NCBI GenBank assembly: GCA_018771605.1
Contig: CP076324.1
Coordinates: forward strand, 1,465,700-1,529,699
Direction of reading: 5' to 3'
Length of the DNA stretch: 64,000 nucleotides
From: Aquificota bacterium
GTDB taxonomy: Bacteria; Aquificota; Aquificia; Aquificales; Aquificaceae
The notes below the pieces were generated by a model. The model saw nothing but the letters and a program-made list of their open reading frames with translations, searched no databases and was not told the origin of the DNA. Position 1 is the first letter of the stretch. Every line of letters begins with the position of its first letter. Positions 1 through 64,000 of this stretch are shown one piece after another. Made by a program: the position numbers and the translations under genes.

Positions 1-609
1 CATTATAATACCGGTGGCATCCTTAAAGGATAGCCAGTCCGCACCCATTTCAGCTATCTCAAGGGCATACTCTATCCACTTTTGATAAGTGTGGACGGGG
101 CTTCTTGTGTAGCTTATCTCCGCATGGGCTTCTCCACCAAGCTCTTTTATAGCTTTTACGGCTGTTTGAATATTCCTATTATCATTTAAAGCATCAAAAA
201 CCCTAAATACAGTAATACCGTTGGCTATTGCCCTTTCCACGAATTTATAAACAAGCTTGTCCGACTTTGGCCTATAACCTACTATGTTTTGGCCTCTAAA
301 GAGCATCTGGAGCTTTGTATTTGGCATAACTTCCTTTATACGCCTTAGTCTTTCCCATGGGTCTTCCTTTAGATACCTAAGGCACACATCGTAGGTGGCA
401 CCACCCCAAACCTCCACAGCATAGAAGCCTACCTTGTCCAGCTTCTCGCAGAGGGGCAAAAGGTCATCGGTCCTCACACGGGTTGCCAGCTTACACTGTA
501 TACCATCCCTAGGCGTGAGGTCTGTTATCAATATCTTCTTTTTGAAGCCAGACCTCTCGTACTCTTTTAGCCTTTCTTGGATGTCTTCAATTATCTCTGT
601 TGCATGCAT
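1..609 (-). CDS. cfiA: 2-oxoglutarate carboxylase large subunit (CfiA; carboxyltransferase domain, 3' part cut by window edge)
   Basis: Only the first 203 codons are present; the gene runs off the left edge. The ATG at 609 has GGAGG (617-621) seven bases upstream. The visible part is the TIM-barrel carboxyltransferase domain of the pyruvate carboxylase/oxaloacetate decarboxylase-alpha family: DLTPRDGIQ near residues 30-38, the WGGATYD and EDPWERL motifs, FDALND, and FKDATG with Lys196 where the family has its carbamylated metal-ligand lysine. It lies 16 bases behind a biotin carboxylase subunit, so the two form a split biotin carboxylase complex. In Hydrogenobacter thermophilus this pair is 2-oxoglutarate carboxylase, which makes oxalosuccinate for the reductive TCA cycle. 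Family is certain; substrate (2-oxoglutarate rather than pyruvate) is inferred from the partner. The biotinyl domain lies outside the window. Confidence 0.85.
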   Translation of the reverse strand, partial: MHATEIIEDIQERLKEYERSGFKKKILITDLTPRDGIQCKLATRVRTDDLLPLCEKLDKVGFYAVEVWGGATYDVCLRYLKEDPWERLRRIKEVMPNTKLQMLFRGQNIVGYRPKSDKLVYKFVERAIANGITVFRVFDALNDNRNIQTAVKAIKELGGEAHAEISYTRSPVHTYQKWIEYALEIAEMGADWLSFKDATGIIM

Positions 610-625
610 AGTTTAACCTCCTTGT

Positions 626-2044
626 TTATAGTCCATGATAGGCGGCAATAGCCGCAGATATAAAGGCTACAAAATCTTCTTTATCTCTATGCTCTTGGTA
701 ATCAAAAAGATGTGGATGGGTCTCTAAGTATTTGGTGTTAAACTTGCCAGCCCTAAAGTCTGGGTCTTCCATGATCTTTATAAGTAGTGGTATGGTTGTT
801 TTTATACCTGTTATTTCGTAGGTTTCTAAGGCTGCCTTCATCCTATCTACCGCCACTTCCCATTGGGGAGCCCAAACTATAAGCTTGGCTATCATGGAGT
901 CATAATAAGGTGTTATCTCATAACCCCTTGAGGCTGCATGCTCCACCCTTATACCAAAGCCTCCGGGTGTGTAATATCTTTCTATGGTTCCTATGCTTGG
1001 AGCAAAGTTTTTCTTTGGATCCTCTGCGTTTATTCTACACTCTATGGAATAGCCGTTAAACTTTATATCCTCTTGTTTATATCTTAAAGGCTCTCCCGCC
1101 GCTATCCTTATCTGCCATTTTACTATATCCACTCCCGTTATCATCTCCGTAACAGGATGTTCCACCTGTATCCTTGTGTTCATCTCAATGAAGTATATGT
1201 TCCCTTTTTCATCGGCTACAAACTCCATAGTGCCTGCGCTGTAGTAGCCTATCTCCTTGGCCGTGTTTACCACAAGCTCTCCATAGTAGGCCCTCTTACC
1301 GGGTGTAAGAAGCAAAGATGGAGCTATCTCCACAAGCTTTTGGTTTCTCCTCTGTATGGAACAATCCCTTTCTCCAAGGTGTATCACATTGCCATACTTG
1401 TCTCCCAAGACCTGAAACTCTATGTGGTGTGGGTTTTCTATATACTTTTCAAGCAAAAGGTCTCCTCTTCCAAAGGCCTTTAGAGCTTCGTTGTAGGCGC
1501 TTTCATAGTTTCTCAAAAGCTCCTCTTCGTTCCTACATATCCTAATACCCCTTCCACCACCACCTGCGGAAGCTTTTAAAAGAACAGGATAGCCTATTTC
1601 TTTTGCTATCTGTTTTGCCTCCTGCTCATCCTTTAGAATGCCATCGCTTCCCGGCACCATAGGAAGGCCCGTCTTTTTGGCTATCTCCTTTGACCTTGCC
1701 TTATCACCCATAAGCTCTATAACCTTCCAGTGGGGGCCTATAAAGGTTATACCCTTTTCTTCACAAAGCCTTGCAAAATGCTCATTCTCCGCCAAAAAGC
1801 CATAGCCAGGATGTATGGCATCCGCACCTACCTCAAGGGCAAGGTCCACTATACGCTCTGCATTTAGATAGGTATCCAGTGGATTGACTCCAATCATATA
1901 GGCCTCGTCGGCCATCTTTACATGCCTTGCGGTAGATTCTATTTCGTTGTATATGGCAACCGTTTTTATACCAAGCTCCTTACAGGCCCTTATTATCCTA
2001 CAGGCTATTTCACCCCTGTTGGCCACAAGCACCTTTTTGAACAT
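626..2044 (-). CDS. cfiB: 2-oxoglutarate carboxylase small subunit, biotin carboxylase (CfiB)
   Basis: A 472-residue biotin carboxylase: MFKKVLVANRGEIACR at the N-terminus, HPGYGFLAEN, the glycine-rich ATP-grasp loop KASAGGGGRGIR, HIEFQVLGD, ERDCSIQRRNQK and EMNTRIQVEHPVTE. It carboxylates biotin with ATP and bicarbonate and hands the carboxyl group to the CfiA subunit. The sequence resembles from memory H. thermophilus CfiB more than generic AccC, including the C-terminal HRDKEDFVAFISA tail. A GGAGG stands in front of the ATG and only 9 bases separate it from the OsmC-like gene upstream and 16 from cfiA downstream, so the three are probably co-transcribed. If the substrate assignment is wrong, the pair would be a two-subunit pyruvate carboxylase. 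Confidence 0.9.
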   Translation of the reverse strand: MFKKVLVANRGEIACRIIRACKELGIKTVAIYNEIESTARHVKMADEAYMIGVNPLDTYLNAERIVDLALEVGADAIHPGYGFLAENEHFARLCEEKGITFIGPHWKVIELMGDKARSKEIAKKTGLPMVPGSDGILKDEQEAKQIAKEIGYPVLLKASAGGGGRGIRICRNEEELLRNYESAYNEALKAFGRGDLLLEKYIENPHHIEFQVLGDKYGNVIHLGERDCSIQRRNQKLVEIAPSLLLTPGKRAYYGELVVNTAKEIGYYSAGTMEFVADEKGNIYFIEMNTRIQVEHPVTEMITGVDIVKWQIRIAAGEPLRYKQEDIKFNGYSIECRINAEDPKKNFAPSIGTIERYYTPGGFGIRVEHAASRGYEITPYYDSMIAKLIVWAPQWEVAVDRMKAALETYEITGIKTTIPLLIKIMEDPDFRAGKFNTKYLETHPHLFDYQEHRDKEDFVAFISAAIAAYHGL

Positions 2045-2053
2045 GCCAACCTC

Positions 2054-2470
2054 CTAAAGGAGTTCTATTTTGTATTCAATGGGTGCTACCTTGTTTATCA
2101 TATAGGCTATGGAGCATGTGCCGGGATTGTATATGGTCTTGTCAAGGGCCTTTTTTACATCCTCTTCCGAAACATGTCCTTTCACTTTTACATAAAGGTA
2201 TATCTTGGTAAAGACCTTTGGATAGCCTTCTGTTATCCTTTCTGCATCCGTTTCTATCTCTATATGTTCTGTGTGTTTGCCCTCCTTGTGAAGGGCCTCA
2301 TAAAGGTGAATGCCCACACAACCCGCTATAGAATGGAAAAGAAGCTCTGGAGGCCTTATGCCTCTTCCCTTACCACCCACGTAGCCTGCGGCGTCTATGG
2401 GCACCTCTCTGCCCGACTCACCTGTGCCTATAAAGTGAAAATCTTCCTTTTGCACCACCTTAACCTTCAT
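2054..2470 (-). CDS. OsmC/Ohr-family protein
   Basis: A 138-residue OsmC-like protein. It has the two family cysteines, one in GCVGIHLYEAL at the start of the long central helix and one in GTCSIAYMI near the C-terminus, spaced as in OsmC-type thiol peroxidases. GGAGG precedes the ATG. It is the first gene of the cfiBA transcript (9-base gap), with TATAAT-like sequence about 30 bases upstream on the minus strand (2499-2504). Members of the family reduce organic peroxides or bind fatty-acyl ligands; which applies here cannot be told. Its position ahead of the carboxylase genes suggests a shared need for expression rather than a proven functional link. Confidence 0.8.
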   Translation of the reverse strand: MKVKVVQKEDFHFIGTGESGREVPIDAAGYVGGKGRGIRPPELLFHSIAGCVGIHLYEALHKEGKHTEHIEIETDAERITEGYPKVFTKIYLYVKVKGHVSEEDVKKALDKTIYNPGTCSIAYMINKVAPIEYKIELL

Positions 2471-2629
2471 TCCAACCTCCTAAAAAGGGTGGATATAAAT
2501 TATAAGCCAAGTTTTCAAAAAGTGGTGGTTTTTATCATAAAAATTTGGGAAGAGGTTATCTTATTTCCAAACTATAGGACAGATTAAAGCCTTTGAAAAT
2601 TCGCTTCTTCCAAAAGGGACAATCTTAAT

Positions 2630-2658
2630 TTCTCACTCGGCGTAGCAGTGCCTATAAT
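2630..2658 (+). promoter_or_regulatory. moaE promoter, probably giving a leaderless mRNA
   Basis: TTCTCA (2630-2635), a 17-base spacer and a perfect TATAAT (2653-2658). The first downstream ATG begins at 2666, seven bases after the -10 box, so transcription should start at or next to the start codon. No Shine-Dalgarno sequence is present. Confidence 0.5.
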
Positions 2659-2665
2659 TATACCC

Positions 2666-3088
2666 ATGGTACCTAAGATATACCTCGGCGTTGAGTGGAT
2701 AGGTGCGGAGAGGCTTCTTTCCCATTATCAGGTGCCTCATGAGTGTGGTGCAAGCGTAATATTCCTTGGCATAGCCAGGTCTGCACCGGAGGATGGAGAT
2801 GTGGCAGAACTACATTATGAGGCCTTTCCAGAGATGGCCATAAAGGTTATGGAAGAGATAAGGGAGGAGGCCTTAAAGGCCTTTCCAATAAAAGAGGTTT
2901 TTATACATCACAGGCTTGGTGTGGTAAGGGTTGGTGAGCCTTCCTTTATGGTGGTGGTTTTTGGTGGGCATAGGGATGAGAGCTTTAAGGCCTGTAGGTA
3001 TGTGGTGGATGAGGTAAAAAAGAGGGTGCCCATATGGAAGAAGGAAGTCTTCAAGGATGGAAAGGGTGAGTGGGTGCTTGGAGCATGA
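2666..3088 (+). CDS. moaE: molybdopterin synthase catalytic subunit MoaE
   Basis: A 140-residue MoaE. Family features are [20 protein letters not shown], the [19 protein letters not shown] helix and PIWKKE with the catalytic lysines, ending in the G-x-W segment. With the small sulfur carrier MoaD (not in the window) it inserts the dithiolene sulfurs into precursor Z to make molybdopterin. I chose ATG 2666 rather than an in-frame GTG at 2648 because the GTG lies upstream of and across the TATAAT box and would not be transcribed. The stop overlaps the moaA start (ATGA), so moaE and moaA are translationally coupled. Confidence 0.92.
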
Positions 3089-4086
3089 TCTTAGATAAGC
3101 TTGGTAGAGAACTTCATGACCTAAGAATATCCGTAACGGACAGATGCAACTTCAGATGCACCTTTTGCATGCCAGAGGGCCAGGATTATGAGTTCTTCAG
3201 ACGGGAGGAGATACTTTCCTTTGAAGAGATCACCAAGTTTGTAAGGGCCATAATCCCCCTTGGAATAAAGAAGGTTAGGCTCACCGGTGGTGAGCCACTC
3301 TTAAGGAGAGACCTTGAAAGGCTTATAAAGATGCTCTCAGAGCTTCCCATAGAGGACCTAAGCCTTACCACCAACGGCTTTCTACTAAAGGAAAAGGCAA
3401 AAGTCTTAAAGCTTGCGGGCCTTAGGAGGATAACGGTCAGCCTTCCATCTTTGAAGGATGAGGTATTTTCAAAGCTTGTAGGGAGGAATGTAAAGGTTTC
3501 TCATATACTTGAAGGTATTGAAGAAGCCCTAAGGGTTGGACTAAAGCCTGTTAAGGTGAATGTATGTGTGGTAAGGGGCTTGAACGATGGGGAGATAGTG
3601 GATATAGCCAAGTTTTTCAAAGGTATGGGTGTGGTGGTCAGGTTTATAGAGTTTATGGATGTGGGGAACCTTAACGGATGGTCCTTGGATAGGGTCTTTT
3701 CTGTAAAGGAGATGCTACAGCTCCTAAAGGAACATTTTGAGCTTGAACCTATGGAAAAAAGCTATAGGGGTGAGGTGGCAGAAAGGTACAGGTATGTGGA
3801 TGATGGCGTGGAGGTGGGCTTTATATCTTCCATAACTCAGCCCTTCTGTGGAGACTGCAACAGGCTTAGGCTTACCGCAGATGGAAAGGTACTCACCTGC
3901 CTTTTTGCGCAGGATGGTTATGATGTGAAAAGCATTATAAGGTCTGGAGCTGATGAGGAAGAGATTAGGAAGTTTATATTGCATATATGGTCTCAAAGAG
4001 AAGACAGATATTCAGAAAAAAGGCTTGAGATGTTAAAGGAGGGCATAAGGCCCAAAAAAGTGGAGATGTTTAAGATAGGAGGTTAA
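3085..4086 (+). CDS. moaA: GTP 3',8-cyclase MoaA
   Basis: A 333-residue radical SAM protein that begins the molybdenum cofactor pathway by converting GTP to 3',8-cyclo-GTP. The N-terminal cluster motif is CNFRCTFC, followed by the SAM-binding [11 protein letters not shown]. The C-terminal second 4Fe-4S site is FCGDC with a third cysteine 13 residues on (VLTC), and the protein ends in the diagnostic Gly-Gly (FKIGG). The start overlaps the moaE stop by four bases; an in-frame GTG 15 bases earlier exists but breaks this coupling. Molybdenum or tungsten enzymes such as nitrate reductase or formate dehydrogenase are presumably encoded elsewhere. Confidence 0.95.
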
Positions 4087-4088
4087 AC

Positions 4089-4289
4089 ATGATAAGCCAA
4101 GACCTTTTGGAAATACTTGCCTGTCCCAAGTGTAAGGGGGGCTTGGTTTATGACCAGGAAAAGAATGTATTAGTCTGCAATAACTGCAAAGTCTTTTATC
4201 CCATAGAGGAGGATATACCTATACTCCTTATAGACTCTGCAAGGCCCCTTGAAGAGCTTCAAAAAGCTTCTCAGGAGGGACGGGCATAA
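4089..4289 (+). CDS. Trm112/YcaR-family small zinc-ribbon protein
   Basis: A 66-residue protein starting two bases after moaA with an overlapping AGGAGG. It has the family signature LLEILACPKCKGGL, then LVCNNCKVFYPI and the EDIPILL segment, giving two CxxC knuckles that should bind one zinc. Archaeal and eukaryotic Trm112 activates several methyltransferases; the bacterial role is poorly defined. The last 62 bases overlap, tail to tail, the end of the HAD gene on the other strand. Its co-transcription with moaE-moaA is suggested by spacing only. Confidence 0.85.
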   Translation: MISQDLLEILACPKCKGGLVYDQEKNVLVCNNCKVFYPIEEDIPILLIDSARPLEELQKASQEGRA

Positions 4290-4896
4290 TACCTTCTGGC
4301 ACTGCCTTTTCTCCCACATGTATATACTCAAAGGGCTTTGCATAGATCCTTTTGTAATCTTTTAACATCTGCCAGTCTGCAAGGCTATCGCCCACATAAA
4401 CGCCAGCGTCAAGGTCAAGGGCCTCAACGCAAAAGTGTAAAGCATAAGGGTGAGGCTTCCTCAGTTCCTCTTGGGGTATGCTATCCTCGTCCACTACAAA
4501 GTCAAAGAAAGGAGAAAGGTTAAACCTTTCCAGAAGATAGTTTAGGTCCTCCCTTGGTCTTCCTGTGACTATGCCAAGGGGATAGCCAAGGTTTTTTAAC
4601 CTTTCAAAGAAATCCCTTTGAAGAATTAGCCTTTCCTTGTCCCTAAGGGAAAGATAAAACCTATTAAAAACTCCTATAACATCTTCCAGCCTTGCATCTC
4701 CTCCAAACTCTCTTATGACTTCAAGGGTGGCAAGCCAGTCGTTGTTTATCCCCCTTGAAAACTTTATTCTTAAAACTTCCTGCAGGGGAACTTCCCTTTT
4801 GAGAAAATGCTCTGCAGTGTGCTTTATGGCATAGTGATAGGACTGGCTTACATCCACTATAACTCCATCCACGTCAAAGATTATGCCCTTTCTCAT
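4228..4896 (-). CDS. HAD-superfamily phosphatase
   Basis: A 222-residue HAD hydrolase. Motif I is FDVDGVIVDVS (nucleophile and acid-base aspartates), motif II is GIVTGRPRED, and motif III/IV is KPHPYAL with VYVGDSLADWQ. The cap is helical and inserted after motif I, as in phosphoglycolate or beta-phosphoglucomutase-like (subfamily I) enzymes. The substrate is not evident; the shape resembles the family named after histidinol-phosphate-phosphatase relatives in archaea and Aquificales. The start overlaps the LysR stop (ATGA), so the two are in one transcript. Its 3' end overlaps the Trm112-like gene by 62 bases. Confidence 0.8.
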   Translation of the reverse strand: MRKGIIFDVDGVIVDVSQSYHYAIKHTAEHFLKREVPLQEVLRIKFSRGINNDWLATLEVIREFGGDARLEDVIGVFNRFYLSLRDKERLILQRDFFERLKNLGYPLGIVTGRPREDLNYLLERFNLSPFFDFVVDEDSIPQEELRKPHPYALHFCVEALDLDAGVYVGDSLADWQMLKDYKRIYAKPFEYIHVGEKAVPEGIMPVPPEKLFEALQGALQSL

Positions 4897-5804
4897 CCCG
4901 CTATAAGCTCAGAGCTTGTTTTAGAAAGCAAAAACTTCATAAACCTGCTTGCAAGGAAGGTAAGTTTTTCATGCTCTGGATATATTATGTAGTACCATCT
5001 TACCGCATTAAAGCCCCTTATTTTTACTGGCACCACACTGCCATCTTCTAGATCCTTCTCTATTATACCCCTTGACAAAAAGCTACAGCCATACCCCTTT
5101 TTAACCATGCTAAGTATGGACCTTCCACAATTTATTTCTATCTTGACCTTAAGCCTTTCAAAGACTATACCAAGTTTTTCAAGCTCCTCTTTTACTACCT
5201 TTCGTGTGCCTGAACTCACCTCTCTAAAGATTAGGTCTGCATTATAGAGTTCTTCAGGGTCTATTTCACCCTTTTTTGCAAAAGGATGGGATGGATAGGT
5301 AAAGAAAACAACCTCATCCATAAACCACTTTACAGAGCTAAACTTTTCTGAAGGGTCCCTTTCAATGATGCCTATGTTTAAAACACCTGAAGAGAGAGCA
5401 TCTTCTATATGCTGTGAGTTATCCACCAAAACCCTAACCGATATGTTGGGAAACTGTTGATGAAATTCCACAAGAAGCTCCGGAACTTTGTACTCGCTTA
5501 ATGTAGTGCTAATACCCAAAAGGAGTGTATCCTTAAAATCCTTTTTTATCTTTGCCATTTCTTCCATAAGGTTTTCATAATTGCTAAGAAGGCTCTTCGC
5601 TATCTGGTATATTCTCTTACCCTCATCTGTAAGCACAATCCTTCCGCCCTGCCTTTGGAAAAGTTTAGCACCCACTATCCTTTCAAGTGCCTTTATCTGT
5701 TGAGTTACCGCTGGCTGTGTAATGTATAGTATTTCTGAAGCCTTAGAAAAGCTCCCAAGGTCTGCAACTGCCACAAAGGTCTTAAGCTTGCTGATGTCAA
5801 TCAT
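4893..5804 (-). CDS. LysR-family transcriptional regulator
   Basis: A 303-residue LysR regulator. The N-terminal winged helix-turn-helix is visible as LKTFVAVADLGSFSKASEIL followed by TQPAVTQQIKALE and LFQRQGGRIVLTDEGK. The rest is the periplasmic-binding-protein-like effector domain (DTLLLGISTTLSEYKVPELL onward). LysR proteins usually act on a divergent target, but here the divergent neighbour is the sigma factor gene and the gene just downstream is a phosphatase, so the regulon cannot be read from context. In autotrophs such proteins are often CbbR- or CysB-like, which I cannot distinguish. Confidence 0.85.
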   Translation of the reverse strand: MIDISKLKTFVAVADLGSFSKASEILYITQPAVTQQIKALERIVGAKLFQRQGGRIVLTDEGKRIYQIAKSLLSNYENLMEEMAKIKKDFKDTLLLGISTTLSEYKVPELLVEFHQQFPNISVRVLVDNSQHIEDALSSGVLNIGIIERDPSEKFSSVKWFMDEVVFFTYPSHPFAKKGEIDPEELYNADLIFREVSSGTRKVVKEELEKLGIVFERLKVKIEINCGRSILSMVKKGYGCSFLSRGIIEKDLEDGSVVPVKIRGFNAVRWYYIIYPEHEKLTFLASRFMKFLLSKTSSELIAG

Positions 5805-5885
5805 TACGATTTATAATTTTAATATAAACTTTTCTTATGGCAACGCCGGTGGCTGTGGCAAAGGCCAGCACCCTATTATAAAAGT

Positions 5886-5915
5886 TTGACTTGCAACCTT
5901 AAGCCTTCATAAATA
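5886..5915 (+). promoter_or_regulatory. candidate rpoD promoter
   Basis: TTGACT at 5886-5891, an 18-base spacer and TAAATA at 5910-5915, about 60 bases before the rpoD ATG, which has its own GGAGG. The region 5805-5885 between the divergent lysR and rpoD genes shows no other clear site. Confidence 0.4.
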
Positions 5916-5973
5916 TATTTAAAAAGGTTATGGAGGTCTATGTAAAGCATCTTCCTTATAGGAGGTTTTCTGC

Positions 5974-7680
5974 ATGATTTACAAGCAACTTATGAAAAAG
6001 CTTATGGACCTTAGCGAAAAGGGCTATGTCACCTACGATGAGATCAATGAGCTTTTGGGTCCCGAGCTTGTGGATACGGAGCTGTATGAAGAGATAATGG
6101 ACTTTTTACAGGAACGTGGAGTAAAAATAGTTGATACGGAAGAGGCCCTTGAGGAAAAAGAAGATACCATAACCATATCCACAGAGAGCCTTCTGCTTAG
6201 CGGAAAGGACGGAGACCCAGTAAGGCTATATCTCAAGGACATGGGTAAAATACCTCTTCTCAAAAGGGAAGAGGAAATAAAATACGCAAAGCAGATAGAA
6301 ACGGGAAGAAAGATCATGAGAAGGGGCCTTTTGAGAACTTCCTTCCTCATAGACAGGGTCCTAAGGGAATGGGGTGAGGTGTGCAACGGTAAGATAAAGG
6401 CAACGGACCTAATGGATACGGTGGATGAAAGTAAAACTATTGAAGAATATGAAGAAAGCCATGAGTATTTAGAAAGGTACTTTATAGAGAAGGGATTGGA
6501 GCTGGCAAAGGCGTATAAAGAAGCTCTTTATTGGAGAGATACTTACCTACTTTATGGAACACCGGAGTATAAGAAGGAATACCTGAGAAGACATGCAAAG
6601 ATGAATAGAATACTAAAGGATATGAAGCTTAAGCATTCAAAGTTTGAACGCATAGCGGATGAACTTTTAAACCTGTATAACAAATACACGAAAAAGCTCA
6701 AAGAGTTTGAACTAAGAAAGAAGAAATTGGAAAGCATACACCCAGACATAGAGGAGCTTTTAAACAACTACGATAAGGACCAATCCCTCCGTGAAAAGGC
6801 GGAAAGACAGGGCTATGGCTTTGCAAAGTTCCAAATGTTAAGGGATGAATATCTGGCGCTCAAAAAGGAGATAGAAGAATTAAGAAGGGAAATGGGCATA
6901 TTGCCGGAAGAACTTCAAAGGGTTATTAACATAATAAGGGAGGGCAGGACAAAGGTAACGCAGGCAAAGCAGGTTATGGTAAAGTGCAACCTAAGGCTTG
7001 TGGTCTCCATAGCCAAAAAGTATGTAAACAGGGGCCTTCACTTCCTTGACCTTATCCAGGAGGGCAATATAGGCCTTATGAAGGCCGTGGATAAGTATGA
7101 CTACAGAAAAGGTTATAAGTTTTCCACTTATGCTACCTGGTGGATACGTCAGGCTATAACAAGGGCCATTGCAGACCAGGCGAGGACCATACGCATACCG
7201 GTGCATATGATAGAAACCATAAACGATATAACAAAGGCCCACAAAAAGCTATTCCAAGAACTTGGAAGGGAGCCTACCGCCGAGGAGATAGCCAAATACC
7301 TTGGCATATCGCCAGAAAAGGCAAGGAAGGTTATGCGTGTATCCCAAGAGCCTGTCTCTCTTGAAACACCTATCGGGGATGATGAAGAAACTCATCTTAG
7401 GGATTTTATAGAAGACAAGAGCGTGCCATCACCGGAGGAGCAAGTTTCAAGAAAACTTCTTAGAGAACAGCTTATAAAGGTGCTAAGCACCTTAGGTGAA
7501 AAGGAAAGGGAAATACTTATGTACCGTTATGGCCTTGTGGATGGCATAGAGTACACCCTTGAGCAGATAGGCAAGATGTTTAACGTGACAAGGGAGAGAA
7601 TACGCCAGCTTGAGACCAAGGCCATAAGAAAGCTAAGGCACCCCGCAAGGGCTAAGTATCTACGGGATTTTGAGTGGTGA
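5974..7680 (+). CDS. rpoD: RNA polymerase principal sigma factor (sigma-70)
   Basis: A 568-residue group 1 sigma factor. It has a short region 1.1, region 1.2 ([16 protein letters not shown], about residues 80-95), a charged non-conserved region, region 2 with [35 protein letters not shown] and the -10-reading [13 protein letters not shown], region 3 (RTIRIPVHM) and region 4.2 ([20 protein letters not shown]). GGAGG lies eight bases before the ATG. It directs polymerase to housekeeping promoters, which fits the TATAAT boxes found across the window. The last 29 bases overlap the end of the convergent dehydrogenase gene. Confidence 0.97.
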
Positions 7681-8530
7681 GCCTGTTGTAGACCTCTGCG
7701 AGGACTGAAAAGTCCTCGCCACCCATCCCTAAATATTTTGCCAAGGCGTAAGAATTTTTAACGTTCTGCAAGGTAAAGGTAAAAGCCCCAAGGTCCTTTA
7801 CCATATCCTCCGCATAATGAAGGTCCTTGTGAATTAAATCTACAGAAAAATGCACAGAGTAATCCTTTTCCAAAAGTTTTTTCTTTTTAACATCAAGAAG
7901 GTAAGACTTGCCCGCACCGCTCTCCAAAACCTTTATAAGAAGCTCCCTATCAAAGCCACACCTTTCTCCTACGCCTATGGCCTCTGCAAGCACCTGCATA
8001 AAGCCACCCAAAACCATGTTGTTTATCAGCTTTAGCCTTGTGGCATCGCCTGCCCTGCCCACATAAAAGATGTTCTTACAAAACTTCTCAAAAAGGCTTA
8101 CATTTTCTTCAAACTTCTCCCTATCACCACCCACAAGTATGGTAAGCTCTCCCCTCTGGGCTGGTATGACGCTTCCCAGGATGGGAGCATCAAGGTAAAA
8201 GGCACCGAGCTTCTTAAGCTCTTCATAGGCAAGGCTTGCATAGGCATAATGGTTTGTGGTCATATCTATGATGGTCTTGCCTTTTATATTTCCCTTTGAC
8301 AGTCCATTTTCTCCAAAGATGACCTCTTCGGAAGCTCTGGAATCAAAGACTATAACAAAGACCTTATCTACCTCTTTTAGAAGGTCCTTAGGGCTTTCTG
8401 CTATTGGCACGCCAAGTTCAAGGGCCTTTTCCTTAGTGCGATTCCAAACTATAAGCTCTACGCCTTGTTCCATAAGCCTTTTTGCTATAGCTCTGCCAAG
8501 ACTTCCCAAACCAATAAAGCCTACCCTCAT
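7652..8530 (-). CDS. beta-hydroxyacid dehydrogenase (3-hydroxyisobutyrate dehydrogenase / glyoxylate reductase family)
   Basis: A 292-residue NAD(P)-dependent enzyme. The dinucleotide fold opens with [14 protein letters not shown] and WNRT; the substrate loop is [16 protein letters not shown]; the catalytic lysine sits in [14 protein letters not shown]. These match the 3-hydroxyisobutyrate, tartronate semialdehyde and glyoxylate/succinic semialdehyde reductase family. A glyoxylate or succinic-semialdehyde reductase role would fit an autotroph, but substrate cannot be assigned from sequence. Its start overlaps the stop of the small gene upstream by four bases; its stop lies inside the convergent rpoD gene. 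Confidence 0.82.
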
Positions 8531-8838
8531 AGCAAACTCATTATAACAGGACTTACCATTTCCCAGTCTTCGTAAGGAAAGCTAAGGTATGCCCTATCTG
8601 AGTCGGATATGACCTCTTCCGGCGAGCCACCCACGCTTTCCACAAGCTTTTTTAACCTATCCGCCTTTTCCTTTGGCACGCTTATGGTGTAAGTCCTTCC
8701 AGACCACCCCTCTTGAGTCTTCTCAAGATAAATATCTATCCATATGTCTCCAAACTCATAGGAAAGCATAAAACCCAAAGGTTGAGCAAGGCCTAAGATT
8801 TTTGCTATTTGGGAAAGGTGAAAATCCAACTCTTCCAT
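8527..8838 (-). CDS. conserved hypothetical protein, 103 residues
   Basis: I do not recognise this protein. It is mostly soluble and mixed alpha/beta, begins MEELDFHLSQIAKILGL, has no signal peptide, no membrane segment and no cysteine. Its stop overlaps the start of the hydroxyacid dehydrogenase by four bases (ATGA), so it is translated with it. The start lies 14 bases from the divergent ACT-domain gene, leaving almost no leader on either side. A tightly coupled small upstream gene could encode a partner or stabiliser of the dehydrogenase, but nothing in the sequence proves this. Confidence 0.6.
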   Translation of the reverse strand: MEELDFHLSQIAKILGLAQPLGFMLSYEFGDIWIDIYLEKTQEGWSGRTYTISVPKEKADRLKKLVESVGGSPEEVISDSDRAYLSFPYEDWEMVSPVIMSLL

Positions 8839-8852
8839 ATTAAAATCTTAGC

Positions 8853-9371
8853 ATGAAGTTTTTCATAGTTTCCATCTTTGGGAAGGATAGGCCCGGCATA
8901 GTAGCCGGTGTTTCAAAGGCCCTTTATGAGCTTGGCCTTAACCTTGAGGACTCTTCCATGACAAGGCTCAACGGTGAATTTACCATAATGCTAATAGTAA
9001 GCTCAGAAAGGGAAATAACCTCGGAGAAGATCCTTGAAAGCCTACAAGAAGTGGGCCAAAGCTTTGAGCTTTTTATGGTTTGCAGGGAGCTTGAGGAGAT
9101 AGTATATGCACAGCCCGAAGCCATATATAGGATAGTTGTCTTTGGCTCGGACAAACCCGGTATAGTATACAGTGTGGCTTCAAGGCTGGCAGGCCTTGGC
9201 TTAAACATAAGCGACCTAAGAACAGAAAAGAGGGGGAACCTTTATGTAATGCTTATAGAGGCCGAAGGCAAAGAGGATATGGAAGACAGGCTCCGAGAAG
9301 CCATGGAAGAGGTAAAACAATCCATAGGCGTGGAGATAAGCCTTGAAAGGGAAGAGGGAGAGAGGCTGTGA
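8853..9371 (+). CDS. double ACT-domain protein (GcvR-like)
   Basis: A 172-residue protein made of two ACT domains: FIVSIFGKDRPGIVAGVSKAL at the start and YRIVVFGSDKPGIVYSVASRL near residue 95. The organisation matches the glycine cleavage repressor GcvR and related amino-acid sensors, which lack DNA-binding domains and act by contacting a partner. A TAAAAT box (8841-8846) ends six bases before the ATG, so the message is probably leaderless. It is followed directly by the deformylase gene, whose GTG start overlaps its stop. Link to the gcvH/gcvPA genes near 37.4-39.2 kb is possible but unproven. Confidence 0.78.
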   Translation: MKFFIVSIFGKDRPGIVAGVSKALYELGLNLEDSSMTRLNGEFTIMLIVSSEREITSEKILESLQEVGQSFELFMVCRELEEIVYAQPEAIYRIVVFGSDKPGIVYSVASRLAGLGLNISDLRTEKRGNLYVMLIEAEGKEDMEDRLREAMEEVKQSIGVEISLEREEGERL

Positions 9372-9874
9372 GAAAACTTGAGGTGATTACTTATCCCGAT
9401 GAAAGGCTAAAGGTGCCATCCCTTGAGGTGGTAGATTTTGGGAAAGACCTTGAGGAGTTTGTTAGCGACCTTGTGTATACCATGAAGACATCACCCGGTT
9501 GCGTGGGCATTGCATCGCCTCAGGTGGGAGTGCACAAAAGGATAATTGTGGTAGATACCTCCCAATCAAAGCACAAGGAAAACAAACTAAGCCATGGACT
9601 TATGGTCCTTATAAACCCTGTAATAGTTCAATATGAGGGGGAGATAGTGATCAGAGAAGGCTGTCTTAGCGTGCCAGATTATACGGGCAATGTGAAAAGA
9701 CATTATTGGATAAAGGTTCAAGCCTTTGATATAAAGGGGAATCTCATAGAATTTGACACAGAAGGCTTTGAGGCGGTGGTGGTGCAACATGAGATAGACC
9801 ACCTTGATGGGAAGGTCTTTTTGGAAAGGCTTGTATCACCAAAGGACCTTTTTAGAAGAAAGGTTTATAAGTGA
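9368..9874 (+). CDS. def: peptide deformylase
   Basis: A 168-residue metalloenzyme that removes the formyl group from nascent N-terminal methionine. All three family motifs are intact: GIASPQVG (47-54; GxGxAAxQ with Ser in place of the second Ala), EGCLSVP (97-103, metal-ligand Cys99) and QHEIDHLDG (metal ligands His141 and His145, catalytic Glu142). It starts at a GTG whose last two bases are the first bases of the TGA of the ACT-domain gene, so it is translationally coupled. About 110 bases of featureless AT-rich DNA follow before the repeat element. Confidence 0.96.
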   Translation: MRKLEVITYPDERLKVPSLEVVDFGKDLEEFVSDLVYTMKTSPGCVGIASPQVGVHKRIIVVDTSQSKHKENKLSHGLMVLINPVIVQYEGEIVIREGCLSVPDYTGNVKRHYWIKVQAFDIKGNLIEFDTEGFEAVVVQHEIDHLDGKVFLERLVSPKDLFRRKVYK

Positions 9875-9987
9875 GAGGTTTATACCAGTTGCCCAGTTTT
9901 TCAAGCAAAAAACTTTTTACACAAACCTTGGCTCAGAAGCTTTTTTAGCAACTCCACTAAAAAAATGTGTTAAAAATTCTAATAGCA

Positions 9988-10344
9988 TATACCGGGTAAG
10001 AAATTAAAGCCTTAGGCTTTCCGCCAGCTGGTTTTCTAAAAGTGCGGCATGGTTTGCCAGTGCATCAATCGGACACTTGTAAAGAGTATCCCTACACAAA
10101 AATGCTTCTGTAGAAACACACTAATGCATGCTTTGACAGGTCTGGGACCTACTGTTACGGACACAATACATTAGTGAAAAATTAACTATGGAATGGGGTA
10201 TACCACCTGATAAAAATAAATGAGACAAACAATGTAGTGGCACGCTAATACGTGCCCTCAATAAAATCCAGAATGTAAAGAATTTTGACTAGGGTACTGT
10301 ATACAGTGCCCTTACAAAGAATGAATTGCTCACCCAGCGTATTA
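9988..10344. mobile_element. palindrome-rich inverted-repeat (MITE-like) element, copy A
   Basis: About 357 bases without a plausible gene, bounded by imperfect inverted repeats: left TATACCGGGTAAGAAATTAA (from 9988) and right end (to about 10344) whose reverse complement reads ATACGCTGGGTGAGCAATTC. It shares with copy B at 34526 both ends and an internal core (10212-10244 against 34582-34614, about 30 of 33 bases alike). Internal hairpins are GGCACG/CGTGCC (10239-10256) and a 20-base near-palindrome at 10292-10311. Compared with copy B it carries about 150 extra bases (10020-10190) with their own nested hairpins (CACTAATG 10119-10126 with CATTAGTG 10169-10176; AGGTC/GACCT 10138-10150). No transposase is encoded, so it would need one in trans. 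Confidence 0.7.
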
Positions 10345-10476
10345 TGACACACCAAGGAATTAATTAGAAAATAGTTATGAAAAGTCGGGGCAATATATTT
10401 ACTACTTGCGGAGCTACAAAGCTGGAAGTTAGTTCGTGAAAACCACAGTCTATCCTTGAAACACCCTCAGTAAACC

Positions 10477-10503
10477 TTGACAAATATCATACTGTGATAT
10501 AAT
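10477..10503 (+). promoter_or_regulatory. promoter of the TonB receptor with embedded operator palindrome
   Basis: TTGACA (10477-10482) and TATAAT (10498-10503) are separated by only 15 bases. The spacer and -10 box contain a perfect inverted repeat, ATATCA (10484-10489), five bases, TGATAT (10495-10500). A repressor bound here would block the promoter; the regulator is unknown. GGAGG follows before the ATG. The 130 bases between the repeat element and this promoter (10345-10476) hold nothing I can name. Confidence 0.55.
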
Positions 10504-10534
10504 GTTAAATAAACGCTAAATTGGAGGTAAAGTA

Positions 10535-12601
10535 ATGAGAAAAACCACCTTCATTTTAACAGCTATCTTTAGCCTTCCAGTCTTTGCCCAAGAGGTACTT
10601 TTGAAAGAGGTAGAAGTTAAGGGAAAAAGGGAGACCTTTAAAGAAAGTCTTGAGATAAGGGAGGTAAGGGAGTCTTTTGCAAAGGATGTGGGAGAGGCCT
10701 TAACCAAGATTGAGGGGCTTCACAAGTTCAGAAAGGGAGGCATAGCCAACGATGTGATAATACGTGCCTTCCAAAGGGATAACCTTAACGTGATAATTGA
10801 TGATTCAGAAGTCCATGCTGCATGTCCCAACCGAATGGACCCTCCGGCCTTCCATGTGGATTTTTCAGAAGTGGAGAAGATAGAAGTGATAAAGGGACCT
10901 TTTGACATAAGGCATCAGGGTTCCTTGGGTGGTTTGGTTAATATAATCACCAAAAAGCCAGACTTTGGCTTCAGGTTTAAGCTTAACCTTAGCCTTGGCT
11001 CCTTTGATTTTAGAAATATCTCTCCTGTGATCTCCTACAGGGATGACAGGTTTTATGGACTTGCAGGCTACTCTTACAAGTATTCAAAGCCTTACAAGGA
11101 TGGAGATGGAAAAAGGATAACGGAGTATGCCAACTACAAGCCACAGTATATAAACTCAAAAGCCTTTGAAATAAACACCTACTGGGCCAAGTTTGGCCTC
11201 AGGCCCTTGGAAAACCACCATCTTGACATTGCCCATACAAGGCAGGATGCCAGGCATGTTATATACCCAGCCCTTATGATGGATGCGGACTATGACAAAA
11301 CAGACAGGTTTAACCTTGCCTACAGGATAGATAAAATATCCGACCTTATAAGTTCCCTTAGCTTCCAGCTTTATTACACAAAGGTGGACCACTGGATGGA
11401 TGACAGGTTTAGAAAGTTTATGACAAATCCATCTGGACCTTACAGCATGGCAACGGATGCACAAACAAAAACCTTTGGCGGAAGACTGGAAGCACAGATA
11501 AAAGATTTTGCCTTGGGCTTTGAAGCCTATAGAAGAAACTGGGATGCTACAAACTACGGATGGAATCAGAATCAAGGAATGTATATGCGCCAGTTTATAA
11601 TCCCAGATGCAGACATTACAAACTTTGGCGTGTATGGAGAGTATAAGAAATCCTTTAATCCTAAGTTGAGGCTTGTGGCGGGCCTAAGGCTTGATACTAC
11701 CAAAAGCGAGGCAGACAGCTCCAAAGCAAACACAAACCTATACTATGCCTTCCACAACACAAGAAGCACTTCCAAGACGGATACATACCCTTCGGGTAAT
11801 CTCCAACTCTTTTACAACTTGACACCAGAGATTGAACTCTTTACAGGCTTGGGCTATGGGGTAAGGGTGCCGGACCAGCAAGAAAGGTATTTTGCCCTAA
11901 ATAGGGTAATGATGTGTATGCAACAAAACAGTCCCTTCTGCGCCTGGGTTGGAAATCCAAACCTAAAGCCTTCCAAAAACTTGGAGCTTGACCTTGGAGT
12001 AAAGCATCAGACTCCAAAATCCCTTACAAAGGCAACGGTCTTTGTAAGCTACGTGTGGGACTACATAACTCTCCACAGAAAGGATCCAGTAAATCCACCA
12101 AGCAATTGGCCACAAAACAGTCAAGCCATGACCTATGCCAACGTGGATGCACGTTTCTGGGGCTTTGAGCTAAGCTCCAATTACAACGTGTGGAAAAACC
12201 TTTTCCTCTTTGGTGGTGTAAGCTACACGGAAGGCAGAAAGGATACAAAACCAAGCTTGAACATAAAAGACAAGGATGTGGCGGAGGTGCCACCTTTAAA
12301 GGGCAGGCTTGGGCTAAGGTATGATACTGGCCTGTGGTTTGCAGAGGCAGAGCTTGTGGCTTCCGCCACCCAAAGCAAAGTAGACTCCGATGTAAATGAG
12401 ACAAAGACCTCCGGCTACGGCATAGTAAACCTAAAGGCTGGCATAAGCTACAGAAACTTTACCTTAAATGCTGGAGTGGAAAACCTCTTTGACAAAAAGT
12501 ATTATGAACACTTCTCCTATGTGAGAAATCCCTTTAGCACAGGCGTAAAGGTGCCAGAACCCGGTAGGAGTTTCTATGTTAGTGCTTCTTACCAGTTTTG
12601 A
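10535..12601 (+). CDS. TonB-dependent outer-membrane receptor, copper (OprC/NosA) type
   Basis: A 688-residue outer-membrane receptor with signal peptide (MRKTTFILTAIFSLPVFAQ), an N-terminal plug (VEVKGKRETF to about residue 150, with KIEVIKGPFDIRHQGSLGG) and a 22-strand-type barrel ending in the aromatic YVSASYQF. The plug has ACPNRMDPP with Cys97 and Met101 in the CxxxM spacing that binds copper in OprC. This points to copper uptake rather than siderophore transport, as in NosA, which feeds nitrous oxide reductase. It has its own regulated promoter and a terminator, so it is a single-gene unit. Energy would come from TonB-ExbBD encoded elsewhere. Confidence 0.88.
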   Translation: MRKTTFILTAIFSLPVFAQEVLLKEVEVKGKRETFKESLEIREVRESFAKDVGEALTKIEGLHKFRKGGIANDVIIRAFQRDNLNVIIDDSEVHAACPNRMDPPAFHVDFSEVEKIEVIKGPFDIRHQGSLGGLVNIITKKPDFGFRFKLNLSLGSFDFRNISPVISYRDDRFYGLAGYSYKYSKPYKDGDGKRITEYANYKPQYINSKAFEINTYWAKFGLRPLENHHLDIAHTRQDARHVIYPALMMDADYDKTDRFNLAYRIDKISDLISSLSFQLYYTKVDHWMDDRFRKFMTNPSGPYSMATDAQTKTFGGRLEAQIKDFALGFEAYRRNWDATNYGWNQNQGMYMRQFIIPDADITNFGVYGEYKKSFNPKLRLVAGLRLDTTKSEADSSKANTNLYYAFHNTRSTSKTDTYPSGNLQLFYNLTPEIELFTGLGYGVRVPDQQERYFALNRVMMCMQQNSPFCAWVGNPNLKPSKNLELDLGVKHQTPKSLTKATVFVSYVWDYITLHRKDPVNPPSNWPQNSQAMTYANVDARFWGFELSSNYNVWKNLFLFGGVSYTEGRKDTKPSLNIKDKDVAEVPPLKGRLGLRYDTGLWFAEAELVASATQSKVDSDVNETKTSGYGIVNLKAGISYRNFTLNAGVENLFDKKYYEHFSYVRNPFSTGVKVPEPGRSFYVSASYQF

Positions 12602-12608
12602 GGCCTTT

Positions 12609-12631
12609 GGGCAACCTACGGGTTGCCCTTT
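12609..12631 (+). terminator. intrinsic terminator after the TonB receptor gene
   Basis: An 8-base-pair perfect hairpin, GGGCAACC (12609-12616) and GGTTGCCC (12621-12628), with a 4-base loop and a short T run. It sits eight bases after the stop codon. It is the only clear intrinsic terminator between convergent genes in the window. Confidence 0.7.
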
Positions 12632-12652
12632 CAAAATTATTTGAGACAGAAC

Positions 12653-13093
12653 TTATGGTTTTACCACCGCAAGGTATATAACAAACAGGGAAACTATTAT
12701 CAAAGGGATAGCCACTATATAGTTAAAAAGGTCATACTTTTTGTAAGCCTTTATCTTATCTTCAGCCTTTGGAATGTAGATATTTACAAACCAAAAGTTT
12801 AAAACTTCAAGTGGCAAAAGCACTCCAAGGACCAAGGGTATTTTGTAGTTTAACCACCTTATATCAAAGCTATAGCCAATAAGATGGAGCATGTAAAGGC
12901 CCATAGTAAGGGCAAGGAAAAAGCCAAAGATTTCCAAGTTTGTCATCCATCTGTAGAAATTTCTTAGTATGTGCTGGTTGCAACCAGTTTCTCTATGCAT
13001 AGAGTAAAACATAAAAAGACCGAGGGAAAAAGAAGAACTTGCCCACAACAATATGCCTATAATATGGATAAACTTTGCAGTGGCGTACTCCAT
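12653..13093 (-). CDS. DUF2269-like four-helix integral membrane protein
   Basis: A 146-residue membrane protein with four predicted transmembrane helices (about residues 5-27, 50-70, 82-102 and 122-142). The start AKFIHIIGILLWASSSF and the conserved first-helix histidine resemble DUF2269/CopD-like small membrane proteins. Function is unknown; such proteins are sometimes next to metal transport genes, and here the convergent neighbour is the copper-type receptor. The first 37 bases overlap the end of the DUF454 gene, so the two are made together. Confidence 0.6.
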   Translation of the reverse strand: MEYATAKFIHIIGILLWASSSFSLGLFMFYSMHRETGCNQHILRNFYRWMTNLEIFGFFLALTMGLYMLHLIGYSFDIRWLNYKIPLVLGVLLPLEVLNFWFVNIYIPKAEDKIKAYKKYDLFNYIVAIPLIIVSLFVIYLAVVKP

Positions 13094-13311
13094 CTTTTGA
13101 GATATTTTACAGACTTTTTGATGTATGGATATATCTTTTTACCCAAAAAGGGAAGTTTTTTAAGCCTTACAATATCCCTTTTGGAAGCTTTTGAAAGGAA
13201 AAGTATGGCAAGTAAATACAAAGGCACAGTAGGCATTATAGGCAAAAAGATACCCACCGTTCCAAGCACAAAAAAGGAAAAGCCCAAAAACCTATAGGTT
13301 TGCTTTTTCAT
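13057..13311 (-). CDS. DUF454 (YbaN-family) inner membrane protein
   Basis: An 84-residue membrane protein. The segment FVLGTVGIFLPIMPTVPLYLLAILFLSKAS is the DUF454/YbaN signature: a hydrophobic hairpin with the GxxLPxxPTxP turn. The rest is basic and cytoplasmic. It is shorter than E. coli YbaN (about 125 residues), lacking the C-terminal pair of helices. Function unknown in the family. It overlaps the following DUF2269-like gene by 37 bases. Confidence 0.7.
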   Translation of the reverse strand: MKKQTYRFLGFSFFVLGTVGIFLPIMPTVPLYLLAILFLSKASKRDIVRLKKLPFLGKKIYPYIKKSVKYLKRWSTPLQSLSIL

Positions 13312-13345
13312 AATTAATTGAAAATATATTCCCTTGGTGTTGTTT

Positions 13346-14620
<1,275 letters not shown>

Positions 14621-14627
14621 CTATTAG

Positions 14628-14633
14628 ATTATA
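14628..14633 (-). promoter_or_regulatory. -10 box of purD (leaderless start)
   Basis: A perfect TATAAT on the minus strand ends seven bases before the GTG start codon of purD. A TTCCCA about 18 bases further upstream is the best, weak, -35 match. Confidence 0.45.
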
Positions 14634-14668
14634 GCATAAGGATAAGCTTGATGGGAATTTCCCTCACC

Positions 14669-15265
14669 TTATTTAACCTTTGAAAGTGCTTCCCCCCTTG
14701 CTATTTTCAAAAAGTTTTCCAAAAGTCTTAGGCCCTCTTCAGAAAGTATGGACTCTGGGTGAAACTGCACTCCAAAGACGGGATACTCCACATGCTCCAC
14801 ACCCATAATTTCCTCATCCTCGGACCAAGCCGTTATCTTCAAAACCTCCGGCAAGCTTTCCCTATCTATCACCAAGGAATGATACCTTACGGCCGTAAAG
14901 GGATTTTTAAGCCCTTCAAAGATGCCCTCGCCCGTGTGGAATATCTGCGATGTCTTTCCATGCATAAGCCTTTTTGCTCTCACTATCTTGGCTCCAAAGG
15001 CATAGCCTATGGACTGATGGCCAAGGCACACACCCAGTATGGGTATTTCCTTGTAAAACCTCTTTATAACATCCACCGATATGCCAGCCTCTTTTGGAGT
15101 GCAAGGCCCGGGAGATATAACTATGGCATCTGGTTTTGCCCTTTCTATGTCCTCAAGGCTTATCTCATCATTCCTGCGAACGGCCACATCTGCGGAAAGC
15201 ATCTGAAGATAATGCACAAGGTTATAGGTAAAAGAATCGTAGTTATCTATCATCAAAACTCTCAT
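14669..15265 (-). CDS. trpG: anthranilate / aminodeoxychorismate synthase glutamine amidotransferase subunit
   Basis: A 198-residue class I glutamine amidotransferase. It opens with [20 protein letters not shown], has [10 protein letters not shown], the nucleophile cysteine in [14 protein letters not shown], the HGKTS loop and the catalytic histidine-glutamate pair in QFHPESIL. It supplies ammonia to TrpE or PabB to make anthranilate or aminodeoxychorismate; single amphibolic copies are common in small genomes. It stands alone here, not beside trpE, while trpF is about 17 kb away, so tryptophan genes are scattered as usual in Aquificales. Confidence 0.92.
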
Positions 15266-15290
15266 AGGGATTAAAATATAACTTTAAGGT

Positions 15291-16256
15291 ATGTATAGGT
15301 CAATCTTTTATGGCATAATCTTAACTCTCTTGTTTGTGTTGGGTTCTTTAGTTTACATTGTTAAAAAAACACTTACTAAGGACTTTCTGGGAGTCTTTGC
15401 CCATATAGACAAAAGGTATCTTATCCTATCGCTTCTTTTTATGTTCTTGTATCATACCTTTGATAACCTTAGGCTTTTTGTGCTTTCAAGAGCTATGAAT
15501 TTAAAGTATTCTTTTTTTTATGGCTATATCATATCCTTTATAAACACCTTTGGGGCTACCATAACTCCAGCACACATGGGTGGCGAATTTATGTCTGTAT
15601 ATACTCTTTCCAGGAAAGGTGGTAGGCTCCATAAAGTAATAAGCATAGTCACCATGAAAACTATAACAGGCATGGTCTTCTTCATACTGGCTTTTCCCTA
15701 TGCTATGTCCTATCTCTATAAAAACCCAAAACAATCTTTGAGAATTTTAGGTTTATTTTTCTTTTTTCTTGTTTTGTTTTCATTTTTATACCTTCTTTTA
15801 AAAGCTATTTCAAAAAGAAATTTTGGTGAAAACAAAAAATTTATCCAAAAGATAAAATACACATTCAAAAGGTACCTTGTAGTATCAAGAATATTCCTAA
15901 GGGACAAAAAACTAAGCATACTTTTGGCATCTATAAGCAGTGTGTTTCTCTATCTTTCCTTTTTATCCTCCGGCGCCTTTTTGGTCAAAAGCTTCAATCC
16001 AGAATATAACCTTTTTACCTTGATAGAACACCAAATTATGCTACTTTATGCCATATTCCTTAGTCCTACGCCGGGTGGTAGCGGGGTAGGAGAGGTAGGT
16101 GCCTTGTATGTCTTTGATGCCTTCCTTGAGGCAAGCTTACTTGGTGGTTTTTCCATACTTTGGCGGTTCATAACCCAGTATATGAGCGCCCTTCTGGGCG
16201 GTATATTCCTTCTGTTCCTTGTTATAAAAGACTCAAGAAGATTTACCCATGCTTGA
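15291..16256 (+). CDS. UPF0104/AglD-family integral membrane protein (lysylphosphatidylglycerol synthase-like transmembrane domain)
   Basis: A 321-residue polytopic membrane protein with about eight helices. It carries the family segments NTFGATITPAHMGGEF and LSPTPGGSGVGEVGALY, which mark the membrane domain shared by MprF and AglD-like proteins. The aminoacyl-transferase domain of MprF is missing, so it is a flippase-like or glycosyl-transfer-associated membrane protein of unknown substrate. It overlaps lpxK by eight bases, which suggests a role in envelope lipid handling. Confidence 0.82.
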   Translation: MYRSIFYGIILTLLFVLGSLVYIVKKTLTKDFLGVFAHIDKRYLILSLLFMFLYHTFDNLRLFVLSRAMNLKYSFFYGYIISFINTFGATITPAHMGGEFMSVYTLSRKGGRLHKVISIVTMKTITGMVFFILAFPYAMSYLYKNPKQSLRILGLFFFFLVLFSFLYLLLKAISKRNFGENKKFIQKIKYTFKRYLVVSRIFLRDKKLSILLASISSVFLYLSFLSSGAFLVKSFNPEYNLFTLIEHQIMLLYAIFLSPTPGGSGVGEVGALYVFDAFLEASLLGGFSILWRFITQYMSALLGGIFLLFLVIKDSRRFTHA

Positions 16257-17175
16257 CCTAATAAACCCTTATGCCTATGCGGTAAGAATAAGAAACTGGC
16301 TTTATGACAAAAACTTCATAAAACCATGTAAGCTTCCTGTGCCTGTTCTATCCGTGGGCAATCTCTCTGTGGGCGGCTCTGGTAAAAGCTCCTTGGTGAG
16401 ATATATGGGAGGGCTTTTAAAGGACCTTCATGTATGCATACTTTCAAGGGGCTATGGCAGAAGGACAAAAGGGACCATTTTGGCATCCGAGAGGGGAAGG
16501 CTTTTAGTAAGTTGGGAAGATGCTGGGGATGAGCCTTATATGCTGGCAAAGCTTTTGCCTTGGGCAAGCGTGGTGGTGGACGAGAACCGATGCAGGGGAG
16601 CTTTCTTTGCTCTTGAAAGGCTAAAGCCAGATATATTTATACTTGATGATGGCTTTCAACACAGGAGAATACATAGAGACTTAAATATCTTGCTTCTCAA
16701 AAAAAAGGACCTTTCAGACAGGCTTTTTCCCTTTGGAAGGCTAAGGGAGCCTTTAAGTGGTATGGAAAGGGCTGACATAATAATTCTGTCTTATGCAGAT
16801 ATTGAAAATTTTGACTGGAGGCATCCTACAAAGCCTACACTTAAGATGGTAAGGGAAAACTGGAGAGTGGTAAGGAGTTCGGACGGTAAAGTTTTTGAAA
16901 ATTTTAAGGAAACAAGCTTTATAGCCTTTGCTGGGCTTGGAGACAACAGCCAGTTTTTCAAAAGCCTTGAAAGGCTTGGAATAAAAACAAAAGAAAAGAT
17001 TAGTCTTCCAGACCATTACTCTTACAAGGATTTTAAGTTAAAGGAGGATGAATTCTACATAACCACTTTAAAGGATGCCATAAAGCTAAAACCATCAGAA
17101 AACCTTTTTTACCTTGATTTTGATGTAAGGGTGGATGGTTTGGAAGAAATACTGTTGAGTAAAATAAGAAATTAA
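16249..17175 (+). CDS. lpxK: tetraacyldisaccharide 4'-kinase LpxK
   Basis: A 308-residue kinase that phosphorylates the 4' position of the lipid A disaccharide precursor at the inner membrane. It has the LpxK start (PYAYAVRIRNWLYD), the P-loop VGNLSVGGSGKSSL (about residues 36-49), CILSRGYGRRTKG and LDDGFQHRR with the family aspartates. Its presence, with WaaA at 34.7 kb, shows the organism makes lipid A-Kdo. It overlaps the UPF0104 gene and is followed by the separate promoter of the pel operon. Confidence 0.94.
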   Translation: MLDLINPYAYAVRIRNWLYDKNFIKPCKLPVPVLSVGNLSVGGSGKSSLVRYMGGLLKDLHVCILSRGYGRRTKGTILASERGRLLVSWEDAGDEPYMLAKLLPWASVVVDENRCRGAFFALERLKPDIFILDDGFQHRRIHRDLNILLLKKKDLSDRLFPFGRLREPLSGMERADIIILSYADIENFDWRHPTKPTLKMVRENWRVVRSSDGKVFENFKETSFIAFAGLGDNSQFFKSLERLGIKTKEKISLPDHYSYKDFKLKEDEFYITTLKDAIKLKPSENLFYLDFDVRVDGLEEILLSKIRN

Positions 17176-17221
17176 AAAAGTAGGAACGTGGTTATGATGG
17201 TATAGTAATTTTGTCAATTCT

Positions 17222-17264
17222 TCACGTAATCTTCACGAAAGGCTATTTATAGCTAAGTTATAAT
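17222..17264 (+). promoter_or_regulatory. pel operon promoter, possibly activator-dependent
   Basis: A perfect TATAAT at 17259-17264 lies 34 bases before the first pel gene, but the -35 region has no TTGACA-like hexamer at 16-18 bases. Instead there are two direct repeats of CTTCACG 11 bases apart (17221 line, TTCACG at 17221-17226 and 17232-17237), one helical turn, as expected for a tandem activator site. Confidence 0.4.
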
Positions 17265-17298
17265 ACACTCTTATGAGTACTCCTATGGAGGTTTATCA

Positions 17299-17790
17299 AT
17301 GAATAAAGTTAAAATTCTTACATACCTACTTTTTGTCTTTTTGGTATCTTGTGCCAGCGTGGTAAGCACCAAAAGGGTTGATATACCTAAGAATGCCTCT
17401 TACGTAGTTTTGCCCTTTGAGAACAACACAGAAACTCCTTTGGCAGGCCTTAGGGTGGCATCAATAGCCGAAGGTGTAGCTCTTTCTAAAGGCTATAAGG
17501 TGCTATCAAGAGTATACAGAGAAACAAAGGAGTATACTCACACAGACATAGAAAATATGATAAGGGAACTTAAGGAAAGGGGTGATGTGGATTATGTAAT
17601 AACGGGTAGCGTTAATGAGTTTAGGTATAAGACGGGGATAGATGGGGAGCCTGCAGTAAGCATAACGTTAAAGATATACAGCCTAAGGGAAGATAGAGTT
17701 GTTTTGATAAACACCGGTTCAAGGACAGGCTGGGCTCATGAATCTGTTTCCACAGTAGCACAAAAATTGCTTATGGCCCTCCTTCCATAA
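17299..17790 (+). CDS. pelC: PelC-like outer-membrane lipoprotein
   Basis: A 163-residue lipoprotein with a lipobox (FLVSC, Cys18) and a GGAGG before the ATG. The mature part (YVVLPFENNTETPLAGLRV onward) has the fold signature of PelC, which in Pseudomonas forms a dodecameric funnel under the PelB pore and guides the polysaccharide across the periplasm. Length matches PelC (about 170). It is the first gene of the pel operon and ends four bases before pelD. Assignment rests on the LPF-N-TETP-AG motif, size, lipobox and context; on its own the family would be less sure. Confidence 0.78.
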   Translation: MNKVKILTYLLFVFLVSCASVVSTKRVDIPKNASYVVLPFENNTETPLAGLRVASIAEGVALSKGYKVLSRVYRETKEYTHTDIENMIRELKERGDVDYVITGSVNEFRYKTGIDGEPAVSITLKIYSLREDRVVLINTGSRTGWAHESVSTVAQKLLMALLP

Positions 17791-17794
17791 GGCT

Positions 17795-19114
17795 ATGCAA
17801 AAGAAGAAAAGTGGATTTAGAGGAGTTTTCCTTGGCCATTGGTATTTTCTTCCAGAAGGTATATCTACAAAGATCATTTTGGCCGAGATAATATTTGTAG
17901 TTTTTGGTATGTATTTCTTAGGTTTTTATCTAAACAAGGAGGACCCTCTTTTCCTTAACTCAAAGCTTAACTTTTTATACAACCTTTTACCCATAGCACT
18001 CATAACCTTGTTTTATGGTATATTTGCAGGGCTTGTTTATTTTGCCTTGTTTACCAGCCTTGCATATTTTACATACAAAACCATAGACCATATATATTTT
18101 TTATCACTTTTCCTCTTCCTACTTGTCTTTTCCGAGTTCTGGTTTTACTGGAAAGGAAAATTAAAAGAGGCGGAGATAGAATACAACTACATAGCACAAA
18201 GATTAAAGGATTTGACCGCAAGCTTTTCCTTGCTTAAGCTTTCTCATGAACAGTTGGAAAGGTCTTATATTACAAAGCCGATAAGCCTTAAGCAGATAAT
18301 ATTAAATATAAGGCACATTATAGCCAGAGATGGAGATATATACATGGCCTTAAGGAAGGTCTTTGATTTAATTCTTGTAAATTATGACGTGGAAGAAGCT
18401 ATCCTAATTGAAAAATATTCCAACGGCAGATATAAAGTTATAGCTAATACAAGCAACATTAATGATGTGGACTTAGAAGACCCACTTATAAGGACGGCCA
18501 TAGAGAACCAAAAGATAGCATACGTTTCGGACCTAAAAGAATCCGAGATAACAAAATACTTAGCTGTAATTCCTATAAACATAAACGATGAATTCTTCTA
18601 TATTTTTGTCCTAAAAAGAATGCCTTTTATGAAGCTAAACATTGAAAACCTCATTACTATAAATCTACTACTTTATTACGTTGCCTTAGAGAGGCTTGAA
18701 GAAGCAATAGCCTTTCAGAGTAGCCTATTAAATAAGTTTGACATCAGCTTCTTGAAAGAGGTTTATAGGCTTATAAAGCTTAATAAAGAATTTGGAATAG
18801 AATCACATATAGTTTTATTCTGCCCAAAGATTTACGAATATGAAAAGTTTGAAATTTTGGAGGATGTATTACAAGAAAACATAAGAGGTATAGACATGAT
18901 GGAGGTGATTTATTTGGATGGAATAAAGGTAATTGCTGTGCTTTTACCTTTCACAGATAGGTTCGGTGCGGAAATGTTTGTTAAAAGGATAGGTAGCTTA
19001 ATAGTGGAAGAGTTATCCTACGAGTTTTTAAAGGAAGAACTATCAATTAGCATATACCATGTTAAACAGGTTGAAGATATAACCTTTTGCCATGGAACCA
19101 AGCAAGCTTTATAA
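17795..19114 (+). CDS. pelD: PelD-like c-di-GMP receptor of the Pel polysaccharide synthase
   Basis: A 439-residue inner-membrane protein: about four N-terminal helices (residues 20-125), a coiled linker, a GAF domain (about 165-300) and a degenerate GGDEF domain. Arg364 and Asp367 in IRGIDMM form an RxxD motif placed where the c-di-GMP inhibitory site lies before the (absent) GGDEF loop, as in P. aeruginosa PelD (R367xxD370 from memory). So polymer synthesis is probably switched on after translation by c-di-GMP. The final 23 bases overlap pelE. Confidence 0.85.
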   Translation: MQKKKSGFRGVFLGHWYFLPEGISTKIILAEIIFVVFGMYFLGFYLNKEDPLFLNSKLNFLYNLLPIALITLFYGIFAGLVYFALFTSLAYFTYKTIDHIYFLSLFLFLLVFSEFWFYWKGKLKEAEIEYNYIAQRLKDLTASFSLLKLSHEQLERSYITKPISLKQIILNIRHIIARDGDIYMALRKVFDLILVNYDVEEAILIEKYSNGRYKVIANTSNINDVDLEDPLIRTAIENQKIAYVSDLKESEITKYLAVIPININDEFFYIFVLKRMPFMKLNIENLITINLLLYYVALERLEEAIAFQSSLLNKFDISFLKEVYRLIKLNKEFGIESHIVLFCPKIYEYEKFEILEDVLQENIRGIDMMEVIYLDGIKVIAVLLPFTDRFGAEMFVKRIGSLIVEELSYEFLKEELSISIYHVKQVEDITFCHGTKQAL

Positions 19115-20105
19115 ATCCATCCTATTGGAACTTCTAAGCTTTGCACTTTTTATAAATTTAAACATATACACTTTAGTTCCATTCTTAACCTTACATGGCT
19201 TGGCCCTGTTTATCATAACAAGCCTTTTAGCTTCCATTATACCTAAAAGGTTTAAAGACCGCAGAAAAGCTATCTTTGTATTCTTTATAATACTTTACCC
19301 CACTCTTTACTTAGGATACATCTTTCTGTTAGTAGCAGTATTTTATCTGCTTAGGAAGCAAAAAGTAGATGTATATCAGCCACCAAGAATACCTTCCTTA
19401 GAAGAAATCATAACGGAAGATATAAAGTTTTCTGGAAGAAAGATAGGTGAAGCGGCCTTAGCTGTTATTCAAAGTGGTGAAAGTAAAATAAACCCATTAA
19501 GGTTGGAAACTATACTTTCCTACCTTCTCAACCTTGAGTCTTCTCAAATCATACCAGCTTTAAAGAAGGCCTTGGCCTATTCCGAAGACACCATCAGACT
19601 CTATGCCTTTGGTGCCATAAGCAGGATAGAAAAAAACCTTAACCAAACCTTACATGCTTTAAGAGAAAGGCTAAGTCAAGAAAGGCTCCCGCCAGAGGAA
19701 AAGGCCTATCTCTACTATCAAATAGCCCTAATATACTATACCTTTGTACATTATAAATTGGCAGATCCCGAATTTAGAGGATACATGCTAAAAGAAGCCT
19801 TGGAGAACGTTAAAAAATCCTTAGAAATGAAAAGCACGCCAGAGGCAAAACTTTTATTGGCCAAGATACACATAGAGATGAAGCAGTTTGATGAGGCACT
19901 TATCCATCTGGAAAGTTTGATGGAGAGTAAGGAGTTAAATCCTGTGAGCTACCTTATGCAGCTTGCAGAAGTGTATTATGAAAGGGGGGATTATAAAATG
20001 GTAAAAAGGCTAATAAGGGAACATCCAGAAATAGAGCTTTTGCTTGATGTGGAGGCCAACTTTGTAATAAGGTTTTGGAGAGGGAAAAATGGTAATCTTA
20101 GATAA
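19092..20105 (+). CDS. pelE: PelE-like membrane-anchored TPR protein
   Basis: A 337-residue protein with two or three N-terminal transmembrane helices (about residues 8-90) followed by a helical, TPR-rich cytoplasmic domain (for example KAYLYYQIALIYYTFVHYKL and EAKLLLAKIHIEMKQFDEAL). This is the PelE layout; PelE joins PelD, PelF and PelG in the inner-membrane synthase complex. It overlaps pelD by 23 bases and pelF by 17. Sequence similarity in PelE is low across species, so the call leans on architecture and position. Confidence 0.78.
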   Translation: MEPSKLYKSILLELLSFALFINLNIYTLVPFLTLHGLALFIITSLLASIIPKRFKDRRKAIFVFFIILYPTLYLGYIFLLVAVFYLLRKQKVDVYQPPRIPSLEEIITEDIKFSGRKIGEAALAVIQSGESKINPLRLETILSYLLNLESSQIIPALKKALAYSEDTIRLYAFGAISRIEKNLNQTLHALRERLSQERLPPEEKAYLYYQIALIYYTFVHYKLADPEFRGYMLKEALENVKKSLEMKSTPEAKLLLAKIHIEMKQFDEALIHLESLMESKELNPVSYLMQLAEVYYERGDYKMVKRLIREHPEIELLLDVEANFVIRFWRGKNGNLR

Positions 20106-21606
20106 GAACAAACATGTGGATGTTCTTATCATAGCGGAAGGCACCTATCCATACATAAGGGGTGGTGTATCCTCTTGGATACATGACCTTGTAAGCAATC
20201 TTCCCGAACTAAACTTTGGCGTTGCGTTTTTGGGTAGTAGGAGGGAAGATTATGGCGAGATAAAGTATAAGCTTCCGGAGAACCTTGTATATCTCACAAC
20301 GGCCTATCTTTTTCAGGATGTAGAAAAGCCAAAAGCAAAAGAGATAGAGGGCAACAAGGAAGCCTTTGAAAGTATAAGGAAGTTAATATACTGGTTTAAG
20401 CATAAAGGCACAGGGGATATTCCAGCGGATGTTTTAAACGCAGATTTTTATGAAAAGGAAATAACCTATGAGGATTTTTTATATAGCAAAAGGTCGTGGG
20501 AGATAATAACGGAGTTCTACGCAGAGTATGCTATGGGAAGTCCCTTCATTGACTACTTTTGGACCATAAGGAACATGCACTATCCTCTGTGGGTGGTGGC
20601 AAGATTGGTAAAAAAGATAGGAGATAGGTTTGATATAGTCCATAGCCCTTCCACAGGTTATGCAGGTTTTTTAGCTTCACTCCTAAAGGCCTATTACAAA
20701 AAGCCTTTTATCCTAACAGAGCATGGCATATATGTAAAGGAAAGAAAGATAGACATACTTAATGCAGATTGGTTAAAGATTAAAGGCTTCCAGCTTACTA
20801 AAGGTACTGAAGAAATAGAGCATATTCATAAGCTTTGGATAAACTTTTTCTTTGGTCTGGGAAGGTTAATATACCACAGTGCAAACAAGATCATATCCCT
20901 TTTTAACGAGGCAAGGAATATACAGATATCCTTGGGTGCAGACCCTCAAAGGTGTATTGTAATCCCCAACGGTGTGGATGTGAAGGCCCTATCCCCTATA
21001 ATAGAAATGAGAGGTGATAAACCACCTAAGGTGATAGGCCTTATAGGCAGAGTTGTACCCATAAAGGATATAAAGACCTTTATAAAGGCTATGAAGCTTA
21101 CCGTTGAAAAGATGCCCGAAGTTCAAGGATGGATAGTAGGGCCTACGGACGAGGACCCAGAGTATTTTGAGGAGTGTAAAAACTTGGTGGAAGCCTTGGG
21201 CTTAGAAGATAAGATCCTATTCTTAGGTTTTCAAAATATAAAAGATATATTGCCAAAGATAGGGCTTTTAACTCTTACATCAATAAGCGAGGGTATGCCC
21301 TTGGTGATGCTTGAAGGCTTTGCCGCAGGACTTCCCTGCGTGGCTACCGATGTGGGTTCTTGTAGGCAACTCATATATGGAGGTCTAAACGAGGAGGATA
21401 TAGCCATAGGCAAGGCTGGAGAGGTGGTCCCTATTGCCAACCCTGCCGAACTGGCAAGGGCTTATGTAAGGATCCTTGGCGATGAAGACCTATGGAGAGA
21501 ATACCAAAAGAACGCCATAAGAAGGGTAAATACTTTTTATACAAAGGAGCTTTTTCTGGAAAACTACAGAAGGATATACAGTGAGGCAAAGGGATGGCGG
21601 GTATAA
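20089..21606 (+). CDS. pelF: PelF glycosyltransferase
   Basis: A 505-residue GT4-type cytoplasmic glycosyltransferase that polymerises the Pel chain from UDP-N-acetylhexosamine. The N-terminus has the PelF hallmark AEGTYPYIRGGVSSWIHDL; the C-terminal GT-B domain shows VIGLIGRVVPIKDIKTFI and the EX7E-type motif SEGMPLVMLEG followed by GLPCVATDVG. The start overlaps pelE. PelF is the best-conserved protein of the locus and fixes the identity of the whole operon. Confidence 0.93.
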   Translation: MVILDKNKHVDVLIIAEGTYPYIRGGVSSWIHDLVSNLPELNFGVAFLGSRREDYGEIKYKLPENLVYLTTAYLFQDVEKPKAKEIEGNKEAFESIRKLIYWFKHKGTGDIPADVLNADFYEKEITYEDFLYSKRSWEIITEFYAEYAMGSPFIDYFWTIRNMHYPLWVVARLVKKIGDRFDIVHSPSTGYAGFLASLLKAYYKKPFILTEHGIYVKERKIDILNADWLKIKGFQLTKGTEEIEHIHKLWINFFFGLGRLIYHSANKIISLFNEARNIQISLGADPQRCIVIPNGVDVKALSPIIEMRGDKPPKVIGLIGRVVPIKDIKTFIKAMKLTVEKMPEVQGWIVGPTDEDPEYFEECKNLVEALGLEDKILFLGFQNIKDILPKIGLLTLTSISEGMPLVMLEGFAAGLPCVATDVGSCRQLIYGGLNEEDIAIGKAGEVVPIANPAELARAYVRILGDEDLWREYQKNAIRRVNTFYTKELFLENYRRIYSEAKGWRV

Positions 21607-22967
21607 GCTTTGAGCTAAGAAGGGTTTTGAGAAAAGGCACCATAACCGCCATAGTGGAAGCTTTTGGCTATTCTTTGGCCCTAAGCTCGGGCCCATATAT
21701 AATAACCATACTGTCCCTTATAGTGTCCTCTCTGCTATATTATAGATATTCTGGCAATGCCTTATCCATAACAAGGTTTCAAGTTTCCGTAACTTACCTA
21801 ATAGCTCTAAGCCTTATATATTCTGGTTTTGGTCAGCTTGTATTTACAAGGTATGTGGCAGACCGAATATTTGAAAGGGAATACTACAGGCTTATGCCGA
21901 ACCTTCTGGGCTTATTGACTATTTTTATGGCTTCAGCCTTTCTTATAAGCCTTCCTTTAAGCATTTACTTCTTTGCCAGAGAGGCTGGTTATTCTTATGC
22001 CTTGATATTTTCTTTAACCTTTACCGTCTTGGTAGGCCTATGGCTTGTGAATATAGTGCTTGTAGGTCTAAAGAGGTATAAGTTTATCCTCCTTTCCTTT
22101 GCACTTGCCTACTTGACCTTCTTCCTTATAGGCTATGTCCTCTCCAGCTTTGGTTTAAATGGCCTCATGGTGGCCTTTTTCCTCTCTCAATCCTTGTTAT
22201 TTTTAATGCTTTTGGCCTATTTTATCTACAACAATCTTTCAGACAGAATAATAGAGTTTGATTTTTTGAATAAAGAAAGGGTCTTTGTATCCCTCATATT
22301 TGTAGGCTTCTTTTATAACTTAGCCATTTGGATAGATAAGTTCGTCTTTTGGTTCAACACAGCCACCTCCACACCGGTTTTAGGACCGCTCAGATATTCA
22401 ATAGTCTATGACATACCCATGTTTTTGGCTTATTTGGCCATTGCTCCCGGCATGTCTGCCCTGTTTATAAAAATAGAAGTGGAATTCTCCTATTGGTATC
22501 AAAGATACTACGATGCTATAATAAACGGTCTATCTTTAAGGAAGATATATAACTACGGCGATGAGCTTATAGAGTCTGGGAGGTCTGCCCTTTTTGAAAT
22601 AGCAAGGGTGCAAGGCATATTTAACATAGTTCTCATACTTTTTGAAAAGCCTATTTTTACTCTTTTCAACATACCCTTCATCTACATACCACTTTTCCAT
22701 GTGCTTTTGTTTGGAACCTTCTTCCAGCTCCTGCTCATATCGGTAATATCCATGCTTTTTTACTTTGACAGAAGGAAAGAAACCCTAATAACCGTCTTTG
22801 TATTCTTTGTGCTAAACTTTTTGCTTAGTTATGCCTCTATAAAACTTGGTCCATACTTTTATGGTTATGGCTTTGTTATATCAGCTTTTATAAGCTTCCT
22901 TGTGGCTTTAATCCTTCTTAGGAGGTTCTTACATGGTATTCATTATTACACTTTTATGTTTGTTTAG
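21594..22967 (+). CDS. pelG: PelG polysaccharide-export (MATE/Wzx-like) membrane protein
   Basis: A 457-residue protein with about twelve transmembrane helices, starting MAGISFELRRVLRKGTITA, the typical PelG opening, and containing SSGPYIITIL and VFTRYVADRIFE. PelG carries the growing polymer across the inner membrane with PelDEF. It overlaps pelF by 13 bases and pelA by 35 bases. Confidence 0.92.
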   Translation: MAGISFELRRVLRKGTITAIVEAFGYSLALSSGPYIITILSLIVSSLLYYRYSGNALSITRFQVSVTYLIALSLIYSGFGQLVFTRYVADRIFEREYYRLMPNLLGLLTIFMASAFLISLPLSIYFFAREAGYSYALIFSLTFTVLVGLWLVNIVLVGLKRYKFILLSFALAYLTFFLIGYVLSSFGLNGLMVAFFLSQSLLFLMLLAYFIYNNLSDRIIEFDFLNKERVFVSLIFVGFFYNLAIWIDKFVFWFNTATSTPVLGPLRYSIVYDIPMFLAYLAIAPGMSALFIKIEVEFSYWYQRYYDAIINGLSLRKIYNYGDELIESGRSALFEIARVQGIFNIVLILFEKPIFTLFNIPFIYIPLFHVLLFGTFFQLLLISVISMLFYFDRRKETLITVFVFFVLNFLLSYASIKLGPYFYGYGFVISAFISFLVALILLRRFLHGIHYYTFMFV

Positions 22968-25674
22968 TCTGTTGTATGCAAAGGATCTTTCCGTAGGCTT
23001 TATATACAGAGATGGTGTGCCAGAGGAAGCCCTTTACCTCTTTGATTGGCTTGTGGTAGACCCAGACAGCAAGCTTCCTCAAAAGCTAAGGGAAGAAAAG
23101 TTTTACATAAGAAACAAAAAGGCAAAGCTTATAGCCTATGTAAGCGTAGGCGAGCTTGAGCCTACGAAGGAATATTACAAGGAGGCAAAGAGGGAGTGGA
23201 TGCTCGGTGATAATCCAGCTTGGAAGAGTAAGATAGCAGATGTCCGAAGAGAGGATTACGTAAATTTCCTCTTTGAAAAAGTTTTTAACCGGCTAAAAGA
23301 ATATGATGGCTTTTTCTTAGACACATTGGACAGTTATCAAAAGGTCCTAAAAAGTGAAAAGGATAGAAGGGATTATGAGATGGCTTTGGTTGACCTTATA
23401 AAAAGGCTAAGGAAGACTTATCCCAATAAGCTTATTCTTATAAACAGAGGCTTTGAGATTGTAGAGTATGTAAAAGATGACATAGATGCCCTTGTTGCAG
23501 AATCTCTCTTTTATGGCCTTGACTTGGAAAGGGGTCTAAGGTATAGAAAGATGAAAGAAGAAGAAACAAGGTGGCTTTTGGATAGGCTAAACTATGTGAA
23601 ATCCCTTGGATTAAAGGTAATAGTAATAGATTATGTGGACCCAAAAAACAGAAAGCTTCAAAAAGAGGTGGCAAAAAGGATATATGAGCTTGGCTTCATA
23701 CCATATGTATCCGACAGATTTTTGTACACCATTGGCACAAGCATATACCAGCTTAAGCCCAGAAAGGTGCTCCTCATACACGATGGCAAGCTTGACCCAG
23801 CATACAGCGATGTGCATAGGCTGGTACAACCATGGATAGAATACTATGGCTATGTGCCAGTCTTGAGAGGCATAGATCAAGCAATGTCCGACCAGTCCTT
23901 TCAAGGTCCTATGGCGGACCAATACGTAGCTATCATATTGAGTGTAGGTGAATATAAGGATGCTAACAAGCTATACAGGTGGCTTTTGGAGAAAAAGGAT
24001 GAAGGTCTTAAAGTTTTTTTCATAGGTAGTATACCTTTTGCGGACAGGGATGATTACCTTTCCTCTTTTGGCATAAAAAAAGTGGGAAGTCTTGGGCCTC
24101 TTGACGACTACAAAATAGAAGAAAGCTCCTTTCCCTTTTTTGAAGCAGAACCCACGTTGGGAGAGATGCCAATGCTTTGGGTTGAAAGGCCACTGTATTA
24201 CATAAAGGCACGGGCAAAGGGAAAGGTCTTTTACCCCCTTGCCATAACAGACTGGGGAGGCTACGCCTTAGAAGGAAGCTTTTATAAGTATATGAGGGAG
24301 GACCTCTTTGTAGTAAACCCCCTTGACCTTATAAAGGCCCTTTTGAGGCCCAATTTTCCCATTCCAGATATAACCACAGAGAACGGAAGGAGGATCCTCA
24401 CAGCCCATATAGATGGAGATGCAGGCTTTGGAGTGGCAGACTTTGACCCAAACAGGAATGTTATAGAAGTTATAAGGGATGAAATTATAAAAAGGTATCC
24501 CATACCCCACACTGTATCCATAATAGAGGGAGAGATAGCTCCCTACGGCCTTTATCCAGAAAAATCTCCAAAGTTGGAAGAGATTGCAAGGTCTATTTTT
24601 TCCCTTGACAATGTGGAGATGGCAAGCCACACCTTCTCCCATCCTTTTAGATGGCAAAAGCTTGAAAATAATGAAGGCTTACCAGAATACGCAGAGGCCC
24701 ATTACAACTTAAACATACCCGGCTACACTTTTAGCTTAGAAAGGGAAATCTTTGGCTCCATAGAGTATATAAACAAGAGGCTTTCTCCAAGCCCCCAAAA
24801 GAGGGTAAAGGTCTTTCTTTGGAGCGGGGATTGTATGCCTTCTTCTAACGCCCTTAGGCTTGCCTACCGTGCAGGTGTTTACAACATGAACGGAGGATAC
24901 ACCTGGATAAACAAAAGAGAACCCTTCTACAGCTACATAAGCCCCATGGGTTTGGACAGGGATGGATATTTTCAAGTCTATGCTCCTGTGCAAAATGAAA
25001 ACCTTTATACAAACCTTTGGAGTGATTACTACGGCTATGTTAGAGTAATAGAAACATTCCAACTCACAGAAAAACCGAGAAGGCTAAAGCCCATAGCCAT
25101 ATACTATCACATGTACTCTGGACAAAAGATAGCATCTTTAAAGGCATTAAGAGAGGTTTATGAATACGCTCTTTCTCAACCAGTCAATCCCATGTTTGCA
25201 TCAGAATACGCGCAGAGGGTTTTGGAGTTTAGAAATATGGCCATTGCGGAGGATGTAAGGGATAGTAGCATAGTAGTTAGGTCCGAGGGCAACCTTAAGA
25301 CCCTTAGAGTAGATGAAAATAGGATATATCCCCATGTTTTTGAAAGCAAAGGTGTAGTAGGTTTTAATTACATAAACCAAAGCCTTTATATTAGTTTAGA
25401 CAATTCGGGAGATTATAAGATTTTGCTTGGAGATAAGGAACCAAGCTTTTACCTTGTAAGCTCCAACGGTCAGATAGTAGAAAGCTCAAAGAAGACGAAT
25501 GGGATGAGTATAAAGATAAAGGCACATGTACCTCTTGAATACGAAATATATGCATCGGAAGGTTGTAGCATCCATATGAGTCCAAAACCAGACATCATGG
25601 AAAGAAGGGGGTCCATATTGAGGGTAAGGTATAACGAGGAAAGGCTTGGTGAAGTGGAGGCCAGTTGTAAGTAG
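22933..25674 (+). CDS. pelA: PelA-like periplasmic glycoside hydrolase / polysaccharide deacetylase
   Basis: A 913-residue multidomain protein with a signal peptide (MVFIITLLCLFSLLYA). The N-terminal hydrolase domain of the PelA type has LIAYVSVGELEP, GFFLDTLDSY and a candidate catalytic Glu190 in VAESLFYG. A middle domain follows, then the deacetylase domain with the metal-binding HIDGD (Asp494, Asp496) and SHTFSHPF (His566, His570). In Pseudomonas the enzyme deacetylates Pel and trims it in the periplasm; both activities look intact. The C-terminus is a beta-rich domain. It overlaps pelG by 35 bases and the next gene by 29. Confidence 0.9.
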   Translation: MVFIITLLCLFSLLYAKDLSVGFIYRDGVPEEALYLFDWLVVDPDSKLPQKLREEKFYIRNKKAKLIAYVSVGELEPTKEYYKEAKREWMLGDNPAWKSKIADVRREDYVNFLFEKVFNRLKEYDGFFLDTLDSYQKVLKSEKDRRDYEMALVDLIKRLRKTYPNKLILINRGFEIVEYVKDDIDALVAESLFYGLDLERGLRYRKMKEEETRWLLDRLNYVKSLGLKVIVIDYVDPKNRKLQKEVAKRIYELGFIPYVSDRFLYTIGTSIYQLKPRKVLLIHDGKLDPAYSDVHRLVQPWIEYYGYVPVLRGIDQAMSDQSFQGPMADQYVAIILSVGEYKDANKLYRWLLEKKDEGLKVFFIGSIPFADRDDYLSSFGIKKVGSLGPLDDYKIEESSFPFFEAEPTLGEMPMLWVERPLYYIKARAKGKVFYPLAITDWGGYALEGSFYKYMREDLFVVNPLDLIKALLRPNFPIPDITTENGRRILTAHIDGDAGFGVADFDPNRNVIEVIRDEIIKRYPIPHTVSIIEGEIAPYGLYPEKSPKLEEIARSIFSLDNVEMASHTFSHPFRWQKLENNEGLPEYAEAHYNLNIPGYTFSLEREIFGSIEYINKRLSPSPQKRVKVFLWSGDCMPSSNALRLAYRAGVYNMNGGYTWINKREPFYSYISPMGLDRDGYFQVYAPVQNENLYTNLWSDYYGYVRVIETFQLTEKPRRLKPIAIYYHMYSGQKIASLKALREVYEYALSQPVNPMFASEYAQRVLEFRNMAIAEDVRDSSIVVRSEGNLKTLRVDENRIYPHVFESKGVVGFNYINQSLYISLDNSGDYKILLGDKEPSFYLVSSNGQIVESSKKTNGMSIKIKAHVPLEYEIYASEGCSIHMSPKPDIMERRGSILRVRYNEERLGEVEASCK

Positions 25675-26785
25675 TCAATTTTTAAAACTTTGGGAGCTTG
25701 TAGCACTATCTGTCTTCTTTTTGGTTATGCTTTTTGTTATCTTTCCAAAGGGAAGGCTGGAAAGATATGTGGCAGATGAAAAAGATAAAAACCCACAGCT
25801 TGCCCTAATTTATTTAAGGGAGCTTGATAGAATAAGGCCATCACCAGAGTTTAAGCTTATGATAGCAAAAACGAGCTTGCAGTTGGGCCACTATGAAGAT
25901 GCAGAAAGGTATATAAAAGAAATAGATTACACGGCTTTAAAGGAAGAAGACCTTATAGACCTTTATTTCATTCTAAAGCGCTTATACTTTGATACAAAAA
26001 ATAAAGATTATTACGCATACGCACAAAAGGTTCTCAAAGCCCTACAAACCTCTTCCAGCCTTAAAACCTTAGAATTGGTCTACAGAGAAGCTATAGATAT
26101 GGCAATGCCCTCCCTTGCTCTTTCCTCATCCCTTAGGATAAGCAGCCTCAAGAAGAATAAAGATATACTTTGGTTGGAAAGAACATACAAGCACGCCCTT
26201 GAGTTAAAAAACTACACGCTTGCCAAGAGATATTTGGAATATCTCATAGAAGAAGACAAGGCAAGAAGAGCCTACTGGCTAAGGGAGTATTATAACTTGG
26301 CTATGGCTATGGAGGACACTAAATTGGCTCTTGAAGTTCTTATAAACCTATATACTATAGAACCCGCAGAAAGGGAGAGGATAAAACAAAGCATAGCTTG
26401 GCTACTTTTGAAAAGCTCACAAAACCCAGAGCTTTTGTTAAAAGAGTATATGATGAAGCATCCATACCAAGAGATGTATTACATGGACATATTGGCTACA
26501 CTATATAGGGCAAAGAAGGCATATAAAAAGGCCTTTGAAGTGTATAGCGTACTGTATGAGAAGGTAAAGGACCCAAGAGAAAAGGCTCTTATTTACAAGA
26601 ACATAATAGGCCTTCTTTTGGAAGCAAAAGATTACAACACTCTTAAGGATTTTATAGAAAGGAACTATGTTAACCACCTTGACAACTTGGAGCTTTTAAA
26701 GCTTACATTGAGGGCCTCTTTGGCCACAGGAGACCCAAGCTTTGCATACAAAATAGCAAAGGACATAGCGGGGAGGATAAAATGA
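25646..26785 (+). CDS. membrane-anchored TPR protein, likely the N-terminal part of a split PelB
   Basis: A 379-residue protein with one N-terminal transmembrane helix (LVALSVFFLVMLFVIF, about residues 16-34) and then continuous TPR-like helical pairs (FKLMIAKTSLQLGHYEDAERYI, ELKNYTLAKRYLEYLI and others). P. aeruginosa PelB is one chain of about 1190 residues with an N-terminal membrane helix, many TPRs and a C-terminal barrel. Here the membrane anchor and first TPRs are this gene, and the rest is the next one (overlap ATGA). It would lie in the periplasm and bind PelA. Alternative: an unrelated TPR scaffold specific to this lineage. Confidence 0.7.
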   Translation: MVKWRPVVSSQFLKLWELVALSVFFLVMLFVIFPKGRLERYVADEKDKNPQLALIYLRELDRIRPSPEFKLMIAKTSLQLGHYEDAERYIKEIDYTALKEEDLIDLYFILKRLYFDTKNKDYYAYAQKVLKALQTSSSLKTLELVYREAIDMAMPSLALSSSLRISSLKKNKDILWLERTYKHALELKNYTLAKRYLEYLIEEDKARRAYWLREYYNLAMAMEDTKLALEVLINLYTIEPAERERIKQSIAWLLLKSSQNPELLLKEYMMKHPYQEMYYMDILATLYRAKKAYKKAFEVYSVLYEKVKDPREKALIYKNIIGLLLEAKDYNTLKDFIERNYVNHLDNLELLKLTLRASLATGDPSFAYKIAKDIAGRIK

Positions 26786-29541
26786 GTAAGAGGTTCTTAA
26801 GCCTTTCCTTAGCCTTGTGCCTATTTAGTATAAGCCAGCCCATCCTTGCTACCCAAAGGACACAAGAGGTGGTAAAGAGCATAGGCACTATAAAAGTGGA
26901 TGAGGAGTTGTTAAAGCTTTTGATCACAAGCCTTCTGGGAAAGGGAGGGCTGGAAGAGGCCTATAGCATATCCAAAAAGGCCATAGAACTATTTCCAAAA
27001 AGCGCCTATTGGCTTGACCTTCACGCAAAGATATGCCTTTGGACAGGAAGGAATCAGGAGGCCTTTGAGACCTATAGCAAGCTTGCCAACCTAAGGCCTT
27101 CAAAGGATAGTATAAAAAACCTCTTTCTCATGGCCTTGGCTACAAACAGGTTTGACGTGGCAAGCCAGCTTATAAAGAAGTATGAATACTTGAGAGAAGA
27201 TAGGTCTATAAAGGACCTTGTTTATATATTTGAACAGGCTGGAGAGCTAAAGGAACTCATAAGGCTTCTGGAAGGGCTTTATGAGAAAAAAAGAGACACA
27301 AGCATACTCTATAGCTTGGCTCAAATTAGTTATAACTATGGGGATGTAGAAAAGGCCTTTGAATACATGAAAAGGCTGGAAAAAGAACATGGTATTACAA
27401 GTTCGGAACAAGCAAGCCTCTATTCTAACATACTCTTTACCATGAGAAGGTATGAAAAGGCCCTTTTTGTGCTTAAAAAGTATGTCAAACTTGCAAAGGA
27501 TGAAGATATAGAATACTTTGAAAACCTTTCCGACCTTGCTTGGCCTCTCAAGGATATAGAAACAGCCTTTTATGCAAGCCAAAGGCTTGAAAGCTTAGGA
27601 AAGGCAAGGCTGGTAGATTACATAAGGCTTTATATGGTCTTATACAGTAGAAAAAAATATCAAGAGGCTTCAATATATGCCAAAAGAGGTTATGAAAAAT
27701 ACAAAGACCTTTACCTGTTGAGTGCTTATGTACAATCCCTTGCCAATATTGAAAGGTGGGAAGAAATAGTTAGCTTTTTATCAAAAAAAGAAGAAGAGGT
27801 ATTAAAGAGTTCATACCTTTCTGGACTTTATTTCAGAGCCTTATATAAGGTTGGCAAGAGGGATTATGCTACAAGCTTTCTAAAGACGGCTTTGAAAAAT
27901 AGGTTTTCGGAGGACCTTTTGGCACAGGCCATATATAGCGCCATTGAAGGGTCGGACAGGAACTTGGCCATATACATAGAAAACAACTTCAAGCAGTTTA
28001 AAGATAGGATGCCTAAGGAGTTTGCATCCTTATATACCTTTTTACAAAATGCTAAATCAGCTTTGGACCTATTGAGGGATATGAAAAGGGAAAGCTTGGA
28101 GGACCTTTTAACCTATTCGGATGTGCTTGCATTGTATGGAAGAGAAGAGGAGGCTTCTCAGATAAGGTTTTCTCTCTTTAAAAAGCTAAGCCAAGATATG
28201 GAAGATACATACAAGGACCCTAATAAGCTTTATGCCTACCTAAGGGTGGGAATATACTATATGTCCGCAAGCCAGATAGACCAAGTTCTAAGGATAGCCA
28301 AAGATTCCTTATCTAAGGTGGCCTACGAGGATATATACCAGACTTATCTTATATCACAGGACCAGCAGGACAAGCTAAGTTATATGGCAAACATAGAAAA
28401 GAAGGAGCTAAAACCTTGGATGTACTTAAACATAGCCTTAAACTACGACGACAGAGACAAGCAAAAGGAGCTGTTGGAAAAGTATGTGGATATACTACCC
28501 ATAAGGGATAGGGTGGAGGCTTTAAGGCGCACTGGACAGTTAAAAGAGGCTGGAGCCTACGCCTTTAAGGGTCTGGAAGAAAATAGAGAAGACTATCTCC
28601 TTTATAAACAGTTCAGAGATCTGGCAAGGGAGCATTATTCCTTGTTTGAAGATGAGCTTTCCTATGTAAACTTTGGTGATGTATTCTTTTTGAGGAACTA
28701 TATAAACCTAAGACACTATATGGCTAAAGGTATATACTTGCTCTATGACTCAGACAGCTGGCTAAGGCTTTCTAACAAAAATGCATCTATTAAGAGAACA
28801 GAAAATACACTTTTTAATCGGATAAAACTGAGGAAGGTGTTTGATAAAAGCTATGTGGAGGCTGGCTTTTCTTACCTTTCTTCCCTTAGAGGTGTGGGGG
28901 GCTTTTCTCTTGGATATGGCACCTACCTTTCCAATAGGACAAGCCTTCAAGCAAGTCTTGACGTAAACCAGCCTTCTTATGAAAGCATATACATGTTGCA
29001 AGGTGGAATGAAGGATAGCTTTTCTCTGTCAATACAACATGGCCTTAGCAGTAGGCTATTTCTGAGTATGAAGAGTTCTTATGAAAGCTATAAATCTCAA
29101 GACTACAAGCATGTTGGCACAGGTTTTATAAACTATGGTGAAGTGTATTATAAGCTTAGAGTAGGCTATCCAGATTATACCCTTAGGGCTTTTATTCAAG
29201 GCAACATGTATAGAGAAAAGGAGAGAACAAAGGGTGTTATAGATGAGATGGTTTTTGTTCCAAGCCCTGATGTTTTGCCAGAAAGTTATGGCCTTCTGGG
29301 TGTTGGTTTTTCCTTTGGCTTTGACAACAAGGACAACTATGTGAGGGTAGTAAGACCCTTCCTTGATGTTAGCTTAAGCCTTGATACGCGTAAAAGGCTT
29401 GGTTTTAATCTTCTTGGTGGCATAGGTGGTACCATCCTTAGACAAGATAACCTTTCCTTTGGTCTGTCTTATACCACCAACTTTATGGGAAGTAGGAATA
29501 ACCTTTGGGGAAGCTTTATCAAATACTTAAGATTGTATTAA
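26782..29541 (+). CDS. pelB: PelB-like outer-membrane export porin with TPR domain
   Basis: A 919-residue protein with its own signal peptide (KRFLSLSLALCLFSISQPILA), a long TPR superhelix (about residues 45-600) and a C-terminal region of alternating amphipathic strands ending NNLWGSFIKYLRLY that should form the outer-membrane barrel. This is the C-terminal two-thirds of the PelB layout: periplasmic TPRs that bind PelA plus the export pore. The start overlaps the stop of the preceding TPR gene (ATGA). The strand region has GFSLGYGTYLSNRTSLQASL-type repeats with alternating polar residues. No terminator is visible before the tRNA gene. Confidence 0.8.
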   Translation: MSKRFLSLSLALCLFSISQPILATQRTQEVVKSIGTIKVDEELLKLLITSLLGKGGLEEAYSISKKAIELFPKSAYWLDLHAKICLWTGRNQEAFETYSKLANLRPSKDSIKNLFLMALATNRFDVASQLIKKYEYLREDRSIKDLVYIFEQAGELKELIRLLEGLYEKKRDTSILYSLAQISYNYGDVEKAFEYMKRLEKEHGITSSEQASLYSNILFTMRRYEKALFVLKKYVKLAKDEDIEYFENLSDLAWPLKDIETAFYASQRLESLGKARLVDYIRLYMVLYSRKKYQEASIYAKRGYEKYKDLYLLSAYVQSLANIERWEEIVSFLSKKEEEVLKSSYLSGLYFRALYKVGKRDYATSFLKTALKNRFSEDLLAQAIYSAIEGSDRNLAIYIENNFKQFKDRMPKEFASLYTFLQNAKSALDLLRDMKRESLEDLLTYSDVLALYGREEEASQIRFSLFKKLSQDMEDTYKDPNKLYAYLRVGIYYMSASQIDQVLRIAKDSLSKVAYEDIYQTYLISQDQQDKLSYMANIEKKELKPWMYLNIALNYDDRDKQKELLEKYVDILPIRDRVEALRRTGQLKEAGAYAFKGLEENREDYLLYKQFRDLAREHYSLFEDELSYVNFGDVFFLRNYINLRHYMAKGIYLLYDSDSWLRLSNKNASIKRTENTLFNRIKLRKVFDKSYVEAGFSYLSSLRGVGGFSLGYGTYLSNRTSLQASLDVNQPSYESIYMLQGGMKDSFSLSIQHGLSSRLFLSMKSSYESYKSQDYKHVGTGFINYGEVYYKLRVGYPDYTLRAFIQGNMYREKERTKGVIDEMVFVPSPDVLPESYGLLGVGFSFGFDNKDNYVRVVRPFLDVSLSLDTRKRLGFNLLGGIGGTILRQDNLSFGLSYTTNFMGSRNNLWGSFIKYLRLY

Positions 29542-29583
29542 CAAGCTTTGTATAGTGTTATAATATATTCTTAGTAGCGGTTA

Positions 29584-29656
29584 GGGTCGGTAGCTCAGCT
29601 GGCAGAGCAACGGACTCTTAATCCGTGGGCCGAGGGTTCGAATCCCTCCCGACCCA
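29584..29656 (+). tRNA. trnK: tRNA-Lys (anticodon CTT)
   Basis: A complete 73-base cloverleaf: acceptor GGGTCGG (29584-29590) pairs with CCGACCC (29649-29655), discriminator A at 29656, D-arm AGCTCAGCTGGCAGAGC, anticodon stem ACGGA/TCCGT with loop CTCTTAA (anticodon CTT), and T-arm GAGGGTTCGAATCCCTC. CCA is not encoded. A TATAAT at 29559-29564 lies 19 bases upstream. The convergent glgB gene reads through the antisense of this tRNA. Confidence 0.96.
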
Positions 29657-31534
29657 TTTAAAGATTACCACAGCAAGGGGAGGAAGAGTAAGCCTTAAAG
29701 AGTAAGGCCTGTTGTGAAAGGGTATATCTTCGGCATAAACACCACCCAAGTTTCCAAGGTTGCTACCACCATATATGTATGAGTCTGTGTTCAAAATCTC
29801 TTTCCAAAAGCCTTCCCTTGGCACTCCAATTCTATAATCAAAGCGTGGCACAGGTGTAAAGTTGCATACCACAAGGACAAGGTCTCCATCGGAAGACTTT
29901 CTAAGGTAGCTTATTATGCTCTTCTCCCAGTCATGAAAATCAATCCATTCAAAGCCCTCTGGCTCACAGTCAAGCTCATGCAAGGCTTTCTCTTCCCTGT
30001 AGAGTCTGTTTAAATCCTTCACAAGCCTTTGAATACCTTTGTGGCTCTCATAATCTAACAGATGCCAGTCAAGGCTTTCCTCATGGTTCCACTCCCTCCA
30101 TTGGGCAAACTCTCCACCCATAAAGAGAAGCTTTTTACCCGGATGGGTCCACATGTAGCCAAAGAGGAGCCTAAGGTTTGCAAACTTCTGCCAATAGTCT
30201 CCGGGCATCTTGTTAATGAGAGAACCTTTTCCATGCACCACTTCATCGTGGGACAAGGGAAGTATGAAGTTCTCTGAAAAGGCATACCATATACTAAAGG
30301 TGAGCTGGTTGTGGTGGTATTTCCTGTATATGGGGTCCTTGGACATGTAAAATAGAGTGTCGTTCATCCATCCCATATTCCACTTGAAGCCAAAGCCCAG
30401 GCCTCCTATGTAGACGGGCCTGCTTACCATGGGAAAGGCGGTAGACTCTTCTGCTATAGTCTGAATGCCTTCAAAATCCCTATACAGGCAAACGTTGAGC
30501 TTTTTTAAAAAGTCTATGGCTTCCAAGTTCTCCCTACCCCCATACTGGTTTGGCACCCATTCCTTCCTTGAGTAGTCCAAATAGAGCATGCTGGCCACTG
30601 CATCCACCCTTAGTCCATCCGCATGGTATTTTTCAAGCCAAAAGTGGGCGGAGCTGAGAAGGAAGGACCTTACCTCACCCTTTCCGTAATCAAAGATGTA
30701 GCTGTTCCAGTCTGGATGCCATCCCTTTCTCCAGTCCTCATACTCATAGAGATGTGTGCCATCAAAGTAGGCAAGGCCGTGGCCATCGGTGGGAAAGTGG
30801 GAAGGGACCCAATCAAGGATAACGCCTATGCCTTGTTGGTGAAGGTAGTCTATAAGATACATAAAATCCTGTGGGGTGCCATACCTTGAGGTGGGTGCAA
30901 AGTAGCCCGTTATCTGATAGCCCCATGAGCCATAAAAGGGATGCTCCATAATTGGCAAAAACTCCACATGGGTAAAGCCCATCTCCTTTACATACTGGGC
31001 AAGCATGGGAGCCAGTTCTCTATAGCTTAGCCATCTGTTTCCCTCTTCTGGTACCCTTCTCCAAGAGCCAAGATGGACCTCATATATGCTTATGGGAGCC
31101 TTGTGATGGTTGATATCCTTTCTCTTTTTTAGCCATTCTTCATCCTGCCATTGATAGCCTATGTCCCACACTATGGAGGCTGTGCCTGGGGGCGTCTCAT
31201 GGAAAAGGCCAAATGGGTCTGCCCTGTCTGTCCAATAGCCCCAAGAGGTGTATAGATGATACTTATACCTTTGGCCCTTTTTTACACCCTCCACAAAGCC
31301 CTCCCATATGCCCGAGCCATCCTCCCTTCTCTTCAAAGGCAAGGAGTGCTTGTCCCATCCGTTGAAGTCTCCAAAGACAAAGACCTGCTTAGCACGGGGA
31401 GCCCAAAGCGCAAAATAAGCACCATCTTCAAAAAGATGACAGCCAAGCTTCTCATAGAGCCTGCAATGGGAACCCTCTCTAAAAAGGTAGACATCATAAT
31501 CCGTTATAAGGGAAAAATCGTATAGGACCTTCAT
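29618..31534 (-). CDS. glgB: 1,4-alpha-glucan branching enzyme GlgB, 3' end inside the tRNA-Lys gene
   Basis: A GH13 branching enzyme of 638 residues from ATG 31534 (an upstream in-frame TTG at 31561 overlaps the previous gene). After an N-terminal CBM48-type domain ([20 protein letters not shown]) come the catalytic regions: [15 protein letters not shown] (nucleophile Asp), TIAEEST (acid Glu) and [13 protein letters not shown] (transition-state Asp). It makes alpha-1,6 branches in glycogen. The coding sequence has no stop before the convergent tRNA and reads 39 bases into its antisense, adding a tail ending [10 protein letters not shown]. The family normally ends near [11 protein letters not shown]. 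The upstream neighbour is the DsrE-like gene. Confidence 0.92.
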
Positions 31535-31544
31535 ATAAAGGATT

Positions 31545-32033
31545 TTACCTTTTAATCTCAAAAACCTGAGGGATCATCAAAGCATAACCTTGAAGTTGCC
31601 AGTGTATTATTTCTGTGATGGCGGAAGGCACAAGCTCCACAAAAGGATAAAAATCCTTTTCAGAGAGGCCGTATATCTGTTCAGCGGCCATCTTACAAAC
31701 CTTAAACTTAACTCCATACATGCTAAGGTTTTCCATCCTTTCCACCATGTCCGCATACTGGTCCTTGTTTTTCATAGCAAAAACGGGAAGCTCCCTTCCA
31801 TGGGAGACCACCACAATGTCTATGTCCTCTGGGCTAAAGTTATAGGGTGGTTTGGTAAGCACAAATATCACATTAGATATCCAGCCAAGTGCTGGCCTTA
31901 ACTTTTCTGGATGGTCAAAGAAAAATTCGTAAACCACCTTAAAGGGCTTTTGATAGGGTGTTTGGACAAACTTGCCATGTGGCTGGGAAAAGGCTAAAGA
32001 AAGAAGCAAAAATAAAGACAATATCTTTATCAT
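31545..32033 (-). CDS. periplasmic DsrE-family protein
   Basis: A 162-residue protein with a signal peptide ([15 protein letters not shown]). The mature part has the DsrE/F-like layout: [17 protein letters not shown], a helix, then [17 protein letters not shown] with one cysteine at the usual position, and a C-terminal amphipathic helix. Cytoplasmic DsrE proteins relay sulfur through that cysteine; exported single-domain versions are common in sulfur-oxidising bacteria but their role is unclear. GGAGG lies seven bases before ATG 32033, favouring it over a GTG two codons earlier. It ends ten bases before glgB but a functional link is unlikely. Confidence 0.72.
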
Positions 32034-32055
32034 TTCCACACCTCCCTACTATAAT
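32027..32055 (+). promoter_or_regulatory. trpF promoter
   Basis: TTATCA (32027-32032), 17 bases, TATAAT (32050-32055). The trpF ATG follows 13 bases after the -10 box, so the leader would be about six bases, too short for a Shine-Dalgarno sequence. Confidence 0.45.
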
Positions 32056-32068
32056 ATTTAGCCTACGC

Positions 32069-32683
32069 ATGGTTAAAATCAAGCTTTGTGGCTTTACGAG
32101 AGAGGAGGACATAGAAAAAGCTGTAGAGTTTGGAGTGGACTATGTGGGAATAATCCTTTATGAGAAAAGCCCAAGGTATGTAAGCTGGGAAAGGCTAAAA
32201 GACCTTTTGTCTGTAGCCACTGGGGTCAAAAGGGTGGCCGTTATGGTAAATCCTACATCAGAGGAAGTCTTAAGGGCCTTTGAGGTAGGCTTTGACCTCC
32301 TTCAGCTTCATGGAGAGGAAAGCTTAGAGTTTGCCAAGGCTATTGGACTAGATAGAGTTATAAAAGCCTTCAGAACTTGCCCAGGCCTTGAGGTCTCAAA
32401 AGAGTGGAAAAGTGCTTATGGTGTGCTTCTGGATGCCTGTTCTAAGCTTTACGGTGGAAGCAGGCAGGAATCCGATTGGGAATTGGCCAAAGGCCTTGTG
32501 GAGGAGGGCTTTAAAGTGTTTTTGGCAGGAGGTCTGAGGCCAGAGAACGTAAAAGAGGCCGTAAGAAGGGTAAGGCCTTATGCAGTGGATGTATCTTCTG
32601 GTATAGAGGTAAGCCCTGGCATAAAGGATCACAAAAAGATGGAGGAGTTTGTGAATGCAGTTAAGAACGCATTTAAAGATTGA
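32069..32683 (+). CDS. trpF: phosphoribosylanthranilate isomerase TrpF
   Basis: A 204-residue TIM barrel of tryptophan synthesis. It begins MVKIKLCGFTREEDI with the catalytic cysteine (KLCG), followed by VDYVGIILYEKSPRYV, LLQLHGEES, the catalytic aspartate in VLLDACSKLYGGS and LAGGLRPENVKEA with the phosphate-binding loop VDVSSGIE. An in-frame upstream extension to 31958 lies antisense to the DsrE-like gene and before the promoter, so it is rejected. The last 29 bases overlap the thioesterase start. Confidence 0.94.
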   Translation: MVKIKLCGFTREEDIEKAVEFGVDYVGIILYEKSPRYVSWERLKDLLSVATGVKRVAVMVNPTSEEVLRAFEVGFDLLQLHGEESLEFAKAIGLDRVIKAFRTCPGLEVSKEWKSAYGVLLDACSKLYGGSRQESDWELAKGLVEEGFKVFLAGGLRPENVKEAVRRVRPYAVDVSSGIEVSPGIKDHKKMEEFVNAVKNAFKD

Positions 32684-33038
32684 CAAAAGTCTAAGCGGAG
32701 AAGTTGTAGAGCTGTCAGAAGGTTATGCAAAATTGAGGTTAAAAACAGATAGCCGAATGGTGGCGGATGATATGGGTCTCGTGCATGGAGGATTTATCTT
32801 CTCCCTGGCTGACTTTTGCGCCATGGCGTGCGTAAATGAACCCAATGTGGTTCTGGCTCAAGCCAGCATAAGATTTCTAAAGCCTGTAAAAGTTGGGGAT
32901 GAAATCTTTGCGGAGGGGAGGATAATAAGGGAAGAGGGAAAGAAAAGATGGGTACAGGTAGAGGTGAAAAGGGGAGAAGAAAAGGTAGCAGAGGGGGAAT
33001 TCCTCTGCGTGGTGCCAGAAAGGCACGTGTTATCTTAG
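32655..33038 (+). CDS. hotdog-fold thioesterase (PaaI/DUF4442 type)
   Basis: A 127-residue single hotdog-fold protein. The central helix motif is GLVHGGFIFSLADFCA, with the HGG that precedes the hydrolase helix in acyl-CoA thioesterases, and the strands FLKPVKVGDEIFAEGRI follow. It probably hydrolyses acyl-CoA or aryl-CoA thioesters. It begins inside trpF (29-base overlap) and its stop shares four bases (TTAG) with the convergent htpX stop, so no terminator lies between them. Confidence 0.82.
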   Translation: MQLRTHLKIDKSLSGEVVELSEGYAKLRLKTDSRMVADDMGLVHGGFIFSLADFCAMACVNEPNVVLAQASIRFLKPVKVGDEIFAEGRIIREEGKKRWVQVEVKRGEEKVAEGEFLCVVPERHVLS

Positions 33039-33910
33039 TAAGAGTAAGAATAGACTCCCATCTTCCTGGCAAGCTCTTTTAGCCTTTCTATCCTTTTTTC
33101 TGTGGATGGGTGAGTAGAGAAAAGTTCCCATATGCCTTGGCCGGAAAGTGGGTTCTCAATAAAGAGGTGGGCTGTGCCCTGGTTTACCTCTGCGGGTATT
33201 TGATGCACATAGTTGTGTATCTTTTCTAAGGCGCTTGCCAAAGCGAGTGGATCTCCGCTTATCCTTGCTCCAGTTTCATCAGCCATATACTCCCTTGAAC
33301 GGGAAATAGCCATCTGTATTATGGTGGCAATTATGGGGGTTATTATTATCATAGCTATGCTGGCTATGATAGAAAGTGGATTATTATTTTCTTCATCCCT
33401 TGAATGGCCCAAAAGTAAGGCCCATTGGAACATATTCACCAGGTAAGATATAGCTCCAGCTATGGTGGCAGCCATTGTAGCCACAAGCACATCTCTATTC
33501 TTTATGTGTCCTATCTCGTGCGCCAGCACACCCCTTAGCTCACGCTCATCAAGAATCTGCAGTATGCCAGATGTTACAGCTACCGCACCGTTAGAAGGCC
33601 CCCTTCCTGTGGCAAAGGCGTTGGGCTGTTCCATAGGCACCAAGTATATCTTGGGTTTTGGTATGTTTGCCCTTTGGGCAAGATCTTCTACTATCCTGTG
33701 GAGCCAAGGGGCCTCTTCATAGGGTATCTCCCTTGCGCCATACATGGCAAGCACTATCTTATCGGAAAACCAGTAGGCTATAAAGTTCATTATGCCAGCC
33801 AGCACAAGGGCTATGGTCATACCAGTTTTTCCACCGATAAGATGGCCTACAAACAGGAAAAGGCCAGTAAGAGCTCCAAGCAGTATAGCGCTTCTTATAG
33901 CATATCCCAT
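33035..33910 (-). CDS. htpX: membrane zinc metalloprotease HtpX
   Basis: A 291-residue M48 protease of the inner membrane for quality control of membrane proteins under heat or envelope stress. N-terminal membrane helices, then GREIPYEEAPWLH, LVPMEQPNAFATGRGP, the zinc site GVLAHEIGHIKNRD (HExxH), two more helices, and SREYMADETGA with the third zinc-ligand glutamate. I use ATG 33910, eight bases after GGAGG; a TTG seven codons earlier lies in a leader hairpin. It is preceded by a consensus promoter and a 119-base structured leader. Confidence 0.95.
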   Translation of the reverse strand: MGYAIRSAILLGALTGLFLFVGHLIGGKTGMTIALVLAGIMNFIAYWFSDKIVLAMYGAREIPYEEAPWLHRIVEDLAQRANIPKPKIYLVPMEQPNAFATGRGPSNGAVAVTSGILQILDERELRGVLAHEIGHIKNRDVLVATMAATIAGAISYLVNMFQWALLLGHSRDEENNNPLSIIASIAMIIITPIIATIIQMAISRSREYMADETGARISGDPLALASALEKIHNYVHQIPAEVNQGTAHLFIENPLSGQGIWELFSTHPSTEKRIERLKELARKMGVYSYSY

Positions 33911-33918
33911 ATTATTTT

Positions 33919-34029
33919 CCTCCGTGTCCAAGCCCTTTATACAGGCTTGGGCTGGGGTATTTATATCCCGCCTTTCCTGAGATGTGGACTGCCCCAGCAG
34001 GCGGTATTAGTCCACACCCTTCCTTTTTG
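33919..34029 (-). promoter_or_regulatory. structured htpX mRNA leader with three crossing helices (candidate cis-regulatory RNA)
   Basis: Reading 5' to 3' on the minus strand: a TGTGGACT (34016-34009), b CCGCCT (34004-33999), c GCTGGGG (33998-33992), a' AGTCCACA (33990-33983), b' AGGCGG (33973-33968), c' CCCCAGC (33957-33951), then hairpin d CCAAGCC (33950-33944) with GGCTTGG (33934-33928), and the GGAGG (33923-33919). All four helices are perfect (8, 6, 7 and 7 pairs). a-a', b-b' and c-c' cross each other, so they form a pseudoknot or exchange. I match it to no known riboswitch. Confidence 0.6.
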
Positions 34030-34035
34030 TATAGA

Positions 34036-34064
34036 AAGATAAGCATAAGGTTATATCATGTCAA
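34036..34064 (-). promoter_or_regulatory. htpX promoter
   Basis: On the minus strand TTGACA (34064-34059) and TATCTT (34041-34036) are 17 bases apart, the best -35/-10 pair in the window. It predicts a transcript start near 34029 and a leader of about 119 bases before the ATG. Confidence 0.65.
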
Positions 34065-34116
34065 TATCCCTGGGAGGGTGTTTCAAAAGGCGCATTAAAT
34101 TAAAAGGCATTAGAGA

Positions 34117-34479
34117 TTAAAAGTATTGGATAAAATACTTCACAACCAATCCTGGCTTACCATCTGTTAGATAATCCACAAGCTCCTCCCATTCTTTCGC
34201 ATCATCGTCATCCCCAAAGCAATCCCTGTATAAAACTGCATACTTCTTGGGTGTTTCCAGCATGTCAAAGTATTTTTTGGCAAACTCCTTGTCTCTTCTG
34301 TTTAACCCCAATCTATAAAGGTCAAAGATCCTTTGAGTGGGCGTGGTGCTTTGAATGTATTCTTCCCTTGTGGGGATTTTTAGATTATACTTTTCTCTCA
34401 CTTCCCTCTGCACCCCAGGATAAAACCAATCTAACAACTCTTCCTCGCTCATATAATCATAAATGGTCTCCTCTTGCAT
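34117..34479 (-). CDS. hypothetical protein, 120 residues, acidic
   Basis: I do not recognise this protein. It is soluble and strongly acidic with many aromatic residues (DYMSEEELLDWFYPG at the start, a CFGDDDDAKEWEELVDY stretch near residue 90), no signal peptide and one cysteine. It stands alone between the htpX promoter and copy B of the inverted-repeat element, in AT-rich DNA. Coding is supported by a good-length open frame and normal codon use, not by a known family. It could be an accessory gene brought in with the repeat-rich DNA. Confidence 0.5.
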   Translation of the reverse strand: MQEETIYDYMSEEELLDWFYPGVQREVREKYNLKIPTREEYIQSTTPTQRIFDLYRLGLNRRDKEFAKKYFDMLETPKKYAVLYRDCFGDDDDAKEWEELVDYLTDGKPGLVVKYFIQYF

Positions 34480-34507
34480 GTGTAAGCATCCTTGTTATAA
34501 ATCTAAT

Positions 34508-34527
34508 ATTTAATAATCCCTTATCAT
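34508..34527. repeat. direct repeat at the left flank of element B
   Basis: ATTTAATAATCCC followed by TTATCAT. It matches 18 of 20 bases with 34732-34751 (ATTTAATAATCCC then CCATCAT), which is the 3' end of waaA. The pair brackets element B exactly. Confidence 0.6.
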
Positions 34528-34731
34528 ACGCCGGGTGAGAAATTAATTAGGAAGCTGGGATACCATCATACCTTCTTGCTAAAAAATAAATGAGACAAGA
34601 AATGTAGAGGCACGGCATGCCGTGCAACTATTAATAAAAAATCTATTGGTCTTGGACCCGCCCGGTGTTTTATAATCTGGCAGGTTTAAAACCTGCCACT
34701 ACAAAGGATGAATTTCTTACCCAACGTATAA
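34526..34731. mobile_element. palindrome-rich inverted-repeat (MITE-like) element, copy B
   Basis: About 206 non-coding bases. Left end ATACGCCGGGTGAGAAATTA (34526-34545) and right end (34711-34731), whose reverse complement reads ATACGTTGGGTAAGAAATTC, are inverted repeats and match the ends of copy A at 9988-10344. Inside are two perfect palindromes: GCACGGCATGCCGTGC (34610-34625) and TGGCAGGTTT-A-AAACCTGCCA (34678-34698). Each is preceded, reading inward, by a TGTAGWGGCA-like sequence. There is no coding frame of note. Confidence 0.72.
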
Positions 34732-34751
34732 ATTTAATAATCCCCCATCAT
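34732..34751. repeat. direct repeat at the right flank of element B (3' end of waaA)
   Basis: The partner of 34508-34527; 13 identical bases, two changes, five identical bases. It includes the waaA stop codon, so the element sits right behind that gene. Confidence 0.6.
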
Positions 34752-35777
34752 CTCCTCAAGGGCAGAAAGATAGCACTCCAAAATCCTTTGAGAATACTCT
34801 TTAAGATTAAAAGATGCTTTTGAAAACCCGCTTGAAAGCAATTCTTTAAGCCTTGTGTATAGTTCTATTTCATCTTTTACTGGAAATCCAAGACCTACCT
34901 TTTCAAGGAAGTCTTTTAAGTCCTTTACCTTGTGGGTGTGTGGTCCATAGAGGACTGGCTTTCCAAAGTAGGCAGGCTCCAAAAGGCTGTGTCCGCCAAT
35001 AGGAACAAAGGTGCCGCCCACAATGGCCACATGGGCATAGGCATAAAGAGAAAAAAGCTCGCCAAGGCTATCTACCACAAGCACATCCCAATCTTCCTCT
35101 TGATTGCTTCTAAAACTTACCCTATAGCCTTTAAAAACATCCACCACCTCTTTGGCCCTTTTTACATGCCTTGGTGCCACTATTAACTTAAGGTCCTTGA
35201 AATCCCTTCTCAAAAGGTCAAAGGCTTTTTTTATGATGGCTTCCTCTCCCTGATGGGTGCTTCCAGCCACTATAAGCCTTGAGGCATTTACTTTTAATTC
35301 CACAGGCCTTGGCTCTTCAAGGACAAACTTTAGGTTTCCACAGGGTAGGACTTTTTTACAGCCATAATTTTTAAACCTTTCTGCAGAGCTTTCATCCCTT
35401 GTGATAATGAGAGAAAACTTTTTAGATAAGCATCTTTCCAAAAGCCCACCCTTGGCATAGGCGTTTAGCCATATTTTTGGAGCCTTTGTAAAGGTCAAAA
35501 GGGAAGGCCAGAGTTCCCTTTCCATAATGACTATAGCCACAGGTTTAATCTTCCTTTCAAAGGATATTACAAAAGGTGGGAGGTCAATGGGGAGTCTGTA
35601 GAGCTTATGAAAGTATGCCTTGCCCTCTTGAGCCTTTAGATACTCCTTTGCCCTAAAGGAAAAGTAGGTAAGAACTATTTCATATCTTGGATAAAGCCTT
35701 TTTAGAAGTGGCCTTATAGTGTTAAACTCGCCTACGCTTGCAGTGTGAACCCAGAGGCTACCTCTCCCTTTCTCCAC
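34734..35777 (-). CDS. waaA: Kdo transferase WaaA (short Aquificales form)
   Basis: A 347-residue GT30 enzyme that adds Kdo from CMP-Kdo to lipid A precursor. It has [18 protein letters not shown] with the catalytic glutamate, the [20 protein letters not shown] region, WPSLLTF, GNLKF and the nucleotide-site segment [17 protein letters not shown]. coli WaaA is about 425 residues and has an N-terminal membrane anchor; the known Aquifex aeolicus enzyme is about 350 and monofunctional, which this matches. The start overlaps the ino1 stop by 20 bases. The 3' end is flanked by element B. Confidence 0.92.
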
Positions 35778-36858
35778 GAATAAATTCTTCCACCATCTTC
35801 CTTGCCTGCCAGTCTGGGTACTGTATGGGAGGATGCTTCATGGTGTAGGCGCTTATAGAGTAAAGGGGTCCTCCTATGCCCCTGTCCCTTGCCAGCTTAC
35901 AGCACCTTATGGCATCAATCATTGAGCCTGCACTGTTTGGTGAGTCCTCCACATCAAGCTTGACTTCCACATACATGGGCACATCACCAAAGAGCCTTCC
36001 TTCTATGCGTATATAGGCTATCTTCCTGTCCTTTAGCCAAGGCGCCCAGTCGGAAGGACCTATATGTATGTTCATCGGGTCCATCTCATAAGGTATGAGG
36101 GAAGATACCGCCTCTGTCTTTGAGACCTTCTTGGTCTTTAGCCTATCCCTCTCCAGCATGTTGAGAAAGTCCGTATTGCCACCGAAGTTAAGCTGGTAGG
36201 TCCTGTCAACCTTTACGCCCCTATCAAGGAATAGCTGGACAAGGGTTCTATGCAAAATGGTGGCACCCACTTGGGATTTTATGTCATCCCCAACTACGGG
36301 AATGCCTTCGTTTTCAAACCTCTTTGCCCACTCTGGGTCCGAAACTATAAAGGTAGGCATGCCGTTTATAAAGGAAACGCCAGCCCTAAGGCAGGCCTCC
36401 GCATAAAAGCGCGCAGCCTGTTCCGACCCAACGGGAACGTAGTTTATAAGTATGTCCGCCTGAGTCTCTTTTAACACTCTTACCACATCCTCCAGTTCAT
36501 CCTCCTTCTCATCGGACAAAACAAAGCTTCTCTCCGGTGGGTAGTTGGCCATATGGGAGGCATAGCCATCAAGCACCTTACCCTTTCTGACCACCACACC
36601 CATCCTTGGTATGTTTGGTTCAAAAATGGTTGTGCAGTTGGGTGGTGAAAAGATGGCTTCTGATATGTCCTTGCCCACCTTTCTTGCGTCAATGTCCCAT
36701 GCTGCAACTATTTCAATGTCCCATGGCTTGTAGCCACCTACATCCTCAAACATAAGACCGCTTACACCCTCTCTGTGCTTTGCGTAGTAGTAGATGCCTT
36801 GAATCAAACTACTAGCACAGTTGCCAACGCCAGCTATTGCCACTCTTATTTTTGACAT
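35758..36858 (-). CDS. ino1: myo-inositol-1-phosphate synthase
   Basis: A 366-residue NAD-dependent enzyme turning glucose 6-phosphate into inositol 1-phosphate. It has the nucleotide fold [51 protein letters not shown] and [12 protein letters not shown], all of the archaeal/actinobacterial short Ino1 type. GGAGG precedes the ATG and a TATAAT lies upstream on the minus strand near 36885. In Aquificales inositol is used for phosphatidylinositol-type membrane lipids, and in some thermophiles for di-inositol phosphate. It is translationally coupled to waaA, another envelope gene. Confidence 0.93.
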
Positions 36859-36894
36859 TTCAACCTCCGCAAAGGCTTATAATATTATAACAGG

Positions 36895-37383
36895 ATGAAG
36901 GTTCTTTTAGTTTTCTACTCAAAACTACTTAGCGAGAGTGAGCTTTTGCAAAGGGTAAGTGAAAAGGTTAACACCTTAAAAAGGTTTATAGGGCCAGATA
37001 GCCTTTATGCTGTCATTACCTCTGAGATGAAGGACTTTATAGATAAGTTTCCAGATTTGGTCTTTATAAGGAACGACAAGGGGACCTTTCTTTATGGTCT
37101 TTATAAGGGTTTGAGAAAGTTGAGAGGCAATGATGTGTTGGTGCTTGACCCATTCCAAGCCATAAGCCTTGATAAGATAAAGGAGTTTATAAGTAAGAGA
37201 AGGGTGAATGCTTTCCATTCTTTGAACGAACATGGAAAGGGCATAGCCCTCTTTAGGCTGATTGACCTTGATTACTTTATAAGGTCTTCGGAGATTTTGC
37301 TTCTAGAAAAGGAAGAGGAAGACCTTAGCACGCTTATGGAAAAGGTCAAACAAGATTATGGTATAGAATATGAAATGCTTTGA
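36895..37383 (+). CDS. hypothetical protein, possibly nucleotidyltransferase-like
   Basis: A 162-residue cytoplasmic protein I cannot name. The pattern MKVLLVFYSKLL, DSLYAVITSEMKDFI, then GNDVLVLDPFQAISLDKIKEFI looks like a shortened Rossmann-type fold such as MobA-like or DUF2064 nucleotidyltransferases, but the catalytic signatures of those families are not clear. It lies 36 bases from the divergent ino1 gene and 12 bases before gcvH, so it is the first gene of the gcvH-gcvPA unit. Any role in glycine metabolism is guesswork. Confidence 0.55.
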   Translation: MKVLLVFYSKLLSESELLQRVSEKVNTLKRFIGPDSLYAVITSEMKDFIDKFPDLVFIRNDKGTFLYGLYKGLRKLRGNDVLVLDPFQAISLDKIKEFISKRRVNAFHSLNEHGKGIALFRLIDLDYFIRSSEILLLEKEEEDLSTLMEKVKQDYGIEYEML

Positions 37384-37395
37384 GGAGGTAAGATT

Positions 37396-37917
37396 ATGGA
37401 AGACATCATAGTGGGTAAGTATGTGGTAAAGACAGACAGGTATTACACAAAGGACCATGAATGGGCCCTTGTTAAAGGCAATAAGGCATGGATTGGTATA
37501 ACCGATTATGCGCAAAAGGAGTTGGGTGATGTGGTCTACATAGACCTACCACAGGTAGGTGAATCCTATGAAAGTGGAGATACCATTGCCAACGTGGAAT
37601 CTGTGAAAAGTGTATCGCCAATCTATGCGCCACTCTCTGGCACAGTGGTAGAGGTCAACGAAACCTTAAGCGATGAACCTCATCTTATAAACGAATCTCC
37701 TTATGAGGATGGATGGATTGCAGTCCTTGAGCTTTCCGACCCTATGGAAGTGGAAGACCTTATGCCCGCCGAAGACTACGCCCAGCTTCTTGTGGAGATA
37801 GTCAAAGAAGAAAAAGGAGAAGAGGTAAAGCTTGAAATGCCAGAGGAGGAAGTTATAGAAGAATCCTTGGAGGCACTGCCAGAAGAAGAACTTGGCTACG
37901 AAGAAAGGGAAAAGTAA
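37396..37917 (+). CDS. gcvH: glycine cleavage H protein with long acidic C-terminal tail
   Basis: A 173-residue lipoyl carrier. YTKDHEWALV and GITDYAQKELGDVVYIDLP are the H-protein signatures and the lipoylated Lys71 is in ANVESVKSVS. It shuttles the aminomethyl group between the P and T proteins. Typical GcvH is about 130 residues; here about 35-40 extra residues follow the conserved end, almost all Glu, Leu and Pro. A GGAGG lies before the ATG, and gcvPA starts immediately after the stop codon. Confidence 0.94.
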   Translation: MEDIIVGKYVVKTDRYYTKDHEWALVKGNKAWIGITDYAQKELGDVVYIDLPQVGESYESGDTIANVESVKSVSPIYAPLSGTVVEVNETLSDEPHLINESPYEDGWIAVLELSDPMEVEDLMPAEDYAQLLVEIVKEEKGEEVKLEMPEEEVIEESLEALPEEELGYEEREK

Positions 37918-39228
37918 ATGTATATACCCCATTCCGAAGAAGAAACTGAAAGGATTTTAAAAACGCTTGGCCTCTCCCGCCTTGAGGACCTCTTTTCACA
38001 CATAGACCCTTCTCTACTTTCTGAACCTTCTTTGCCTCCACCAAAAAGTGAAGAAGAGATAAGAAGGTATATAAAAGAATTGGGAAGTCAAAACGCAGAG
38101 CTTGTGTGTTTTGCAGGCTTTGGTGCCTACGATAGGATCGTTCCATCGGTTATATGGCAAATACTAAACAGGGGAGAGTTTTTGACAGCCTACACACCCT
38201 ACCAGCCGGAGGCCTCTCAAGGAACCCTCCAGGCCATCTTTGAATACCAAAGCCTCATATGTGAGCTTACCAAGATGGATGTGGCCAATGCAAGCATGTA
38301 TGATGGTGCCTCTGCCCTTGCGGAAGCTATTTTGATGGCAAGGGCTATAAGGGGAAAGGGCAAAAGGGTTATACTTTCGGAGGGCATAAACCCTCTTTAT
38401 AGACAGGTGGTAAGCACCTACCTTATGGGCTATAGGGATGAGATAGCCCTTTGCACTCTCACAGAAGAAGGCCATACGGACCTTGATAGGCTGGAAAACC
38501 TTTTAAAGGATGGAGAGGTCCATGCACTTGCGGTGCAATATCCAAACTTTCTGGGCTTTGTGGAACCACTAAGGGAGATATCTGAACTTTCCAAAAGGTA
38601 TGAGGTGCCACTGGTGGTGGTGGCAGACCCTATAGCTTTGAGCATTTTGAGGCCACCAGGAGAGTTTGGTGTGGACATTGTGGTGGGAGAGGGCCAGCAG
38701 ATGGGAGTACCTTTAAACTTTGGCGGTCCTTATGTGGGCTTTTTTGCCACAAGGATGGAACATGTGAGAAGGATGCCCGGAAGGCTTGTAGGCATGGCAG
38801 AGGACATAGAAGGAAAGAGGGCCTTTACCCTTGTGTTGCAAACAAGAGAACAGCACATAAGAAGGGAGAGAGCCACATCCAACATATGCACTAACCAAAA
38901 CCTCATAGCCCTTGCCAACCTCTTATACATGGTGCTTCTTGGAAAGGAAGGACTAAGGGAGGTGGCAATTCAAAGCCTCTCAAAGGCGTTTTACTTAAAA
39001 GAAAGGCTTTTAAGCCTTGGCTTTGAAGAGGTTTATAAAGGGAAACATCTTTGGGAGTTTCCACTAAGGCATGAAAAGAGTAAAGAGCTCTATCAAAAGG
39101 CCTTAAACTCCGGCTTTCTCTTTGGCGTGCCCCTTGATGACTTTGGATATAAAAACACCTTGCTTATAGCAACCACAGAAAAGAGGACAAAGGAGGAAAT
39201 GGATAGGCTTGTACAGGTCCTTCTTTAA
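37918..39228 (+). CDS. gcvPA: glycine dehydrogenase (decarboxylating) subunit 1
   Basis: A 436-residue alpha subunit of the split P protein. It has CFAGFGAYDRIVPSVI, TAYTPYQPEASQGTLQAIFEYQ (broken across the family motif), GASALAEAILMA and GGPYVGFFATR with LVGMAEDIEGKRAF. The catalytic PLP lysine is in the beta subunit (gcvPB), which is not in this window. The ATG follows the gcvH stop without a gap. Its stop shares four bases (TTAA, 39225-39228) with the convergent gene. Confidence 0.95.
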   Translation: MYIPHSEEETERILKTLGLSRLEDLFSHIDPSLLSEPSLPPPKSEEEIRRYIKELGSQNAELVCFAGFGAYDRIVPSVIWQILNRGEFLTAYTPYQPEASQGTLQAIFEYQSLICELTKMDVANASMYDGASALAEAILMARAIRGKGKRVILSEGINPLYRQVVSTYLMGYRDEIALCTLTEEGHTDLDRLENLLKDGEVHALAVQYPNFLGFVEPLREISELSKRYEVPLVVVADPIALSILRPPGEFGVDIVVGEGQQMGVPLNFGGPYVGFFATRMEHVRRMPGRLVGMAEDIEGKRAFTLVLQTREQHIRRERATSNICTNQNLIALANLLYMVLLGKEGLREVAIQSLSKAFYLKERLLSLGFEEVYKGKHLWEFPLRHEKSKELYQKALNSGFLFGVPLDDFGYKNTLLIATTEKRTKEEMDRLVQVLL

Positions 39229-39776
39229 AAGGTGCAAGCCTTACTTTTAATTTCAAGTTCTTTACAAACTTTCCTACAGTAATTTTTACTTTCAATCATA
39301 CTTTCTTGATCGTTAATTACAAAAAACTTTCCGTCAAAATCATACACTTTAGCCCTGCAATAATCCTCTTTCTTGCCATATATGGAGTATTCATAAACTT
39401 TTAGTTTTTCCTCAAGCTTTACATTGTAAGAATACCTTCCAGCGCCTCCTGTACCAACCAAAAATATAGCATCTTTGTATTTATCTCCATCTTTAATTTT
39501 AGCAACTTGAAAATTGTTGTCTTTATAAATTAAAAGAACTGTAAGGTCCGTTGTGGCACCCATACTTGCAAAATGAACCAAAATTAGATTTTTAGACCTA
39601 CCCACAATGAAGGGCTTTTCAAAAAGGTTGTCGCTCCTGATTATAAACTCAGAACTCCTATAGTTGCTAAAGGACTTTTTTATGAATTCTTTTAACTTAT
39701 TTTCGTCAATCTCCGGCTGGGACATAGAAAAGCCAAAAAATAGGAAAAGGATAAAAAGAAGCCTTGTAAAAACCAT
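39225..39776 (-). CDS. hypothetical secreted protein with four cysteines
   Basis: A 183-residue protein with a signal peptide (FTRLLFILFLFFGFSMS) and no further membrane helix. It is rich in beta-strand-like stretches (NLILVHFASMGATTDLTVLLIY) and has four cysteines, all in the last third (DYCRAK, NYCRKVCKEL, KACTF), probably paired in the periplasm. I know no family. It is followed upstream by the efflux operon on the same strand, 16 bases from emrB, so it may be the last gene of that transcript. Confidence 0.6.
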   Translation of the reverse strand: MVFTRLLFILFLFFGFSMSQPEIDENKLKEFIKKSFSNYRSSEFIIRSDNLFEKPFIVGRSKNLILVHFASMGATTDLTVLLIYKDNNFQVAKIKDGDKYKDAIFLVGTGGAGRYSYNVKLEEKLKVYEYSIYGKKEDYCRAKVYDFDGKFFVINDQESMIESKNYCRKVCKELEIKSKACTF

Positions 39777-39792
39777 AGGTATAATTTTACAC

Positions 39793-41334
39793 CTATCCTT
39801 TTCTTTTACGCACTAAAACATCTTTAAAAAGAAGATAAAAGATAGGAACACTTCCCAACAGGGCCCAAAGGCCAGCTAAAAATAGGGTGGAGCCAAAGGC
39901 ATCAGATAGGGCATAGAGGCTTTGAAGCTGGTAGAAGAGGGCTTGTGCCTTTTCTTGAGACTGATGGGTGAGGAGGCTAAGTTCTTGAGACCACCTTTGG
40001 ATATGCATCTGGACCCATTGTATATTTTGCACTTCTGTGCTTCTTTGGAAGTTTTCTGTAGCAAACCTTTGAAGGTCGTTGGTGGCCAAGGCTGTACCAA
40101 AGGAGCCTCCCACAAAGCGTATGTAGTGCATAAGGCTAACTCCAAATGTAGTTTTTTCTCCCAAGCTCCTTAGGGCCATCTGGGTTATGGGAGCAAAGAA
40201 AAAGCCCATGCCCACACCCATAAGGGTAAGGTATAGGATGGCCGTATGCCTTGGAGTAAAGTAGTTTAGACTTGGAAGTAGTAGGAAGTTAACAAGGAGA
40301 TAGCTAAGGGTGGCTATGTAGAGGGCTAATTTGGGGGATTTTTTGTCAGATATTAGGCCTGCCACGGGAGATAGAAAGCCTATGGCGAGGGCCATGGGGA
40401 GGATGGCAAGGCCTGCCTGAAGGGTGGTATAGCCCTTTAACTTTTCAAAGTAAAGGGGAATAAGGTAAAAGACCTGATACATGGAAAAGCCAAGCACAAA
40501 GCAATAGACCCAAAGAGCTATCAAAAACTCCCTTATCTTAAAGAGGGAGTAATCTATTAGCCTGTTTTTGGAAAGGGTCTCCCACAAGAAGAAGAGTAAA
40601 AGTGAAAAGACAGAAAGGATAGTAAGGTAAAGGATAAAGTCGCTGGAAAACCAGCCCTCCTTTTGGCCCCTTGAGAGGACTATAAGAAGGCTAACGGTAA
40701 AGCTTGTCAAAAATATATAAGACAGAGGGTTAAGTTTTACCTTGTGCTGTGGCCTGTAGTCCTTTAAAAAGAAAAAGGCCAAAGCAAAGTTAAAAATGCC
40801 TATGGGTAGGTTTATGTAAAAGATCCATCGCCAGTCTATATGTTCTGTTATCCATCCGCCCAAGGTAGGCCCAAGGGCTGGCGCAAAGCTGACTCCCAAG
40901 CCGTATATGCCCATGGCAAGGCCCCTTTTCTCTGGCGCATAGGCGGAAAAGAGAAGGGCCTCTGCACTTACCACAATGAGAGATTCTCCAAAGCCTTGCA
41001 CTGTCCTTGAGGCTATCATCCACTCCAAGGATTGGGCTTGACCGCAGAAAAAGGAAGCTGTGGTAAAAAGGAAAAGGCCCAAGAGAAATACCTTCTTTAG
41101 GCCCATTATGCCCTCCAGCCACTCTACCAAAAGGATGGCGCTTGCGGCTGAGGTCATGTAAGCTGTTATTACCCATTGCACGCCGTAGAGGTCCGTAGAA
41201 AGGGGTGCTATCATCTTTGGCACCACAATCTCCACAATGGTTGTGTCCAAAATGGCCATAAAAACGCCAACCATCAAAGAAAAGGTCAGTATAATCCTCT
41301 CTGCCGAGCTTAAGGTTTCATGAAAGGGCCTCAT
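39793..41334 (-). CDS. emrB: EmrB/QacA-family (DHA2) multidrug transporter
   Basis: A 513-residue major facilitator with about 14 helices. It has the DHA2 motif LDTTIVEIVVPKM in helix 1, QWVITAYMTSAASAIL, RTVQGFGESLIVVSAEAL and GLGVSFAPALGPTLGGWI (motif C of drug:H+ antiporters) followed by WRWIFYINLPIG. It should be the inner-membrane pump working with the EmrA adaptor and a TolC channel encoded just upstream. The start overlaps the emrA stop (ATGA). Confidence 0.93.
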   Translation of the reverse strand: MRPFHETLSSAERIILTFSLMVGVFMAILDTTIVEIVVPKMIAPLSTDLYGVQWVITAYMTSAASAILLVEWLEGIMGLKKVFLLGLFLFTTASFFCGQAQSLEWMIASRTVQGFGESLIVVSAEALLFSAYAPEKRGLAMGIYGLGVSFAPALGPTLGGWITEHIDWRWIFYINLPIGIFNFALAFFFLKDYRPQHKVKLNPLSYIFLTSFTVSLLIVLSRGQKEGWFSSDFILYLTILSVFSLLLFFLWETLSKNRLIDYSLFKIREFLIALWVYCFVLGFSMYQVFYLIPLYFEKLKGYTTLQAGLAILPMALAIGFLSPVAGLISDKKSPKLALYIATLSYLLVNFLLLPSLNYFTPRHTAILYLTLMGVGMGFFFAPITQMALRSLGEKTTFGVSLMHYIRFVGGSFGTALATNDLQRFATENFQRSTEVQNIQWVQMHIQRWSQELSLLTHQSQEKAQALFYQLQSLYALSDAFGSTLFLAGLWALLGSVPIFYLLFKDVLVRKRKG

Positions 41335-42449
41335 TCCCTCTTTATCTCCACCCTTCCACCCATGCCTACCCTCAAAAGGCTAAGGTCTCCTTTTGTGATA
41401 CTTATCTTTACCGGTATCCTTTGGACCACCTTTGTAAACTCTCCGGCAGATATGTCCCTTGGCACAAGGGCAAAGGTAGCGGCGGAAGCTGGGCTTATCT
41501 CCTCCACCACACCTTCAAAAACCACCTTTGGATAGGCGTCAAGCCTTATGTAGGCCTTTGAACCTACCTTTACACCCCTTAGCTTGTCCTCCTCCAGCAG
41601 AACCTCCACATAGTAGGAATTTTCCTTTATGAGGCTAAAGGCGGGCTGGCCAGCTTTTACCGTATCTCCCACGCTTACAAACCTCTTTGCCACAATACCA
41701 TCAAAGGGGCTAACCAAAACAGTTCTTTTCAGGTCCAGACTTGCCTTCTCAAGCTTAGCTTTTAAGCTTTTTAACTCTCCCTCCATAGCCTCTATCTTTT
41801 TGTCAAGCTCTATAAGGCTTAGCTCTTCTACCTTTGCCATGCCATACTCCTTCTCAAGCCTTTGGATGGAAATGTTCAGCTCCTTTATGTTGGCCTCAAG
41901 GGCAGAAAGCCTTGAAAGAAATACCTTATACTGAGTATCTACCTGCTCAAACCTTTGGCTTGGCACAAGCCCTTTTTCTAATAGATTCTTTAACCTTTCC
42001 CTGTCCTTGGAGAGCTGTTCAAGCTGTGCTTTTATCTCCTCCCTTTGGCCCAAAAGGGCCCTCTTCTTTTCTTTTAGCTCCTCCGCAGAGTCCTTAACTG
42101 CACCCACCCTTAGGCCCACCCGCTTGGCAAGCTTTTCTCTCTGAACCTTTAAGGCTAATATCTGAGCTTCCATGGAGCTTATGCTATTTTCCAGACCTTT
42201 CACTGCTATTTTGTAGTCCGTGTCTTCAAGCCTTGCCAAAGGCTCACCAGCCTTTACCCTGTCCCCCACATCCTTATAAACCTCTACCACCCTACCATCC
42301 ACCTCAAAGGCCACACTGCTCATGCTGTCTGACTTTACAAAGACCGCATCGCTTATGGCGTAGTCCATCCTATGCTTTATCCATCGGTAGGAAAAAAAGG
42401 AAAAGACCAAAAGCAAGATTATAAGGATGGTAATCCCCAGTCTCTTCAT
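41331..42449 (-). CDS. emrA: EmrA/HlyD-family membrane fusion protein
   Basis: A 372-residue adaptor with one N-terminal transmembrane helix (LGITILIILLLVFSFFSYRW), two half lipoyl motifs (VGDRVKAGEPLARLED and the later VGDTVKAGQPAFSLI) flanking a long coiled-coil hairpin (about residues 80-240) and a beta-barrel domain. It bridges EmrB and an outer-membrane TolC channel. It overlaps both neighbours by the ATGA type. Confidence 0.92.
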   Translation of the reverse strand: MKRLGITILIILLLVFSFFSYRWIKHRMDYAISDAVFVKSDSMSSVAFEVDGRVVEVYKDVGDRVKAGEPLARLEDTDYKIAVKGLENSISSMEAQILALKVQREKLAKRVGLRVGAVKDSAEELKEKKRALLGQREEIKAQLEQLSKDRERLKNLLEKGLVPSQRFEQVDTQYKVFLSRLSALEANIKELNISIQRLEKEYGMAKVEELSLIELDKKIEAMEGELKSLKAKLEKASLDLKRTVLVSPFDGIVAKRFVSVGDTVKAGQPAFSLIKENSYYVEVLLEEDKLRGVKVGSKAYIRLDAYPKVVFEGVVEEISPASAATFALVPRDISAGEFTKVVQRIPVKISITKGDLSLLRVGMGGRVEIKRE

Positions 42450-43714
42450 AGCTCTCCCGCCTCTCTTAAAAGTTCAAAGTAAGCCTTAAGAAGATCATAG
42501 TAGGCTATGACCTTTGCCTTCCTTGCCTGGGTTAGGCTTGCCTCCGCACCTAGCAGGTCCGTACCGCTTATTATTTGGTTTCTGTATTGCTCAAGGGATA
42601 GCCTGTAAAACTCTTCCGCAAGCCTTAGGTTTTCCTCGGCCACCCGTAGGTTATCCCTTGCGGTAAGAAGCCTCTCATAGGCAGACTTTATGCCCAAGGC
42701 TATCTTTTCTGCAAGGTCCTTTAGCTCCTCCTTGGACTTTTTTTCTTCCTCCACATAGGACAAGGCCCTGTAGTAAGAGCTAAGGGCATTAAAGCTTAGG
42801 CTTACACCAGCACTAAGGGTGAAAAAGCCCTTGGGGTATATGTTGGGGTTTTGGTCTGAATAGTTGTATAGAGCTTCCAAAAAGGCCTTTGGATAAAAGG
42901 CAGAAAGCTCAAGCCTTCTTTTTAGCCTTGCCACTTCCATGCTCTCCTTTGCCAGCCTTAAGGCTGGCCTTTGGACCATAGCCTTATCTATGAGTTCTTT
43001 TAAATCTGGAACCTCCACCTGACTTTTTATAGGCTCTAGCTCCTTTAGTCTCTCTTCCTCTATGCCCGTGAGCCTTGAGAGGTTTGCCAAGGCTATGCGG
43101 TAGTTTCCTTCTGCCTGTCTTAGGTCCCTTTCCACCTCTGCCAGTTTTACCTTTGCCTGAAGCACGTCCGTGATGGCCACAAGGCCCTCCTTATAAAAGG
43201 CCTCCCTCTGTCTTAGGTCCGCCTCTATGGCCTCCTTTTGCTTTTTTATAACTTCTATTTGGTCCAAGGAAGATAGCACCAAAAGGTAGGCCTTTATTAC
43301 CTCAAGCCTTAGGTCCAATAAGGCTTCTTTGTACTCTTCTTCTGAGATCTTTAAAAGCCTCTCTGATATGGCCACCTTGGAAGACCTTTGGCCCCCATCA
43401 AAGATCATCTGCCTTATGCCGGCCTGAAAGCTCTGGTATGTATCCTTTGAACTCTCCACCACAAGAGGCGGAAGGCCTCCAAAGGCTGGTATGCTTATGG
43501 ACTGCCTCTCCGACTGCCAAGAAAACTTGTAGTTTAATAAAAACTCTGGATAATAAAGGCCTTTGTCCGCCCTTAGCTGTAGCTTGGCCGACTCTATGGC
43601 ATACCTCTTGGAAAGAAGGCTTGCGTTCTTCTCTTCTGCAGACTTCAAAAGCTCCTCAAGGCTAAGGGAAAAGGAGAGGCTAAAAAGACAAAGCAAAAGT
43701 CCTACAACCCACAT
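42446..43714 (-). CDS. TolC-family outer-membrane efflux protein (first copy)
   Basis: A 422-residue outer-membrane channel with a signal peptide (VVGLLLCLFSLSFS) and the two-fold repeated TolC layout: SIPAF-QAGIRQMIFDGG and the paired helical stretches LDLRLEVIKAYLLVLSSLDQIEVIKKQ and ARDNLRVAEENLRLAEEFYRLSLEQYRN. Overlaps emrA by four bases and the TetR gene by 13. It is 422 residues, close to the 406-residue second copy, but the two are not close duplicates. Confidence 0.9.
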   Translation of the reverse strand: MWVVGLLLCLFSLSFSLSLEELLKSAEEKNASLLSKRYAIESAKLQLRADKGLYYPEFLLNYKFSWQSERQSISIPAFGGLPPLVVESSKDTYQSFQAGIRQMIFDGGQRSSKVAISERLLKISEEEYKEALLDLRLEVIKAYLLVLSSLDQIEVIKKQKEAIEADLRQREAFYKEGLVAITDVLQAKVKLAEVERDLRQAEGNYRIALANLSRLTGIEEERLKELEPIKSQVEVPDLKELIDKAMVQRPALRLAKESMEVARLKRRLELSAFYPKAFLEALYNYSDQNPNIYPKGFFTLSAGVSLSFNALSSYYRALSYVEEEKKSKEELKDLAEKIALGIKSAYERLLTARDNLRVAEENLRLAEEFYRLSLEQYRNQIISGTDLLGAEASLTQARKAKVIAYYDLLKAYFELLREAGEL

Positions 43715-44280
43715 TTTAAACCTCTAAAGATAACATCAAGCCCCTCTTGTGCTTCTTGAAGTATCTCCTCAAGCCCTGCGTTGTTTAAAAGCAATCTTTC
43801 CATATACAAGAGCCTCATATAGCCTACGATGAGATTGACCAAGGTCCTCACACTTCCACATCTAAACTCATCCTCTTTGTAGCCCTTTTCCACCATCTTG
43901 GTTAGCAAGGCTACAATATCCTCCATGTGCCTTTTGTGAAGCCTTTTAAACTCCTCCCTGTTGCAAAGGAGCTCAAAGAAAAAGACATAGGCTATGTGCC
44001 TGTCTTGATAGCATTCTATCAAAAAGTCCCTTATGTGGCCCCTTATCATCTCCTCCGCAGAAAGGCCCTTATTTAGCCACCTTCTCATTATCTCTTTTGT
44101 CCTCTCTGCCATGCTGTTTATGAGCTCTTCCATAAGCTGGTCCTTGCTCTTAAAGTAGAAGTAAAAGGCTCCCTTTGAAAGGCCCGCATGTTTCACTATG
44201 TCCTCCACAGTGGTGTGGTTATAGCCCTTTTTGGAAAATAGCTCCTTTGCCGACTGGATTATCTTTTCTCTTGTGCTCAT
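43702..44280 (-). CDS. TetR-family repressor of the efflux operon
   Basis: A 192-residue regulator. The N-terminal helix-turn-helix is clear: REKIIQSAKELFSKKG, TTVEDIVKHAGLSKGAFYFYFKSKDQL. The rest is a helical ligand-binding domain. It lies in the middle of the operon it most likely controls, with a perfect palindrome at the operon promoter (46564-46581) as the obvious operator. Binding of the pumped compound would release it. It overlaps the second TolC gene upstream (ATGA) and the first downstream. Confidence 0.93.
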   Translation of the reverse strand: MSTREKIIQSAKELFSKKGYNHTTVEDIVKHAGLSKGAFYFYFKSKDQLMEELINSMAERTKEIMRRWLNKGLSAEEMIRGHIRDFLIECYQDRHIAYVFFFELLCNREEFKRLHKRHMEDIVALLTKMVEKGYKEDEFRCGSVRTLVNLIVGYMRLLYMERLLLNNAGLEEILQEAQEGLDVIFRGLKCGL

Positions 44281-45497
44281 CTTGTTAACCTCTCAAGCCT
44301 TGCGAGGCTTGTATTGTAAAGGTAAAGGGTATAGTAATAGCTTTCAAGAAGGCTGTTGTAGTTGTTTATAGCATCAAGCACCTCCAGCTGGTTTGCCACA
44401 CCAAACTTATACCTTTCCGTGGATAGCCTCAAAGATTCTTTTGCAGACTCAAGAGAAAGCTCAAGGGCATTGAGCTGTGCTTTCAAAGACCCAAGGTCAA
44501 GGAGTGTCTTCCTTAGCTCTGCCCTCTGGCTTGTCTCAACATCTTTCAAGTTTTCCATCTGTTTTAGCACATCAAGCTTGGCTTGCGCCACATTGGCCTC
44601 CCTTGCAAAGCCGTCAAAGATCTTGTAGTTAAACCTCACTCCAAAGGTGTAGCCCTCCACCATTTTGTCGCTACCCCCCAACCTTGCAGTGTTTCCTTGA
44701 TAGGTGGCAAAGGCAGAAAGGCTTGGATAGTATTGGGTCTTTTGCACCTCCACTGCTTTTTCAAGCACTTCAAGGCTCTTTTTTGCAACTTTTATAGTGC
44801 TGTTGTTCTCCAAAAGCTTCTCATAGTCCTCTTGCTTGTATTCTATGGCTTTTAGCTCTCCCTCCGGCTCTATGTCCTCCCCTTCATACTTGAGAAAGCT
44901 TTTAAAATCCTCAAGGCTCTTTTTGTAATCTGCCACAGCCTTTTCAAAGTCTGCCTTTACCTTTTCAAGCTGTGCCTTTGCCCTCATTAGTTCCACCTTG
45001 GGCAAAATGCCCGCCTCAAACTTTGTCTGCGCAAGCCTTAGGTTCTCTTCCCAATAGCGCAAGTTCTCCTGAGCTATTTTTACCACCTCCTTTTTGTAAA
45101 GAAGAGCATAAAAGAGCTGTTTTGTTTGAAACTGTACCTCCCTCAAAACATCCTCATAAACAAGCCTTTGTAATTCTTCTTGATTCCTTGCAAGGCTTAA
45201 GCCCTCAAAGACAGACTTGTCAAAGATGGCTTGGTCAAGCTCAAAGGTGTAGCTGTGTCTGTTTTTTGGAGTGAAGCCAAAGGCGAGCTCTCCTCCAAGC
45301 CTTGTATAGCTGTAAGAAAAGCTAAGCTGTGGCAGTATGCCAGCCCTTGCCTTTTTTATGTTCTCCCTTGCCTTTTCTATGTCCAAAAGTGAAAGCTTGG
45401 AGGATGTGTGGTTTTTTATGGCAAGCTCCAAGGCCCTATCAAGGGTCAAAGAAAAGACAAAGGAAAAGCTCATCAAAAGCCAAAGCACAAACCTCAT
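44277..45497 (-). CDS. TolC-family outer-membrane efflux protein (second copy)
   Basis: A 406-residue TolC-like channel with signal peptide (FVLWLLMSFSFVFS). Repeated helical segments are EVQFQTKQLFYALLYKKEVVKIAQENL and YYYTLYLYNTSLARLERL, each followed by the SYSYTRLGGEL / FGVRFNYKIFDGFA strand regions. It is the second gene of the operon, coupled to the adaptor upstream and to the TetR gene downstream by ATGA overlaps, so it most likely pairs with the RND-type adaptor. Confidence 0.9.
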   Translation of the reverse strand: MRFVLWLLMSFSFVFSLTLDRALELAIKNHTSSKLSLLDIEKARENIKKARAGILPQLSFSYSYTRLGGELAFGFTPKNRHSYTFELDQAIFDKSVFEGLSLARNQEELQRLVYEDVLREVQFQTKQLFYALLYKKEVVKIAQENLRYWEENLRLAQTKFEAGILPKVELMRAKAQLEKVKADFEKAVADYKKSLEDFKSFLKYEGEDIEPEGELKAIEYKQEDYEKLLENNSTIKVAKKSLEVLEKAVEVQKTQYYPSLSAFATYQGNTARLGGSDKMVEGYTFGVRFNYKIFDGFAREANVAQAKLDVLKQMENLKDVETSQRAELRKTLLDLGSLKAQLNALELSLESAKESLRLSTERYKFGVANQLEVLDAINNYNSLLESYYYTLYLYNTSLARLERLTR

Positions 45498-46543
45498 CTT
45501 ACCTCCACCTTCATACCCTGCTGTAGCACATAGGCATTGTCAAGGGCTATCTTATCTCCCTCTTTTAGACCTCCCTTTACATACACCATACTACCCTGGC
45601 CCTGCTTTAGCACCTCCACCTCCACCGCTTGGGCCACACCATTTTCTATGCGCCAAAGGATGTTTTTGTTTCCCTGAAGGACCACAGCCCTCTCTGGCAC
45701 CGCAAAGGCCCTCTCTGTTTTTATAACCAATCTGGCTTCACCATACATGCCCGGCTTTAGATCGCCCTTTGGGTTGGAAAGCTTTGCCTTTATGGTTATA
45801 AGCCTGCTGCTATCCGCCACAGGAGAGACAAAGAAAACCCTTCCTTCCAAATCTCCAAAGGGCTCCACCTTTATCTTTATAGTTGAACCCTCCTTGGCAT
45901 AGGGAAGGTACTCTTGAGGCACCTGAAAGACAAACCTTATGGGGTCAAGGGCCACAAGGCGGAAAGTCTGGCTCTGAGGTGTTATATAATCCCCTACATT
46001 TACAAACCTTTGGGCTATGTACCCAGAAAAGGGTGCCATTAAAGTGGTTCTCTCAAGGTTTAGCCTTGCATTGCTTAGCTGTGCATAGAGGCTTTTTATA
46101 AGCTCCTCTTGGGCTTTTAACTGTGTTTTCACGTTCTCATACTCTTCCCTTGCTATAAGCTCTCTTTCAAACAAAAGCCTTCTTCTTTCCACAATGGCCT
46201 TTTGGTTTTCATAATTTGCCTTGGCTTGACTTATCTGGGCTTCTATCTGTCTTACTATGTTTTCATAGTCGGCAGGGTCTATCTTCAAAAGGGGCTGTCC
46301 AGCCTTTACAAAACTTCCTTCATCCACAAAAAGGCTAAGGACCCTACCGCTTACCAAGGGTCTAAGCACTATGTCTTTTTCTCCTTCAAAGTATCCCTTT
46401 GTGGCATACTCTATAGGAACCTCCTCAGACTTTACGGTGTAAAGGCTAACTACCACCTTTCTTTCTTGGGGCTTTTGCACTTCCTTTTTTTGGCAGGAAA
46501 AGACAAAGAGCACCAAAATGCCAAGCCATAAAAACTTCCTCAT
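45494..46543 (-). CDS. RND-type efflux periplasmic adaptor lipoprotein
   Basis: A 349-residue adaptor with a lipobox (LFVFSC, Cys17) and the MFP layout: KVVVSLYTVKSEEVPI, the biotinyl-lipoyl half motif VDEGSFVKAGQPLLKIDPAD, a helical hairpin, APFSGYIAQRFVNVGDYI and a C-terminal barrel domain (AFAVPERAVVLQGN). This is the AcrA/MexA class, whose usual partner is an RND pump; none is in the operon. It is the first gene after the operator-promoter region. Confidence 0.9.
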   Translation of the reverse strand: MRKFLWLGILVLFVFSCQKKEVQKPQERKVVVSLYTVKSEEVPIEYATKGYFEGEKDIVLRPLVSGRVLSLFVDEGSFVKAGQPLLKIDPADYENIVRQIEAQISQAKANYENQKAIVERRRLLFERELIAREEYENVKTQLKAQEELIKSLYAQLSNARLNLERTTLMAPFSGYIAQRFVNVGDYITPQSQTFRLVALDPIRFVFQVPQEYLPYAKEGSTIKIKVEPFGDLEGRVFFVSPVADSSRLITIKAKLSNPKGDLKPGMYGEARLVIKTERAFAVPERAVVLQGNKNILWRIENGVAQAVEVEVLKQGQGSMVYVKGGLKEGDKIALDNAYVLQQGMKVEVR

Positions 46544-46563
46544 AATACCTTATATTATAACAT

Positions 46564-46581
46564 ACCGACCAGTCGGTCGGT
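46564..46581. promoter_or_regulatory. TetR operator at the efflux operon promoter
   Basis: A perfect inverted repeat ACCGACC (46564-46570), four bases, GGTCGGT (46575-46581). On the minus strand it covers the -35 and spacer of the promoter whose TATAAT is at 46559-46554, 11 bases before the ATG of the first gene. A bound TetR protein would shut the operon; the divergent phoH promoter lies 50-80 bases to the other side. Confidence 0.75.
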
Positions 46582-46657
46582 GATAGAAAAAAGATTTTAA
46601 AGAAGTTTAACCTGCTTGATTTTTAGAGGGGATGGTATATATTATACCTTTAAACAT

Positions 46658-47680
46658 ATGATGACAGAAAGGGTAGAAGAAAAACTGGATTTAGGCAGTT
46701 TTGATGAAAAGTTTTATGCCATAGTAGGCCGGGGCGATGAGAACCTAAAATACTTCTCCCAGATATTTGATGTAAAGATTTCCGCCAGAGGAACGGAAAT
46801 AATCATAAGGGGTGAAGAAGATAAGGTAAGGCTGGTCTATGAGTTTCTAAAGGAAATAATAAAAGACCTAAAAAACTCCACAATGACATCTCAAGAGGTT
46901 AGAGAGAGAGCTAAAAACTATCTCCAATCAAAAACTGCTACAGAAACTGTCCAAAAGGAAGAAGTTATACTTATAACACACAGGAAAAAGGCTATAGTTC
47001 CAAAAACCCATACACAAAGATTATACATTGATGCCATTAAGAATAACGATATAGTCTTTGGTATTGGGCCTGCTGGAACAGGAAAAACATACTTGGCCAT
47101 GGCAATGGCTCTTGCACACCTTAAGGCCAATAAGGTCAATAAGATAATACTTACAAGGCCTGCGGTGGAAGCCGGTGAAAAACTTGGCTTTTTACCCGGA
47201 GGCATAGCCGAAAAGGTGGACCCTTACTTGAGACCTCTATATGACGCCCTTTACGATATGGTGGATTACGATAAGGCAGGCTATATGCTTGAAAGGAACA
47301 TAATAGAAATAGCACCCCTTGCCTTTATGAGGGGTAGGACCCTTAACGATGCCTTTATCATACTGGATGAGGCACAAAACTCAACAAAAGAACAGATGAA
47401 GATGTTCCTTACAAGGATAGGCTTTGGGTCAAAGGTGGTGATCACTGGAGATATTACACAGATAGACCTTCCAAAAAGGGAACAATCGGGGCTTGTAGAA
47501 GCTATAAAAGTTCTAAAAGGCATAGAAGGCATCAGCTTTGTATGGTTTAAAGAAGAGGATGTGGTAAGGCATCCTATAGTAGCGAGGATTATAAAAGCTT
47601 ATGAAGAGTTTGAAAGGTCAAAAGAAGAACAAAGTACTGGTAAGGAAGGAGAAAGGGAATCTTCCCGTCAGGTGGATTAA
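46658..47680 (+). CDS. phoH: PhoH-family ATPase (YbeZ type)
   Basis: A 340-residue PhoH/YbeZ protein. After an N-terminal KH-like domain comes the P-loop ATPase: KTHTQRLYIDAI, FGIGPAGTGKTYLAMAMAL (Walker A), PAVEAGEKLGFLPGG, and FIILDEAQNSTKEQMKMFLTR (Walker B) with GDITQIDLP. It is linked to ribosome or rRNA maturation through YbeY, which overlaps its 3' end here. I use the ATG pair at 46658 rather than an in-frame TTG at 46616. Confidence 0.93.
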   Translation: MMTERVEEKLDLGSFDEKFYAIVGRGDENLKYFSQIFDVKISARGTEIIIRGEEDKVRLVYEFLKEIIKDLKNSTMTSQEVRERAKNYLQSKTATETVQKEEVILITHRKKAIVPKTHTQRLYIDAIKNNDIVFGIGPAGTGKTYLAMAMALAHLKANKVNKIILTRPAVEAGEKLGFLPGGIAEKVDPYLRPLYDALYDMVDYDKAGYMLERNIIEIAPLAFMRGRTLNDAFIILDEAQNSTKEQMKMFLTRIGFGSKVVITGDITQIDLPKREQSGLVEAIKVLKGIEGISFVWFKEEDVVRHPIVARIIKAYEEFERSKEEQSTGKEGERESSRQVD

Positions 47681-48044
47681 GGATATAGTCAATAAATTAT
47701 TAGACTTACAGGGGCTTAAGGGTATTGAGGTAAGTCTTTATTTTACAGACGATGATACCATAAGAGAGCTAAACAAAACCTACAGAGGCAAGAATAAGGC
47801 CACGGATGTACTTTCTTTTATCTTTGACGAGCCAGCGGGCCATTATAGGCTTTTGGGAGAAATAGTTATATCTGTGGATACAGCTCGGAAGCAGGCCAAG
47901 GAAATAGGCCATAGCCTTGAAGAAGAGATAAAAAGGCTTGTTGTGCATGGATTTGTGCATCTTTTGGGCTACGACCATGAGCTTGGTGGAGAGGAAGAGA
48001 GGAAGTTTAAAGAGCTGGAAGATAAGCTTTTGAATTCTCTATAA
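47601..48044 (+). CDS. ybeY: endoribonuclease YbeY
   Basis: A 147-residue single-strand RNase for 16S rRNA 3' maturation and ribosome quality control. The zinc-binding signature HGFVHLLGYDH is intact, preceded by KNKATDVLSFIF and LLGEIVIS. The only ATG in a sensible place lies 80 bases inside phoH, giving an unusually long overlap; a CTG at 47637 could be an alternative start. PhoH-YbeY pairing is common in bacteria and the two probably work together. Confidence 0.92.
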   Translation: MKSLKGQKKNKVLVRKEKGNLPVRWIKDIVNKLLDLQGLKGIEVSLYFTDDDTIRELNKTYRGKNKATDVLSFIFDEPAGHYRLLGEIVISVDTARKQAKEIGHSLEEEIKRLVVHGFVHLLGYDHELGGEEERKFKELEDKLLNSL

Positions 48045-48052
48045 TCTTCCTT

Positions 48053-48775
48053 ATGCCCAATTATGTAATGCTTTTATCCTTTGTGGGGACTAACTTTCAT
48101 GGCTGGCAGATACAGCCCCAATTGAGGACAGTTCAAGGAGTGCTAAAGGAAAGCATAGAAAGGCTATTCCAAGAGCCTATAAGGCTTATAGGTTGTTGCA
48201 GGACCGACGCCGGAGTTCATGCAAAGGAGTATGTGGCGAACTTTTATGCAGAGCGCACTTTTAATACGGATACATTGCTTAAGGCTCTAAATTCCTTGCT
48301 TCCAGAGGATATAGGGATAAAAAAGGTCTGGGTTCAAGAGGGCTTTAATGCACGATACGGCGTAAAGGGCAAGGTTTATCTCTATAGGATTCTGAACACC
48401 CATGCCAGAGACCCTTTTCTGGAACCCTTCTGTTGGAGAATTCCATATAGGCTTGACTATGAGAAAATGGCCTTGGCTTCTGAGCTTTTTGTGGGCCTTC
48501 ATGACTTTTCTGCCTTTGCCAAGCTGGAGGAAGAAAAGAACACGCTTATAAACATTGAAGAGGTGAGCTTAAAAAGGGAGGATGAGCTTATAGAGTTTAG
48601 AATTAGGGCAAGGAACTTTTTAAGGTATATGGTAAGGAGGATCGTAGGTAGCTTAGTCCAGTTAGGCCTTGGAAAGTTGGAATTAGAAGATATAAAGAAT
48701 TATCTACGGGGCAGGGGCATATGCCCCCACACCGCAAAGGCCAAAGGCCTAACCCTTGAAAAGGTTATACTTTAA
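48053..48775 (+). CDS. truA: tRNA pseudouridine(38-40) synthase TruA
   Basis: A 240-residue pseudouridine synthase acting on the anticodon arm. Catalytic Asp is in CCRTDAGVHAKEYVANF; other family segments are YNARYGVKGKVYLYRI-like, HDFSAFAKLEE and RARNFLRYMVRRIVG. It starts eight bases after ybeY and its stop shares a 4-base TTAA with the convergent SCP2-like gene. Confidence 0.95.
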   Translation: MPNYVMLLSFVGTNFHGWQIQPQLRTVQGVLKESIERLFQEPIRLIGCCRTDAGVHAKEYVANFYAERTFNTDTLLKALNSLLPEDIGIKKVWVQEGFNARYGVKGKVYLYRILNTHARDPFLEPFCWRIPYRLDYEKMALASELFVGLHDFSAFAKLEEEKNTLINIEEVSLKREDELIEFRIRARNFLRYMVRRIVGSLVQLGLGKLELEDIKNYLRGRGICPHTAKAKGLTLEKVIL

Positions 48776-49257
48776 GGGCATTTGCTGGCATCGTGGGGTG
48801 GGCTATCTATAATGTCAAGGAAGGCTTCAAAGGGACCCATGTTCTTCATGGCAACACCTTTGGGACCTTCAAACTTAAGCCTTCCAAACATCATAGCCTT
48901 CATGGGGCCGTATTCTTTCCTTCCCATCTCAAGCCACCTTTTTGTCTCGGCATACATAAGGAAATCATCCTTACCCCTTTTGTCCTTGGCAGGTCCACCA
49001 TATACGCACATGGCCTTACCGCCTTCGTTCTTTATGGTTAGCTGTATCTGTTTTGCTTCTCCGCAGTCCTCCCTGTAAATGAATATCTTCCTCTCTGGAA
49101 CTGCCACCCAGCTTTCGCTTTTGCCAAGCTGTTCTACAAGTTGTGGAGTTTTGTTCCACGCTTCACACAAGGCCTTTGCATATTCTCCGCCCATAAAGAC
49201 TGGAGTAGACATGGCTATAGCACTTATACTTAGAAGTGCCATATAAACCTTTCTCAT
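48772..49257 (-). CDS. exported SCP-2-like sterol-carrier domain protein
   Basis: A 161-residue protein with a signal peptide (MALLSISAIAMSTPVFM). The mature region matches the SCP-2 pattern: alternating strands (SWVAVPERKIFIY, IQLTIKNEGGKAMCVYGG), a helical pair (DFLMYAETKRWLEMG) and GRLKFEGPKGVAMKNMGPFEAFLDII. Cysteines at ALCEAW, REDCGEA, AMCVYG and SKCP suggest disulfides. It would bind lipid or another hydrophobic molecule in the periplasm. GGGAGG precedes the start. The 112 bases upstream (49258-49369) are AT-rich and hold its promoter, which I cannot resolve. Confidence 0.68.
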   Translation of the reverse strand: MRKVYMALLSISAIAMSTPVFMGGEYAKALCEAWNKTPQLVEQLGKSESWVAVPERKIFIYREDCGEAKQIQLTIKNEGGKAMCVYGGPAKDKRGKDDFLMYAETKRWLEMGRKEYGPMKAMMFGRLKFEGPKGVAMKNMGPFEAFLDIIDSPPHDASKCP

Positions 49258-49369
49258 CTTGGACCTCCCTTAAATTTATACATGATGTTTAGAAAAATAT
49301 CACATATAACTTATTCTTTCTATCATATTTTCTTATTGCTTAATAAGATATAGGAATGTGCTTATATTG

Positions 49370-50266
49370 TTATCCTACTATTTCCGTTCCCACCCCTTCC
49401 TGTGTAAAGACTTCCAAAAGTATGGAATGGGTTATCCTTCCGTCTATTATATGAACCTTTTTAACGCCTGCCTCAATAGCCTCTAAGGCGCTTTTTACCT
49501 TTGGAAGCATACCGCCCTTTATAACACCATTGGATATAAGCTTTAAAGCCTCATCCTTTGTAAGGGTGGATATTAGCCTGCCTTCTTTATCTTTTACTCC
49601 TTCCGTGTCTGTAAGGAATATGAGCTTTTCTGCCTTTAGGGCCTTTGCCACCTCTGAGGCCACAAGGTCTGCATTTATGTTATAGGCCTCTCCCTCCTTT
49701 CCCACACCAACGGGTGCTATTACAGGAATGTAGCCCTTTTCCATAAGAGTCTGAAGTAGTTCCACATTTACTCCCTCCACCTGCCCCACATAGCCTATGT
49801 CTTCCTCTGGGACTTCTAAGCCCAGTTCTCTAAAGTAAGCCTCTTTATCAAGCTTTTTTGCCCTTATGAGCTGTCCGTCCCTTCCCGAGAGTCCCACCGC
49901 ATATATGTTTTTACCACTATGTCTGTTTATAAGCGCCACAATGTCCTTGTTTATATCTCCAGATAGGACCATTTCTACCACGTGCATGGTCTCTTCGTCC
50001 GTCTTTCTCATACCACCCACAAAGTGGGGCTTTATACCAAGCCTTTCCAAGGTTTGGCTTATCTGGGGTCCTCCACCATGCACTACTACCACCCTTATAC
50101 CCACATACCTTAAAAGCACCACATCCTTGGCAAAGTTTTCTCTTAGGCCCTCCTCCGTCATGGCAGAACCGCCATACTTGATTACAAAGGTCTTGCCATA
50201 GAACTCCCTTATGTAAGGAAGGGCCGACTGAAGCACCTTTGTCTTTAAGATAAGGTCCTCTATCAT
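49370..50266 (-). CDS. argB: acetylglutamate kinase ArgB
   Basis: A 298-residue amino-acid kinase of arginine synthesis. It has FVIKYGGSAMTEE, VVVVHGGGPQISQTLERLG, KPHFVGGMRKTDEETM and the C-terminal KGGMLPKVKSALEAIE loop, with the length of arginine-sensitive ArgB. The start is three bases from the fabD stop, so the genes are co-transcribed though unrelated. ArgG is at 60.5 kb; arginine genes are scattered. Confidence 0.96.
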   Translation of the reverse strand: MIEDLILKTKVLQSALPYIREFYGKTFVIKYGGSAMTEEGLRENFAKDVVLLRYVGIRVVVVHGGGPQISQTLERLGIKPHFVGGMRKTDEETMHVVEMVLSGDINKDIVALINRHSGKNIYAVGLSGRDGQLIRAKKLDKEAYFRELGLEVPEEDIGYVGQVEGVNVELLQTLMEKGYIPVIAPVGVGKEGEAYNINADLVASEVAKALKAEKLIFLTDTEGVKDKEGRLISTLTKDEALKLISNGVIKGGMLPKVKSALEAIEAGVKKVHIIDGRITHSILLEVFTQEGVGTEIVG

Positions 50267-50268
50267 GG

Positions 50269-51198
50269 CTAAAGCGCCCTCTTGACCTTTTCTATATCCT
50301 CCACCTTTTCCACGTTAAAGACCCTTACCTGTGGTGCCGTCTGCTGGATGAGCTTTGAAAGCACATTTTTGGGGCCTATCTCTATAAAGGTATCTACACC
50401 TTGTTCCACCATATAAAGCACGCTTTGGTACCACCTTACAGGGGAAAAGATCTGCCTGTATAGGTTTTCTCTTATCTCTGGCGCTAAGGTATGAGCCTTG
50501 GCCGTGTAGTTTTGCACTATGGGTAGGTTTAAGTTCCTTATGGGCGTTTGGGCAAGTTTTAGCTTAAAGGTATCGGCCGCAGGCTTCATAAGAGAACAAT
50601 GTGATGGCACAGAGACCTTTAAAGGTATGACCTTCCCACCCATTTCCTTTGCAATCTGGCTTGCCCTTTCCACCGCCTCCCTTTCTCCAGATATGACCGT
50701 TTGTTCTGGAGAGTTGTAGTTGGCAGGCTCTACAACACCTACCTCTTGGGCAAGCTTGCAGGCTTCTTCCACCTTTTCCGGTGGTAGTTTAAGCACAGCC
50801 GCCATAGCACCTTTGCCTTCTGGAACTGCCTCTTGCATATACTTTCCACGCAGATGAGCAAGCCTTACAGCCTCAAAAAGCTCCACACCACCCGCTACCG
50901 CAAGGGCTGTGTATTCTCCAAGAGAGTGGCCAGCTACAAAGTCTGGAACTGGAAAGCCTTGGGCTTTCAAAACGGCATATATGGCAAAGCTTGTAGTGAG
51001 TATGGCCGGCTGGGTGTTTATAGTCCTATTTAGCTCCTCCTCTGGGCCTTTAAAGATTATACTGCTAAGGTCGTATCTCAAAGCAGTTTCTGCACTATGA
51101 AAAACATCTGCCGCTTCGGCAAACTCCTTATAAAAGTCATAGCCCATACCTACATATTGAGAGCCTTGGCCTGGAAATACAAAGGCTATCTTTCCCAT
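50269..51198 (-). CDS. fabD: malonyl-CoA:ACP transacylase FabD
   Basis: A 309-residue enzyme that loads malonyl groups on acyl carrier protein for fatty-acid synthesis. IAFVFPGQGSQYVGMG at the start, the active-site serine in AGHSLGEYTALAVAGG and the catalytic histidine in VPSHCSLMKPA. It is transcribed from the minus strand with argB downstream. Confidence 0.96.
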   Translation of the reverse strand: MGKIAFVFPGQGSQYVGMGYDFYKEFAEAADVFHSAETALRYDLSSIIFKGPEEELNRTINTQPAILTTSFAIYAVLKAQGFPVPDFVAGHSLGEYTALAVAGGVELFEAVRLAHLRGKYMQEAVPEGKGAMAAVLKLPPEKVEEACKLAQEVGVVEPANYNSPEQTVISGEREAVERASQIAKEMGGKVIPLKVSVPSHCSLMKPAADTFKLKLAQTPIRNLNLPIVQNYTAKAHTLAPEIRENLYRQIFSPVRWYQSVLYMVEQGVDTFIEIGPKNVLSKLIQQTAPQVRVFNVEKVEDIEKVKRAL

Positions 51199-51210
51199 AA
51201 GCTCTTTATT

Positions 51211-51447
51211 TTAACCCAATTCTTTGAGCTTTTCTCTGAGAAGGTCCCAACTCCACCAGGTAGCCTCATGCACGGGCATGGTTTTACCTATGTTTTCCTC
51301 CGTTCCTTCCACCCATACCACTTTGCCATCGGTCAAAAGCTTAAAGTTTCTGGTCCTGGATGACCATCTCCAAAAGTTATGTGGCCCAATGCCAAGGGCC
51401 TTTTTAAAAAGCTCAAGCTCGTTCGGTAAAAGGGGTCTTCCTTGCAT
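51211..51447 (-). CDS. small conserved-looking hypothetical protein, 78 residues
   Basis: I do not recognise it. It is a soluble, tryptophan-rich protein (six Trp in 78 residues, WSSRTRNF, ATWWSWDLL) with no signal peptide. A perfect TATAAT on the minus strand (51459-51454) ends six bases before its ATG and overlaps the stop of the preceding glycosyltransferase gene, so it appears to have its own leaderless promoter and to lead the fabD-argB transcript. Good codon use and clean packing support it as a real gene. Confidence 0.6.
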   Translation of the reverse strand: MQGRPLLPNELELFKKALGIGPHNFWRWSSRTRNFKLLTDGKVVWVEGTEENIGKTMPVHEATWWSWDLLREKLKELG

Positions 51448-51450
51448 GCT

Positions 51451-52479
51451 TTAATTATAACCTTTATACAATTCCAATCCCTTTTCAATGACAAAAGGCA
51501 CGTCCTTTTCACTTTCAAGGACCACACACCTTACCCATGGGTGATGGTGATAAGAAGCGGGGAAATCCTTTACAAATATGGCTAATGTGGGAACCCTTAG
51601 GGCAACGGACATGTGATAGGGACCACTGTCTGTGGATATAAAGAGAGAACAGGACCTTATAAGGCCTGGCAATTCAAGTATATCTGTAGCTCCTGCAAGG
51701 TCGTAGGCGGGTAAAGGGTAATCCTTGAGAAACTCTTCATTTATATCCTTTTCAAAGGAAGCTCCAGTAAGCACAAGTATGGACCCTGTGCTTTTTTGGA
51801 TTTCTTCAATTACCTTTCTCAACAGCCTTAGGTTGGGACGCTTCCAAAGGGCATCTGGTGTGCCACACCCTATGTTTAGTCCTATAAGATTGGCTTCCTC
51901 CGGAATTCCAAGGCTTTTGCGGAAATTTTTTCTAAAACTTATGGCCTCTTCTGTCTCTTCCAGTTCTATTGGTATATTATTCCTATCTATGCCCAAGGCC
52001 TTTAGAACTACAAAATATCTATCGGTGTAATCGGGAGTTTTTAGCACCTTTCTGGATGGTGGTGAGGACATACTATAAAAGAATCTCCTAAAGGGAATTT
52101 CGGCTACACCAAGTGTTGGAATTTTGTGCCTTAGGCGTGCATAAAGGCAAAGTATGGAGCTTTTAAGGCCATGAGGTTCAAAATCTATAATAAAGTCTGG
52201 TTTTACTGTATTTAAAACTTCTTCAAACTCCCTTATAAACCTTTTCCAATCCTTTAGGCCCTTTATCCTTTTATCAATAACGTGAAAGGAAGACAAAAGA
52301 TGGTGTTTAGAGATTAGCCTTTCGGAAACATAACCTTTATCCTTTGTAAGGAAAAGAAGATGTAGATTAGACGTTGGAAATCTGTTTTTGAGAGCTCTCC
52401 AGCTTGCACTGGCCCTCAACAGGTCGCCAACGCCAGCGGAGTGGCCAAATAGCATAAGTATTTCCTTAGGCTCTTTCAT
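51451..52479 (-). CDS. glycosyltransferase family 9 (heptosyltransferase-like)
   Basis: A 342-residue GT-B enzyme of the ADP-heptose:LPS heptosyltransferase family. It has LFGHSAGVGDLLRASASWRAL, FIIDFEPHGLKSSI, NLIGLNIGCGTPDALWKRP and the donor-site STDSGPYHMSVALRVPTLAIF. It would add a sugar to the LPS core. It overlaps the O-antigen-ligase-like gene by 14 bases, so both act in lipopolysaccharide assembly. Confidence 0.85.
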   Translation of the reverse strand: MKEPKEILMLFGHSAGVGDLLRASASWRALKNRFPTSNLHLLFLTKDKGYVSERLISKHHLLSSFHVIDKRIKGLKDWKRFIREFEEVLNTVKPDFIIDFEPHGLKSSILCLYARLRHKIPTLGVAEIPFRRFFYSMSSPPSRKVLKTPDYTDRYFVVLKALGIDRNNIPIELEETEEAISFRKNFRKSLGIPEEANLIGLNIGCGTPDALWKRPNLRLLRKVIEEIQKSTGSILVLTGASFEKDINEEFLKDYPLPAYDLAGATDILELPGLIRSCSLFISTDSGPYHMSVALRVPTLAIFVKDFPASYHHHPWVRCVVLESEKDVPFVIEKGLELYKGYN

Positions 52480-53590
52480 ACTGCTCTATCATTCTAAACC
52501 AGAGGAAATACAAAGGCAATAAAGCATCCCAAAAACCTGTAAATAAGGAACCTACAAACATTACGGAAGGCATAAGTAAAAAGGGAATAACCAAAAAGTC
52601 TGCAAGCTTGTATCTAAAAACAAAAGAGTAGTATTTCCAGTATAGCCAAAGAATGGCCAAAAGGCCCAAAAGCCCCTTTTCTATAAACTCTGATATAAAA
52701 AGAACAGATTCATAACCTACGGCGGATTTTATGTGTAGTCCCTCCCTTTCCTCGGGTTTAAGGCCATGGCCTATCAAAAGTGGCACAATATTTGCTTCCT
52801 TTATATCCCTTTCTATTACCATAAGCCCTGCTCTTAAGTTGGCCCACCTTAGGCTGGGTATGGCATCCAATGTTCTATTATCAAGCTTTTCTTGACCAGT
52901 AAGAACCTTATAAAAAGCTTGGAATCTTGCATCTTTTTTTACAAAGTTGTATGAAAAAACTGCTCCAAATGAGATGGAAAGCAAGGCTATTACCATCATA
53001 TACCTAAGTTTTATAACACCTCTGAGTAAAAAGACGAGCAATAGGAGAGTTATAACAAGGCCAAGTATGGTGGACCTTCTGAGTGAAAAAAAGACCATTG
53101 ATATAAACACAAAAAAGGCCAAAAGCCACCAAAGCCTTTTTGTTTTTAAGAACAAGGCTAAGGCAGAAAGGCTAAAAAGAGAATAAAAGGTGGCCACCTC
53201 AAAAACACCACCCCATATTGGAGCTACCGTGCCTTTATAATGGTATTTATAAAACACAACAGGTAGCAAAAGAAAGCCAATAAGGCTAATTATAAGGTTT
53301 AGCCTATAAAGGTATTTTTCATTAACTTTTACTTCATCACCACCAAAATAAAGAAAAAGGAATACGCTTCTTTCAAAGGCTTTGTTTAAAAGGTGTGGTG
53401 CGTATATTAAAGTGGAAAGTAAGGTAGGGATTGCATGAACTAATAAGGGTAAAGAAAGCTCACCTTTTAGGCTTTTCTTTTTCCTCAGATAGGCTATGAA
53501 TATATAAATTAGCCCAAGGATGAGCGCACCTTCAAAGACGCTTATTGACAAAAAGGATAGTATGGTAAGCAGAATTACAAATGAGTTCAT
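52466..53590 (-). CDS. O-antigen ligase/polymerase-like membrane protein
   Basis: A 374-residue membrane protein with about ten helices and a larger loop between the later ones (residues about 215-300) holding RWANLRAGLMVIERDIKEANIVPLLIGHGLKP, the R-x-x-x-W and G-x-G-x-x pattern of the WaaL/Wzy_C domain. It probably joins O-antigen or other glycans to lipid A-core in the periplasm; ligase and polymerase cannot be told apart by sequence. It is coupled to the GT9 gene. Confidence 0.78.
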   Translation of the reverse strand: MNSFVILLTILSFLSISVFEGALILGLIYIFIAYLRKKKSLKGELSLPLLVHAIPTLLSTLIYAPHLLNKAFERSVFLFLYFGGDEVKVNEKYLYRLNLIISLIGFLLLPVVFYKYHYKGTVAPIWGGVFEVATFYSLFSLSALALFLKTKRLWWLLAFFVFISMVFFSLRRSTILGLVITLLLLVFLLRGVIKLRYMMVIALLSISFGAVFSYNFVKKDARFQAFYKVLTGQEKLDNRTLDAIPSLRWANLRAGLMVIERDIKEANIVPLLIGHGLKPEEREGLHIKSAVGYESVLFISEFIEKGLLGLLAILWLYWKYYSFVFRYKLADFLVIPFLLMPSVMFVGSLFTGFWDALLPLYFLWFRMIEQYERA

Positions 53591-53605
53591 CTCATAAAAT
53601 TATAA

Positions 53606-55945
53606 CTACAAGGCTTTTCTCTTTCCAATCTGTGATATTCTCTTGTGTAGTTCTTTAATCTTTTCTTTAACAAGTCTGTGAAACCTATCAGCCTCAATGC
53701 CTGTTAATACTTCTATGGCATCATCCACGCTATCCACTGTATATATATGAAATTCTCCTTTCTCAACGCTATCAAGCACCTCATCGCTCAAAATAAGGTT
53801 ATCATAATTCCTCTGTGGGACTATAACCCCTTCTATACCCTTTAGACCACGTATTTTGCATGTTTTATAAAAGCTTTCCACCTTTTCCTTTATGCCTCCT
53901 ACTGGTTGCACATTGCCAAGCTGGTCTATGGAGCCTGTAACCGCAATGTATTGCTTTAGTGGAACCTCTGCAATGGCAGAAAGGATGGCCAAAAGCTCTG
54001 CCATAGAGGCGCTATCACCTTCCACCTCATCGTAGCTTTGCTCAAAGGTAAGGGTGCAAGAAAGGTGCAAGGGCATATCCCTTCCGTATTTCCTTCCAAT
54101 ATAACCGCTAAGTATTAACACTCCCTTTGAGTGAATAGGCCCACTTAATTCCACTTCCCTCTCTATGTTTATTATCCCCTTGTCCCCCACATAGATGGAC
54201 GCCGTTATCCTTGTAGGCTTCCCAAAGCTATAATCACCAAGGTCAATAACACTAAGGCCATTTATCTGCCCCACCTCTTCCCCTTCAATACGTAATATGA
54301 CCTTGCCTTCCTCTATGGCCTTCCTTACCTTTTCCTCTATTAGGTTTGACCTAAGGACCTTTTCATTTATAGCTTTCCTTATATGTTCTCCCTTTATAAA
54401 ACCATCATCTTCTACAAAGCTTTGGGCCTCTCTAACCACATCCACAAGGTAACCAAAGACCACATTGAACTTCTTCCTGCTTCCAGAAAGTTCTACTCCA
54501 TACTTAAAAAGTTCTGATAGGGCATCGGGGGAAAGGTGCCTTATGCCTTCCTCTTCCACTATCTTCCTGAGTATTTTTGGAAAGGCCTCAATTAGCTCAT
54601 CTCCTATATCCACTATGGGGTCAAAGTCCGCCTTGACCTTAAAAAGCCTTCTAAACTCTGGGTCGTAGTTATACAGAAGGTAGTAAAGGTATGGGTCTCC
54701 TATTAGGACTACCTTAAAGTCCGCCGGCACAGGCTCCGGGCTTATGCCCACAAAGGGCAGTAGGCTATCCTCAAAGGGGTGAAGGGGCATGTATATCTTT
54801 TTGTGCATAAGCACCTTTTTGAAGGCATCCCATAGGAAGGGGTTTTTGAGAAGGTCGCTAACCCTTAGCACAAGGTAGCCACCCCTCGCCCTATGCAGAC
54901 AGCCCGCAGACAGACTCATGTGGTCCGCATACAAAACACCCATCTCCGCAGTGTAAAAGACTCTTCCAAATAGGTTTTGGAAGGTGGGAACCTCACAGAA
55001 GACTACGGGCGCGCCTTCAAGGTCCGAGTTATCCACTATAACATTTACTCTAAAGGCGTTGAAGGACTTTTCAAGCATCTTTTGAATGGCTATGTTTCCC
55101 TTTGAAGTATGCCAAGAGAGGAAAAGGTCTGTATTTTTAACAAGCTCAAGCTTTAGGCTTTTTATATGTTCTGAAAGTCCATCATAGGGCGTATACTTGC
55201 TTTCAAACCTTGAGAATACCTTATCCACCACATAGCTTGCCACCTTATTCCTAAGCTCCAATATTTCATCGGAAAGAGAATGGTCAAGCTCCCTAAGGGA
55301 CCTCATAAAGTCCCTAAACTCTTCTTCAAACTCAGAAAGGTTTTTCTCATAGCTTTCTTGGAGCCTTGGATTGGCGTAGAGTTCTTCTTCCGTTATTACT
55401 CTCCTTCCCACAAGGGGCAAAAGCCTTATACCGGCAGGAGTAAAAACTACACCCAAGCTGTGCTTTTGGGCCTCTTCTGCAAGCCTTTGAATTATCTCTT
55501 CCTTTTTACTTTCTACCCTCTTTGTTATCCTTGATACCTCTTCTTCGTATTCCTTACTCTCAAAAGCCTTTGGAATTTCCTCCTTTAGAGCTTCTATCGC
55601 CCTTTCTATATCCTGCGCAAAGGCTTTTCCCAATCCTGCGGGCAAAAGTAAAGGCTTTGGCTTAAGCGGGTTATCAAAGTTGTTCACATAGCATATATCC
55701 TCTGGAACTCTTTTGTTTTTTGAAGCATCCTTTAGTGTGGTAAGGGTATAAATGGTCCTTCCTATGCCTTCTGGTCCAGAAACGTAAAGGTTATAGCCTT
55801 CCAGCTCTGTCCTTAGGGCAAGGTCAAAGGCGGATCTTACCCTCTCCTGTCCTGGAAAGTATTTTCCTGGTTCCACATCCTTGGTAGAATAAGAGTAAGT
55901 ATAGCCATATAGCAGGTCTCCCTTTGAAAGCTTTTTTATAGCCAC
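53606..55945 (-). CDS. LonB-like ATP-dependent protease (AAA_32 plus Lon C-terminal domain)
   Basis: A 779-residue Lon-type serine protease. The N-terminal ATPase has an unusual P-loop GPEGIGRT (about residues 56-63) with Arg in place of the P-loop Lys, as is usual in the PF13654 family. The C-terminal protease domain has the catalytic serine in EGDSASMAELLAILSAI (Ser645) and Lys686 in PVGGIKEKVE, with the Lon motif VTGSIDQLGNVQPV. It degrades unfolded or regulatory proteins. It starts one base after the MTH1187-type gene and ends 15 bases before the O-antigen-ligase-like gene. Confidence 0.88.
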   Translation of the reverse strand: MAIKKLSKGDLLYGYTYSYSTKDVEPGKYFPGQERVRSAFDLALRTELEGYNLYVSGPEGIGRTIYTLTTLKDASKNKRVPEDICYVNNFDNPLKPKPLLLPAGLGKAFAQDIERAIEALKEEIPKAFESKEYEEEVSRITKRVESKKEEIIQRLAEEAQKHSLGVVFTPAGIRLLPLVGRRVITEEELYANPRLQESYEKNLSEFEEEFRDFMRSLRELDHSLSDEILELRNKVASYVVDKVFSRFESKYTPYDGLSEHIKSLKLELVKNTDLFLSWHTSKGNIAIQKMLEKSFNAFRVNVIVDNSDLEGAPVVFCEVPTFQNLFGRVFYTAEMGVLYADHMSLSAGCLHRARGGYLVLRVSDLLKNPFLWDAFKKVLMHKKIYMPLHPFEDSLLPFVGISPEPVPADFKVVLIGDPYLYYLLYNYDPEFRRLFKVKADFDPIVDIGDELIEAFPKILRKIVEEEGIRHLSPDALSELFKYGVELSGSRKKFNVVFGYLVDVVREAQSFVEDDGFIKGEHIRKAINEKVLRSNLIEEKVRKAIEEGKVILRIEGEEVGQINGLSVIDLGDYSFGKPTRITASIYVGDKGIINIEREVELSGPIHSKGVLILSGYIGRKYGRDMPLHLSCTLTFEQSYDEVEGDSASMAELLAILSAIAEVPLKQYIAVTGSIDQLGNVQPVGGIKEKVESFYKTCKIRGLKGIEGVIVPQRNYDNLILSDEVLDSVEKGEFHIYTVDSVDDAIEVLTGIEADRFHRLVKEKIKELHKRISQIGKRKAL

Positions 55946-55946
55946 C

Positions 55947-56267
55947 TTACCCTACCTTCTTTATCTCTCTTCCTATCTTCTCCTCCACCGATTTTACCTT
56001 GCTCTGTATCCTTCCAGACTTGCCTTCTCTGTAATCTATCTTCATGGTTATGGATATGCGGGGACAATCTTTTTTTAAGGCCTCAAAGCCCTCCTTTAAA
56101 ACGCTCATAACCTCATCCCAACTCTCACCCTCTATTATGGTGCCCATGGGTGTAAGCACATAGGGAAGGCCAGACCTATCCACTATATCCACAACCCTTG
56201 CCACATATTGACTTACACTTTCACCCTTGCCCAAGGGAGTCATACTTACAAAGACAAGCACACTCAT
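55947..56267 (-). CDS. MTH1187/UPF0045-family thiamine-binding-like protein
   Basis: A 106-residue ferredoxin-fold protein with the family pattern SVLVFVSMTPLGKGESVSQYV, SGLPYVLTPMGTIIEGESWDEVM and SITMKIDYREGKSG. UPF0045 members bind thiamine or related small molecules. It lies one base from the LonB gene; the thiamine enzyme ThiE is 1.6 kb away but on a different transcript. Confidence 0.82.
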   Translation of the reverse strand: MSVLVFVSMTPLGKGESVSQYVARVVDIVDRSGLPYVLTPMGTIIEGESWDEVMSVLKEGFEALKKDCPRISITMKIDYREGKSGRIQSKVKSVEEKIGREIKKVG

Positions 56268-56299
56268 AGTTATAATATTCTACAGGAAGGAGGGAAGAT

Positions 56300-57022
56300 A
56301 TGGCTATAGAATACCAGCCCCTTTATATCCTCTCAAGCGGTATGCTCCTCCAGCAGAGAAAGCTTGAAACCATTACCAACAACCTTGCCAACGTGGATAC
56401 ACCTGCCTTTAAAAAGGACCTTATGTTTGCAAGCCTTTGGGAAACACCAATGGGTCAGAGGGTAATGGATACGGACCCTCAAAACCCAAACAACAACTTC
56501 CTTTATCCCATAATAGAAAGGGTCTTTACAGACCTCTCTCAAGGCTCTATAAGGCAGACTTCCAACCCCCTTGACCTTGCTATAGAGGGTGAGGGCTTTT
56601 TTGCTGTAAGGAGAGGGCAAGAGGTTTTTTATACAAGGAAGGGAAACTTCAGGCTTGATAATGACGGCTTTTTGGTAAACGAGCTTGGCTATAGAGTCCT
56701 TGACCAGAACTTGAATGAAATAAGGCTTGAGGGAGTGCCTACCTTTGGAAGGGATGGTTCTGTCTTTGTAAACAACGTGCAGGTGGCAACCCTTGGCATC
56801 TTCAGGCTTGAAAACCCTCAAAAGGTGGGAAGGGACCTCTTTCTGGGCCAGCCTCAGCCAGCGCAGAACTTCAGAGTGCTTCAAGGCTACCTTGAAATGT
56901 CCAACGTGAACCCTATACTTGAAATGGCAAACCTTATACAAACTCACAGGGCCCACGAGACCTACTCAAACCTCATAAGGTCCTTGGATAGCCTTTATGA
57001 GAGGTTCAACCAAAGCTTTTAG
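56300..57022 (+). CDS. flgF: flagellar basal-body rod protein FlgF
   Basis: A 240-residue rod-family protein. The N-terminal motif LQQRKLETITNNLANVDTPAFKKD and the C-terminal helix MANLIQTHRAHETYSNLIRSLDSLYERFNQ are shared by FlgF, FlgG and FlgE; the middle has GEGFFAVRRGQEVFYTRKGNFRLDNDGFLVNELGYRVL. The length favours FlgF (about 240-250) over FlgG (about 260). TATAAT stands about 30 bases upstream and AGGAAGGAGGG precedes the ATG. The other flagellar genes are outside the window. Confidence 0.85.
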   Translation: MAIEYQPLYILSSGMLLQQRKLETITNNLANVDTPAFKKDLMFASLWETPMGQRVMDTDPQNPNNNFLYPIIERVFTDLSQGSIRQTSNPLDLAIEGEGFFAVRRGQEVFYTRKGNFRLDNDGFLVNELGYRVLDQNLNEIRLEGVPTFGRDGSVFVNNVQVATLGIFRLENPQKVGRDLFLGQPQPAQNFRVLQGYLEMSNVNPILEMANLIQTHRAHETYSNLIRSLDSLYERFNQSF

Positions 57023-57888
57023 AAGAGGCTCTTTTGGGCTACCCTCTTTGAAAGGTTTTCCAGCTCCTTTATAAGGCTTTTCATCTCAAGCTCTTCAAAC
57101 TTCTTTCTTAGGGCTGGTATGTTCGGCTCCTTTAGCTTTAAACTTTCTTCATCAAAGTCAAGGCCCTCAACCGTGTGTAGCTCAAGCAAAGCTAAGGCAA
57201 GCTCAAGGTCTTCCTTCTTTGCTTGAGGAAAGGACAGACTAAAGTCCTCCCAATTTCTTAGTATGTTTTCCACGCTTCCATACTGTTGGAGTAGCCTTAT
57301 GGCCGTCTTTGGTCCAACGCCTTTTACTCCTTCTATGTTGTCCACCTTATCGCCCACAAGGGCCAAATAGTCCTTTAGCTTTTCCGGTGGAACTCCAAAC
57401 TTTTCCAAAACCTTCTTTTTGTCAAAGACCTCACCGCTTATGGGGTTTATCACCACAAGCCTATCGCCTACCAATTGCATTATGTCCTTGTCTGGAGAGT
57501 AGACCTTTACAGAAAAGCCCTTTTCAAGGGCCCTCAAAGCCAGTGTGGCTATTATATCGTCCGCCTCATAGCCCTCTATCTCATACCTTTTGATGCCAAG
57601 AAGGTCCACAAGCTCCTTTATAACCGGTATTTGCACCTTTAGTGGGTCTGGCATGGTGGGCCTTTTGGCCTTGTATTCCCTGTATAGGCTTTCCCTTTTT
57701 GTAGGCGCCGGAAGGTCAAAGGCTATGGCAAAATAGACAGGCTTCTCTGTCTTCAGAAGGGCAAAGATGGCCCTCATAAAGCCGTATATGGCGCCGGTGG
57801 GAAAGCCCTTTGAAGTAGAGAGGGGAGGTAGGGCAAAAAAGCTCCTATAAAGAAAGGCAGAGCCGTCAAGGAGATATAAAACCTTCAT
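57019..57888 (-). CDS. stand-alone 5'-3' exonuclease (PolA N-terminal domain homologue)
   Basis: A 289-residue flap nuclease that matches the N-terminal domain of DNA polymerase I: LYLLDGSAFLYRSFFALP, FDLPAPTKRESLYREYKAKR, GYEADDIIATLA (metal-site Asp residues), YSPDKDIMQLV and the helix-hairpin-helix GVKGVGPKTAIRLL. It stops where the polymerase would begin. In Aquificales PolA lacks this domain and the exonuclease is separate, as here. It overlaps thiE by 23 bases and flgF by four on the opposite strand. Confidence 0.93.
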   Translation of the reverse strand: MKVLYLLDGSAFLYRSFFALPPLSTSKGFPTGAIYGFMRAIFALLKTEKPVYFAIAFDLPAPTKRESLYREYKAKRPTMPDPLKVQIPVIKELVDLLGIKRYEIEGYEADDIIATLALRALEKGFSVKVYSPDKDIMQLVGDRLVVINPISGEVFDKKKVLEKFGVPPEKLKDYLALVGDKVDNIEGVKGVGPKTAIRLLQQYGSVENILRNWEDFSLSFPQAKKEDLELALALLELHTVEGLDFDEESLKLKEPNIPALRKKFEELEMKSLIKELENLSKRVAQKSLF

Positions 57889-58528
57889 GCATAGCCTTCC
57901 TGTAGTAGCTTTTCATGGCCTCCACAAGGCTCCTTGTGGCCTTTTCCACATCCTCAAAGCCAAGGATGGCCGAGACTACAGCTATACCCTTTGCGCCAGC
58001 CTGTAGCACCTCTCCCACCCTGTAATGGGTTATACCGCCTATGGCCACTACGGGCTTGGAAGTGAGCTTTACAGCTTGGCGAAGGCCCTCAAGTCCAACG
58101 AGCTTGTAGTTTTCCTTTGTGGTAGTCTCATAAACAGAGCCAAAGCCTATGTAGTCTATGGGAAGATGCTCCACTTCTCTTAGCTTGTCCACCGAGTTGA
58201 CCGAATAGCCTATGTACATCTTGTCTCCCACAAGCTTTCTTACCACATCGGGTGGCAGGTCCTCCTGTCCCACATGTACGCCGTCGGCCTCCACAGCGAG
58301 GGCAAGGTCCACTCTGTCGTTTACCACCAGGTCCACACCATACCTTCTGGTGAGTTCTCTTAGCACCAAAAGCTCCTCATACATCTGCCTTGTGCTTTTG
58401 TTTTTGAACCTATACTGAAGGGCCGTTATGCCACCCCTTATGGCAGACTCTATGGTGGAAACAAGGTCCCTGTCTTGAAAGTATCTATCATCTGTTACAA
58501 GGTAAAGGGTCAAGTTGGGCTTTTTCAT
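57866..58528 (-). CDS. thiE: thiamine-phosphate synthase ThiE
   Basis: A 220-residue TIM barrel that joins hydroxymethylpyrimidine diphosphate and thiazole phosphate. It has LTLYLVTDDRYFQDRDLV, GGITALQYRFKNKSTRQM (phosphate-binding Arg/Lys), VVNDRVDLALAVEADGVHVGQEDLP and VAIGGI. It has its own GGAGG, and the Fur box of the fur gene lies 17-31 bases before its ATG, so iron may influence it. The exonuclease gene overlaps its 3' end. Confidence 0.94.
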   Translation of the reverse strand: MKKPNLTLYLVTDDRYFQDRDLVSTIESAIRGGITALQYRFKNKSTRQMYEELLVLRELTRRYGVDLVVNDRVDLALAVEADGVHVGQEDLPPDVVRKLVGDKMYIGYSVNSVDKLREVEHLPIDYIGFGSVYETTTKENYKLVGLEGLRQAVKLTSKPVVAIGGITHYRVGEVLQAGAKGIAVVSAILGFEDVEKATRSLVEAMKSYYRKAMHEGFISP

Positions 58529-58544
58529 CTAAACCTCCTGTTGA

Positions 58545-58559
58545 AAATGATATTCATTT
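58545..58559. promoter_or_regulatory. Fur box between thiE and fur
   Basis: AAATGA-TAT-TCATTT, a perfect 6-3-6 inverted repeat. The inner AATGATATTCATT differs in one base from the core AATGATAATCATT of the classic Fur consensus. It ends five bases before the TATATT (58564-58569) of the fur promoter and lies 17 bases from the thiE start. Confidence 0.7.
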
Positions 58560-58576
58560 AGCTTATATTATATGCC

Positions 58577-59050
58577 ATGCAGTTGGAGGAGTTAAAAAGT
58601 AAATTTGAGCAGTTTTTAAGACAGAGGGGGTATAAGGTAACAAAGGGCAGGTTTGAGATAATTGATAAGATAGCCAATTATGGTTCCCACTTTGAGATAG
58701 AGGAGCTTGTAAGGTGGATAGCCAATCAGGACAGGTCCATAGCCAGTAGGTCCACCGTTTATAGAACGGTCAGACTTCTTCAAGAGTTTGGAGCCATAAG
58801 GGAGGTTATAAAGCTTGGAAACAGGACCATATACGAGTTTGTGGCAGGAAAGCCCCATCATGAGCATCTTATTTGCGTTGAATGTGGGAAGATAATAGAG
58901 TTTTACAAGGTAGAGATAGAGGAGCTCCAAGATAGAGTATGCGAAGAGTATGACTTTACTCCCTTAAACCACAGGCTTGAGGTCTTTGGCATATGTTCAG
59001 AGTGTAAGGGGAAAAGGTATGAGAGTGGAAGGCTGGAAGCTGGAGCTTAA
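58577..59050 (+). CDS. fur: Fur-family ferric uptake regulator
   Basis: A 157-residue Fur protein. DNA-binding helices LRQRGYKVTKGRFEIIDKI and STVYRTVRLLQEFGAIRE, regulatory-metal histidines in HHEHLICVECGKIIEF and the structural zinc CxxC pairs (VECGK... and GICSECKGK). It represses iron-uptake genes when Fe2+ is plentiful and, from the box in its own promoter, probably itself. PerR or Zur cannot be fully excluded. Its TATATT ends seven bases before the ATG, so it may be leaderless. Its 3' end overlaps the transglycosylase gene by 32 bases. Confidence 0.9.
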   Translation: MQLEELKSKFEQFLRQRGYKVTKGRFEIIDKIANYGSHFEIEELVRWIANQDRSIASRSTVYRTVRLLQEFGAIREVIKLGNRTIYEFVAGKPHHEHLICVECGKIIEFYKVEIEELQDRVCEEYDFTPLNHRLEVFGICSECKGKRYESGRLEAGA

Positions 59051-59534
59051 GACCACAAGGGAAGAACACATAAAGCCAAAAGAAGACTTTAGCTTTTATC
59101 TTCAGTCTGCCGTTGAGGGTCTTAAAAACAAAGAATTTAAGGAAAATATACCCATAGAGGCCAGAGTAAGGGCAAAGGTGGAGGAAGTCTCACAAAAATA
59201 CTCCATACCAAAAGAGTTAATCCTCGCCATCATAAAGCAGGAGAGCAACTTTAACCCAAGGGCATACAACAAAAACAAGGACGGCACAGAGGATAGGGGC
59301 CTTATGCAGGTCAATTACCAGCACAACTTAAGGCTTATGAAGGAGTATGGCATAGAAAACCCAGACCAGCTTTATGATATAGAGACCAACATAGAGATAG
59401 GCGCGAGAATACTCTATGAGAACTTTAAAAGGTTTGGAAACTGGGTGATGGCTGTCAAAGCATACAACGGGCTAAAGGCAAACAACTGGGACTATGTAAA
59501 GGGCGTTTTTGAAAAGATTTCCCTCCTTAGGTGA
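59019..59534 (+). CDS. lytic transglycosylase (SLT domain) without signal peptide
   Basis: A 171-residue protein with a compact SLT domain: the catalytic glutamate in ILAIIKQESNFNPRAYN, GLMQVNYQHN, IGARILYENF and the closing AYNG. It should cut peptidoglycan. The chosen ATG (59019) has AAGGGGAAAAGG before it and lies 32 bases inside fur. No signal peptide is visible from this start or from an earlier in-frame start at 58977. Such proteins are sometimes exported by flagellar or other secretion systems; flgF is 2 kb away. Function uncertain beyond the domain. Confidence 0.78.
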   Translation: MRVEGWKLELKTTREEHIKPKEDFSFYLQSAVEGLKNKEFKENIPIEARVRAKVEEVSQKYSIPKELILAIIKQESNFNPRAYNKNKDGTEDRGLMQVNYQHNLRLMKEYGIENPDQLYDIETNIEIGARILYENFKRFGNWVMAVKAYNGLKANNWDYVKGVFEKISLLR

Positions 59535-59538
59535 AACC

Positions 59539-59880
59539 ATGAGGATAAGAGAGCTTGAAGAAAGACAGAAGGAGTTTTTAAAGAACGTCTTTGAGCTTGA
59601 AAGCCTGCCGGAAGATATGGAGCTTGAGGAGTTTTTGGCCTCAAAGGGCTGTAGGCTCTATGAGTGTCTATCTTGTGGCAAGCTCATTTTTCATGACAAC
59701 TACGAGTTTTGGAACCTTACAGACTGCTGTGATGACAACTCAAAGATAACGCAAGAGGGGCTTCTATGCGAGGTTTGCTATTCAAAAACTCCGGAGAACT
59801 TAAAACATTGGATATTCTTTAAGCCCACCTACTATAAGGAGGTGGAGTTTATAGACCTTAAGAGAAAAGGAGAGACCTAA
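59539..59880 (+). CDS. small cysteine-rich (zinc-ribbon-like) protein
   Basis: A 113-residue cytoplasmic protein of unknown function. It has two CxxC pairs, ECLSCGK (near residue 42) and CEVCYS (near 81), plus a central DCCDD and one more Cys (KGCRL), a pattern for one or two metal sites. A charged helical N-terminus (IRELEERQKEFLKNVFELE) precedes it. ATG 59539 lies four bases after the transglycosylase stop, so the two are co-transcribed with fur. Its end overlaps aroD by 23 bases on the other strand. Confidence 0.6.
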   Translation: MRIRELEERQKEFLKNVFELESLPEDMELEEFLASKGCRLYECLSCGKLIFHDNYEFWNLTDCCDDNSKITQEGLLCEVCYSKTPENLKHWIFFKPTYYKEVEFIDLKRKGET

Positions 59881-60520
59881 GCCTTACCATCTCCTTCAAT
59901 TCTATCTGCCCAGGCGCTACAGCAGAGCCCACAAAGGAGTAGGTTATAACAGAGCCAAAGACAAAGCCAGCCACCCTTGACACTTTTCCATAGTCCCCCA
60001 TGGCTATGAGTATCTTTTCTCCCTCCTCTTCCTTTCCAAGGCACAAAAGCCTTGCCGTATCCTCATAAGAGTTGGCCTTCACCGCTATCTTTACAATGTC
60101 CGCAGACCACCTTTTTGCTTCTCTAAGGACCTCCCTCAGTATCCAATTGGGTGGTGTAAGTTCAAAGTTGTGGTAAGAGATGATAAGCTTTTTACCAGAG
60201 CTTTTGACTATTTCCCTTACATAGGGAAGGATATCTTGAGAGGAGAGTTCTATATCTGTATAGTGGCTTAGAGGTGAGCAGGCCTTGAATATGTCCAGCC
60301 TGTTTTCTACCTTTGAGCCTCCTTCCTTCTCACTCCTTACAGTTAGTATGGTCTTAAGGCCTATGCCTTGGACTTTTTTTATGCATTCAAGCACAAAGTC
60401 TGGGCTTTTGTTTTCAAAGAGGTCCACCCTAAGCTCTATTATGTCCGCACCCTCTTCTTTGCATAGCCTTAGATTTTCTTCAAAGTTTTTGTCCGAAAGA
60501 GGCACCGCTATAAGCATCAT
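59858..60520 (-). CDS. aroD: type I 3-dehydroquinate dehydratase AroD
   Basis: A 220-residue class I aldolase-type enzyme, third step of the shikimate pathway. ADIIELRVDLFENK, the catalytic histidine in ISYHNFELTP and the Schiff-base lysine in VKIAVKANSYEDT. The C-terminus SFVGSAVAPGQIELKEM has the Q-x-x-L closing loop. The start overlaps the argG stop (ATGA). Confidence 0.95.
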   Translation of the reverse strand: MMLIAVPLSDKNFEENLRLCKEEGADIIELRVDLFENKSPDFVLECIKKVQGIGLKTILTVRSEKEGGSKVENRLDIFKACSPLSHYTDIELSSQDILPYVREIVKSSGKKLIISYHNFELTPPNWILREVLREAKRWSADIVKIAVKANSYEDTARLLCLGKEEEGEKILIAMGDYGKVSRVAGFVFGSVITYSFVGSAVAPGQIELKEMVRLRSLLFS

Positions 60521-61716
60521 CTTTTCCTTACCCTTCCCAAGACCTTTAGTGGCAGGCCAAATACCTTGGTAAAGTTGGCGCCAGCCTTGTGGTCAAAGGC
60601 ATCCTTTTCTGAGTAGGTGGCAAGGTCCTCCACATAAAGGCTGTTGGGTGATGTCCTTCCTACCACCTGCACATGGCCCTTGTAAAGCTTTAGCCTTACT
60701 TTACCACTTACATACTTGGCAAGCCTTGAGGTAAAGGCATCCAAAGCCTCTCTCAAAGGCGAAAACCAAAGGCCTTCATAGACTACCTTGGCATACTCAT
60801 GGGGGATATGTGTCAAAAAGTAGTGGAAGGTAAAGCGGTCAAGCACGAGGGAAAGGAGGTCCCTGTAGGCCTCGTAGAGCACCGTTGCGCCGGGGGCTTC
60901 ATACACCTCCCTGCTCTTTATGCCCACAAGCCTGTTTTCCACCATATCTATCCTGCCTATGCCATGCCTTCCTGCTATGGCGTTGAGGTCAAGGATAAGC
61001 TGGCTAAGATTTTCATACCTTTTGCCCTTTATGCCAACTGGCACACCCTCCTCAAACTCTATCTCTATATACTCTGGCTCCTCTGGAGCCTTTTGAGGGC
61101 TTTGTGTCCATTCAAAGGCGTCTTCTGGTGGCTCCTCCCATGGGTCCTCCAAAGGTCCACATTCAATAGATATTCCCCAAAGGTTTTTGTCTATGGAATA
61201 GGGCTTGTCCTTTGTGGCTTTTACGGGTATTTGGTGCCTTAGGGCATACTCTACTTCTTCTTCTCTGGATTTGAATTCCCACTCTCTAACCGGTGCCAAC
61301 ACTTCAATGTCCGGATTTAGGGCCCAGACAGAAAGCTCAAACCTAACCTGGTCGTTTCCCTTACCGGTGGAGCCATGGGCCACATAGTCTGCACCAAACT
61401 TTTCCGCATACTCTACAAGCTTTTTGGCAATAAGGGGCCTTGAGAGGCTTGCGGTAAGAGGATATTTGCCCTCATAGAGGGCCAAGGCCCTAAGGGTAGG
61501 AAGGCAGTATTCTCTTGCAAACTCCTCCTTTAGGTCCTCCACTATGGCCTCTACGGCCCCAGAGGCCTTTGCCTTGGAGGGAATTTCAGAAAGCTCTTCA
61601 CCTTGGCCCACATCGGCCGTGTAGGTTATGACCTCATAGCCCCTATCGGTGAGCCATCGCACTATTACAGATGTATCCAAACCACCGGAATAGGCAAGGA
61701 TAACTCTTTTTGGCAT
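60517..61716 (-). CDS. argG: argininosuccinate synthase ArgG
   Basis: A 399-residue enzyme from ATG 61716 (an upstream in-frame start at 61746 lies before the TATAAT and is rejected). It joins citrulline and aspartate. RVILAYSGGLDTSVIVRWL is the ATP pyrophosphatase P-loop, AHGSTGKGNDQVRFE the adenine/citrulline site, IDMVENRLVGIKSREVYEAP and RLYKGHVQVVGR follow. The -10 box TATAAT (61728-61723) ends six bases before the ATG, so the mRNA is probably leaderless. AroD is downstream by overlap. Confidence 0.96.
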   Translation of the reverse strand: MPKRVILAYSGGLDTSVIVRWLTDRGYEVITYTADVGQGEELSEIPSKAKASGAVEAIVEDLKEEFAREYCLPTLRALALYEGKYPLTASLSRPLIAKKLVEYAEKFGADYVAHGSTGKGNDQVRFELSVWALNPDIEVLAPVREWEFKSREEEVEYALRHQIPVKATKDKPYSIDKNLWGISIECGPLEDPWEEPPEDAFEWTQSPQKAPEEPEYIEIEFEEGVPVGIKGKRYENLSQLILDLNAIAGRHGIGRIDMVENRLVGIKSREVYEAPGATVLYEAYRDLLSLVLDRFTFHYFLTHIPHEYAKVVYEGLWFSPLREALDAFTSRLAKYVSGKVRLKLYKGHVQVVGRTSPNSLYVEDLATYSEKDAFDHKAGANFTKVFGLPLKVLGRVRKR

Positions 61717-61722
61717 GATGGT

Positions 61723-61728
61723 ATTATA
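61723..61728 (-). promoter_or_regulatory. -10 box of argG (leaderless start)
   Basis: A perfect TATAAT on the minus strand, six bases before the argG ATG, with no Shine-Dalgarno sequence between. No convincing -35 hexamer is seen at 16-18 bases. Confidence 0.45.
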
Positions 61729-61801
61729 GCATATGATAAAAGCCATAAGGAAATCTTACCTTTAGGGTATAAATTTTCTTAAAAACTCAAGGAGGGTTAT
61801 T

Positions 61802-63313
61802 ATGGAAACAAGGGAGGTTCACTATAGAGCTTACAGGCCAAGACCCTTTACAAAGGAGGAAAGGCCTCACACCACCATACTCTTTGGAGGCCTAACTTGG
61901 AAGCACGAAAGATTGATACAAGGCTCTCTGGAGAGGATGGGTTATAAGGCACAGCCTTTGCCCAACATAGAGAGGGTGGACCTGGATATTGGAAAGGAAT
62001 ACATAGATGTGGGCGCATGCTGTCCCACTACTTTTACTGCGGGCAACTTGGCAAGGACGCTTATAAGCATCAAGGAAAAAGAAGGTGAGGAGGCTGTAAA
62101 AAACAATTATCTTTTTGTCACGGTAGGTGCCTGCGGACCTTGTAGATTTGGCCAATACCATGAGTCTTATGAGAGGGTCCTTGAGGGCTTAAACCTTAGG
62201 GACTTTAGGTTATTCCTTTTGGACCTACTTCAGATGGAGCAGTCTGCGCCGGGGGGTGGCCTTGAGATAAACATGCCTTTGACCTTTGGGCTTATATACG
62301 CCATGTTTTTGGGAGACCTTATAACCGATATGGAGTATGCCACAAGACCTTATGAAGTAAGGGAAGGGCAAACGGACAGGGTGGTAAAAGAGAGCATAGA
62401 ACTGCTCTATGAGAGGCTAAAAAACAGGCCCATAAAGGGCAAAAAGCTGGATTCTCTCCTTTGGCATGTGTTTACAGACTATTTTGTAAAGGCTTTGAAA
62501 AAAGTAAAAAGCCTTTGGGATGAGGTGGAGGTAGACAGGTTAAGGGTAAAGCCAAAGGTTAAAATAACGGGCGAGTTTTGGCTTCAGACCCATGAGGGGG
62601 ATGGAAACTACAACATAAAGAGGTGGCTGGAAAGGGAAGGGGCGGAGGTGATCCCACCACCTATAGCTGTTTGGATGGACTACCTTATAAACATGGAGCT
62701 TTTCAAGCTTGAGGATGCCAAGGGCTTTGTCAAAAAGTATTACCTTAAGAAAAGCGCCGTAGGCGCCATAGCCTACCTTTACAGGTTTGTATATAACAGG
62801 CTAAGGAAGGCCTTAAACAACATACCAAACCCACTGCCAGACCAAAGGCAGTTGAAAGAGCTGGCAAGGCCATACTTTTACTACAGGCTTACCGGTGGGG
62901 AGGGCCACATGCTAATAGGGAAGGCCCTGTATGCCTACAAGAGAAAACAAGCCCATATGATATGCGAGCTTTCTCCCTATGGGTGCTTGCCCAATACCAT
63001 GTCCATAGGAGCTATGGCAAAGGTTTTGGGAGACTACCCAGACCTCCTCTATGCACCCATTGAGATAAAGGGAGATGCGGAGGTACATGCCTACTCAAGA
63101 TGTCAGATGATACTAACGGAGGCAAAAAGGAGGGCAAGGGAGGAGTTTGAAGAGGTGCTAGAAAGGACAGGCTTAACCGTAGAAGATATAAGGAACTTTG
63201 AGGAGGAACATCCAGAGCTAAGGAAAGCTACCTATAAGGTGCCTCACTACGGGTATGCGGGCACTGCCAGCAACTATGTGATGCATGTGGCCAAGCTTAT
63301 GGGTAGGGGGTAG
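61802..63313 (+). CDS. DUF2229 / acyl-CoA dehydratase activase-related protein
   Basis: A 503-residue protein of the CoA-dehydratase-activase-associated (DUF2229) family. Conserved cysteines are grouped in DVGACCPTTFTAGN, TVGACGPCRFGQYHESYERV, MICELSPYGCLPNTMS and AYSRCQM, suitable for iron-sulfur binding. In many bacteria this part is fused to a BcrAD/BadF ATPase in one large protein; here the ATPase is a separate gene two bases downstream. AGGAGGG precedes the ATG. The role may be ATP-driven electron transfer to a low-potential cluster, but the acceptor enzyme is not known. Confidence 0.78.
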   Translation: METREVHYRAYRPRPFTKEERPHTTILFGGLTWKHERLIQGSLERMGYKAQPLPNIERVDLDIGKEYIDVGACCPTTFTAGNLARTLISIKEKEGEEAVKNNYLFVTVGACGPCRFGQYHESYERVLEGLNLRDFRLFLLDLLQMEQSAPGGGLEINMPLTFGLIYAMFLGDLITDMEYATRPYEVREGQTDRVVKESIELLYERLKNRPIKGKKLDSLLWHVFTDYFVKALKKVKSLWDEVEVDRLRVKPKVKITGEFWLQTHEGDGNYNIKRWLEREGAEVIPPPIAVWMDYLINMELFKLEDAKGFVKKYYLKKSAVGAIAYLYRFVYNRLRKALNNIPNPLPDQRQLKELARPYFYYRLTGGEGHMLIGKALYAYKRKQAHMICELSPYGCLPNTMSIGAMAKVLGDYPDLLYAPIEIKGDAEVHAYSRCQMILTEAKRRAREEFEEVLERTGLTVEDIRNFEEEHPELRKATYKVPHYGYAGTASNYVMHVAKLMGRG

Positions 63314-63315
63314 CC

Positions 63316-64000
63316 ATGCTTTTGCTTGGTATAGATGTGGGAAGCACCACCTGTAAGTATGTTTTGACGGATGAAAAAGGGAACATCCTTGACAAGGCCT
63401 ATGAGAGGCACAACACAAAGCAGGCGGAAAAGGTATTGGAGTTTCTCCTAAGGCTGGAAGGTCAATATGGCTTAAGGCATGGAAGGGATAGGGTTTATAT
63501 AACAGGCTCCGGTGGGGGCTTTATAGGAAGCCTCATAGGTGCAAGGTTTGTGCAGGAGGTGGTTGCCGTTGCCACGGCGGTGGAAAGGTTGCATCCCGAT
63601 GTGAGGTTTGTGAGCGAGATAGGCGGAGAGGACATGAAGACCATCTTTATAAAGGAGCAGGAGGGAAAAAGGAACAGGCAGGTGTATATGCAGAATGTAT
63701 GCGCTGGAGGCACGGGCACCTTTATAGAAAAGGTGGGCAGAAAGCTTGGCATACCACCAGAAGAGCTATCTCAGATGGACTATGAGGGCTATACGCTCCA
63801 CCGCATAAGCTCCAAGTGTGGCATCTTTGCAGAGGCAGATGTAAACTCCCTTGTAAAGGCGGGCGTTCCAGTGGAAGAGATCATAGCTTCCCTCTTTGAG
63901 GCCGTTGTCTATCAAAATTTGGCCCAGCTCACAAAAGGAAACACTCCCCTTCCAAAGGTCCTTCTTTTAGGTGGTCCCAACCTCTTCTTTAAGGGCCTTC
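63316..64000 (+). CDS. BcrAD/BadF/HgdC-type activase ATPase (cut by right edge)
   Basis: An ATPase of the CoA-dehydratase activator family; 228 codons are present and the gene runs off the window. LLLGIDVGSTTCKYVLTD is the phosphate-1 loop of the ASKHA fold, GSGGGFIGSLIGA, SEIGGEDMKTIFI, QNVCAGGTGTFIEK and SSKCGIFAEADVNSL with the two cysteines that hold the 4Fe-4S cluster between subunits. It starts two bases after the DUF2229 stop, so the pair makes an ATP-driven electron-transfer unit. The partner may be a dehydratase-like double-cubane protein elsewhere. Confidence 0.85.
   Translation, partial: MLLLGIDVGSTTCKYVLTDEKGNILDKAYERHNTKQAEKVLEFLLRLEGQYGLRHGRDRVYITGSGGGFIGSLIGARFVQEVVAVATAVERLHPDVRFVSEIGGEDMKTIFIKEQEGKRNRQVYMQNVCAGGTGTFIEKVGRKLGIPPEELSQMDYEGYTLHRISSKCGIFAEADVNSLVKAGVPVEEIIASLFEAVVYQNLAQLTKGNTPLPKVLLLGGPNLFFKGL

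What the first reader, a model, noticed from the sequence alone, without database searches (positions are those of the whole stretch)
33919..34064. Elaborate pseudoknot-forming leader RNA in front of htpX, with no match to a riboswitch I know
Seen directly: behind a consensus promoter (TTGACA-17-TATCTT) the 119-base leader has four perfect complementary pairs. Three cross each other in the order a b c a' b' c' (8, 6 and 7 base pairs); b and c fill 13 of the 18 loop bases of a-a'. A fourth 7-bp hairpin abuts c' so that it could stack on it. Chance matches of this quality in 90 bases are unlikely, though I have not computed it. Inference: either a compact multi-pseudoknot or two exclusive folds, that is, a switch or thermosensor controlling a membrane heat-stress protease.
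Basis: partly seen in the sequence, partly recalled or inferred. Interest (0 to 1): 0.75.

Follow-up and report, generated by a model that had tools for sequence, protein, structure and literature searches.

The report
Transposon guide-RNA piece as mRNA leader
The start of the htpX messenger RNA in this heat-loving bacterium carries a real, evolutionarily conserved RNA knot of three crossing helices; hundreds of relatives of it sit at the starts of unrelated genes in many thermophiles, and related copies form the end of transposons that carry a CRISPR-like TnpB nuclease gene, so it looks like part of a transposon's guide RNA that was reused as a messenger-RNA leader.

Summary
The htpX leader contains helices a, b, c in the order a b c a' b' c', plus hairpin d abutting c'. 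A triple of this quality turned up in 2 of 20,000 shuffles. In 13 htpX leaders of the genus, 97% of pairs form and 10 pairs show double changes. In 106 diverse copies, covariation is 0.52 against 0.12 or less in all controls. No Rfam family matches.

It is not htpX-specific. I extracted about 258 copies. They occur in 88 of 136 Aquificota genomes sampled (0 to 35 per genome) and in several other lineages; every named cultured genus is thermophilic. Most lie about 40 nt before start codons, in front of about 168 unrelated gene families.

At least 67 copies lie directly 3' of a tnpB gene, at the right end of IS607-type transposons that start at GGAGG (Shine-Dalgarno) sequences. There the RNA would be part of the TnpB guide-RNA scaffold. 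Another 165 copies are solo, including htpX's and 34 of 35 in one genome that lacks this TnpB.

Best reading: a domesticated, TnpB-scaffold-derived triple pseudoknot serving as a constitutive 5' leader (mRNA stabiliser or RBS insulator), not a ligand switch or SD-melting thermosensor. The in vivo function and the direction of descent are inferred.

The parts
34036..34064 (-). htpX promoter: -35 TTGACA (34064-34059), 17-nt spacer, -10 TATCTT (34041-34036)
   Evidence: Sequence; clear TTGACA-16/17-TATNTT in most related htpX leaders, weaker in a few
33949..34018 (-). Core of the RNA family (helices a, b, c)
   Evidence: Covariance model R1 hit G000:C1:1499648-1499717, 75.1 bits, E 3.8e-22; covariation
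34009..34015 (-). Helix a, 5' strand GTGGACT (extendable to 34019)
   Evidence: pairs with 33990-33984; 6 of 8 aligned pairs show double changes within the genus
33984..33990 (-). Helix a, 3' strand AGTCCAC (extendable to 33980)
34000..34004 (-). Helix b, 5' strand CCGCC
   Evidence: paired in 106 of 106 copies; one pair C-G to G-C in 6 copies
33968..33972 (-). Helix b, 3' strand GGCGG
33992..33998 (-). Helix c, 5' strand GCTGGGG
   Evidence: 99% of cells paired, 6 of 7 pairs with double changes
33951..33957 (-). Helix c, 3' strand CCCCAGC
33958..33967 (-). Conserved A-rich strand GATATAAATA between b' and c'
   Evidence: Consensus (A/G/T)ATANAA(A/G)TA in most of 92 distinct copies
33928..33950 (-). 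Hairpin d (CCAAGCC...GGCTTGG), abutting c'
   Evidence: no gap to c' in 82 of 89 copies; 4 of 6 pairs with double changes within the genus
33919..33923 (-). Shine-Dalgarno GGAGG
   Evidence: Sequence; predicted unpaired, P about 0.8-0.94 at 37-90 C
33035..33910 (-). htpX coding sequence (291 aa, ATG 33910-33908)
   Evidence: NCBIfam NF002826 384 bits, cut-off 369

Best explanation
The htpX leader is one solo copy of a thermophile RNA family whose core is three mutually crossing helices followed by an abutting hairpin. The same RNA forms the 3' part of the presumed guide-RNA (omega-RNA/reRNA) scaffold at the right end of IS607-type transposons that encode a TnpB-related protein and insert at Shine-Dalgarno GGAGG, just upstream of genes. 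In Aquificota and elsewhere, scaffold ends without tnpB have been retained in front of genes. At htpX the copy was fixed in the common ancestor of the genus, sits between the promoter and the ribosome-binding site, and is under selection to keep its fold. Most likely it works as a constitutive, heat-stable 5' leader: the RNA starts at or close to helix a, so the 5' end is tied into a compact knot while the SD stays open, which would protect the mRNA and keep the RBS accessible at growth temperature. Shown: the structure and its conservation, the family, the association with tnpB, the insertion at GGAGG, the position before start codons, and absence of this TnpB in several genomes rich in solos. 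Inferred: TnpB binding, descent of solos from transposon ends, and the stabilising function.
For: Covariation in 106 copies 0.520 against 0.116 for shuffles and at most 0.120 for slid partners; in 13 htpX leaders 0.280 against at most 0.075 slid. tnpB found directly upstream in 67 of 258 copies; 58 of those 67 end in T(A/G/T)ACCAGG. TIGR01765/TIGR01766 TnpB-related protein with an IS607 transposase gene (NF033518) upstream. Core-less relatives keep hairpin e and a loop/right-end pseudoknot seen with four different complementary sequences; this matches PK2 of the IS607 TnpB reRNA, whose TAM is 5'-AGGAG (PMC11061315). Left ends of four copies all start at GGAGG with unrelated flanks. 145 of 165 solos have a start codon within 60 nt of the core, median 39. 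246 of 258 copies have an ORF start on the same strand within 200 nt, against 101 of 238 on the other strand. 18 of 165 solos still carry the strict transposon-end sequence. -10 hexamers peak 2-10 nt before helix a in solos. A related genome (G029) without copies shows the empty sites in a ribosomal operon.
Against: No expression, binding or half-life data. The htpX leaders themselves carry no transposon-end vestige. In non-promoter solos GGAGG is not enriched just upstream of the core, so solos are not simply clean insertions. Helix a alone is predicted only half formed at 80 C, so stability at growth temperature depends on the pseudoknot, which was not modelled. The core could equally have been captured by the transposons from older leaders.
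Confidence: 0.55

Rival explanations
1. Gene-specific switch or RNA thermometer: alternative folds of the leader turn htpX on at heat stress.
For: htpX leaders conserved in 13 genomes of the genus; other copies precede HSP20, ftsH, grpE and ribosome-hibernation genes; the nested MFE competes with b and c.
Against: Same RNA before about 168 unrelated gene families; SD predicted open at 37 C and no freer at 80-90 C; b, c and a all maintained together.
Confidence: 0.1
2. Non-functional dispersal: solos are MITE-like remnants of IS607 elements whose structure is kept only because it matters for mobility.
For: Copy number swings from 0 to 35 between relatives; nearly identical copies within a genome; lineage-specific presence at orthologous sites.
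Against: A single orthologous copy at htpX across the genus, with compensatory changes, in genomes with no or almost no such TnpB (G006 none, G013 one marginal fragment); strict orientation and spacing to start codons.
Confidence: 0.15
3. Trans-acting regulon: a host protein (or a TnpB) binds the conserved knot in many mRNAs and controls their decay or translation together.
For: Conserved unpaired A-rich strand and nearly invariant b; within-genome homogenisation of copies; related RNAs next to TnpB genes.
Against: Cognate TnpB not found in G022, G026, G014, G054 and G100, which hold 35, 18, 3, 1 and 24 copies; the TnpB genes of G022 have different right ends; no host protein identified.
Confidence: 0.2
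4. Reverse descent: an old thermophile leader RNA was captured at the right end of some IS607 transposons, helping the gene behind the insertion stay expressed.
For: Some IS607 relatives lack b and c; solos are the majority and occur without this TnpB.
Against: 18 solos retain the transposon-end T(A/G/T)ACCAGG sequence, which only makes sense with hairpin e.
Confidence: 0.3

Closest known systems
TnpB guide RNA (omega-RNA/reRNA) scaffolds of IS607 elements (RAGATH-18-derived RNAs, PMC11061315)
   Same: 3' of tnpB at the transposon right end; a hairpin loop pairs with the last bases before the guide; SD-like TAM (AGGAG there, GGAGG at left ends here).
   Different: Different RNA (no Rfam match even at E 10); three crossing helices; TnpB-related protein of TIGR01765 type; most copies here are solo and sit in 5' UTRs.
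TldR and other exapted TnpB systems (PMC13418256)
   Same: Reuse of TnpB-system parts by the host.
   Different: There protein and guide act in trans as a regulator of transcription; here only the scaffold-like RNA is kept, as part of mRNAs.
5' mRNA stabilisers such as the E. coli ompA 5' UTR (own knowledge)
   Same: Structured leader at or near the 5' end of the RNA, open SD.
   Different: Pseudoknotted, multi-copy, apparently limited to thermophiles.
Pseudoknotted riboswitches (preQ1, SAM-II; own knowledge)
   Same: Compact pseudoknots with A-rich strands just before the SD.
   Different: No common metabolic theme of the genes; no Rfam match.

Membership tests
TnpB guide-RNA (omega-RNA/reRNA) scaffold | Lies 3' of or overlapping tnpB at the transposon right end | tested here: not met
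   Met for 67 other copies; not for the htpX copy, which has no tnpB next to it. So the htpX leader is a relative of such scaffolds, not itself one.
TnpB guide-RNA (omega-RNA/reRNA) scaffold | Scaffold 3' end pairs with an upstream hairpin loop | tested here: not met
   Seen in transposon copies; hairpin e is absent at htpX.
TnpB guide-RNA (omega-RNA/reRNA) scaffold | Binds TnpB and guides DNA cleavage | not testable with these tools
   Needs biochemistry.
RAGATH-18 reRNA of IS607 TnpB | Match to the described RNA family | tested here: inconclusive
   No Rfam 15 family of any name at gathering and no relevant hit at E<=10; I did not confirm that RAGATH-18 is in the library.
Riboswitch | Coherent set of genes tied to one ligand | tested here: not met
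   About 168 gene families
Riboswitch | Match to a known class | tested here: not met
   (best: Guanidine-I, 16 bits against a cut-off of 63)
RNA thermometer (ROSE/FourU type) | SD or start codon paired at low temperature, freed on heating | tested here: not met
   P(SD free) 0.94 at 37 C and 0.81 at 80 C in a nested model
Exonuclease-resistant RNA against RNase J | RNase J present in the host | tested here: not met
   No RNase J over cut-off in the Aquificota genomes searched, own genome included

The most novel reading that the evidence does not exclude
A transposon guide-RNA scaffold has been domesticated many times as a general 5' untranslated element of thermophile mRNAs: insertion at Shine-Dalgarno sequences places it before start codons, and its triple pseudoknot then serves as a heat-proof 5' leader for housekeeping genes, independently of TnpB.
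Probability: 0.45. Interest if true: 0.9.

Novelty: new variant of a known kind. Interest (0 to 1): 0.78.

Why it matters
It adds a large, strongly covarying structured-RNA family that is missing from Rfam 15 and apparently limited to thermophiles. It suggests that part of a TnpB guide RNA can live on as an mRNA leader, which would link RNA-guided transposon systems to ordinary gene expression. It also gives testable material for how mRNA 5' ends survive at 70-90 C in bacteria without RNase J, and for why IS607 elements with a Shine-Dalgarno-like TAM can insert before essential genes without silencing them.

Tried and rejected
Known Rfam family: none. Exonuclease-resistant RNA against RNase J: rejected for Aquificota, no RNase J. 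Ligand riboswitch: rejected by the diversity of genes. SD-occluding thermometer: not supported. Cognate TnpB in the 35-copy genome G022: its five TnpB-type genes have a different right end. GGAGG (TAM) remnant directly upstream of non-promoter solos: no enrichment, so this prediction of simple insertion failed. Published description: Lechner 2014 on Aquificales ncRNAs (main text) and four structured-RNA surveys show nothing recognisable; one survey did include Aquificae genomes and its supplements could not be read. PDB relatives of the TnpB-related protein by sequence: none. A viral-contig scan gave one hit, again beside a tnpB.

Full report
Observation. The gene is htpX. In 20,000 dinucleotide shuffles a perfect triple-crossing set of at least the same summed length appeared twice. 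The nested part alone is more stable than shuffles (z = -2.6).

Conservation. A blastn search with the leader matched 42 of 61 related genomes, some many times. Copies share the constant parts AATACCGCC-N-GCTGGGG and GGCGG-NATANAAATA-CCCCAGC, while helix a is rewritten with its complement in each copy. A covariance model using only helix a gave an alignment of 106 copies that was not fitted to b or c. There 97.3% of cells pair, 15 of 20 pairs have double changes, and the covariation score is 0.520 against 0.116 for shuffles and at most 0.120 for slid partners. Helix b is nearly invariant but swaps C-G for G-C in six copies; in the genome with 35 copies a whole subfamily has GCGCC/GGCGC. Within the genus, 13 htpX leaders alone show 10 pairs with double changes in a and d, with b and c invariant. 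A promoter upstream is conserved in most of them.

Extent. With the model, 88 of 136 Aquificota genomes in 24 of 30 genera have the RNA, from 1 to 35 copies; the own genome has two. These include Aquificota, Thermoanaerobacter, Caldanaerobacter, Thermovorax, Fervidicola, Thermosediminibacter, Thermosyntropha, Carboxydothermus, Caldicoprobacter, Caldisericum, Thermodesulfobacteriaceae and Desulfobacterales MAGs. Apart from two hits that look like chance (L138 Thiothrix, L212 Planctomycetaceae), every named cultured genus is thermophilic. In the class of Caldanaerobacter, 22 of 37 genomes have it. Because the scan was cut off, absence from mesophiles is not shown. Rfam 15 has nothing for it.

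Position. Of 258 copies, 246 have an ORF start on the same strand within 200 nt, the median being 42 nt after the core; on the opposite strand only 101 of 238 do. The downstream proteins fall into 168 sequence clusters. By my reading of the sequences these include htpX, ftsH, HSP20, grpE, hfq, rho, IF-2 and IF-3, ribosomal proteins, rpoA, ACP, ferredoxin oxidoreductases and heterodisulfide reductase. This argues against a ligand-specific riboswitch and against a heat-protease switch.

Connection to transposons. In many genomes the RNA has a longer form: an upstream hairpin e whose loop is complementary to ACCAGG at the 3' end. Directly 5' of it lies an ORF with a TnpB-type RuvC sequence. For Thermovorax this 487-aa protein matches TIGR01765 and TIGR01766 (TnpB-related) above cut-off, and in Caldanaerobacter an IS607 transposase gene (NF033518, 227 bits) precedes tnpB. 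tblastn found this TnpB upstream of 67 copies; 58 of those end in T(A/G/T)ACCAGG. Four left ends start with GGAGG and have unrelated flanks. IS607 TnpB nucleases guided by RAGATH-18-derived RNAs use 5'-AGGAG as TAM, and their RNA has a pseudoknot between a hairpin loop and the last bases of the scaffold (PMC11061315), the same arrangement as e and ACCAGG here. Core-less relatives in G000, G012, G029 and G023 keep hairpin e and the loop/end pseudoknot with different complementary sequences (CAGGG/CCCTG, CCAGGTC/GACCTGG, GAGGCTG/CAGCCTC). So the triple pseudoknot is a variant of the scaffold of this transposon group. That it binds TnpB is inferred.

Solo copies. 165 copies have neither hairpin e nor tnpB, including htpX's and 34 of 35 in G022 (by its contig length, from memory, probably Thermocrinis albus). 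G022, G026, G014, G054 and G100 have 35, 18, 3, 1 and 24 copies but no TnpB of this group. The five TnpB-type genes of G022 have a different right end. In G022 many solos begin within about 20 nt of the stop codon of the preceding gene. G029 (probably T. ruber) has none and shows the empty sites: between the first pair of genes it has TAAGGAGGAGAGCAATG where G022 has TGA, core, hairpin d and ATG. Where a -10 hexamer is present it peaks 2-10 nt before helix a, so those RNAs would begin at or near helix a. 18 of 165 solos still carry the strict transposon-end sequence, against 58 of 67 transposon copies, which favours descent from transposon ends. A few of those 18 may be transposon copies whose upstream part is cut off by a contig end or whose hairpin e my pattern missed. 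GGAGG is not enriched just upstream of non-promoter solos, so the route is not a simple clean insertion, and reverse capture remains open.

Mechanism. Ligand sensing and an SD-occluding thermometer do not fit. A barrier to RNase J does not fit in Aquificota, which lack RNase J over cut-off. What fits is a constitutive leader: the 5' end tied into a compact knot, hairpin d next to it, an open SD 4 nt further on. The duplex energies of b and c remain favourable at 80 C (-2.7 and -5.2 kcal/mol), while a alone is marginal, so the pseudoknot itself probably holds the fold at growth temperature. I put this at about 0.55 for the whole statement; the structure and family are near certain, the TnpB-scaffold relationship likely (about 0.85), the stabilising function a reasoned guess.

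Novelty. The searched papers describe neither the RNA nor its use as a leader, though supplements and most subscription papers were out of reach. Guide-RNA scaffolds and structured leaders are known kinds; a scaffold-derived leader family is, as far as I could find, new.

Noticed in passing
window 34076-34087 (minus): TTTGAAACACCC just upstream of the htpX promoter equals the terminal sequence of the genome's own core-less IS607-type elements (right end ...TTTTTGAAACACCCTG, L303/L313 and L314-L320), so a transposon-end relic may lie beside htpX.
   Followed up: partly
L002 1491-1562 (G000:C1:343307-343378): Second solo copy in the same genome, 41 nt before an ORF that by eye resembles a DhnA-type/class I aldolase ([29 protein letters not shown]...).
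   Followed up: partly
L159 214-280: A long-form copy stands before an htpX-like gene in a Desulfobacterales MAG, an unrelated lineage; rho, ftsH, trpS, metE and IF-3 also recur as downstream genes in distant genomes.
   Followed up: no
L292-L300 (G100): An AT-rich uncultured bacterium has 24 divergent copies, some with c changed to GCAGACC/GGTCTGC and some without a clear hairpin d.
   Followed up: no
L301 3840-3975 (IMGVR_UViG_3300022514_000030): A 172-kb putative viral contig carries a tnpB plus long-form copy upstream of an ORF.
   Followed up: no
window 29584-29656 (+): A tRNA gene, the only Rfam gathering-level match in the window.
   Followed up: no
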